From Candidatus Coprenecus pullistercoris (GTDB lineage Bacteria > Bacteroidota > Bacteroidia > Bacteroidales > UBA932): a stretch of DNA of 33,990 nucleotides. This document shows, one piece after another, positions 1-33,990 of the stretch. Position numbers and translations under genes: made by a program. The notes under the pieces are model-generated. The model did no database searches. It was not told the DNA's origin and saw nothing but the letters and a program-made list of their open reading frames with translations. The stretch's first letter is position 1. Every line of letters begins with the position of its first letter. The stretch covers positions 1-33,990 of the forward strand of contig DXAT01000033.1 in NCBI GenBank assembly GCA_019116965.1. Reading direction: 5' to 3'.

Positions 1-1676
1 ATGCGGGGAACATTGGGCCTGTAATCCTCACGGGGCTCGGAGATGGTCTTCATCATCTCGCCCATGATGTGGGCGCGGCCCTCCTTGGCCTGGGCCAAAG
101 CCTGCTCGAGAACCTCGTAGGGAAGTCCGTCCACCTTGATGTCCATCTGAGTGGCGGTGATACCGTCCTTGGTTCCAGTCACCTTGAAGTCCATGTCTCC
201 GAGATGGTCCTCATCGCCGAGGATATCGGAGAGCACCACGAACTTGCCGGTCTTCTCGTCGGAGATAAGACCCATCGCAATACCGGATACGGGCTTCTTG
301 ATCTTCACACCGCAGTCCATCAGGGCCAAGGTGCCGGCGCATACAGTAGCCATGGAAGACGAGCCGTTGGACTCGAGGATATCGGATACCACGCGGACTG
401 CGTAGGGATTCTCCTCACCGATGGGAACCACCGGCTTCAATGCCCTCCATGCTAAGTTGCCGTGACCGATCTCGCGGCGGCCTACGCCTCTCTGGGGCTT
501 GGCCTCTCCCGTAGCATAGGGAGGGAAGTTATAGTGGAGGACAAACTGCTGCGTACCCTGTACCAGCACCTCGTCCAGCTCTTTCATATCCATCTTGGTT
601 CCGAGGGTCACAGTTGACAGGGACTGGGTCTCGCCACGGGTGAAGATAGCCGAGCCGTGCGCTCCGGGCAGATAGCCGACCTCGCACCAGATCGGACGGA
701 TCTGAGTGGTAGTCCTGCCGTCCAGACGCACACCCTCGTCGATAATCATGCGGCGCATGGCCTCTTTCTCCACTGCACCGTAATATCTGCTGACCATCAT
801 AGCCTTCTCCTCTCTCTCCTCCTCGGGAATGGTCTCCATGAACTCCTCTTTCAGAGCGTCGAATGCGTCCTCACGCTCGTGCTTTGCCAGACCGCTCTTG
901 GCGATGGCGTAGCACTTGTCGTAGCAGTAATCGTGAACAGCCTTACGCAGGTCCTCGTCATTGACCTCGTGGCAGTAAGCTTTCTTCTCCACCTTGCCGG
1001 TCTCCACCATCATCTCCTTCTGCACGCGGCACTGCTCCTTGATGGCCTCGTGGGCAAACTTGATGGCATCGAGCATCTCCTTCTCGCTCACCTCCTTCAT
1101 CTCACCCTCGACCATCATGATATTCTCCTCGGTCGCAGCGACTATCAGCTCCATGTCGGCCTTGTCCACCACATCAAATGTAGGGTTGATTACAAACTGT
1201 CCGTCGATACGGGCAACCCTCACCTCGGAGATAGGTCCGTGCCAGGGAATATCGCTCACTGCCAGAGCTGCGGAAGCCGCAAGACCGGCATAGCTGTCCG
1301 GCATATTGACCTTGTCTGCCGAAATCATGATTACGTTCACAAATACCTCTGCGTGAAAATCATCGGGGAACAGCGGACGCAATGCCCTGTCCACCAGACG
1401 GGCCACTAAAATCTCGGAATCCGAGGCGCGTCCCTCTCTCTTGAGGAATCCGCCGGGGTAACGGCCTGCCGCCGCATATTTCTCCTTGTACTCCACTGAC
1501 AGAGGCATGAAGTCCACATCCTCCTTTGCATCCTTGGCACATGTGACTGTAGCCAGCAGCATCATGCCGCCGACCTTAACGACTACTGAACCGGCGGCCT
1601 GCTTGGCCAGTTTGCCGGTCTCGATCTCAACGATCGTTCCATCACCCATTGTGATGGTCTTCTTGATTATATTCAT
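1..1676 (-). CDS. pnp: Polyribonucleotide nucleotidyltransferase (PNPase), C-terminus cut by window edge
   Basis: Phosphorolytic 3'-5' exoribonuclease of the cytoplasmic RNA degradation machinery. The frame is open from the ATG at 1676 to the window edge, giving about 558 codons of a protein usually 700-750 residues long. The missing part should hold the C-terminal KH and S1 RNA-binding domains. Seen: an N-terminal RNase PH-like domain (about residues 1-140, starting [13 protein letters not shown]), a helical linker, and the second RNase PH core with [14 protein letters not shown] and further on [20 protein letters not shown], both hallmark PNPase segments. A purine-rich AAGAAGGA lies just before the ATG. 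The gene follows rpsO, the classical rpsO-pnp order, but a terminator hairpin separates them and I see no clear TAnnTTTG promoter in the gap, so part of its transcription may be read-through. Identification is firm. Confidence 0.97.
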
Positions 1677-1725
1677 AATTCCTTCTTAATGATGTCTGCC
1701 GTTATGAGAGCTGTCTGCATCTAAG

Positions 1726-1760
1726 AAAAAAGGGGCTGCCGTATCTTAAAAGACAACCCC
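1726..1760 (-). terminator. Intrinsic terminator after rpsO
   Basis: On the minus strand the arm GGGGTTGTC (1760-1752) pairs with GGCAGCCCC (1740-1732) over nine positions, including two G-U pairs. It closes an 11-base loop and is followed at once by six T (1731-1726). It begins 21 bases past the rpsO stop and ends about 50 bases before pnp, so it can uncouple rpsO from pnp or attenuate read-through. Confidence 0.88.
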
Positions 1761-1781
1761 GTTTCTTCCGAACGCCAAAGC

Positions 1782-2057
1782 TTATTTACGCAAATTGAGC
1801 GCTTTGACGATTTCCCTGTATCTCTCAATATCCTTTTCCTTCAGGTAATCCAGGAGGCGGCGCCTCTTACCTACAAGACGGAGCAGGGCGCGCTGGGTGC
1901 CGAAGTCCTTCCTGTTGTTGCGAAGGTGTTCTGTCAGGTGAGCGATACGGTAGGAAAATAGAGCAATCTGACTCTCTGCCGAGCCGGTGTCCGTATTAGA
2001 CTTCCCGTATTTAGCGAAAATCTCTTGCTTCTTGTCTGCTGCAAGATACTCTGCCAT
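1782..2057 (-). CDS. rpsO: 30S ribosomal protein S15
   Basis: Primary 16S rRNA-binding protein of the small-subunit platform. It has 91 residues (usual length 88-91). The family signature is complete: the segment GSAESQIALFSYRIAHLTEHL and the basic stretch LLRLVGKRRRLLDYLK that contacts the rRNA three-way junction. The start (MAEYLAADKKQEI) fits S15 family starts. A TAnnTTTG promoter lies 57 bases upstream, a small hairpin sits near the predicted 5' end of the mRNA, and a strong terminator follows. S15 commonly represses its own translation through its leader RNA; whether this hairpin does so is inference. Divergent from the YgjP-like gene. Confidence 0.98.
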   Translation of the reverse strand: MAEYLAADKKQEIFAKYGKSNTDTGSAESQIALFSYRIAHLTEHLRNNRKDFGTQRALLRLVGKRRRLLDYLKEKDIERYREIVKALNLRK

Positions 2058-2096
2058 AAACCTTTAAAGTGTTTAAAATTTAAAAATTACATTTAC

Positions 2097-2109
2097 CCCG
2101 AAAATCGGG
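2097..2109 (-). promoter_or_regulatory. Small hairpin at the predicted 5' end of the rpsO mRNA
   Basis: CCCGA (2109-2105 read on the minus strand) pairs with TCGGG (2101-2097) over a three-base loop. It starts only about five bases downstream of the predicted -7 element, so it would form the very 5' end of the transcript. It may stabilise the mRNA or take part in S15 autoregulation; neither is shown by sequence alone. Confidence 0.45.
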
Positions 2110-2113
2110 ACTG

Positions 2114-2121
2114 CAAAGATA
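2114..2121 (-). promoter_or_regulatory. Predicted rpsO promoter -7 element
   Basis: TATCTTTG on the minus strand, an exact match to the Bacteroidota -7 consensus TAnnTTTG, 57 bases upstream of the rpsO start. No TTTG-type -33 element stands at the usual spacing. Confidence 0.7.
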
Positions 2122-2143
2122 TGTAATTAAAATCAAATAATGC

Positions 2144-2151
2144 TACTTTTG
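2144..2151 (+). promoter_or_regulatory. Predicted promoter -7 element of the YgjP-like gene
   Basis: TACTTTTG, an exact TAnnTTTG match, ends 28 bases before the ATG at 2180. It is back-to-back with the rpsO promoter, giving a short divergent promoter region. No -33 element is evident. Confidence 0.65.
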
Positions 2152-2179
2152 CAGACAATTTTCTTTCAATATCTTACAG

Positions 2180-2782
2180 ATGCGTACTACGCAATCGCAT
2201 AAAACAGTACATGTCCCCGGAATAGGAGATGTGCAGCTGGTCAAACGCACAGGAGCGGTCCGGCTGCGGCTCAGCGTATCGCCGCGACGGGGAGTGACAG
2301 TGACACTGCCGCGGGCTGTTCCTTACGCTGTCGCCGAGAGTTTCCTGCTGTCCAGGCTCCAATGGGTCCGGAATGCTCTTCTGAAACAGGCATCGGTACG
2401 GCAGCAAGCCCTCAGGAACGGCCGCACGGCCCCGGTACCAGAGGACCCGGCAGAACTCGGGCGGATGCGGAAAGCAGCCAGGGCGGCACTTGTCCCGAGG
2501 CTCCGGGAGGCAGCAGCCAGATACGGATTCCCTTTCAAGGGCCGCGTAGCGATCAAAAACAACATCTCCAACTGGGGCTCCTGCTCCTCGAAGGGTAATA
2601 TCAACCTCAACATACGCCTTATCCTCCTGCCGGAACACCTGCAGGACTACATAATCCTGCACGAGCTCTGCCATCTCAGACATCCGGACCACGGGCCAGG
2701 ATTCCATGCGCTGCTGGACTCCATGCTGCACGGACGGGAGCAGGCCTTGAGAAAGGAACTCAAATCATGGCATATATTATAA
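2180..2782 (+). CDS. YgjP/DUF45-type zinc metallopeptidase
   Basis: Putative zinc-dependent metallopeptidase of the YgjP-like (DUF45, SprT/M48-related) family, 200 residues, no signal peptide, so probably cytoplasmic. Seen: the zinc-binding HELCH at 161-165, a downstream His at 176 in HGPGFH as likely third ligand, and the family-typical NWGSCSSKGNINLN block at 131-144 before the active-site helix. The N-terminal half is basic and degenerate, as is usual in this family. The substrate of bacterial members is poorly known. The start is fixed by the promoter 28 bases upstream and the absence of an earlier in-frame ATG after it. The next gene follows after a separate promoter, so this is probably a single-gene unit. 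Confidence 0.88.
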   Translation: MRTTQSHKTVHVPGIGDVQLVKRTGAVRLRLSVSPRRGVTVTLPRAVPYAVAESFLLSRLQWVRNALLKQASVRQQALRNGRTAPVPEDPAELGRMRKAARAALVPRLREAAARYGFPFKGRVAIKNNISNWGSCSSKGNINLNIRLILLPEHLQDYIILHELCHLRHPDHGPGFHALLDSMLHGREQALRKELKSWHIL

Positions 2783-2795
2783 AGTATAATTTCAT

Positions 2796-2803
2796 TAATT
2801 TTG
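2796..2803 (+). promoter_or_regulatory. Predicted promoter -7 element of the lipoprotein-C10 peptidase pair
   Basis: TAATTTTG, an exact TAnnTTTG match 14 bases before the ATG at 2818. The predicted leader is only about 10-15 bases. It lies between the YgjP-like stop codon and the lipoprotein start, and it rules out the earlier in-frame ATG at 2767. Confidence 0.6.
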
Positions 2804-2817
2804 CGCGGACTTTAATA

Positions 2818-3435
2818 ATGAATATGAAAGCTGTTTATAAAATAACAATCTTTCTTGCTGCGATTACGGCCGTCCTGTCATGCAGGGAGGACAACGGCAA
2901 GGCCGGACTGAACGAAGACGGAATCATGCTGACAGAAGTTCAGGACTCGGTATTCAGCGCTGACGGAGGTGATATCCGTATAGTATTCTCATCAGCGTCA
3001 GCATGGACCGCCGCAACCGACCGGACATGGTGCGGAGTCTCGGCATCCGAAGGAGAAGCAGGGGAGAATATAGCGCTGACAGTCTCGGCGGAGGCCAATA
3101 CCGGTGAAAGCGAAAGGCAGGCCGTACTGACCATCTGCACAGGCGGAAGCAAAGCCTCCCTTACCCTGCTTCAGAAAGGGACGGAAGTCCCGGGTATTCT
3201 CAGACTTACACACTCCGATACGGAATTTCAGGTGCCGGCAGTCTCCGGCGGCCTGTCCTCAGAATGGACTGTCGACTGGGGCGACAATTCGGTATTTGAG
3301 GACTATTCGGAAAGCCTGAGCCATATCTATGAGTCCGGCGGCTCCCACACCGTCACAATATACTGTTCCGGAGCAGAGCAAGTGACGATAGAAAATATCT
3401 CCGGCATTACTGACCTCGATATATCCGAATTCTGA
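2818..3435 (+). CDS. Exported lipoprotein with BACON-like and PKD-like domains
   Basis: About 205 residues; the start is ATG 2818 or ATG 2824, since the earlier in-frame ATG 2767 overlaps the preceding gene and precedes the promoter. Seen: a lipoprotein signal peptide (KAVYKITIFLAAITAVLSC) with the acylated Cys about residue 20-22, followed by acidic residues (CREDN) that fit the Bacteroidota surface-export signal. Then comes a BACON-type beta domain: SADGG, a Trp-x5-Trp pair (WTAATDRTW), the run ANTGESERQAVLTI and a closing LLQKG. The C-terminal PKD-like segment has VDWGDNS and HIYESGGSHTVTIY. The stop overlaps the start of the C10 peptidase (TGATG), so the two are translationally coupled. 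BACON domains usually bind glycans or mucin-type ligands. An alternative role is inhibition or anchoring of the peptidase. Function inferred only. Confidence 0.8.
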   Translation: MNMKAVYKITIFLAAITAVLSCREDNGKAGLNEDGIMLTEVQDSVFSADGGDIRIVFSSASAWTAATDRTWCGVSASEGEAGENIALTVSAEANTGESERQAVLTICTGGSKASLTLLQKGTEVPGILRLTHSDTEFQVPAVSGGLSSEWTVDWGDNSVFEDYSESLSHIYESGGSHTVTIYCSGAEQVTIENISGITDLDISEF

Positions 3436-4799
3436 TGAACAAGCATATTCTTATTCCGATTTTCACCCTGTTGCTGATATCACTGACGGCTTCAGCGGAG
3501 AGAGTGACACAGCAGCGGGCAGCAGAGACAGCCGCCGCATTTTTCAGCAACACCGGAGCAGGCCGGCTACAACGCCAGACTCCGGCAGTCAGAGCGGTCA
3601 TGAACTGCGGACAAGCCTTCTATATCTTTGACAATGCTGACGGAAACGGCTTTGTCATCATATCCGGCGATGATGCCGTCATGCCTGTTTTGGGATACTC
3701 TTTCGAGAACTGCTTCCCCAAAGACGGCAATCTGCCTCCCGCCTTCCGGTCATGGATGGAGGATATGCGTGAGGAGATTCTATCCGTACGCTCTCTCGGC
3801 ATCACCCAGTCTGAGAATACGGCTGCAGCCTGGCGCGAACTGGAATACGGCACTCCGGTCGTTAAATTGGAGACGGCCCGGTGGGGACAGGAGGAGCCGT
3901 TCTGCAATCTGTGCCCGGTCATAGACGGACGGACAGCAGCCACCGGTTGTGCGGCGACAGCCTTGGCGACCATCATGTACCATTATGGATGGCCGGCGAA
4001 AGGTACCGGTACCATCCCTGCGTATACCACACTTACCGACAGACGGCCCATAGATGCTCTGACCCTCGGTCACTCATACGCATGGGACAGTATGTTGGCT
4101 GACTACAGCTCATCCTACACTGATGAGCAGGCCGAGGCGGTGGCAGTCCTGATGCGGGACTGCGGCTATATGATAGAATCCGATTACCGCTCGAGGGACA
4201 ACGGCGGGACAGGATCGTTCATGAAGGATATCCCGGCCCCGCTCATTGAGTTCATGGGCTATGACGAAAGCGCCAGACATGTGAGCCGTGAAGATTACAC
4301 GGCACAGGAGTGGCTTGACCTGATGAAATCAGAGCTGGACAACGGCCGGCCCATACTCTATGCCGGATGTACGGCTGCCAATGCCGGGCACGCCTTCGTG
4401 CTGGACGGCTATACCGACAATGACTTCTTCAGCGTCAACTGGGGCTGGTGCGGTGAGTCCAACGGCTATTTCCTGCTCGATGCCCTCAATGTGGAGAGAA
4501 ACGGCAACCTTTACGAGCTGAACTATCTGCAGGATGCCGTTATCGGCATACAGCCGGACACCGGAACCGGGCCAGTTTCCGAAGAGATAAGTCTCAAGTA
4601 TGACAAGACAGCTGGCACTGTGACGCTTACGGCTTCGGAACGGATAACGGTGTCTCTTACGGATGCCGACGGCAATGCCGTTGTCGAAGATACGGCCGGC
4701 ACCTCGGTTACTTTAGATATCAGGAATATCGGGACCGGGGATTATATTCTGAAAACGACCGGAAGCTCACGGACTACGGAACTGACACTGCACCTTTAG
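3435..4799 (+). CDS. C10 family (streptopain-like) secreted cysteine peptidase
   Basis: Secreted papain-fold peptidase of MEROPS family C10, related to streptopain SpeB and the Bacteroides Bfp proteases; 454 residues. Seen: signal peptide 1-21 (ends TASA/ERV); a propeptide of about 22-145 with the typical AFYIFDNADGNGFVIISGDD and VLGYS; mature catalytic domain about 146-375. The catalytic Cys172 lies in TGCAATALATIMYHY and the catalytic His319 in AGHAFVLDGY, followed by VNWGWCGESNGYF. Both catalytic residues are intact, so the enzyme should be active after propeptide removal. A C-terminal beta domain (about 388-454) resembles either a T9SS sorting domain or a DUF3244-like domain (ADGNAVVEDTAG, GDYILKTTG). 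Translation is coupled to the lipoprotein upstream. Target unknown; relatives degrade host or bacterial proteins. Confidence 0.93.
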   Translation: MNKHILIPIFTLLLISLTASAERVTQQRAAETAAAFFSNTGAGRLQRQTPAVRAVMNCGQAFYIFDNADGNGFVIISGDDAVMPVLGYSFENCFPKDGNLPPAFRSWMEDMREEILSVRSLGITQSENTAAAWRELEYGTPVVKLETARWGQEEPFCNLCPVIDGRTAATGCAATALATIMYHYGWPAKGTGTIPAYTTLTDRRPIDALTLGHSYAWDSMLADYSSSYTDEQAEAVAVLMRDCGYMIESDYRSRDNGGTGSFMKDIPAPLIEFMGYDESARHVSREDYTAQEWLDLMKSELDNGRPILYAGCTAANAGHAFVLDGYTDNDFFSVNWGWCGESNGYFLLDALNVERNGNLYELNYLQDAVIGIQPDTGTGPVSEEISLKYDKTAGTVTLTASERITVSLTDADGNAVVEDTAGTSVTLDIRNIGTGDYILKTTGSSRTTELTLHL

Positions 4800-4862
4800 A
4801 TACATTCGCCGCAAATTCCTACACGACTGCCTGCTCAACCGGAATGAGTATCAAGGTCGGAG

Positions 4863-4889
4863 CACCGGCTTCGAATCCAACGGTGTTTT
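4863..4889 (+). terminator. Possible weak terminator after the C10 peptidase
   Basis: CACCG (4863-4867) pairs with CGGTG (4881-4885) around a 13-base loop and is followed by TTTT. The stem is only five base pairs and the T-run four, so it is a weak candidate. The same stretch has tRNA-like sequence (see findings). Confidence 0.35.
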
Positions 4890-4933
4890 GCAGATATGCA
4901 TATAAAAATGAGGTACACATACAAATTTAAGTG

Positions 4934-4941
4934 TATATTTG
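4934..4941 (+). promoter_or_regulatory. Predicted promoter -7 element of the thi operon
   Basis: TATATTTG, an exact TAnnTTTG match. It ends seven bases before the first paired base of the TPP riboswitch, so transcription would start right at the P1 helix. This spacing supports both calls. No -33 element is seen. Confidence 0.72.
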
Positions 4942-4948
4942 CAGACGG

Positions 4949-5044
4949 AAAAGAGGGGTGCCTCCTTCTGCCGGCGGCAGAGAGACGGAGGCTGAGATTA
5001 CACCCGTCGAACCTGATACGGTCAGTACCGTCGTAGGGACTTTT
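4949..5044 (+). promoter_or_regulatory. TPP riboswitch (THI element)
   Basis: Thiamin pyrophosphate-sensing aptamer that lowers expression of thiE-thiC-thi4 when TPP is abundant. Seen: P1 AAAAG (4949-4953) with CTTTT (5040-5044); P2 GGGTG (4956-4960) with CACCC (5001-5005); P3 CCTCC (4961-4965) with GGAGG (4987-4991); extra stem P3a CTGCC (4968-4972) with GGCAG (4976-4980); the pyrimidine-sensing box CTGAGA at 4992-4997; and the pyrophosphate half AACCTGAT at 5010-5017, P5 ACGGT/ACCGT (5018-5022/5027-5031) and CGTAGGGA at 5032-5039. All conserved parts of the class are present. Confidence 0.96.
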
Positions 5045-5062
5045 CGAGTGCAAGGCTCTTCC

Positions 5063-5078
5063 GCCGCGCGTCCGCGGC
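5063..5078 (+). promoter_or_regulatory. GC-rich hairpin between TPP aptamer and thiE
   Basis: GCCGCG (5063-5068) pairs perfectly with CGCGGC (5073-5078) over a four-base loop. It lies 18 bases after the aptamer and 29 bases before the thiE ATG. No T-run follows directly, so it is not a plain terminator. It may be part of an expression platform that acts on translation. Alternative pairing of CTCTT (5056-5060) with AAGAG in P1 (4951-4955) is possible but short. Confidence 0.4.
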
Positions 5079-5107
5079 ATCTCTCCGTTCCGGATAATTT
5101 TTGAGAA

Positions 5108-7508
<2,401 letters not shown>

Positions 7509-7523
7509 AAACACATAACAACC

Positions 7524-8294
7524 ATGATTGAGACAAAAGTATCCAGAGGTATCATCAGTACCTATTTCGACAAACTCCAGGACTGCCTCGAGCTGGACGC
7601 CGCCATCGTAGGCGGAGGCCCCTCGGGCATAGTAGCCGCCTACTACCTGGCCAAGGCAGGGCTCAAGGTGGCCCAGTTCGACCGCAAGCTGGCTCCCGGC
7701 GGAGGCATGTGGGGCGGCGCCATGATGTTCAACCAGATCGTAATCCAGGAGGAGGCCATGCACATCGTGCGCGACTTCGAGATCAATCATACTCCGTATG
7801 AGAACGGACTCTACACCATGGACTCGGTCGAGAGCACCTCTTCCCTGCTCTATCACGCCGTACACGCCGGGGCACACATCTTCAACTGCTACTCGGTAGA
7901 GGATGTGATATTCAAGGACGGCAAGGTCAGCGGAGTGGTGGTCAACTGGACTCCAGTACTCCGCGAGGGCCTGCATGTGGATCCGCTGAATATTCTGGCC
8001 AAGGTCGTAGTGGACGGCACCGGCCATGACAGCGAGATAGCCGCCACCGTCGCCCGCAAGAACGGCATCCGCCTGGCCACCGAGACCGGCGGGGTCATCG
8101 GAGAGCGCTCTCTCGATGTGGCTTCCGGAGAACAGGAAGTCGTAAACGGCACCAAAGAGATTTTCCCCGGCCTGTATGTCTGCGGCATGGCTGCATCGGC
8201 AGTATCCGGCACGCCCCGTATGGGACCCATCTTCGGCGGCATGCTCCTCTCCGGCAAGAAAGTCGCCGATGAAATCATCGCCCGCCTGAAATAG
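7524..8294 (+). CDS. thi4: THI4-type (sulfide-dependent) thiazole synthase
   Basis: Makes ADP-thiazole carboxylate from NAD, glycine and sulfur. 256 residues, as in archaeal and bacterial THI4 proteins. Seen: Rossmann dinucleotide site IVGGGPSGIVAAYYLAKAG at 28-46, PGGGMWGG at 58-65, GHD at 167-169 and the C-terminal RMGPIFGGMLLSGKK. At the place of the sacrificial sulfur-donor Cys of yeast and plant THI4 this protein has His151 (REGLHVDP). That is the archaeal-type state, in which free sulfide is used and the enzyme is a true catalyst with iron; this mechanism is established for methanogen homologs and inferred here. It is last in the thi operon, where thiG, thiH, thiS and thiF would otherwise be expected; none is in the window. 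A terminator follows. Confidence 0.93.
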   Translation: MIETKVSRGIISTYFDKLQDCLELDAAIVGGGPSGIVAAYYLAKAGLKVAQFDRKLAPGGGMWGGAMMFNQIVIQEEAMHIVRDFEINHTPYENGLYTMDSVESTSSLLYHAVHAGAHIFNCYSVEDVIFKDGKVSGVVVNWTPVLREGLHVDPLNILAKVVVDGTGHDSEIAATVARKNGIRLATETGGVIGERSLDVASGEQEVVNGTKEIFPGLYVCGMAASAVSGTPRMGPIFGGMLLSGKKVADEIIARLK

Positions 8295-8315
8295 CAAAAC
8301 ACCTTATAGACGGAG

Positions 8316-8351
8316 AATCCCGGATCAGAATCAATGTCTGAGTCCGGGATT
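8316..8351 (+). terminator. Intrinsic terminator after the thi operon
   Basis: AATCCCGGATCAGA (8316-8329) pairs with TCTGA plus TCCGGGATT (8337-8351) with one bulged G at 8342, giving a long stable stem. It is followed by TTGTTTAT. It lies between the convergent stops of thi4 and the ThiE/TenI-like gene and may also slow transcription from the other side, where the T-run is poor. Confidence 0.85.
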
Positions 8352-8365
8352 TGTTTATAAATCTG

Positions 8366-8980
8366 CTAAAAACAGAGACCCTTGAAACGCGATACTAATG
8401 CCCCGGCATCCGCATCACGCTTATACGGCTCCCATATATACCCCAGAACGGCAGCACCTCCGAAACCGGCATCCGCAGCCCGGCGGATATTGTCCGGACA
8501 GACTCCGCCCAAGGCGAAAACCCGCCTCCAGTCAACTCCTGAGCCTGGGTCATGACTACTCCGCCGGATCCCCTCCAACAGAAAGCGCGAGACATAACCC
8601 TCCTTCGAGATACTGTCGAAAATCGGACTGAGAAACATATAGTCACATACCGGCGCATATTCAGCCAGTTCCCCGAAAGAATGACAGGAGCGGCTGACAA
8701 GACCGGTGAACCCGTCAGGAGGTTCCGGATTCCTACTGTTGAGATGCACCCCTCCGATTCCGTAAGTAAACACAAGTTCATGAGAGTCATGCAGGGATAT
8801 CCGGCTGTAATACCGCTCCGGGACAGCCTCTATGAGAGCCTGGACTTCCGCGGCATCGGCTCCCGGCTTACGCACATGCACTCTCCACGCCCCGGCATCC
8901 AGCAGGGCGGCGATAGCCTCCGCCTCATCCGGCAGAAAATCCGGAGCTGTTATCACTATTACACGGAAATCCTTATGCAT
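8366..8980 (-). CDS. ThiE/TenI-family protein (second thiamin-phosphate synthase-like)
   Basis: 204-residue TIM barrel of the ThiE/TenI superfamily. Seen: VHVRKPG at 34-40 (matches QLRxK), GVHLNSR at 77-83, SRSCHS at 96-101, DYMFLSPIFDSISKEGY at 113-129, and ALGGVCPDN. The phosphate-binding Thr-Thr-Lys of ThiE is replaced by Ser-Ile-Ser-Lys, and the C-terminal loop AVLGYI lacks the usual SGSI. It may therefore be a TenI-like thiazole tautomerase or a diverged ThiE. It overlaps the end of thiD by eight bases and is probably co-transcribed with it. With THI4 producing an already aromatic thiazole, a TenI function would not obviously be needed, which leaves its role open. Confidence 0.82.
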   Translation of the reverse strand: MHKDFRVIVITAPDFLPDEAEAIAALLDAGAWRVHVRKPGADAAEVQALIEAVPERYYSRISLHDSHELVFTYGIGGVHLNSRNPEPPDGFTGLVSRSCHSFGELAEYAPVCDYMFLSPIFDSISKEGYVSRFLLEGIRRSSHDPGSGVDWRRVFALGGVCPDNIRRAADAGFGGAAVLGYIWEPYKRDADAGALVSRFKGLCF

Positions 8981-9797
8981 AGAAATGCCTTAACGGACCG
9001 TGGCCGTGACCGATACGGAGATTTGCCGCCGCAACTATCGCATTGTGGACATAGGCTACGGCACACTGCACGGCCTCCCGCAAAGGACGGCCGGAACCGA
9101 GAAAAGTAGCTATCGAGGACGAGAGCGTACAGCCCGTTCCATGCAGATTGTCCGTCAACACCCGCTCGGATGTAATATGCACCAGGCCGTCCACATCGCA
9201 CAGGACATCGGTGGACTCAGAGACTATCTCCGAAGCGCTCTGACCGGCAGCAGCAGGCAAGTCCCCGCCCTTTACCAGAAAAGCGCATCCGTAACGGCCG
9301 TACAGGGTAACTGCGGCCCGATCCATATCCTCTATGGAACGAATGGGGAAACCTGCCAGACGGGAAGCCTCATCAATATTGGGCGTCACTAAATGAGAGT
9401 GGGGGAAAATCCTGGATGCCAAAGCCTCCACGGCCTCCGGCAAGGTAAGCGCGTCCTTACTTGTCGACACCATCACCGGATCAGTCACCACATACAGCAC
9501 AGGATGAGCGGCAAGCCTCGAGGCCACAGCCTCAACTATCTGCACAGTCCCCGTCATCCCTATCTTGACGGCATCAACTGCCAGATCGGACATGACCGCG
9601 TCTATCTGAGCGGCCACGACCTCCGGTCTCATATATTCCACATCCGAAACTCCGACGGTATTCTGCACCGTCACTGCGGTTATCGCAGCTGCTGCATAAC
9701 CTCCGCAGGCCGATATCGCCTTGATATCAGCCTGTATGCCGGCCCCTCCGGACGGGTCCGACCCGGCAATAGACAATACTATGGGATAATCTTTCAT
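8973..9797 (-). CDS. thiD: Hydroxymethylpyrimidine/phosphomethylpyrimidine kinase
   Basis: Phosphorylates HMP to HMP-P and then to HMP-PP, the pyrimidine substrate of ThiE. It is a 274-residue ribokinase-fold protein of usual length. Seen: N-terminal SIAGSDPSGGAGIQADIK at 9-26, AITAVTVQNT, VVTDPVMVSTS with the Mg/phosphate site, VTPNIDEA, FLVKGGDL, and the catalytic anion hole DNLHGTGCTLSSSIA. The start MKDYPIVLSIAG aligns with family starts. The -7 promoter element ends only four bases before the ATG, which predicts a leaderless or nearly leaderless mRNA and leaves no space for a TPP riboswitch. It heads a two-gene unit with the ThiE/TenI-like gene. Confidence 0.96.
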   Translation of the reverse strand: MKDYPIVLSIAGSDPSGGAGIQADIKAISACGGYAAAAITAVTVQNTVGVSDVEYMRPEVVAAQIDAVMSDLAVDAVKIGMTGTVQIVEAVASRLAAHPVLYVVTDPVMVSTSKDALTLPEAVEALASRIFPHSHLVTPNIDEASRLAGFPIRSIEDMDRAAVTLYGRYGCAFLVKGGDLPAAAGQSASEIVSESTDVLCDVDGLVHITSERVLTDNLHGTGCTLSSSIATFLGSGRPLREAVQCAVAYVHNAIVAAANLRIGHGHGPLRHFYA

Positions 9798-9801
9798 ACT
9801 A

Positions 9802-9809
9802 CAAAGATA
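9802..9809 (-). promoter_or_regulatory. Predicted thiD promoter -7 element
   Basis: TATCTTTG on the minus strand, an exact TAnnTTTG match followed by TAGT and the thiD ATG. The usual start site would fall at or next to the initiation codon. Confidence 0.7.
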
Positions 9810-9853
9810 CGGCTGATTAAGGAAAATGCCACTTCATTTTTTCAGAAAAGTTC

Positions 9854-9892
9854 GGAGCAAAACAGCCGAAAAGTTCGGAATTGCTCCTTTTT
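9854..9892 (+). repeat. Nested inverted repeat with T-run (terminator-like)
   Basis: GGAGCAA (9854-9860) pairs with TTGCTCC (9881-9887). Inside it CCGAA (9866-9870) pairs with TTCGG (9874-9878). Five T follow (9888-9892). GAAAAGTTCGGA also occurs twice as a direct repeat (from 9845 and 9868). The structure looks like a plus-strand terminator or leader attenuator, yet no plus-strand gene needs terminating here; it precedes the truncated ATPase. Confidence 0.5.
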
Positions 9893-9915
9893 GCAAAAGG
9901 ATAAAGAATTTGACA

Positions 9916-10168
9916 ATGGATAATAAGCACTACAGACCCAGAATCTGCGATACTCTCCTGCAGAAAAAGTTGAGGACCAGCGGAGCCGTGCTGATAACGG
10001 GACCGAAATGGTGCGGCAAGACCTGGACCGGACTTAACGCCGCAAACAGCGTAATATACATGCAGGACACAGACAAAAGGGCCTCCTACTTGAAAATGGC
10101 ACAGACTGTTCCGTCAATGCTGCTGAAGGGTAAAAAACCGCGTCTTATAGATGAATGGCAGACTGACA
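9916..10168 (+). pseudogene. Truncated AAA ATPase (DUF4143-type) relic
   Basis: Start MDNKHYRPRI, then a P-loop ATPase N-terminus: Walker A GPKWCGKT at 29-36 and Walker B-like LIDEWQ at 77-82, the pattern of the large DUF4143/AAA-14 ATPase family that is multi-copy in Bacteroidales. Intact members are around 400 residues. Here recognisable homology ends after about 84 codons, exactly where the glyA terminator begins; the open frame runs on without similarity to 10281, antisense into the end of glyA. The C-terminal three-quarters, including the DUF4143 domain, is missing, so this is a deletion relic rather than a functional gene. Upstream in-frame ATG 9826 falls before the hairpin and is unlikely as start. 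Confidence 0.8.
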
Positions 10169-10169
10169 C

Positions 10170-10199
10170 AAAAAAGGGGCGGACCGTCCAGTCCACCCC
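10170..10199 (-). terminator. Intrinsic terminator after glyA
   Basis: On the minus strand GGGGTGGAC (10199-10191) pairs with GTCCGCCCC (10184-10176) over a six-base loop, followed by six T (10175-10170). It lies 30 bases past the glyA stop. Confidence 0.9.
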
Positions 10200-10228
10200 G
10201 TTAATTCTACTTAAGTTCATACATTTTA

Positions 10229-11509
10229 TTACCAGACGTTCAAAGGACGACCGGCAACGAGAGCATGTGCTGCGTTCTTGACCTTCTCGATGACTGCCTC
10301 GTTCTCTACATCGGAGAGCACCTCGTCGATAAGCTCTACGATAGTCTCCATATCCTTCTCGACCAGACCTCTTGATGTGATGGCAGGTGTACCGACACGG
10401 ATACCTGAAGTAGTAAACGGAGTACGGCTGTCGAAAGGCACCATGTTCTTGTTGACAGTGATGTCAGCGCGTACGAGTGTCTTCTCAGCCACCTTACCTG
10501 TCAGATCGGGGAACTTGGTACGGAGGTCTATCAGCATCAGGTGGTTGTCGGTACCGCCGGATACGATCTTGTAACCTCTGTCGAGGAATGCCTGAGCCAT
10601 AGCCGCCGCATTCTTCTTGACCTGCATCTGATACTCCTTGAACTCGGGCTGCAGGGCCTCATAGAAGGCCACGGCCTTGGCGCCGATGCAGTGCTCGAGA
10701 GGGCCGCCCTGAATACCGGGGAATACGGCGGAGTTGATGAGCTGGGACATCATCTTGATCTGTCCCTTGGGAGTCTTCAGGCCCCAGGGATTCTCGAAGT
10801 CCTTGCCGATCAGGATTGCACCGCCACGGGGACCACGGAGGGTCTTGTGAGTGGTAGTGGTCACGATGTGCGCATATTTCACAGGATTGTCCAGCAGTCC
10901 GGCTGCGATAAGTCCCGCAGGGTGAGCCATATCGACCATGAAGATGGCACCTACCTTGTCGGCTATCTCACGCATCCTCTTCCAGTCCCACTCGCGGGAA
11001 TAGGCAGAGGCACCTCCGACTATCAGCTTCGGCTTGCATTCGAGAGCAGTCTTCTCCATCTGGTCATAATCCACACGGCCTGTCTCCTCATTGAGCTTAT
11101 AAGCCACGGGGTGATAGTTGATACCGGACATATTGACGGGCGAACCGTGAGTAAGGTGTCCGCCATGCGCCAGGTCCAGACCCATGAAAGTGTCGCCGGG
11201 CTTGAGGCATGCCATGAACACGGCCATATTGGCCTGCGCTCCTGAGTGAGGCTGCACATTGGCGAACTCGGCACCGTAAAGCTCCTTGAGACGGTCGATG
11301 GCGAGCTGCTCAACCTGGTCCACCACCTCGCATCCGCCATAATAGCGGGCTCCGGGATAGCCCTCGGCATATTTGTTTGTCAGACAAGAGCCGAGTGCGG
11401 CCAGAACATTGTCGCTGACAAAGTTCTCAGAGGCGATCAGCTCGATACCGTGAAGCTGCCTGCTCTCTTCTTTCTTGATAAGTTCCGAAATTTGAAGATC
11501 CTGTTTCAT
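10229..11509 (-). CDS. glyA: Serine hydroxymethyltransferase
   Basis: PLP enzyme that interconverts serine plus tetrahydrofolate with glycine plus methylene-tetrahydrofolate, the main one-carbon entry point. 426 residues, usual length. Seen: LIASENF at 24-30, the YGG segment at 57-59, the PLP-pocket strand [15 protein letters not shown], and the PLP lysine Lys222 in [15 protein letters not shown]. Complete and intact. It is a single-gene unit with its own promoter and terminator, divergent from the TrmH-like gene. It also supplies and consumes glycine, a THI4 substrate, but there is no sign of co-regulation with the thi genes. Confidence 0.98.
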
Positions 11510-11540
11510 GATATAGGTTTAATTATTCAATTATTCATTT

Positions 11541-11548
11541 TAATTTTG
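11541..11548 (+). promoter_or_regulatory. Predicted promoter -7 element of the TrmH-like gene
   Basis: TAATTTTG, an exact TAnnTTTG match, 33 bases before the ATG at 11582. It directly abuts the predicted glyA -7 element on the other strand. Confidence 0.6.
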
Positions 11549-11582
11549 CGAAAGTAAGCAAAAATTATCATCTTTTGACAAA
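11549..11582 (-). promoter_or_regulatory. Predicted glyA promoter
   Basis: On the minus strand TTTG (11582-11579) lies 22 bases upstream of TACTTTCG (11556-11549), which has one mismatch to TAnnTTTG. The glyA leader would be about 35 bases. The element is less certain than others because of the mismatch; TAATTTTTG further upstream, with one base too many, is an alternative. Confidence 0.45.
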
Positions 11583-12118
11583 TGTTTAGAAAATTATTGA
11601 ACAGCGAACTCGGACGCCCTGACATAGAGGAATATAAATCACTGCCCAAAAGCCCCGTCACAGTGATTTTAGACAATGTCCGCAGCCGTCACAACATCGG
11701 TTCGGCCTTCCGCACATCAGATGCGTTCAGGGTCGGACATATAGTCCTTTGCGGCATCAGTTCCACGCCCCCGTCCCCGGAAATACACAAATCGGCGCTC
11801 GGAGCCGAATTCTCCGTGGAATGGTCATACCGGGACAACACTGTAGATGCTGTCAAAGAGCTGAAAGACAAAGGCTACACCATCATAGGTGTGGAACAGA
11901 CCGAGAACTCCGTGTCCACCGATGACTTCCTCTACGGGAAAAGATGCCTCGACCCCTCCGGACGCTACGCCGTCATATTCGGCAACGAGGTCCACGGCAT
12001 CTCGCAGGAAGCCGTCGACCTGTGCGATTTCACCCTTGAAATCCCACAATGGGGCACAAAGCACTCGCTCAATGTGTCAGTGGCAATCGGCATCGTGCTG
12101 TATGTCCTGCACCGCTAA
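11582..12118 (+). CDS. TrmH/SpoU family RNA 2'-O-ribose methyltransferase
   Basis: SPOUT-class SAM-dependent methyltransferase acting on tRNA or rRNA ribose; 178 residues, the short TrmH-like form. Seen: motif 1 NVRSRHNIGSAFRTSDAF at 32-49 with the catalytic Arg, motif 2 IFGNEVHGIS at 132-141, and motif 3 IPQWGTKHSLNVSVAIG at 154-170, which form the trefoil-knot SAM site. No RNA-binding extension is visible, so the target nucleotide cannot be assigned. Its stop overlaps that of the convergent TPR gene by four bases, and no terminator lies between them. Confidence 0.92.
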   Translation: MFRKLLNSELGRPDIEEYKSLPKSPVTVILDNVRSRHNIGSAFRTSDAFRVGHIVLCGISSTPPSPEIHKSALGAEFSVEWSYRDNTVDAVKELKDKGYTIIGVEQTENSVSTDDFLYGKRCLDPSGRYAVIFGNEVHGISQEAVDLCDFTLEIPQWGTKHSLNVSVAIGIVLYVLHR

Positions 12119-12387
12119 GGATTCATCAGGTCCGTGTTGACAAACCGGATGATGTCGTATATCGACTCGATGGCCGCGGCTGCAGGTCCCTCAGGATCTA
12201 TCAGCTTGGCCTTGTTGTATGCGTTGATCGCATCCCCCCAAAGCTCATGCCTGCGGTAGATGCCTCCGAGCAGGAACCATGCCTGGGAATTATCCGGTTC
12301 AACCTTGACAAGACGCTCTATCTCATCACGCGCGTCATCCAGATGTCCTGACGCTATAAGTCTTTCTATCTCGACAATCGTTGCCAT
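12115..12387 (-). CDS. Small TPR-repeat protein
   Basis: 90 residues forming about two tetratricopeptide repeats: an N-terminal helix pair (IERLIASGHLDDARDEIERLVKVEPDN) and a canonical TPR, AWFLLGGIYRRHELWGDAINAYNKAKLIDPEG. No signal peptide. It is the last gene of the rnf cluster, six bases after rnfA, and its stop overlaps that of the convergent methyltransferase gene. TPR domains mediate protein contacts; the partner is unknown, but its position suggests a link to Rnf or simply co-transcription. Confidence 0.82.
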   Translation of the reverse strand: MATIVEIERLIASGHLDDARDEIERLVKVEPDNSQAWFLLGGIYRRHELWGDAINAYNKAKLIDPEGPAAAAIESIYDIIRFVNTDLMNP

Positions 12388-12393
12388 AATACA

Positions 12394-12993
12394 CTAAACA
12401 AGTCCGCTGAATCCCATGAATGCCATGGCCAGGATACCGGCCGTAATCAAGGCGATAGGCGTGCCCTTGAACGCCTTGGGCACGGACACCAGTTCAAGCT
12501 GCTCGCGGATGCCGGCAAACAGTATCATCGCCACTCCGAAACCGAGCGCGCTCGAGGCCGCATACACCACTGTCTCTCCAAGATTGAGCATGTGTGCCTC
12601 ACCTCCGAAGGTAAATTCCTTGGTCACCACGCTGATGGCCACGCCGAGCACGGTACAGTTGGTGGTAATCAGCGGCAGGAATATGCCCAAGGCCTGATAC
12701 AGCGAAGGGGAAATCTTCTTGAGAATAATCTCCACCATCTGCACTAAGGCAGCTATTACGAGGATAAACACTATCGTCCTCATGAATGTGATATCCAGAC
12801 TGACCAGCACATAATGGTCGATAAGGTAGGTGACGAGTGTCGAGAGCGTGATGACAAAGACCACCGCAGCCGACATGCCCGTAGCAGTACCCACCTTGTT
12901 GGACACCCCGAGGAAAGGGCAGATGCCCAAGAACTGTGACAGTACGATATTGTTGACGAATACCGCCGATATGATTATTATCAGATACTCCAT
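12394..12993 (-). CDS. rnfA: Rnf complex subunit A (ion-translocating ferredoxin:NAD oxidoreductase)
   Basis: Integral membrane subunit of the Rnf complex, which couples electron transfer from reduced ferredoxin to NAD with Na+ or H+ export. 199 residues with six predicted membrane segments. Seen: EYLIIIISAVFVNNIVLSQFLG and ICPFLGVS at the N-terminus and the mid-membrane TNCTVLG with the Cys that holds the intramembrane iron-sulfur site shared with RnfE. The start is ATG 12993, two bases after the rnfE stop; a TTG further upstream would overlap rnfE. Final rnf gene in the order B-C-D-G-E-A. Confidence 0.96.
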   Translation of the reverse strand: MEYLIIIISAVFVNNIVLSQFLGICPFLGVSNKVGTATGMSAAVVFVITLSTLVTYLIDHYVLVSLDITFMRTIVFILVIAALVQMVEIILKKISPSLYQALGIFLPLITTNCTVLGVAISVVTKEFTFGGEAHMLNLGETVVYAASSALGFGVAMILFAGIREQLELVSVPKAFKGTPIALITAGILAMAFMGFSGLV

Positions 12994-12995
12994 GA

Positions 12996-13583
12996 TCAAG
13001 CCTTTTTATTAGTCAGTTTTCTGAAAATCACCATAAGATATCCTAAGACGATGAACGCTCCGGGAGCAAGCACGAAGGCCAGGATACCGTCTCCGTCAGC
13101 GATCTTCATGCCGAAGAACGACAGGTTGCCGAGCAGCTCCCTGACCATGCCTATCAGAGTAAGGGCCATGGTGAAACCGAGACCGATACCTATGCCGTCG
13201 AGAGCGGAGTCCAGCGGAGTATTCTTGTTGGCGAAAGCCTCCGCCCTGCCGAGGATGATGCAGTTGACCACAATCAGAGGTATGAACAGGCCCAGGGCCG
13301 AATACAGGGCCGGCACATACGCCTGCATGACCAGCTCGAGAACGGTAACGAACGAGGCGATGATCACGATATAGGCCGGAATCCTCACCTTGTCCGGAAT
13401 AAGCCCGGCAAGCAGGGATATGAACACATTGGACAGTATGAGTACGAAAGTCGTGGCGAGCCCCATGCCCATACCGTTTATCGCGGAAGTGGTGGTACCC
13501 AGCGTAGGACACATACCGAGAACGAGGATAAAGGTCGGATTATCCTTTATGATACCTTTGGTTATAATACTCAGTTTGCTCAT
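12996..13583 (-). CDS. rnfE: Rnf complex subunit E
   Basis: Membrane partner and homolog of RnfA with opposite topology; 195 residues, six predicted membrane segments. Seen: N-terminal KGIIKDNPTFILVLGMCPTLG, the Cys-containing VLGMCPTLGTT, and VVNCIILGRAEAFA mid-protein, matching the RnfE/NqrD family. It follows rnfG after six bases and precedes rnfA after two. Confidence 0.96.
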   Translation of the reverse strand: MSKLSIITKGIIKDNPTFILVLGMCPTLGTTTSAINGMGMGLATTFVLILSNVFISLLAGLIPDKVRIPAYIVIIASFVTVLELVMQAYVPALYSALGLFIPLIVVNCIILGRAEAFANKNTPLDSALDGIGIGLGFTMALTLIGMVRELLGNLSFFGMKIADGDGILAFVLAPGAFIVLGYLMVIFRKLTNKKA

Positions 13584-13589
13584 GTTCCG

Positions 13590-14186
13590 CTATTTTGAAT
13601 TGTCATTGACTACTTTCTGATATACCCTCCAGGCCCTGTCCAAAGCGTCGCAGTAAGCTCTTGAGGTTATAGTGGAGGCGGTGATGGCATCCACATCTCC
13701 TCCGTCCTTGCTTACACTGAGCCTGAACGAAGCGGGGTTCCTGCCCACGAACTGGGAGCTGAAAGACGGTTCGGTCATCTTGGAACCCAGTCCTGGTGTC
13801 TCCGAATGGGAAATCACCGAAGTTCCCATGATATTGCCATCGGCATCAAAGCCGACCATGACCACGATGGTGCCGTTGAAGCCCTTCGAGGTGGAGGACT
13901 CCACCGCATATCCCACCAGCTCACCGTTCTTTTCAGCAGGATACACAGAGACAGAATCTCCGTCCAGGGCAACTCTCATAACCTCGGATGAGGGCTGATT
14001 GTCAAAGTACGCCCCGTCTTCCCCGGAGGGAAATACAAGGGATATGGCATCATTGGTCTTCCGTATCTGCTCCATGGCTATCTTGTCCTTGGTCAGCACA
14101 TACACGCCTCCGAGCAGAGCGGAGCATACCAGGCAAACGAGAGTCAGACAGAGGACCATGCTGCGGAGTGTGGATTTCTTAGGCAT
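13590..14186 (-). CDS. rnfG: Rnf complex subunit G (FMN-binding)
   Basis: Periplasmic FMN-carrying subunit anchored by one N-terminal membrane helix (about 8-31); 198 residues. Seen: the flavin attachment motif DAITASTITS at 166-175, a variant of the usual S/T-GAT-x-T/S in which Thr174 is the expected site of covalent FMN, and the preceding family segment SHSETPGLGSKMTEPSF. The Gly-Ala of the standard motif is Ala-Ser here. The start overlaps the end of rnfD by eight bases. Confidence 0.94.
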   Translation of the reverse strand: MPKKSTLRSMVLCLTLVCLVCSALLGGVYVLTKDKIAMEQIRKTNDAISLVFPSGEDGAYFDNQPSSEVMRVALDGDSVSVYPAEKNGELVGYAVESSTSKGFNGTIVVMVGFDADGNIMGTSVISHSETPGLGSKMTEPSFSSQFVGRNPASFRLSVSKDGGDVDAITASTITSRAYCDALDRAWRVYQKVVNDNSK

Positions 14187-15183
14187 GACGCACCTCCTTC
14201 CCGAATCTTGCGGGCTTTATGTATTTATTGAGCAGGGGGACTATCGAGTTCATAATGAGTATGGCAAATGAGACACCTTCGGGATAGGCTCCGAAAAAGC
14301 GTATCAGCACTGTCAGCACACCAATGCCCACGCCATATACGACCATACCCTTTGCAGTCATCGGAGAAGTCACATAATCGGTGGCCATGAACACCGAGCC
14401 GAGAAGAAGACCTCCGGTAAGGATGTTGAACAGAGGATCCGTGTACTGCGACGGGTCTATCAGCCAGAAGATTCCGGTCATCACGGCTACGGTCAGGATG
14501 ATGGTCACGGGGATATGCGGACGGATGACCCTGCGGACCAGCAGATATATGAAGCCGAGAAGGACGGCGATGGCCGACACCTCTCCGGCCGAGCCGCCTG
14601 CCCTCGCGAAGAGCATCTGCCAATAATCATTCAGCCCATTGTCCTTCAGTATCTGATCTACAGTAAAACCGTTGGCGAGTCCCTCATTGATCAAGGCCAA
14701 CGGCGTGGCTCCGGTGACGGCATCGGTTCCAGGGCGGAAGCATGAGGCCGGTACGGTCCAGTCGGTCATAATCACCGGAAAGGATATAAGCAGGAATACA
14801 CGGCCTACAAGCGCCGGGTTGAAGATATTGTGGCCCAGACCTCCGAATGTCATCTTGGCGACACCTATAGCCACCACGGAACCTATGACAACCACCCACC
14901 ACGGAGCTGTCGGAGGCAGGTTGAGGGCAAGCAGGACTCCGGTGACGACAGCGGAAAGGTCCCTGACCGTGACAGCAGTCCTGAGCATGTATTTTTGAAT
15001 CAGGAACTCCACGCCGACACAGGCAACCACGGCCACTGCCAGCAGCATGACTGCGAACAGGCCGTAAAAATATACGGCTGCCAGCACCGAGGGCACAAGG
15101 GCTATCAGCACATCCCTCATTATCTTCCCGGTGCTGTTGTCTCCGTGGATATGGGGTGCGGGAGATACTATCAGCTTTCTCAT
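14179..15183 (-). CDS. rnfD: Rnf complex subunit D
   Basis: Integral membrane subunit carrying covalent FMN; 334 residues, about nine to ten membrane helices. Seen: N-terminal SPAPHIHGDNSTGKIM typical of RnfD, the core MTFGGLGHNIFNPALVGR, and the flavinylation motif DAVTGATPLA at 154-163 with Thr160 as the expected FMN site. Follows rnfC after 18 bases and overlaps rnfG. Confidence 0.96.
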   Translation of the reverse strand: MRKLIVSPAPHIHGDNSTGKIMRDVLIALVPSVLAAVYFYGLFAVMLLAVAVVACVGVEFLIQKYMLRTAVTVRDLSAVVTGVLLALNLPPTAPWWVVVIGSVVAIGVAKMTFGGLGHNIFNPALVGRVFLLISFPVIMTDWTVPASCFRPGTDAVTGATPLALINEGLANGFTVDQILKDNGLNDYWQMLFARAGGSAGEVSAIAVLLGFIYLLVRRVIRPHIPVTIILTVAVMTGIFWLIDPSQYTDPLFNILTGGLLLGSVFMATDYVTSPMTAKGMVVYGVGIGVLTVLIRFFGAYPEGVSFAILIMNSIVPLLNKYIKPARFGKEVRHA

Positions 15184-15201
15184 ATATCTTATTTTAATCA
15201 G

Positions 15202-16539
15202 TTACTTTTTGGGACGGCCGCGCATGATGCGCATCACATCGGCCTTCGCGGTCCGTATATAGTCCAGCAAGGGGATGTTGGCCGGACAGGTAAACATGCA
15301 GCATCCGCACTCGATGCAGTCATACACCTTGTTGCGTTCCAACTCATCATTATGGCCGGCCCTGGCGAGCTTGTTGAGCAGGTATGGCTCAAGACCCATC
15401 GGACAGGCTTCCACACACTTGCCGCAGCGGATACACTCACCCTCCATGCGGCGCTTTGTCTGCTTCTCCGTAAGCAGCAGGAGGGACGAGGTGCTCTTGA
15501 CCGAGGCCGCGGCAATATTGGAAACAGCCTTGCCCATCATAGGGCCTCCGCTGATTATCTTGGCCGTCTGCGACGGAATTCCGCCTACAGCTTCCAGTAT
15601 CTCCCCGAAAGGCGTACCCACACGCAAACGGAAATTGCGCTGGGAGTCCAGACACTCTCCGGTAACCGTCATCACGCCCTCAAAAAGCGGCTTGTTCTTC
15701 TGCACTGCCTCATAGACGGCGAAGGCGGTGCCTACATTCTGAACTACGGCCCCGGCATCTATAGGCAGGCCCATGGAGGGTACCCTGCGGCCGGTCACGG
15801 CATCTATAAGCTGTTTCTCACCGCCCTGCGGGTATTTCTTGCGCAGAGAGACGACTTCTATCTCCGGATACGAGGAGGCCGTCAGCTCCCTCATCTTCCT
15901 TATTGCCTCGGGTTTGTTGTCCTCTATACCGATGTAGCCCTTGGTAACACCCAGAGCTTTCATCATGATACGGGCTCCGAGAAGCACCTCCTCGGCATGC
16001 TCCAGCATCAGGCGGTAATCCGAAGTCAGATAAGGCTCGCACTCGGCTCCGTTGACGATCAAGACATCGGCCTTCTTGCCCGGAGGCGGGGACAGTTTGA
16101 CATGAGTGGGGAAAGAGGCCCCGCCCAATCCCACGACTCCGCAATCGGCTATCCTCTTTACAATCTCCGCCGGAGACATAGTTATGTCCCTGACGATGTC
16201 CGGTGTACGGTCTATGGACTCCTCCCACTCGTCACCCTCGACATCTATGATTACATGCATCGCGGGATTGCCCGCCAGGTCAGCATAAGGCTCGACCGCA
16301 ACGACCGTACCCGACACGGAACTGTGGATATTGGCAGATATGAATCCTGACGATGCCCCTATCAGCTGCCCTGCCCTCACCCTGTCTCCCTTCTGCACGA
16401 GCGGTTGCGCCGGTGCTCCGAGATGCTGGGACATGGAAATGTACATCCTCTGTGGCAGAGGGAGTATCTCTATCGCCGAATCAGCGGCCAGCTTGCGGTC
16501 TGCGGGATGGACACCGCCTTTTGAAAATGTACGTCTCAT
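15202..16539 (-). CDS. rnfC: Rnf complex subunit C (NADH-binding, two 4Fe-4S)
   Basis: Peripheral cytoplasmic subunit that binds FMN and NADH; 445 residues. Seen: N-terminal MRRTFSKGGVHPADRK, the flavin/nucleotide region with GLGGASFPTHVKL and VNGAECEPYLTSDYRLM, and two ferredoxin-type clusters CIRCGKCVEACP (Cys369, 372, 375, 379) and CIECGCCMFTCP (Cys408, 411, 414, 418). The start is ATG 16539, which overlaps the rnfB stop as ATGA; the frame is open further upstream but that part lacks RnfC similarity and lies inside rnfB. Confidence 0.97.
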   Translation of the reverse strand: MRRTFSKGGVHPADRKLAADSAIEILPLPQRMYISMSQHLGAPAQPLVQKGDRVRAGQLIGASSGFISANIHSSVSGTVVAVEPYADLAGNPAMHVIIDVEGDEWEESIDRTPDIVRDITMSPAEIVKRIADCGVVGLGGASFPTHVKLSPPPGKKADVLIVNGAECEPYLTSDYRLMLEHAEEVLLGARIMMKALGVTKGYIGIEDNKPEAIRKMRELTASSYPEIEVVSLRKKYPQGGEKQLIDAVTGRRVPSMGLPIDAGAVVQNVGTAFAVYEAVQKNKPLFEGVMTVTGECLDSQRNFRLRVGTPFGEILEAVGGIPSQTAKIISGGPMMGKAVSNIAAASVKSTSSLLLLTEKQTKRRMEGECIRCGKCVEACPMGLEPYLLNKLARAGHNDELERNKVYDCIECGCCMFTCPANIPLLDYIRTAKADVMRIMRGRPKK

Positions 16540-17402
16540 TGCTTGTCTGTTTTTGGTTCTTCCGCGGGAGCGGCTGCCGGCTTGGGAGGGAAATTGACGG
16601 CGTGAATGGCTCCGGTCGGACACTCGGCCACACACTTGCGGCAGAGCTTGCATTTGTTGAAATCTATATAGGCCAGATTGTTCTCCACCGTAATGGCCCC
16701 GAAAGGACATACCTTTGCGCATTTGCCGCAGCCGATGCAGGCTGCGGTGCAGGCCTTCCTGGCCACACCGCCCTTGTCCTTGTTGACACAGGATACATAT
16801 ACCCTGCGGTTCTTCGGCCCCTTGTTGCGGAGCTCTATGACTCCTTTAGGGCAGGCCCTGACACATGCACCGCAGGCAGTGCATTTCTCCTCGTCCACTT
16901 CCGGGATGAGAGTCTCCGGATTGACCCTGATGGCTCCGAACTGGCAGGCACGCTCACAGTCACCGCCTCCAAGACATCCGTAACGGCAGCCTGTGTCGCC
17001 GCTGTAGAGCGAACTGATTATCCGGCATGAGACCGAGCCGTCATACTCATTGGTCCTTACTCTGTTCTGACATGTGCCGTTGCATCTGACAACGGCCACC
17101 ATGGGCGCCTTCTCCTCCACCTGTACCCCCATGGCCGAGGCCACTTTCTGCATGACGGAATTACCTCCGACGGGACAGAACTTGCCCTCAAGGGACTTGG
17201 ACTTGACACAGGCCTCGGCGAAAGCCCTGCAGCCTGCGAAACCGCATCCTCCGCAGTTGGCACCGGGCATCACTGACTCCACGACATCGATGAGCGGATC
17301 CTCCTCGACATTGAACTTTTTAGCCACGGCAAACAGCACCACGGCAAGCAGCAGTCCGAGTACGCTGAGGACGACAACCGTAAAAACAAAAGTAGTACCC
17401 AT
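16536..17402 (-). CDS. rnfB: Rnf complex subunit B (ferredoxin-like, multiple Fe-S clusters)
   Basis: Entry point for electrons from ferredoxin; 288 residues. Seen: one N-terminal membrane helix (4-27), the four-Cys cluster domain with Cys50, Cys53, Cys58 and Cys76 (CGGCGFAGC...C), and a Cys-rich array including CTACGACVRACP, CIGCGKCAKVCP and CKLCRKCVAECP. It is the long form of RnfB with extra 4Fe-4S sites. The C-terminus is a short Pro/Ala-rich tail. First rnf gene, six bases after the RseC gene; the downstream rnfC start overlaps its stop. Confidence 0.97.
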   Translation of the reverse strand: MGTTFVFTVVVLSVLGLLLAVVLFAVAKKFNVEEDPLIDVVESVMPGANCGGCGFAGCRAFAEACVKSKSLEGKFCPVGGNSVMQKVASAMGVQVEEKAPMVAVVRCNGTCQNRVRTNEYDGSVSCRIISSLYSGDTGCRYGCLGGGDCERACQFGAIRVNPETLIPEVDEEKCTACGACVRACPKGVIELRNKGPKNRRVYVSCVNKDKGGVARKACTAACIGCGKCAKVCPFGAITVENNLAYIDFNKCKLCRKCVAECPTGAIHAVNFPPKPAAAPAEEPKTDKQ

Positions 17403-17408
17403 GTGTTG

Positions 17409-17843
17409 TTATTGTATTTTTTCTATTGTAAAGGTAAATCCGGAATTGAGCTTGTCCCGGAACCCGGCCAGTACCAAATAGTACAGGGCCACAAACCCCA
17501 GGGCACCCAGCCCGGTCACCAGTTCGTTGTCAAAAAGTAAAGGCAAAGTTAATAATAAAACCAATAGGATGAACAACGGAACAAGATATGCTATCAGCAC
17601 GGCCTTGAAGCCCTGTGTCTGCCTTATGACGACATGCACCTGGTCGGACGGCCTGAACGAGCCGTCATCCCTGCGCTTGACCGTAATGATTCTGGGCTCG
17701 CCGGAAGAGGCTCCGCAAGCCGCCCTCGCATGACACCGGGCGCAGGCCGACTGAGCCACGATCCGGACCTTTACCTCAAACGGCATCACCTCCGTGACTG
17801 TCCCGGCATGCCGTATCTCCTCTGTCTCTATATGCTTTCTCAT
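17409..17843 (-). CDS. RseC/SoxR-reducing system family membrane protein
   Basis: 144-residue protein of the RseC/MucC family. Seen: a short N-terminal beta domain, a Cys cluster CARCHARAAC (Cys34, 37, 43), and two membrane helices (about 80-102 and 108-127). In proteobacteria RseC works with Rnf-like proteins in reducing SoxR; in Bacteroidota the gene commonly sits right before rnfB, as here. A role in Rnf assembly or electron transfer is inference. The start overlaps the DUF3108 gene stop (ATGA). Confidence 0.88.
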   Translation of the reverse strand: MRKHIETEEIRHAGTVTEVMPFEVKVRIVAQSACARCHARAACGASSGEPRIITVKRRDDGSFRPSDQVHVVIRQTQGFKAVLIAYLVPLFILLVLLLTLPLLFDNELVTGLGALGFVALYYLVLAGFRDKLNSGFTFTIEKIQ

Positions 17844-18694
17844 TTTTTATGTTTTACCACCTTGCATTCCTCCAGCGGATATCTAAGATGCTCCCAGCCG
17901 GAAAGCCTGCCGTATACCGAACCCACCAGTATCGGAGACTCGAAAAGCAGAGGCACTCTGTTCATGTCATCCGAGACCCATATATACATCTCCTGCTCTC
18001 CGGTAAACACCTCTCCGGCCACGACCTTGGCCGCAAACTTGAGAGTGCGGAACTTGCCTATACCTGGTATCTTCTTCTCCTCCCGTCCTATATACCTGAA
18101 GTATATGTCGAATATCTCCTCATCGATAGCGAATGACACGGGCTGGTTGACACCCTGCTCCAGTGCCTCCAAATCCATATTGCGGGCATTGTAGAACAAT
18201 GTCAGGAGGTCGAAAGTACACTCATGCCCGGGCAGGACCGTATCCACTGCCCCGCCCTTGCGGATGACCCTGGCACTGATGGCATGGGTACTGTCGTCCC
18301 AGTCGTAGAAATTCTGTATGGTGTACTTGCCCTCATGGATATCCCGGTGAAAATACACCGGCCTTACCGAATCCTCATAGAACATGGACTCATACAGGTC
18401 CCTCACCTTGAAAAAAGCATCCCAGAACTTATAGGTACTGCCCGAAGCCACCGGATGCAGGAGCCTGCGCCCGTCACGCATGCCACCGTCCTGCAGCACC
18501 ACCTCGGCCGTGCCTACATCGGTACGGATACCCAGCCACTTGTAATGTATGATGTAAGTCAGTCTCTCTCCCTGCCGGAAGGCATGATCGACCGCCAGAT
18601 CGGGATGTATCGGAAAGCACTGTCCCGAAAGCGGCTGCCACAACAGCAGCGACAGCACCACTGCCACAATATATCTAACCGAGACCGTCCTCAA
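17840..18694 (-). CDS. DUF3108-domain exported protein
   Basis: 284 residues with an N-terminal signal peptide (about 1-25, hydrophobic core YIVAVVLSLLLW). A Cys follows at 26 but the preceding Gly-Gln does not make a good lipobox. The body is a mostly beta DUF3108 protein: FRQGERLTYIIHYKWLGIRTDVGTAEV near the N-terminus, then YDWDDSTHAISARVIRKGGAVDTVLPG and the C-terminal WVSDDMNRVPLLFESPILVGSVYGRL. These match periplasmic proteins of unknown function. It overlaps dnaB by 20 bases and RseC by four, so it is in the same unit. Function unknown. Confidence 0.85.
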   Translation of the reverse strand: MRTVSVRYIVAVVLSLLLWQPLSGQCFPIHPDLAVDHAFRQGERLTYIIHYKWLGIRTDVGTAEVVLQDGGMRDGRRLLHPVASGSTYKFWDAFFKVRDLYESMFYEDSVRPVYFHRDIHEGKYTIQNFYDWDDSTHAISARVIRKGGAVDTVLPGHECTFDLLTLFYNARNMDLEALEQGVNQPVSFAIDEEIFDIYFRYIGREEKKIPGIGKFRTLKFAAKVVAGEVFTGEQEMYIWVSDDMNRVPLLFESPILVGSVYGRLSGWEHLRYPLEECKVVKHKK

Positions 18695-20150
18695 ACTCAG
18701 AATTGTTCATACTGGACTCGACATATACATCCTGGATGCTGTCCAGCGGACTGAATCCGTCATCGTTGGCATCCACAAAACGTGCCTCCGAGGCACGGAA
18801 CCGCATGGGCACATCGGCTGTCGAGCCGTTACGGTGCTTTGCGATGATGATCTGGGCCTCTCCAGGGGCCGAATTCTCTCCCTCAGTCCCGTAATACTCC
18901 GGACGGTGAATGAACATCACGATATCGGCGTCCTGCTCTATGGCTCCGGACTCGCGCAGGTCGCTGAGCTGCGGCCGCTTGTTGCCGCCACGGGTCTCCA
19001 CGGCACGGCTAAGCTGCGAAAGGGCGATAACCGGTATATCCAGTTCCTTGGCTATGGCCTTGAGCGAGCGTGAGATATTGGACACCTCCTGCTCCCTCAT
19101 GCCGCGCAGTTCGGGAGGACCGGTCATAAGCTGAAGGTAGTCTATGATTATCAGTTTGACTCCGGCGTTGCGCACCAAACGGCGTGCTTTGGAGCGCAGC
19201 TCGTATATCGAAAGCGACGGAGTATCGTCTATGTAGAGCGGAGCCGACGCCAAGTCCTTTATCCGTTCATGAAGCTGGACCAGCTCGTACTCCTGCAGTT
19301 TCTTTCCTCCGCGTATCTTATCGGAAGACAGTCCGGTCTCGGAGACAAGAAGTCTCTTTACCAACTGCTTGGAAGACATCTCAAGCGAGAAGAACGCAAC
19401 CGGTATCCTGTGGTCCACAGTCATGTTGCGGGCCATTGTCAGCACGAACGCCGTCTTACCCATGGCGGGACGGGCAGCGATAATGACCAGATCGGAAGCC
19501 TGCCATCCCAAAGTTATGCGGTCTATGCCAGTATATCCCGAAGGCACGCCGCTAAGGCCGTCCGTACGCTCCTGGTTGGCCTCGATCTCCATCACGGCCT
19601 CCTTGATGACATCCTGCACCGGCTGGGTCTCCCGCTTCATGTTCTTCTCCGCCAGATTGAACAGCTTCTGCTGGGCACCGTCCAGAAGGTCGTCCACCGG
19701 TATGCCGTCATCGAATGAGTCCCGCTGGACCTCGGCGGATATGGTTATCAGCTCCCTCTGGATATACTTCTGAAGCAGTATCTTGACATGGTAGTCCACA
19801 TGAGCCGCCGCGCCCACTTTCGACGACAGCAGGCTCAGGTAATACGGGCCGCCCGCCTCTTCCAGGTCTCCGTCCTTCTTCAGTTCCTCGGCCACAGTAT
19901 AGATGTCCACCGGGTCATGAGCCAGCGAGAGTTTCGATATGGCCGAGAAAATCTTCCTGTGGGCTTCCTTGTAAAAACAGTCCGCGGTAAGGGAATCCAG
20001 CACATCCGGCACCGCATTGGGCTCGATGAGCATGGCTCCCAAGACAGCCTCCTCCACATCTATGGCCTGGGGCGGAACTTTCCCCGACTCCATGCCTATG
20101 GCATCTATGGAGACTTCCTTCTTATTTTTTGGTCTGACAGTTTTCGCCAT
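18675..20150 (-). CDS. dnaB: Replicative DNA helicase
   Basis: Hexameric 5'-3' helicase of the replisome. 491 residues, usual length, no intein. Seen: N-terminal domain about 26-127 (PPQAIDVEEAVLGAMLIEPNA); RecA-like domain about 195-465 with Walker A ARPAMGKT at 226-233, Walker B LIIIDYLQLM, and the H3/H4 region LSQLSRAVETRGGNKRPQLSDLRESG and ADIVMFIHRPEYY. It follows the aminotransferase after 12 bases. Its presence in the same transcription run as Rnf is a matter of packing more than function. Confidence 0.98.
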   Translation of the reverse strand: MAKTVRPKNKKEVSIDAIGMESGKVPPQAIDVEEAVLGAMLIEPNAVPDVLDSLTADCFYKEAHRKIFSAISKLSLAHDPVDIYTVAEELKKDGDLEEAGGPYYLSLLSSKVGAAAHVDYHVKILLQKYIQRELITISAEVQRDSFDDGIPVDDLLDGAQQKLFNLAEKNMKRETQPVQDVIKEAVMEIEANQERTDGLSGVPSGYTGIDRITLGWQASDLVIIAARPAMGKTAFVLTMARNMTVDHRIPVAFFSLEMSSKQLVKRLLVSETGLSSDKIRGGKKLQEYELVQLHERIKDLASAPLYIDDTPSLSIYELRSKARRLVRNAGVKLIIIDYLQLMTGPPELRGMREQEVSNISRSLKAIAKELDIPVIALSQLSRAVETRGGNKRPQLSDLRESGAIEQDADIVMFIHRPEYYGTEGENSAPGEAQIIIAKHRNGSTADVPMRFRASEARFVDANDDGFSPLDSIQDVYVESSMNNSEFEDGLG

Positions 20151-20162
20151 GATAATTACGAT

Positions 20163-21338
20163 TTAGAGTTTGTCCAGTGCCCGGATTACTGTATTCACGG
20201 CCATATCCGCCTCCTCCATGCTTATACACAGCGGGGGCGCGATACGGAATGATGTCGGATTGTAGAGGAAATAGTCGCTCACCGCCCCTTCGTCCAGCAG
20301 CAGGCCCAGCATCCGCGAGGCATAATCCTCCCGGCCCAGATCCACGGCCAGCAGCAGTCCGCTCCTGCGTATTTCCCTGACCGCAGGATGTGAGCGGAGC
20401 GCATCCCCGATATATTGTCCCTTCATGTCCGCCTTGCTCACCCAGTCCTCCCTGAGCAGGACCTTAAGCGACGCCAAGGCCGCGGCACAGCATACCGGAT
20501 GACCTCCGAAAGTAGTGATATGGCCGAGTACGGGATCGTGAGTAAACGCATCGAGCCGGGTCTTGGAGGATACCACGCCCCCAAGAGGCATGCCTCCGCC
20601 CAATGCCTTCGCCAGCACCAGTATGTCAGGAACGACTCCGTATTTCTCAAAGGCGAACATCCTGCCTGTGCGTCCGAACCCGGTCTGCACCTCATCGAAT
20701 ATCAGAAGCGTACCGGTCTCATCGCACCTTGTACGCAGCGCCTGCAGGAAACCGTCGTCAGGAACGATCACGCCTGCCTCGCCCTGCACAGGCTCCACAA
20801 TCACGCAGGCAGTCCTGTCTGTTATCAGGCTCAGATCCTGAAGGCAGTTGAAGCGAAGCTGGTCAACACCTGGCAGCAACGGACGGAAAGCACCCTTACG
20901 GCCCTCATCGTCCATAAGACTGAGGGACGCATGGGACGAACCGTGATAACAGTTGACGAACGAGGCCATGCGGCTCCTGCCGGTAAGTCTTTTCGCGAGT
21001 TTCAAAGCGGCGTCCACAGCCTCCGACCCGGAGTTGACATAATAGATACAGTCAAGGGACGGCGGCAGAATGGATGTGAGGAGCGATGCATGAAGCACCT
21101 GAGGAGCCTGTATCATCTCTCCGTACACCATCAGATGAAAATAATCTCCCGCCTGGGAGCGCACCGCCTCCACCACCTCCGGATGATGATGGCCTATGTT
21201 GCTGACACACACGCCTGAGACCAGATCGATATACCTGCGGCCGTGACTGTAGAGAAAAACACCATCCGCCCTGTCTACCTCAATAGCCAAAGGGGATGGT
21301 GATGTCTGTCCTACATGCTGGAAGAATGTCCTTCTCAT
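20163..21338 (-). CDS. Class III PLP-dependent aminotransferase
   Basis: 391-residue fold-type I aminotransferase of the ornithine/acetylornithine/4-aminobutyrate group. Seen: YYVNSGSEAVDAALKLAKR at 99-117, the Asp that holds the PLP ring N in FDEVQTGFGRTG (214-225), Lys244 in LVLAKALGGGMPLGG as PLP Schiff-base lysine, and TTFGGHPVCCAAALA. The substrate cannot be fixed from sequence; acetylornithine, ornithine, lysine or putrescine types are all possible. It starts at the zinc-ribbon gene stop (ATGA overlap). Confidence 0.92.
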   Translation of the reverse strand: MRRTFFQHVGQTSPSPLAIEVDRADGVFLYSHGRRYIDLVSGVCVSNIGHHHPEVVEAVRSQAGDYFHLMVYGEMIQAPQVLHASLLTSILPPSLDCIYYVNSGSEAVDAALKLAKRLTGRSRMASFVNCYHGSSHASLSLMDDEGRKGAFRPLLPGVDQLRFNCLQDLSLITDRTACVIVEPVQGEAGVIVPDDGFLQALRTRCDETGTLLIFDEVQTGFGRTGRMFAFEKYGVVPDILVLAKALGGGMPLGGVVSSKTRLDAFTHDPVLGHITTFGGHPVCCAAALASLKVLLREDWVSKADMKGQYIGDALRSHPAVREIRRSGLLLAVDLGREDYASRMLGLLLDEGAVSDYFLYNPTSFRIAPPLCISMEEADMAVNTVIRALDKL

Positions 21339-22174
21339 TCTTTTCCGGCAGCAACCTTGTCCTCCTCAAAATCGGGACTTACCAGAATCCTTCCGCAATA
21401 CTCGCACACGATGATCTTCTTGTTCTGAGCGATGTCGAGCTGCCTCTGGGGCGGAATCTTGTTGAAGCATCCGCCGCACGCGTCTCTCTTGACGGTCACC
21501 ACGGCAAGACCGTTATGGGCATTGGACCTCACCTTCTCGTATGCGGCGAGAGTCCTCGCATCTATGGAGGACTTGAGCTCGGATATCTCCTTCGTGAGTC
21601 TCTCTTCCTCCTTGGCGGTCTCCTCGGTAATGGAATCACACTCCTTTTTCTTCTCCTCGAGATCCGCCTCTCTCTGCTTGATGGTGCCGAGAGTATCATT
21701 TATGGCCGCCTTCAGCTCATCGATGCGTGCTTTTCTCTCATTGATGCGTTTTGCGGCAAGCTCAAGCTCAAGCTGCTGGTACTCCAGCTCACGGGAGATG
21801 GAGACATACTCCCTGTTGTTCTTGACATTGGCCTGCTGCTCCTGGTACTTGGCGATGGCAGCCTTGCTGTTCTCCGCCTCTATCTTTTTCTGCGACAGGT
21901 ACTTTTCGGACTCTGCCATCTCCTCGCGGAGCTTGCCCACACGGGTCTTGAGTCCTTCCACCTCATCCTCAAGATCCCTGATCTCATCAGGAAGCTCACC
22001 GAGCAGGAGATGAATCTCGTCAATCTTGGAATCCCTCTGCTGAATCATGTACAGAGTATGGAGCTTGTGCTCCATACCGGCCTCGGTGTCACTGATGTTC
22101 TTGGATAGGGACACGAATGTCTCACGCCTGTCGATAGGCGTATCTATCATGTTCTTCTGTCTGTTTGTAGCCAT
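21335..22174 (-). CDS. Coiled-coil protein with C-terminal C4 zinc ribbon
   Basis: 279 residues. A long central coiled coil (about 45-215), rich in Glu, Lys, Leu and Gln, is followed by a zinc ribbon with CGGC and CEYCGRI separated by 22 residues. This is the C4-type zinc ribbon (DUF164-like) family found next to Nif3 genes in many bacteria; a nucleic-acid or RNA-related role has been proposed for the family but is not established. It sits six bases after nif3 and overlaps the aminotransferase gene, in agreement with that conserved pairing. The first 34 residues are not family-like, so a later start at Met34 is possible. Confidence 0.88.
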   Translation of the reverse strand: MATNRQKNMIDTPIDRRETFVSLSKNISDTEAGMEHKLHTLYMIQQRDSKIDEIHLLLGELPDEIRDLEDEVEGLKTRVGKLREEMAESEKYLSQKKIEAENSKAAIAKYQEQQANVKNNREYVSISRELEYQQLELELAAKRINERKARIDELKAAINDTLGTIKQREADLEEKKKECDSITEETAKEEERLTKEISELKSSIDARTLAAYEKVRSNAHNGLAVVTVKRDACGGCFNKIPPQRQLDIAQNKKIIVCEYCGRILVSPDFEEDKVAAGKE

Positions 22175-22180
22175 ATCTGT

Positions 22181-22957
22181 TTAAAAATAATATACAGGAT
22201 TGACAGTGCTTTTTGATGCAATCCGGAGCGCAAAGTTAGGAATTTTTTCCCTAACGGTGTCATATATTACATCCACAATCTTCGACTCGCTCTCAAAATG
22301 TCCTATGTCAGCAATCATCATGCCGTCCGGGGCATAGAACTCATGATATGACACATCTGCCGTTACATACACATCCGCGCCGGCCTTGCATGCGGCTGCG
22401 ATAAGCGAGCGCCCGCTGCCTCCGCACAAAGCCACACGGCGGACCGGCCCGGTCAACAGGCGCGAGTGCCTGACGACCTTGAGCCCGAGGGCCGACTTCA
22501 TGTCCGCAAGAAATGTCCCGGCAGGTACAGGTTCGGGAAGACTGCCTATTATGCCGAGACCGCAGCCTTCTCCGTCATCATCGAGCACCTTTACATCCAC
22601 AAGTCCCAAAAGAGATGCGGTATGGCCGCTGACTCCGCCCAGGACCTTGTCCATATTGGTATGACAGGCATAGACGGTCACTCCTCCCCGTATGGCATCC
22701 ATCACAGCCCGGCCGGTAAGGGTAGCACGGGATATCTTTCTGAGCCCACCGAAAATCAGGGGGTGATGAGTGATGACCATATCGGCCCCTGTTTCCAGCG
22801 CCTCCTCTATCAGCTCCGGAGTACAGTCAAATCCTATCAGGGCCTTATGTACCTGACAGTCCGCATCTCCGATACAAAAACCGGAATTGTCCCAGCTTTC
22901 CTGAAGCCTCAGTGGAGCGAACTCCTCTATGACGGCCGCTATCTCTCCTGCCCTCAT
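22181..22957 (-). CDS. Nif3-like dinuclear metal centre protein
   Basis: 258 residues, the short form of the Nif3/YbgI (DUF34) family without the inserted PII-like domain. Seen: LQESWDNSGFCIG near the N-terminus, the metal-binding THHPLIFGGL at 63-72 with His64 and His65, CHTNMDKV, and the C-terminal DIGHFESESK. These are the dinuclear metal ligands. The family is broadly conserved; a role in metal handling or as a hydrolase is suspected, not known. Overlaps the MerR-type gene by four bases and is followed by its usual partner, the zinc-ribbon gene. Confidence 0.93.
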   Translation of the reverse strand: MRAGEIAAVIEEFAPLRLQESWDNSGFCIGDADCQVHKALIGFDCTPELIEEALETGADMVITHHPLIFGGLRKISRATLTGRAVMDAIRGGVTVYACHTNMDKVLGGVSGHTASLLGLVDVKVLDDDGEGCGLGIIGSLPEPVPAGTFLADMKSALGLKVVRHSRLLTGPVRRVALCGGSGRSLIAAACKAGADVYVTADVSYHEFYAPDGMMIADIGHFESESKIVDVIYDTVREKIPNFALRIASKSTVNPVYYF

Positions 22958-23298
22958 ACGCTCAAAGATTTGGATATCTCCAGCAATGACTCCCTGACAC
23001 CGCGCAGTCTCTCGGCTATCTCCGCGTTGTTGTCCACGCTCCTGCCCCCACGGCCGAGCGCGGCGGCGGCGCCCTCAAGCGTCATCCTGCGTTCCTTTAC
23101 CAGATAATGTATCTTCTTGAGCTCCTCCACATCTGCAGGAGAGTATTTCCTGTTGCCCTTCTTGTTCCTCTGCGGCTTTACGAAGCGGGAGAAGGTGTCC
23201 GACCAGTATCTTACCAGGGAAGTGCTCTCTCCCAAGAGCTCCGCCACTTCTCCGATACTGTAATACAGCTTTTCAGGTTGATATTCCTTATATGGCAT
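22954..23298 (-). CDS. MerR-family transcriptional regulator
   Basis: 114 residues. Seen: an N-terminal winged helix-turn-helix (YYSIGEVAELLGESTSLVRYWSDTF, about 13-37), the wing QRNKKGNRKYSPADVEELKKI, and a short dimerisation helix. No effector-binding domain and no metal-binding Cys pair, as is usual for the short MerR proteins of Bacteroidota. The start is ATG 23298, 11 bases after the upstream stop; the frame is open upstream but only across the end of the M23 gene. Target unknown. Confidence 0.9.
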   Translation of the reverse strand: MPYKEYQPEKLYYSIGEVAELLGESTSLVRYWSDTFSRFVKPQRNKKGNRKYSPADVEELKKIHYLVKERRMTLEGAAAALGRGGRSVDNNAEIAERLRGVRESLLEISKSLSV

Positions 23299-23309
23299 GA
23301 TGGATGATT

Positions 23310-24266
23310 TTAGTCCAGTGATTGTCCTGTATTGGCTGCGTACATGAGCAGCTCGGCATAGCTGTCGGTGTCCAGCTCGGCGTTGAAGAAGCACAAGGGG
23401 TCAAGCTGCCTGCCGTCACGAAGCACTTCGTAATGAAGATGAGGAGCGAATGAAGTACCCGAGTTGCCGCTGCGCCCTATCACATCACCGCGCGACACCT
23501 GCTGTCCCTTGCGCACAAGCACATCGGACAGATGGGCATACACCGTCTCGTATCCGTTGCCGTGGTCCACCACGATCCTGGTTCCCTGCAGTTTCATGGC
23601 CCTCTCCACGGACTTGACCGTACCGTCGGCCGTAGTCCTCACCTCCACTCCTGCAGGAGCCACGAGGTCGAGGCCGCCGTGAAAGACCACCTCCTTGTAG
23701 AAAGGATGCATCTTGCGTCCCAAGGACGCCCCCACATTGCCCAGCGGGAAATCCGCGATAGGCATTATGGACGGTATCCTCCTAAGCATATCCGGATCCG
23801 TCTCCGAAAGTGAATCAGCCACGGCGCCTATCAGCATCGAGCACAGGTCGAACTCCCTTCCGAGCCTGAACGCCGCAAGATAAGTCATATCCACCAGCTG
23901 AGGCACGCATGCCGTATCCGACAGGGCCTGCATGAGAGAGGTATCGGCAAACGAGATGTCAGGAAAATTGGTGTTGAAAAGCTCGCGGTAAATGGCCTCG
24001 TCCTTCACCTCCAGGCCCCCGACCACATTTTCCAGAAGGGTCACCTGTCCGGACAAGGCATCGTACTCCCTTTCTATCAGGCGCCGTTCGGATATCATCC
24101 GGCGTTCCTCCTCACTTGAGAAAAAAAGTGTGAATACCAGATAGTACAGAACCACCAGAGCAAGCGTGTAAGCGACGAATTTCAGCACACGGAGCACATG
24201 ATACATCGCCGGGTGCCTGTCCTCGACGAAATCAAGCAATTCCTTATCGTACTTCAGGCGTCCCAT
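23310..24266 (-). CDS. Membrane-anchored M23 peptidase (second of a tandem pair)
   Basis: 318 residues. A single N-terminal membrane helix (about 27-49) leads to a short coiled coil (51-75) and a C-terminal LytM/M23 domain (about 205-300). Zinc and catalytic residues are all present: HGGLDLVAPAG (His and Asp), YAHLSD, and PHLHYEV. Predicted cell-wall endopeptidase facing the periplasm, cutting peptide crosslinks in peptidoglycan. The ATG overlaps the stop of the M23 gene before it (TGATG), so the two are translationally coupled and may work as a pair. Confidence 0.92.
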   Translation of the reverse strand: MGRLKYDKELLDFVEDRHPAMYHVLRVLKFVAYTLALVVLYYLVFTLFFSSEEERRMISERRLIEREYDALSGQVTLLENVVGGLEVKDEAIYRELFNTNFPDISFADTSLMQALSDTACVPQLVDMTYLAAFRLGREFDLCSMLIGAVADSLSETDPDMLRRIPSIMPIADFPLGNVGASLGRKMHPFYKEVVFHGGLDLVAPAGVEVRTTADGTVKSVERAMKLQGTRIVVDHGNGYETVYAHLSDVLVRKGQQVSRGDVIGRSGNSGTSFAPHLHYEVLRDGRQLDPLCFFNAELDTDSYAELLMYAANTGQSLD

Positions 24267-25261
24267 CAGCTCATCGGCTTCTCATTGGAGGAACTGATGA
24301 TAGCGGCATAGTCCTCCGGCAGTATGTCCTTATTGTAATAATTGACCGGATTGACATGATTCCCCATATAGATTACCTCATAATGAAGATGCGTTCCTGT
24401 TGAGCGTCCGGTGTTGCCCATAAGGGCTATCTGCTGCCCGCGCTGCACATCCTGTCCCTCATGCACGAGAGCCTCCCTCAGATGTGCATAGCGTGTCTTG
24501 TATCCGAATCCATGATCCACCAGCACATATCTTCCATAACCTCCGGCGTCATAGCCGACCTTCTCCACCACACCGTTGCCCGTGACATATATCGGCTCAC
24601 CCTGCTGTCCGGATTTGGGAGCAAGGTCCACTCCCTGATGACGGCGGTACATGTTCCTGTGTATCGGGTCGACCCGCACGCCGAAACCGGAAGCCTGACG
24701 CACATTGGCATAATTGACAGGAGGTATGGTAGGAGCGCACAAAGCCATCTCGGCGGCTCTCGCGGAGACCGCTGCCACCTGGTCGAAGGACTTTGACTGT
24801 ACATAGGCCTTCTTCAGGAGCATGTCGGAACGCATCACGGCACCGGTAAGCGAGCCGGTATAGTCCCTCTCCCTGAGAGAGGCATACCTGTCCACTCCTC
24901 CGTAACCGGCACTGCGTATGTCATCAGGAATAACCTCCATGCCGAACACAGAACGGTAAAGCGAATTGTCCCTGCGCTCCATGTCCTCAAGAGCCATTGC
25001 GGAGGCCTCGATCTTCCGCTCGAGCAGATCCAGCTTCGAATGCCACTCCCTGTAGCTTTTCTCCACGATAAGCTCCCTCGGAGTCCTGCCATGGAATACA
25101 TCCGTAACAAGATAGAGCGAGAGTACGAACACCGAGACGCTTGACAGAGCATACAATATGGCCGTACGCACATACCTTCTCACAGTCGAAGGCTGTTCAA
25201 CCACATCATAATCAAGTGTCTCCGGGTTCAACACATATTGCCTGTCTGTTTTCTTGCGCAT
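24266..25261 (-). CDS. Membrane-anchored M23 peptidase (first of a tandem pair)
   Basis: 331 residues. N-terminal membrane helix (about 31-52), coiled coil (68-95) and a C-terminal M23 domain with HQGVDLAPKSG, RYAHLRE and GTHLHYEVIYMGNHVNP; all metal and catalytic residues intact. Family members cut peptidoglycan crosslinks and often act in cell elongation or division. The start is ATG 25261: the longer frame begins at a TTG that lies inside the promoter -7 element. An AGGAGGAG stretch lies 10-15 bases before the ATG, an uncommonly good Shine-Dalgarno match for this group. First gene of the long minus-strand run. Confidence 0.93.
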   Translation of the reverse strand: MRKKTDRQYVLNPETLDYDVVEQPSTVRRYVRTAILYALSSVSVFVLSLYLVTDVFHGRTPRELIVEKSYREWHSKLDLLERKIEASAMALEDMERRDNSLYRSVFGMEVIPDDIRSAGYGGVDRYASLRERDYTGSLTGAVMRSDMLLKKAYVQSKSFDQVAAVSARAAEMALCAPTIPPVNYANVRQASGFGVRVDPIHRNMYRRHQGVDLAPKSGQQGEPIYVTGNGVVEKVGYDAGGYGRYVLVDHGFGYKTRYAHLREALVHEGQDVQRGQQIALMGNTGRSTGTHLHYEVIYMGNHVNPVNYYNKDILPEDYAAIISSSNEKPMS

Positions 25262-25291
25262 ATTCCGTACTTCTCCTCCTAAATTAATGGG

Positions 25292-25324
25292 CAAAAATAC
25301 AAAAAATCCTTTTCAGCGGTCAAA
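25292..25324 (-). promoter_or_regulatory. Strong predicted promoter of the M23-to-rnf gene run
   Basis: On the minus strand TTTG (25324-25321), 21 bases of spacer, then TATTTTTG (25299-25292). Both the -33 and -7 elements of Bacteroidota promoters are matched at proper spacing, the best promoter in the window. The leader to ATG 25261 would be about 25 bases. No other clear promoter is seen until the end of the run at 12115. Confidence 0.8.
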
Positions 25325-25330
25325 TATTTT

Positions 25331-26431
25331 TCATTTATGTCCGTCCGGGAACAATACGCTGCGGGGAACTACGGCAACTTCATTGACAGTATAGCTGTCC
25401 CGCTCATAGAACAGGACTATGTCACCTGACGGGAGCACGGTAATGTCCGAATACGCCGCATCCCCCTCGACCACGGTCAGGCCACGGCTCCATGTCTCTC
25501 CGCGGTCGGTACTATAATGGACAGTGAGCCTGCGGCGTTCTACCGGATCGGAGGCATTGATGAAGAGAAGGCAGCCCCTCTCTCCGTAATACGGATAGTG
25601 GATAATGGCTCCGTTGCAGCCCGGATCGGGCAGATCCGGCACAGGCCGGCTGTTCCATGTCTTTCCGTCATCCTTGGACACATGTATGTACCTGCAGCCC
25701 TCGTTATTGACACGGCTGTTGATCATCCATCCGCCTGAATGAAGCTCCACGACTTTCGACTCGTCAGCAGGATGTATGACGGCCGGCAGCCTGTACCACG
25801 ACCGGCCGTGATCGTCACTGACTATAAGAAAGAGGCCGCGCTGGAGATTGACCATCGTGTGCAGCATGCGGCCGTCCCGTGTAAACGCCCCCTGCCCGGA
25901 GGTTATGAACTTGAAATCACCCTTCCAGTCCTCGGGAGCCACTTGTGAAGTGATATCGACCGGGGCCGACCAAGTCTGACCGTTGTCGCTGCTGCTGACC
26001 ACATGGAACCTGTAGCGGTCCCGTTCCCGGTCCTGGTCCATGTAATTGTAGAACAACCATACCGTTCCCGTCTGGGTATCGGTAATCATGGACGGATCCG
26101 AGGCCGACTCCCCGTCGGGAAAATCCACAATCCTCTGCACCGGTCCCCATGTCCTGCCGCCGTCCGTACTGCGTCTGGCCACGATGTTGATGTCCCTGTT
26201 CCACCTAAGATCTCCGCATGAAGGCACCCTCTCGTCTATCGCGGCGATAAGGCTCCCGTCCGGCGCCGTAGTCAGCGCAGGTATCCGGTAGCACCGCACG
26301 GGCCTGTCCTTATCGCTCGTATCCACCGAAAAAAGCACATGGCGGAATATCCCGTCACTTTCCTGCGCCCGCGCAGCCGCACAGGTAAGGAAGGACAGCA
26401 CAAATGTCATTATCACAGTCAGTCTGGTCAT
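25331..26431 (-). CDS. Exo-alpha-sialidase (GH33 family)
   Basis: Secreted sialidase that removes terminal sialic acids from glycans such as mucin. 366 residues: signal peptide 1-22 (ends AARA/QES), then a six-bladed propeller. Seen: YRIP at 48-51 with the first Arg of the triad; the acid/base Asp in the GDLRWNRD segment (73-80); and five Asp-boxes: STDGGRTW, SSDNGQTW, SDDHGRSW, SKDDGKTW and STDRGETW. VVELHSGG carries the likely Glu partner and AYSDI the Tyr nucleophile. No extra carbohydrate-binding domain. The gene is last in its minus-strand run, 16 bases after the BASS transporter. No other sialic-acid genes are nearby. Confidence 0.94.
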   Translation of the reverse strand: MTRLTVIMTFVLSFLTCAAARAQESDGIFRHVLFSVDTSDKDRPVRCYRIPALTTAPDGSLIAAIDERVPSCGDLRWNRDINIVARRSTDGGRTWGPVQRIVDFPDGESASDPSMITDTQTGTVWLFYNYMDQDRERDRYRFHVVSSSDNGQTWSAPVDITSQVAPEDWKGDFKFITSGQGAFTRDGRMLHTMVNLQRGLFLIVSDDHGRSWYRLPAVIHPADESKVVELHSGGWMINSRVNNEGCRYIHVSKDDGKTWNSRPVPDLPDPGCNGAIIHYPYYGERGCLLFINASDPVERRRLTVHYSTDRGETWSRGLTVVEGDAAYSDITVLPSGDIVLFYERDSYTVNEVAVVPRSVLFPDGHK

Positions 26432-26447
26432 ATCGTTTCTGTATTAA

Positions 26448-27398
26448 TTATGTTCTGTGGTTCTTACGCCACAACTGCCAGGAATTGAAGAGATTCTGCC
26501 AGATCGCGTAGGTTCCGGGCGCAAGGGAGGATATCGGATTGAGATATGTATAGGCCATCCATATGGCCAGGACACTGTTCTTCTGTCCCAAAGCCTGGCC
26601 GGCCGTAATGTTGTCGCCATAAGCTCTGCCTGTACGCTTCCCGAACCAGAACTGAACGATGCAGGTCATCAGTGCTGCCCCGGCAATAAGCCACAGTACG
26701 AGAGACGGAGCGGTACTGTTGTGCATGGAGCGGACGGTCTGTCCGATAGCGAGCGCGAGAGCAACAGCCCAGAGATAGAATGCGATGCCCGCGCGGGCCT
26801 TGAAGAAATCATGTGCCTTGGGCCAGAGATAACGGAGCAGCAGGGCCAGCAGGAACGGACATATCAGCAGCGGGAATACCTTGGACAGTATCTTCAGAAA
26901 GGCAGGCAGGAACCCCAGCTCTGAATGTACTTCGATCAACGGAAAGACAACCGGCACAAATACTGCCGCTAAAATATTGGACATCAGGTTGTAAACAGTA
27001 ATCCGCGCAGCGCTGCCCCCGAGCTTGTCCGTAACCACGGCCGCCGCAGTAGCCGTCGGGCAGATAAGGCACACCATGGCCCCTTCGAATATCTCACGGT
27101 AAACCTCGTCCATGGGCACGAAGATGAGTACCGAGGCGACGGCCAGAGACGACAGCAGCTGAAACAGCAGCACGATCCAGTGCCAGCGCGTAAGGCGGAA
27201 ATCCTTCAGGTCGACTTTACAGAAAGTAAGGAAGAGCTGGATGAAAATCAGTGACGGGGTCAGGACATCCACGGCGACCCATACAGCAGGCTTAAGCGGA
27301 GCGAGAAAGCCGGCATAATGAAATACGAAATAGCCCATGGCCCCGGCGGCCATGGCTATCGGCAAAGTCCAGTCCCTGAGAATCTGTCTTACCGTCAT
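26448..27398 (-). CDS. BASS-family (bile acid:sodium symporter-like) transporter
   Basis: 316 residues with about nine to ten membrane helices in the bile acid:sodium symporter fold. Seen: the conserved CPTATAAAVVTDKLGG in the mid-protein and the C-terminal signature TAGQALGQKNSVLAIWMAYTYLNP. BASS proteins carry organic anions, including bile acids, pyruvate and ketopantoate, with Na+. The start overlaps the thiN stop by four bases (ATGA), so the two are translationally coupled. This makes thiamin or a precursor a candidate substrate, but a bile acid or other anion cannot be ruled out from sequence. Confidence 0.88.
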   Translation of the reverse strand: MTVRQILRDWTLPIAMAAGAMGYFVFHYAGFLAPLKPAVWVAVDVLTPSLIFIQLFLTFCKVDLKDFRLTRWHWIVLLFQLLSSLAVASVLIFVPMDEVYREIFEGAMVCLICPTATAAAVVTDKLGGSAARITVYNLMSNILAAVFVPVVFPLIEVHSELGFLPAFLKILSKVFPLLICPFLLALLLRYLWPKAHDFFKARAGIAFYLWAVALALAIGQTVRSMHNSTAPSLVLWLIAGAALMTCIVQFWFGKRTGRAYGDNITAGQALGQKNSVLAIWMAYTYLNPISSLAPGTYAIWQNLFNSWQLWRKNHRT

Positions 27399-28099
27399 AG
27401 CTTCTCTACATTCAGCTGCCCGTCCATAAATCCAGGCAGATATGCCAGTACTTTCGCCGGATGGCTAAGACGCAGCTCGACGGATGTCGAGGATGTGCGG
27501 TTGAGGGTAGCCTTCCACCACATGTCGAAACGCACTTCTGAAGTAGGATACTCCAGACCGGAGCTGTCAATCCTAAGCTCAGGGTCGAATGCGAAAAGCG
27601 ACAGCGGCTGGCCCACGGGGAGACCGAGCCGGCACGAATCGAGCAGGGGCACGAACACCCCGTAGTCAGTAACCATGGAAAGAGAGCCTCTTGCTCCGAG
27701 AGCGTCAAGATAAAAGGCAAAATCCGCCAGCAGGGATATATTGCCGAGCGTATGGTCCTCCCGCTTGCCGGTAGCTCCGAATACCGTAATGGAAAATTCG
27801 GGCAAGGCCGTTCCGCGTCCCACCCGCAGCATCGAGCATATCCAGCGGAAAGCCTTGGAGAGATCGTTGCTCTCCTGCTCCCCCACAGGAAATATCTGGT
27901 CGGAAAGTTCCTGACGGAGAGTCTCCGGCAGCGAGTCCATATCCCCGACCACAAACTCCGGTTTGCGGAAACGCATGAAAGACCCGGCAGCTCCGTCGCA
28001 GCAGACAACCACATCGCAGGACAGCAGACGGTCCCTCACATCGGCATTTTCAGGGAAATCCCCGTCGCACAGAATAGCATAAGAGACAGCCGGTCTCAT
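27395..28099 (-). CDS. thiN: Thiamin pyrophosphokinase
   Basis: Transfers pyrophosphate from ATP to thiamin to make TPP. 234 residues. Seen: CCDGAAGSFM at 33-42, VVGDMDSLPE at 50-59, the catalytic/nucleotide segment SNDLSKA at 77-83 and GATGKREDHTLGN at 108-120. A C-terminal beta-sandwich thiamin-binding region follows. The start ATG 28099 overlaps the fmt stop (ATGA); an upstream in-frame extension would run inside fmt. It is far from the thi operon and lacks a TPP riboswitch. ThiE makes thiamin phosphate whereas this enzyme needs free thiamin, so a phosphatase or ThiL elsewhere is required for the de novo route. Confidence 0.93.
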   Translation of the reverse strand: MRPAVSYAILCDGDFPENADVRDRLLSCDVVVCCDGAAGSFMRFRKPEFVVGDMDSLPETLRQELSDQIFPVGEQESNDLSKAFRWICSMLRVGRGTALPEFSITVFGATGKREDHTLGNISLLADFAFYLDALGARGSLSMVTDYGVFVPLLDSCRLGLPVGQPLSLFAFDPELRIDSSGLEYPTSEVRFDMWWKATLNRTSSTSVELRLSHPAKVLAYLPGFMDGQLNVEKL

Positions 28100-29100
28100 C
28101 CCCGGGCGCCCCTCCAGCCGGCGAGGAAACTGCGCACATCCATCCGTTTCTTGGCAGGAGCCTGAAGCTCCGTGACAGACAGTATACCGGTCCCGCAACG
28201 GACATGGATATACGAGCGGTGGTCAGTAAAGACCGTTCCAGGAGCAGCTGCTGCCTGTTCCTCCGTAGCTTCGGCTACGGACGCCGCATATATCTTCAGT
28301 TCCACCTCCTGACCGTCCATGACGATGGTTCCGTGAGCTCCGGGTTTGGGAGAAAGCCCGCGCACAAGGTTGTGAAGACTCTCCGCATTCCCGCTCCAGT
28401 CCAAGAGGCCTGTCTCACGGCTGAGCTTCGGTGCGATCATCCGCTCAGGAGCCAGAGAACCGCTGTCCTGAGCCTTCGGCTCCGCACTTCCGGACGCAAG
28501 AGCATCTACGGTCTTGAGCACCAAGGCGGAACCCGCCTTCATCAGCCTGCCATAAAGACTGCCGAAATCCTCATCAGGAAGGATATCCACCTCCTGCTGG
28601 AACAACACCGCGCCGGTGTCCATGTGCTCGTCAAGAAGAAATGTCGTAACTCCGGTCCTGGTCTCACCGTTGATTATGGCCCAGTTTATAGGAGCCGCGC
28701 CGCGGTACGCGGGAAGCAGCGACGCATGCAGATTGAATGTCCCCATAGGAGGCATGGACCACACTGCTTTGGGCAGCATCCTGAAGGCCACTACCACGAA
28801 CAGATCCGCCTCCAGGGCACGCAGTTCCCCGAGAAAGCCGGGGTCCTTCAGAGATTCGGGCTGAAGCAGGGGGAGAGAATGGACCAGAGCGTAGTCCTTT
28901 ACCGGACTTGTGCCGGTCTTCTGTCCGCGTCCTGTCTTTCGGTCGGGGACGGTCACCACTCCCACGATGTTGTATCCTCCGTCCACAAGTGCGCTCAAAG
29001 AACCCACCGCGAACTCGGGAGTACCCATGAACACTATTCTCAGCTTCCGGTTCCTGCTGAGGCTTCCGTCAGTAGTTCCGGTCTCATGTTTCTTTCTCAT
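28096..29100 (-). other. fmt: Alternative separate fmt reading from internal ATG
   Basis: ATG 29100 (Met475 of the fusion) begins MRKKHETG and gives a 334-residue Fmt, close to family length. The stretch around it reads CAATGAG. With one base fewer in the six-T run at 29118-29113, the permease frame would stop at the TGA overlapping this ATG, exactly the ATGA junction seen at several other gene borders in this window. Confidence 0.5.
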
Positions 29101-30522
29101 TGACAGTCTTGCAAAAAATTTCTTAACAGGCAACAGATATGTCTCGATATTGAATATCGAGGAATCCTTAGTGGACTTCCAGGTAAGGAACACTCCGATA
29201 GGCAGGAGCACCAGCGAGGAAATGAATGCGCCCAGCTCCGGGGATATGACTCCGTCTCTCGCCAGCTTCTTTCCCGAGATGTCCACCACCCAGTACAGGA
29301 CGAAGAACAGTGCGGACACTATCACAGGCGTACCCAGACCTCCTTTACGGATAATAGCCCCCAAAGGTGCGCCTATGAAGAAAAATATGAAGCAGGCGAA
29401 GGAGAGCGTGAACTTCCTGAGGTACTCCAGATCTATCCTCCTGAGGTAATATGTATACTGGTTCACTTCCCTATGGTAGCTCTGCATCGTCTGAATGGCT
29501 TTCTGCACCGATGATATGGCCTGGTCCACGGCATCCAGTTCTCTCTGCGCGTCAGACCAGGACAGAGTATCCAGTGGGAAAACGCTGTCAAGCCCCTTGT
29601 TCTTGGCCGTATCCAGCTGCGAAGCCTTGTCTATGTACAGGTCGTACGCCACCTCCTTTCTCTGCTTCATGGACACATCCTGATACAGAGAACCGAGCGA
29701 GTCCCGGTCATGGGAGAGCTGCTCCAAGTTACGGGCCATGATCTCGTTGCCGTAGCGGTCCTCCTCGGACTTCTGGAAAGCATAGTTCTCCAAGGCAATC
29801 ACTATCTCCTGCATGTCGAAATCCACCTGCTGAAGAGTGTAGGAGGTATCAACGCTGTTCCTCACATTGTTCTCCTCGTATGAGACACCATGATACAGAG
29901 TGAACACCAGCGCCTTCTTGTCCGGCGTAGAACGGATCATGCCTGAGTCAGCCACAGCCAGGGATATATTGCCCTTGTTCTGGGTATGGTTATAGACCAT
30001 GACATCGTACATCATGCCTGTCTCCTTGTTGCTGGAGTTGACCCTCAGCGAATACCCGTCGATGCCGTTGTAGAAAGTTCCGGTAGGTATCTTGATCTCG
30101 TCCTTGGTCCTGGATATATCGTACTGGAGCGTATATATCTTGTTGTATGCCAAGGGTATCAGGTTGTTGGAGACAAAAAACGCAGCCACGCTGATGGCAA
30201 AAGCCACGAATATCAGCGGCAAGAAGATTCTCTGAAGAGAGATACCCGCGGCCTTCATGGCCAGCAGCTCGTTGTTCTCTCCCAGGTTGCCGAAGGTCAT
30301 GATGGAGGCCAGCAGAGTGGCCAGCGGCATGGAGAGCGGCAGAATCGTCGCCGAGCCCCAGCCGAGGAACTCCATGATAACCCAGAAACTCAGACCCTTT
30401 CCCACCAGTTCGTCGATGTACAGCCACAGGAACTGCATCACCAGTATGAACACGGTGATGAAGAATGTCATCACGAACGGTCCTAAAAAGGACTTCAATA
30501 TGAAAAGGTCGAGTCTCTTCAT
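28096..30522 (-). CDS. fmt: LptF/LptG-type permease fused to methionyl-tRNA formyltransferase
   Basis: One uninterrupted 808-residue frame. Residues 1-474 form an LptF/LptG (YjgP/YjgQ) permease: helices about 10-40, 47-77 and 97-125, a periplasmic domain 126-365, then helices 371-391, 398-416 and 425-447. It is complete, ending near IFNIETYLLPVKKFF. In Gram-negatives this permease extracts LPS from the inner membrane with LptB. Residues 492-808 form a complete Fmt: RIVFMGTPEFAVGSL at 495-509, catalytic Asn597 and His599 (FNLHASLLP), Asp635 (HMDTG), and the C-terminal OB-like domain. Fmt formylates initiator Met-tRNA in the cytoplasm. The linker (475-491) begins with Met475. Such a fusion is not one I know. 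A six-T run just before Met475 makes a homopolymer indel plausible. Confidence 0.85.
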   Translation of the reverse strand: MKRLDLFILKSFLGPFVMTFFITVFILVMQFLWLYIDELVGKGLSFWVIMEFLGWGSATILPLSMPLATLLASIMTFGNLGENNELLAMKAAGISLQRIFLPLIFVAFAISVAAFFVSNNLIPLAYNKIYTLQYDISRTKDEIKIPTGTFYNGIDGYSLRVNSSNKETGMMYDVMVYNHTQNKGNISLAVADSGMIRSTPDKKALVFTLYHGVSYEENNVRNSVDTSYTLQQVDFDMQEIVIALENYAFQKSEEDRYGNEIMARNLEQLSHDRDSLGSLYQDVSMKQRKEVAYDLYIDKASQLDTAKNKGLDSVFPLDTLSWSDAQRELDAVDQAISSVQKAIQTMQSYHREVNQYTYYLRRIDLEYLRKFTLSFACFIFFFIGAPLGAIIRKGGLGTPVIVSALFFVLYWVVDISGKKLARDGVISPELGAFISSLVLLPIGVFLTWKSTKDSSIFNIETYLLPVKKFFARLSMRKKHETGTTDGSLSRNRKLRIVFMGTPEFAVGSLSALVDGGYNIVGVVTVPDRKTGRGQKTGTSPVKDYALVHSLPLLQPESLKDPGFLGELRALEADLFVVVAFRMLPKAVWSMPPMGTFNLHASLLPAYRGAAPINWAIINGETRTGVTTFLLDEHMDTGAVLFQQEVDILPDEDFGSLYGRLMKAGSALVLKTVDALASGSAEPKAQDSGSLAPERMIAPKLSRETGLLDWSGNAESLHNLVRGLSPKPGAHGTIVMDGQEVELKIYAASVAEATEEQAAAAPGTVFTDHRSYIHVRCGTGILSVTELQAPAKKRMDVRSFLAGWRGARG

Positions 30523-30542
30523 CCTGCGGAGCCGTATATCTG

Positions 30543-33170
30543 TCAGCTTATCTTATTGACGGATTCGCTCATCGCCGTCAGGGCCGCCATCAGTCCGTCA
30601 GGATCCTTGCCGCCTGCGGTAGCTAAGAAGGGCTGACCGCCTCCGCCTCCCTTGATATGGACAGCAGCGGCTTTCACATCCTTGCCTGCATGAGCTCCGG
30701 CGGACACCAAATCATCCGTATACATCATCAGCAGCGAGGGCTTGCGGTCAGGGGTCATAAAGGCAGCGACCATTGCGGCGCGTGTATTCTCCTTACGCAG
30801 CTCAAAGGCTACTTCCTTGACTATTTCGGGCGAATATACTCCAGTCAGGGAGAACAGACGAACTCCGGAAGGCGTCATTCCGCTCTTTTCCGTCAGTGAC
30901 TTCCTGAGGGCAGCAGCTCTCTCCCGGGCCACCTCCTCGAGAGAATGACGGAATGATTCATTCTCGGCCACGAGTTTCTTGATACCGGTGATGACATCCG
31001 GTGTATTCTCAAGGAAAGAGCGCACAGCGTTGATCTGGTCCTCTACTCCGTCGAAAAGATCTTCTACATAACTGCCGGTGACAGCCTGTATCCTGCGGAC
31101 TCCTGCCGCCACGGCCGACTCAGAGACTATCTTGAGCATACCGATACGGCCGGTCGAGGAAGTGTGGGTTCCTCCGCAGAGCTCCACCGAGTCTCCGAAA
31201 CGGATTACGCGCACCTTGTCACCGTATTTCTCTCCGAAAAGGGCCATCGCACCCATGCCCTTCGCCTCGGCTATGGGCATGTCCCGGAACTCCTGTCGGG
31301 GATAGTCCTCGCGTATAAGACGGTTGACCATCCTCTCCACCTCGCGCAGTTTCTCAGCGGATATCTTCTCATAGTGCGAGAAGTCAAAGCGGAAATAGGA
31401 TGGACACACATAGGAGCCTTTCTGCTCGATATGCGTTCCCAGCACAGCCCTCAGGGCCTGGTGCAGCAAGTGGGTGGCCGAATGGTTGTTGGCCGTCTCC
31501 TGCCGTTTCTGAGCGTCCACACAGGCGTGGAACACCGCCTCCGGCTCCGAAGGAATCCTGTCCGCGATATGTATGCTGAGATTATTCTCCTTGATAGTGT
31601 TGAGTACAAGCGTCTTTTCACCTGAGGGAGAGACTATGGTTCCGCAGTCTCCGACCTGTCCGCCGCTCTCGGCATAGAAGGGGGTATGGTCAAACACCAG
31701 CTGGTAGACCTCCTTGCCCTTGGTCTTGACGGTACGGTACTTGACGATGCGCACATCTGCCTCCAGAGTGTCGTAACCTACGAAAGAGTGCTCCTCTGTC
31801 CCGTCCAGCACCACCCAGTCTCCGGCCTCCACAGCGGCGGCATTGCGGGCCCTGGCCTTCTGCTTTCCGAGCTCGGCCTCGAATTCCTCCAGGTCGATGG
31901 TATACCCGTTTTCCCTGGCAATCAGTTCACTCAGGTCAATCGGGAAGCCGAATGTATCATAAAGTACAAATGCATCCTTGCCGGAGATGCGCTTGGTATC
32001 GGCACAGCGTTCCATCACCGTATTGATGAGCCCTATACCTTTGGCCAGAGTGCGCAGAAAAGCCTCCTCCTCCTCGCGGATGACCTTCTCGATGAGCGTC
32101 TGCTGTCGGCAGAGCTCGGGATAGGCGTCTCCCATGACATCCACCAGCACCGGCACCAGACGGCACAGGAAAGGCTCGGTGAATCCCAGGAAGGTATAAC
32201 CGTAACGGACTGCCCTGCGCAGGATGCGCCGGATGACATAACCGGCCTTGACATTGGAAGGCAACTGACCGTCCGCAATCGAGAACGAGATGGCCCTGAT
32301 ATGGTCGGCCACCACCCTCATAGCCACATCCACCTGCTCCGACTCCGCACCGTACCTGTGTCCCGACAATTCTCCGATACGGGAGATTATGTCCTGGAAC
32401 ATGTCGCCGTCGTAATTGCTCTTGTTGCCGTTGACAGCCATGACAAGACGCTCGAAGCCCATGCCTGTATCCACATGCCTGTGAGGCAGAAGCTCCAAAG
32501 AGCCGTCGGCCTTGCGGTTGTACTGGATGAAAACCAGGTTCCATATCTCGATGACCAGTGGATCGCTCTTGTTGACCAGTTCCCGGCCGGGTACGGCCTG
32601 CCTGTCCCTATCGTCCCTGAGATCGATGTGTATCTCGCTGCACGGGCCGCAGGGACCCGTATCGCCCATCTCCCAGAAATTGTCCTTCTTGTTGCCGTAG
32701 AGGATACGGTCCTCGGGCAGATACTGCTTCCATATCTCCAGAGCCTCGGAGTCAGGGCCCAGGCCGTCCTTGTCATATCCCTCGAACACAGTTGCGTAAA
32801 GACGCTCCTTATCCAACTTGTACACCTCGGTGAGAAGTTCCCATGCCCATGCAATCGCCTCTTCCTTGAAATAATCCCCGAAACTCCAGTTGCCGAGCAT
32901 CTCGAACATCGTATGATGGTAAGAGTCATGGCCCACTTCCTCCAGGTCATTGTGCTTGCCGCTCACTCTGAGACACTTCTGACTGTCCGCCACACGGGGA
33001 TACAGTATGGGGGAATTGCCCAGGAACCAGTCCTTGAACTGATTCATCCCGGCATTGGTGAACATAAGCGTAGGATCTCCCTTCACGACCATAGGCGCGG
33101 AGGGAACTATCTTGTGACCCTTCGAGGCGAAGAAGTCCAGGAACTGCTGTCTAATCTCTTTTGAAGTCAT
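30543..33170 (-). CDS. alaS: Alanyl-tRNA synthetase
   Basis: Charges tRNA-Ala and edits mischarged Ser and Gly. 875 residues, the usual length. Seen: class II catalytic core with [40 protein letters not shown] and [12 protein letters not shown]; the editing-domain zinc site HSATH (His563, His567) and CGGTH (Cys665, His669); and a C-terminal domain ending in the Gly-rich [18 protein letters not shown]. The start is ATG 33170 ([14 protein letters not shown]), which matches family starts; the longer frame begins at a TTG inside the promoter -7 element. It lies between two LptF/LptG genes, 20 bases before the permease-fmt frame. Confidence 0.97.
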
Positions 33171-33197
33171 ATTAACAAACGGATCATTTGTAATTTG

Positions 33198-33205
33198 CAA
33201 ATATA
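33198..33205 (-). promoter_or_regulatory. Predicted alaS promoter -7 element
   Basis: TATATTTG on the minus strand, an exact TAnnTTTG match, 27 bases before ATG 33170. It lies in the AT-rich gap after the LptF/LptG stop. No -33 element is seen. Confidence 0.65.
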
Positions 33206-33209
33206 TATA

Positions 33210-33990
33210 TTATTTCGGTGCCATACGGTAAAGTACCGCCGCAATCACCGCATACAGTATGTTAGGCAGCCACAGAGCCAGCCATGGCGGCAAAGTATCG
33301 GTAATCACGAACATCTGACTGAAACGCAGGAAAAGGATGTAGGAAAAACTCAAGGCTATACCCACTCCAAGATTGAGGCCTATGCCGCCGCGCCTCTTCT
33401 TGGAGGAAAGAGACACGCCTATGAGAGTCAGGATAAATGCCGAGAACGGTACTGCGAAACGGGTATGCTTCTCTATGAGAGAGTATTTGACCATACTGTC
33501 CCCTCTCATTCTCTGCATGTCTATAAGCTCCTGCAGCTCATCATAATTGAGAGTCTCGACAGTATTCTCCCTCCTGTAGAAATCATCTATATTGAGATTG
33601 ATCACCGTATCGAGCTGCTTGCCGAAAGTTATCCTCTGCTGCGACGTCGTATAGTCCCTCAGGGTATAGTTCTTAAGCCGCCATCCTCCGGTCGTGGAAT
33701 CCCAGGCCGCGCTCTCGGCCGAGAGCTTTGATACCAGATGGCTCTCCCTTGTGCTTTCCAGGGTAAACTTATATGCCGTATTGTTCCACGTACTGAATGA
33801 CTCCACGTAGACAAATTCACCGGGAGCTATCTGGTAATGGATATTGCGGTTGGTATTGTAGAATTTCTGTCCTTTTATATACTGTTCCTCGAAGGCCAGT
33901 CTTTTCTTATTGGCATTGGGTATTACGAATAGATTGAGAGACAGACTCATCATCGCTATCAACAGAGCGGAAATGAAATACGGGTACATC
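33210..33990 (-). CDS. LptF/LptG-family permease, N-terminus cut by window edge
   Basis: About 260 codons; the frame runs off the window end, so the true start lies beyond it. Seen: a membrane helix at the start of the visible part (PYFISALLIAMMSLSLNLFVIPNANKK), the periplasmic beta domain (about 25-165), and three C-terminal helices (from RFAVPFSAFILTLIGVSL onward), with the cytoplasmic-loop residues KKRRGGIGLNLGVG typical of LptF/LptG. It is the second such permease in the cluster, so together with the permease of 28096-30522 it may form the LptF-LptG pair that exports LPS. Which is LptF and which LptG I cannot say. Confidence 0.9.
   Translation of the reverse strand, partial: MYPYFISALLIAMMSLSLNLFVIPNANKKRLAFEEQYIKGQKFYNTNRNIHYQIAPGEFVYVESFSTWNNTAYKFTLESTRESHLVSKLSAESAAWDSTTGGWRLKNYTLRDYTTSQQRITFGKQLDTVINLNIDDFYRRENTVETLNYDELQELIDMQRMRGDSMVKYSLIEKHTRFAVPFSAFILTLIGVSLSSKKRRGGIGLNLGVGIALSFSYILFLRFSQMFVITDTLPPWLALWLPNILYAVIAAVLYRMAPK

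Follow-up and report, generated by a model that had tools for sequence, protein, structure and literature searches.

A gene fusion of an LptF/LptG-family permease with methionyl-tRNA formyltransferase in uncultured Bacteroidales

Methionyl-tRNA formyltransferase (Fmt) is generally regarded as a soluble, unattached enzyme available to all of the cell's ribosomes. The E. coli enzyme (1FMT; tRNA complex 2FMT) is of this kind, and comprises two Pfam domains, an Asn/His/Asp set at residues 108, 110 and 146 that we take to be catalytic, and a loop with Arg42, presumably a residue of the tRNA-recognition loop. A related formyltransferase domain occurs in the bifunctional formyltransferase/decarboxylase ArnA, which acts in lipid A modification and in which the domain is likewise fused to another protein. 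Absence of Fmt from another bacterium is reported in one study (PMC4378268).

The other half of the protein described here belongs with the permeases of the LPS exporter LptB2FG, which are represented, for example, by the LptF chain of 6MIT. In a study of these proteins (PMC5082905), a coupling-helix consensus with a conserved Glu and a conserved Gly is described for LptF and LptG, and the helix, which lies between TM2 and TM3, is cytoplasmic. Genes for such a permease and for Fmt occur as unfused neighbours, in the same order as in the fusion, in members of the bacterial family studied here and, among the matches listed for named genome contigs, in some Alistipes and Odoribacter bins. The paired genes often overlap or share a frame. 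In the unfused state lptF ends at a stop codon and fmt nearly always has a start codon of its own (40 of 41 loci). In the literature searched, whose coverage leaves out most subscription papers, we found no description of an lptF-fmt fusion.

The window that we analysed is a stretch of 33,990 nt that makes up the entire contig DXAT01000033.1 (C28) of Candidatus Coprenecus pullistercoris, a member of the family UBA932 in the Bacteroidales. The source assembly is of the metagenome type, comprises 1.97 Mb in 91 contigs and is 91.7% complete. On the reverse strand, an open frame of 808 codons (Table 1) encodes a complete LptF/LptG-family permease followed, after a short basic linker, by a complete Fmt. 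Each Pfam match scores above its curated cut-off: LptF_LptG spans residues 8-449, Formyl_trans_N spans 495-670 and Formyl_trans_C spans 699-802. A preliminary description of this DNA had claimed a complete permease and a complete Fmt in one frame, and the 808 open codons with both sets of domains bear this out. We conclude from the sequence that the gene is very probably a genuine fusion, in which a long LptF/LptG-type permease and the sole detected Fmt would be translated straight through the junction.

Table 1. Positions of the fused gene, its parts and its neighbours in the window.
Feature	Position	Strand	Basis or remark
Fused lptF-fmt gene, 808 codons + stop	28096..30522	(-)	Open frame, ATG to stop; Pfam
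LptF/LptG-family permease module, residues 1-455	29158..30522	(-)	PF03739 at 8-449, 251.8 bits; high-confidence fold in model
LptB coupling-helix consensus, residues 80-93 (Leu80, Glu85, Gly93)	30244..30285	(-)	Consensus as given in PMC5082905
Basic linker, residues 456-493	29044..29157	(-)	Predicted helix 460-480; low confidence 454-459, 475-489
Sole in-frame linker ATG, residue 475	29098..29100	(-)	Candidate internal start, not conserved
Methionyl-tRNA formyltransferase module, residues 494-808	28099..29043	(-)	TIGR00460, PF00551, PF02911
Arg532	28927..28929	(-)	Opposite E. coli Fmt Arg42
Presumed catalytic residues Asn597, His599, Asp635	28618..28734	(-)	Opposite E. coli Fmt 108, 110, 146 (1fmt)
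alaS, upstream neighbour, unfused	30543..33200	(-)	Stop 20 nt before permease ATG
Thiamin pyrophosphokinase gene (tpk), downstream, overlaps fusion, unfused	27395..28198	(-)	True start uncertain
Second LptF/LptG-family permease, cut by contig end	33210..33989	(-)	PF03739, 146.1 bits

The permease half covers nearly the whole of PF03739 (profile positions 3-353 of 353), and its solved relatives by sequence include the LptF of 6MIT (E 9.5e-9). It scores below the cut-offs of both the LptF equivalog TIGR04407 (145.9 versus 230) and the LptG equivalog TIGR04408 (107.8 versus 240), and we therefore assign it to the LptF/LptG family of permeases without further specification. The full-length PF03739 match and the coupling-helix consensus for LptB are common to the fusion and to LptF and LptG. 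Within this consensus, Glu85 and Gly93 are invariant across 21 fused proteins from nine genera, and LptB itself is present in the genome (365.9 bits versus a cut-off of 240). Besides its subthreshold equivalog scores, the fused permease differs from those of LptB2FG in its greater length, its extra helices and its Fmt extension. The extra helices (residues 266-294 and 325-355, approximately positions 29458-29727) follow the beta-rich part and precede the last membrane helices, and they make the permease longer than solved LptF chains of about 366 residues.

The second permease gene of the window, which is cut by the contig end, likely encodes the partner subunit of the fused permease; in relatives, the fusion is found together with one second permease gene, of about 370 residues. 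Another copy of this partner gene, together with the start of alaS, lies at the end of a different contig of the source assembly (G000:C14, approximately positions 43353-44586; L002) and has 82% DNA identity to window positions 32659-33893 over 1243 aligned bases. Other members of the genus have a single locus of this type, and the source bin may therefore combine contigs from two related species.

The formyltransferase half has in common with E. coli Fmt both Pfam domains, the fold, the Asn/His/Asp set and the arginine loop; the difference is that it forms the C-terminal part of a membrane permease. Asn597, His599 and Asp635, whose spacing the preliminary description had judged correct, do align with their E. 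coli counterparts in an ungapped stretch (1fmt). These three residues and Arg532 are invariant in the 21 fused proteins from nine genera, and 21 of 21 match the three Pfam families. With the key residues kept, both halves look functional as far as can be judged from their sequences. The fusion is the only PF02911 gene that a profile search detected in the source genome. One other PF00551 match is present there, in a separate frame of 226 residues that, judged by its size, could be PurN. Across the family, 199 genomes were searched for PF02911: 16 gave no match, and 181 of the 183 with a match contain exactly one such gene, the exceptions being G121 and G166. The latter genome (genus g19; listed contamination 3%) has two full-scoring PF02911 genes, on contigs C253 and C378.

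A model of the fused protein produced with AlphaFold2 from a 79-row alignment (mean pLDDT 88.5) contains two confident modules. Residues 454-459 and 475-489 have pLDDT values below 50, with a helix at 460-480 between, and at a pTM of 0.55 the relative placing of the two modules is not fixed by the model. In the permease module, the beta-rich part gives way to three helical stretches of membrane length. The closest solved structures to the Fmt half are those of Fmt, both by sequence and by fold (Foldseek, including the tRNA complex 2FMT); no permease structure is among the best 50 Foldseek matches listed. Given the cytoplasmic coupling helix between TM2 and TM3 and the three membrane-length stretches after the beta-rich part of the model, the C-terminus of the fused permease should be cytoplasmic. 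It would follow from this topology that formylation is tethered to the exporter at its cytoplasmic face.

The preliminary description had proposed a search of the same genus for the 808-residue form, or for a stop codon between the two domains. Of the 19 genomes of the genus, 18 have an open junction, each giving a single match that extends from residue 1 to residue 805-808. The remaining one (G005, 81% complete) matches neither PF03739 nor PF02911, and no stop separating the domains was seen in the genus. The stop flags for G017, G012, G018 and G014 mark the normal terminal stop of the fused gene, as reading of these loci established. The interpretation offered in the preliminary description is supported in part. 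The fusion is real, conserved and built as it was described; tethering at the membrane would follow from the topology, and a functional link between formylation and LPS export is rather doubtful. The fusion is also far from limited to the source genome.

Nearly all of the genomes compared are metagenome assemblies. In a sample of 398 genomes from the family, at least 144 carry the fusion, in 9 of 25 genera (g1, g2, g3, g5, g14, g15, g16, g22 and g23). The family matches listed number 150 by hand count and all span both halves; 144 are fused, a lower bound for which some loci were read as DNA and the rest taken from an automatic no-stop call, and six, all from g4, have a stop at the junction. 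Junction stops within the family thus occur in other genera, where they represent the unfused state. Real stops between adjacent genes were found in the six g4 rows, in G132, G143 and G163, and in G072, a genome of another family in which a stop separates lptF from an adjacent, in-frame fmt. Among the matches listed for named genome contigs, 23 of 80 kept loci are fused, including one from Candidatus Cryptobacteroides faecigallinarum, a genus that NCBI places in the Bacteroidales; one named-contig locus, L153, is a probable duplicate of L005.

No open fusion was found outside the family in a sample of 393 genomes from the order, where nine genomes pass a limit of E 1e-130, three of them from outside the family. 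In a sample of 395 genomes from the phylum, the source genome alone passes E 1e-110. Both limits are strict, and both sets are samples rather than a census. Among 343 matching plasmid records, none has a single place that covers 80% of the query. Fission of the gene was considered for g22 genomes with two matches and was rejected, as G266, G345, G390, G411 and G426 keep a piece that crosses the junction; G351 and G415, the latter without the junction, are uninformative.

The split loci of relatives bear on the origin of the fusion. In 42 such loci, the end of lptF falls within an interval that reaches from 77 nt ahead of the codon corresponding to residue 494 to 10 nt past it; the exception is L107, where the gap exceeds 1.2 kb. 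The two genes lie in one frame with a stop between them in six loci from g4, three from g13 and L102, and a single stop located 18 to 24 nt ahead of the Fmt domain is found in L049 and L059-L063 (g4) and in L064, L065 and L067 (g13). This in-frame state with a single stop could be one mutation away from fusion.

We built a tree of 81 loci, comprising 41 split loci and 40 of 84 fused loci that were chosen by hand to span the genera. Five state changes are needed on this tree, at least three of which are forced by starred branches. The tree was made from the fused genes themselves by a quick method, and these counts cannot separate gain from loss. A single clade of 39 fused loci is rejected (p-AU 0.0018), the constraint leaving aside L066 (g23), which nests among split loci. 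Both states are present in g2 and in g23. A survey of DNA and matches revealed no clear split inside the large fused genera among the genomes that could be judged; one g22 genome and one g1 genome without a match, and G415 without the junction, were set aside as unjudged. The fusion probably arose more than once. Because gain is mutationally simpler than loss and no clear split is seen in the large fused genera, several gains are the likelier reading of the state changes.

The region between the two halves was compared in 84 fused loci read in detail, a set that includes the window and five loci cut by contig ends and omits three further window extracts, L080 (short Fmt part) and L079. Locus L079 (G426:C128, near position 17010; g22) is a fused gene whose permease half contains a frame break, which reflects either a sequencing error or a decayed gene, and it was left out of the tree and the counts. 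By our own definition of the linker, the 84 linkers range from 21 to 40 codons, and all are basic (net charge at least 2, mean 6.4). Pooled dN/dS over 14 close, non-independent pairs is 0.205 for the linker, compared with 0.142 in the permease half and 0.126 in the Fmt half. The linker value indicates that this region is translated; a mere C-terminal tail on the permease would also be expected to show such constraint.

Among split relatives, the start of Fmt usually lies 2 to 7 codons ahead of its first strand. An ATG is present in the stretch from -9 to 0 in 35 of 41 split loci versus 29 of 84 fused loci (Fisher p = 6e-8, with relatedness of the loci ignored). When GTG and TTG are also accepted, the counts become 40 of 41 versus 40 of 84, which leaves one split locus and 44 fused loci with no start codon there. 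Fused genera differ in this respect: none of 13 loci from g14 has a start codon in the stretch, and g22, with an ATG in 22 of its 31 loci, supplies 22 of the 29. The window has no start codon in this stretch, and its one ATG lies 19 codons ahead of the first Fmt strand. Since 44 of 84 fused loci lack a start codon where split relatives begin Fmt, many fused species could hardly make a free Fmt; internal initiation is possible in other fused species, notably those of g22.

The fusion lies within a tight array, alaS-lptF-fmt-tpk, and the flanking junctions provide a control. Among 61 fused loci with flanks, including one probable duplicate, 59 have an identified alaS gene, at distances from lptF that range from a 4 nt overlap to 204 nt, and it is unfused in 59 of 59. 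The tpk gene is on the same strand in 47 of the 61 loci (within 120 nt in 46), and is unfused in 47 of 47; it lies on the other strand in one locus and was not found in 13. As the tight alaS-lptF and fmt-tpk junctions stay unfused, fusion is not simply the fate of every tight junction here, although two neighbouring junctions are a small control. Elsewhere in the window, adjacent same-strand genes at 23310-24266 and 24266-25294 each encode a Peptidase_M23 domain.

Two readings would change what the gene encodes. In a window taken from a metagenome-type assembly of 91 contigs, an open frame might be due to a sequencing or assembly error that lost a stop codon. However, 18 of the 19 genomes in the genus have an open junction, and a chance or mis-assembled frame is therefore excluded; with at least 144 of 398 family genomes and 23 of 80 listed named-contig loci also open, and several different linkers among them, we assign such an error a practically negligible probability. 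The formyltransferase half might instead act on an LPS-related sugar, as ArnA does, and not on Met-tRNA. The ArnA domain is related, and a link with LPS export would make sense, but the half exceeds the cut-off of the Fmt equivalog TIGR00460 (248.3 bits versus 201.5, NCBIfam) and reaches only 144.5 of the 777 set for the ArnA model; on these scores we reject an ArnA-like sugar formyltransferase. ArnA also differs in partner domain and substrate, and Pfam finds no decarboxylase domain in the fusion. With Fmt the closest solved relative by sequence and fold, the tRNA-loop arginine kept and the sole PF02911 gene of the genome residing in the fusion, action on a sugar is very improbable.

Two further readings accept the fused gene and concern the form in which its product works and the reason for which it was kept. 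The working enzyme could be a free Fmt that arises through internal initiation in the linker or through cleavage of the fusion. The start-region ATG codons present in 29 of the 84 fused loci, and within g22 in 22 of 31, the ATG at residue 475 of the window and the low-confidence, probably flexible residues 475-489 are consistent with this reading. Against it stand the 44 loci with no ATG, GTG or TTG in the stretch, the complete lack of start codons there in g14 and the position of the linker ATG, which varies even inside the genus of the window, and we consider a free working enzyme unlikely. Alternatively, the fusion may be kept because it links the site or the amount of formylation, and hence of translation initiation, to the LPS exporter. 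Selection at the lptF-fmt junction, with the sole Fmt anchored to the exporter and translation initiation thereby coupled to envelope building, would be why this junction fused repeatedly and has not been seen to split again while other junctions of the array stay separate. The three or more state changes at this junction, the equally tight but unfused alaS-lptF (59) and fmt-tpk (47) junctions in the 61 fused loci, and the lack of any clear reversion to separate genes in the fused genera that were read are in keeping with such coupling. However, no regulatory link is known, the control is small, linker length and sequence vary between lineages, and close-packed genes with a missing start codon would hold the fusion in place without any benefit. 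We therefore regard functional coupling as a rather doubtful reason for the persistence of the fusion, and selection at the junction as equally doubtful. A near-neutral ratchet, in which easy fusion is followed by loss of the Fmt start, is likelier.

The explanation that we favour is a genuine fusion translated through its junction. Together with LptB and the partner permease, the fused permease would reside in the inner membrane, and its C-terminus would leave the last membrane helix on the cytoplasmic side, as the topology suggests. The basic helix and flexible linker would keep the Fmt domain at the inner membrane face, where it would formylate initiator Met-tRNA. Since the two genes lie end to end and often overlap or share a frame with one stop between them, a small mutation would have sufficed to join them, probably repeatedly, and later loss of the Fmt start codon would have made the joined state hard to reverse. 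Mutual regulation of LPS export and formylation is no part of this explanation.

Annotation may label fusions of this kind by one half only. A group of uncultured gut Bacteroidales appears to keep its sole Fmt on an inner-membrane transporter, and in some of the fused species no start codon is left for a free copy of the enzyme. If the protein is made as encoded, these bacteria would test the need for a diffusing enzyme in formylation, and would constitute a repeated natural gene-fusion experiment for which unfused relatives are available.
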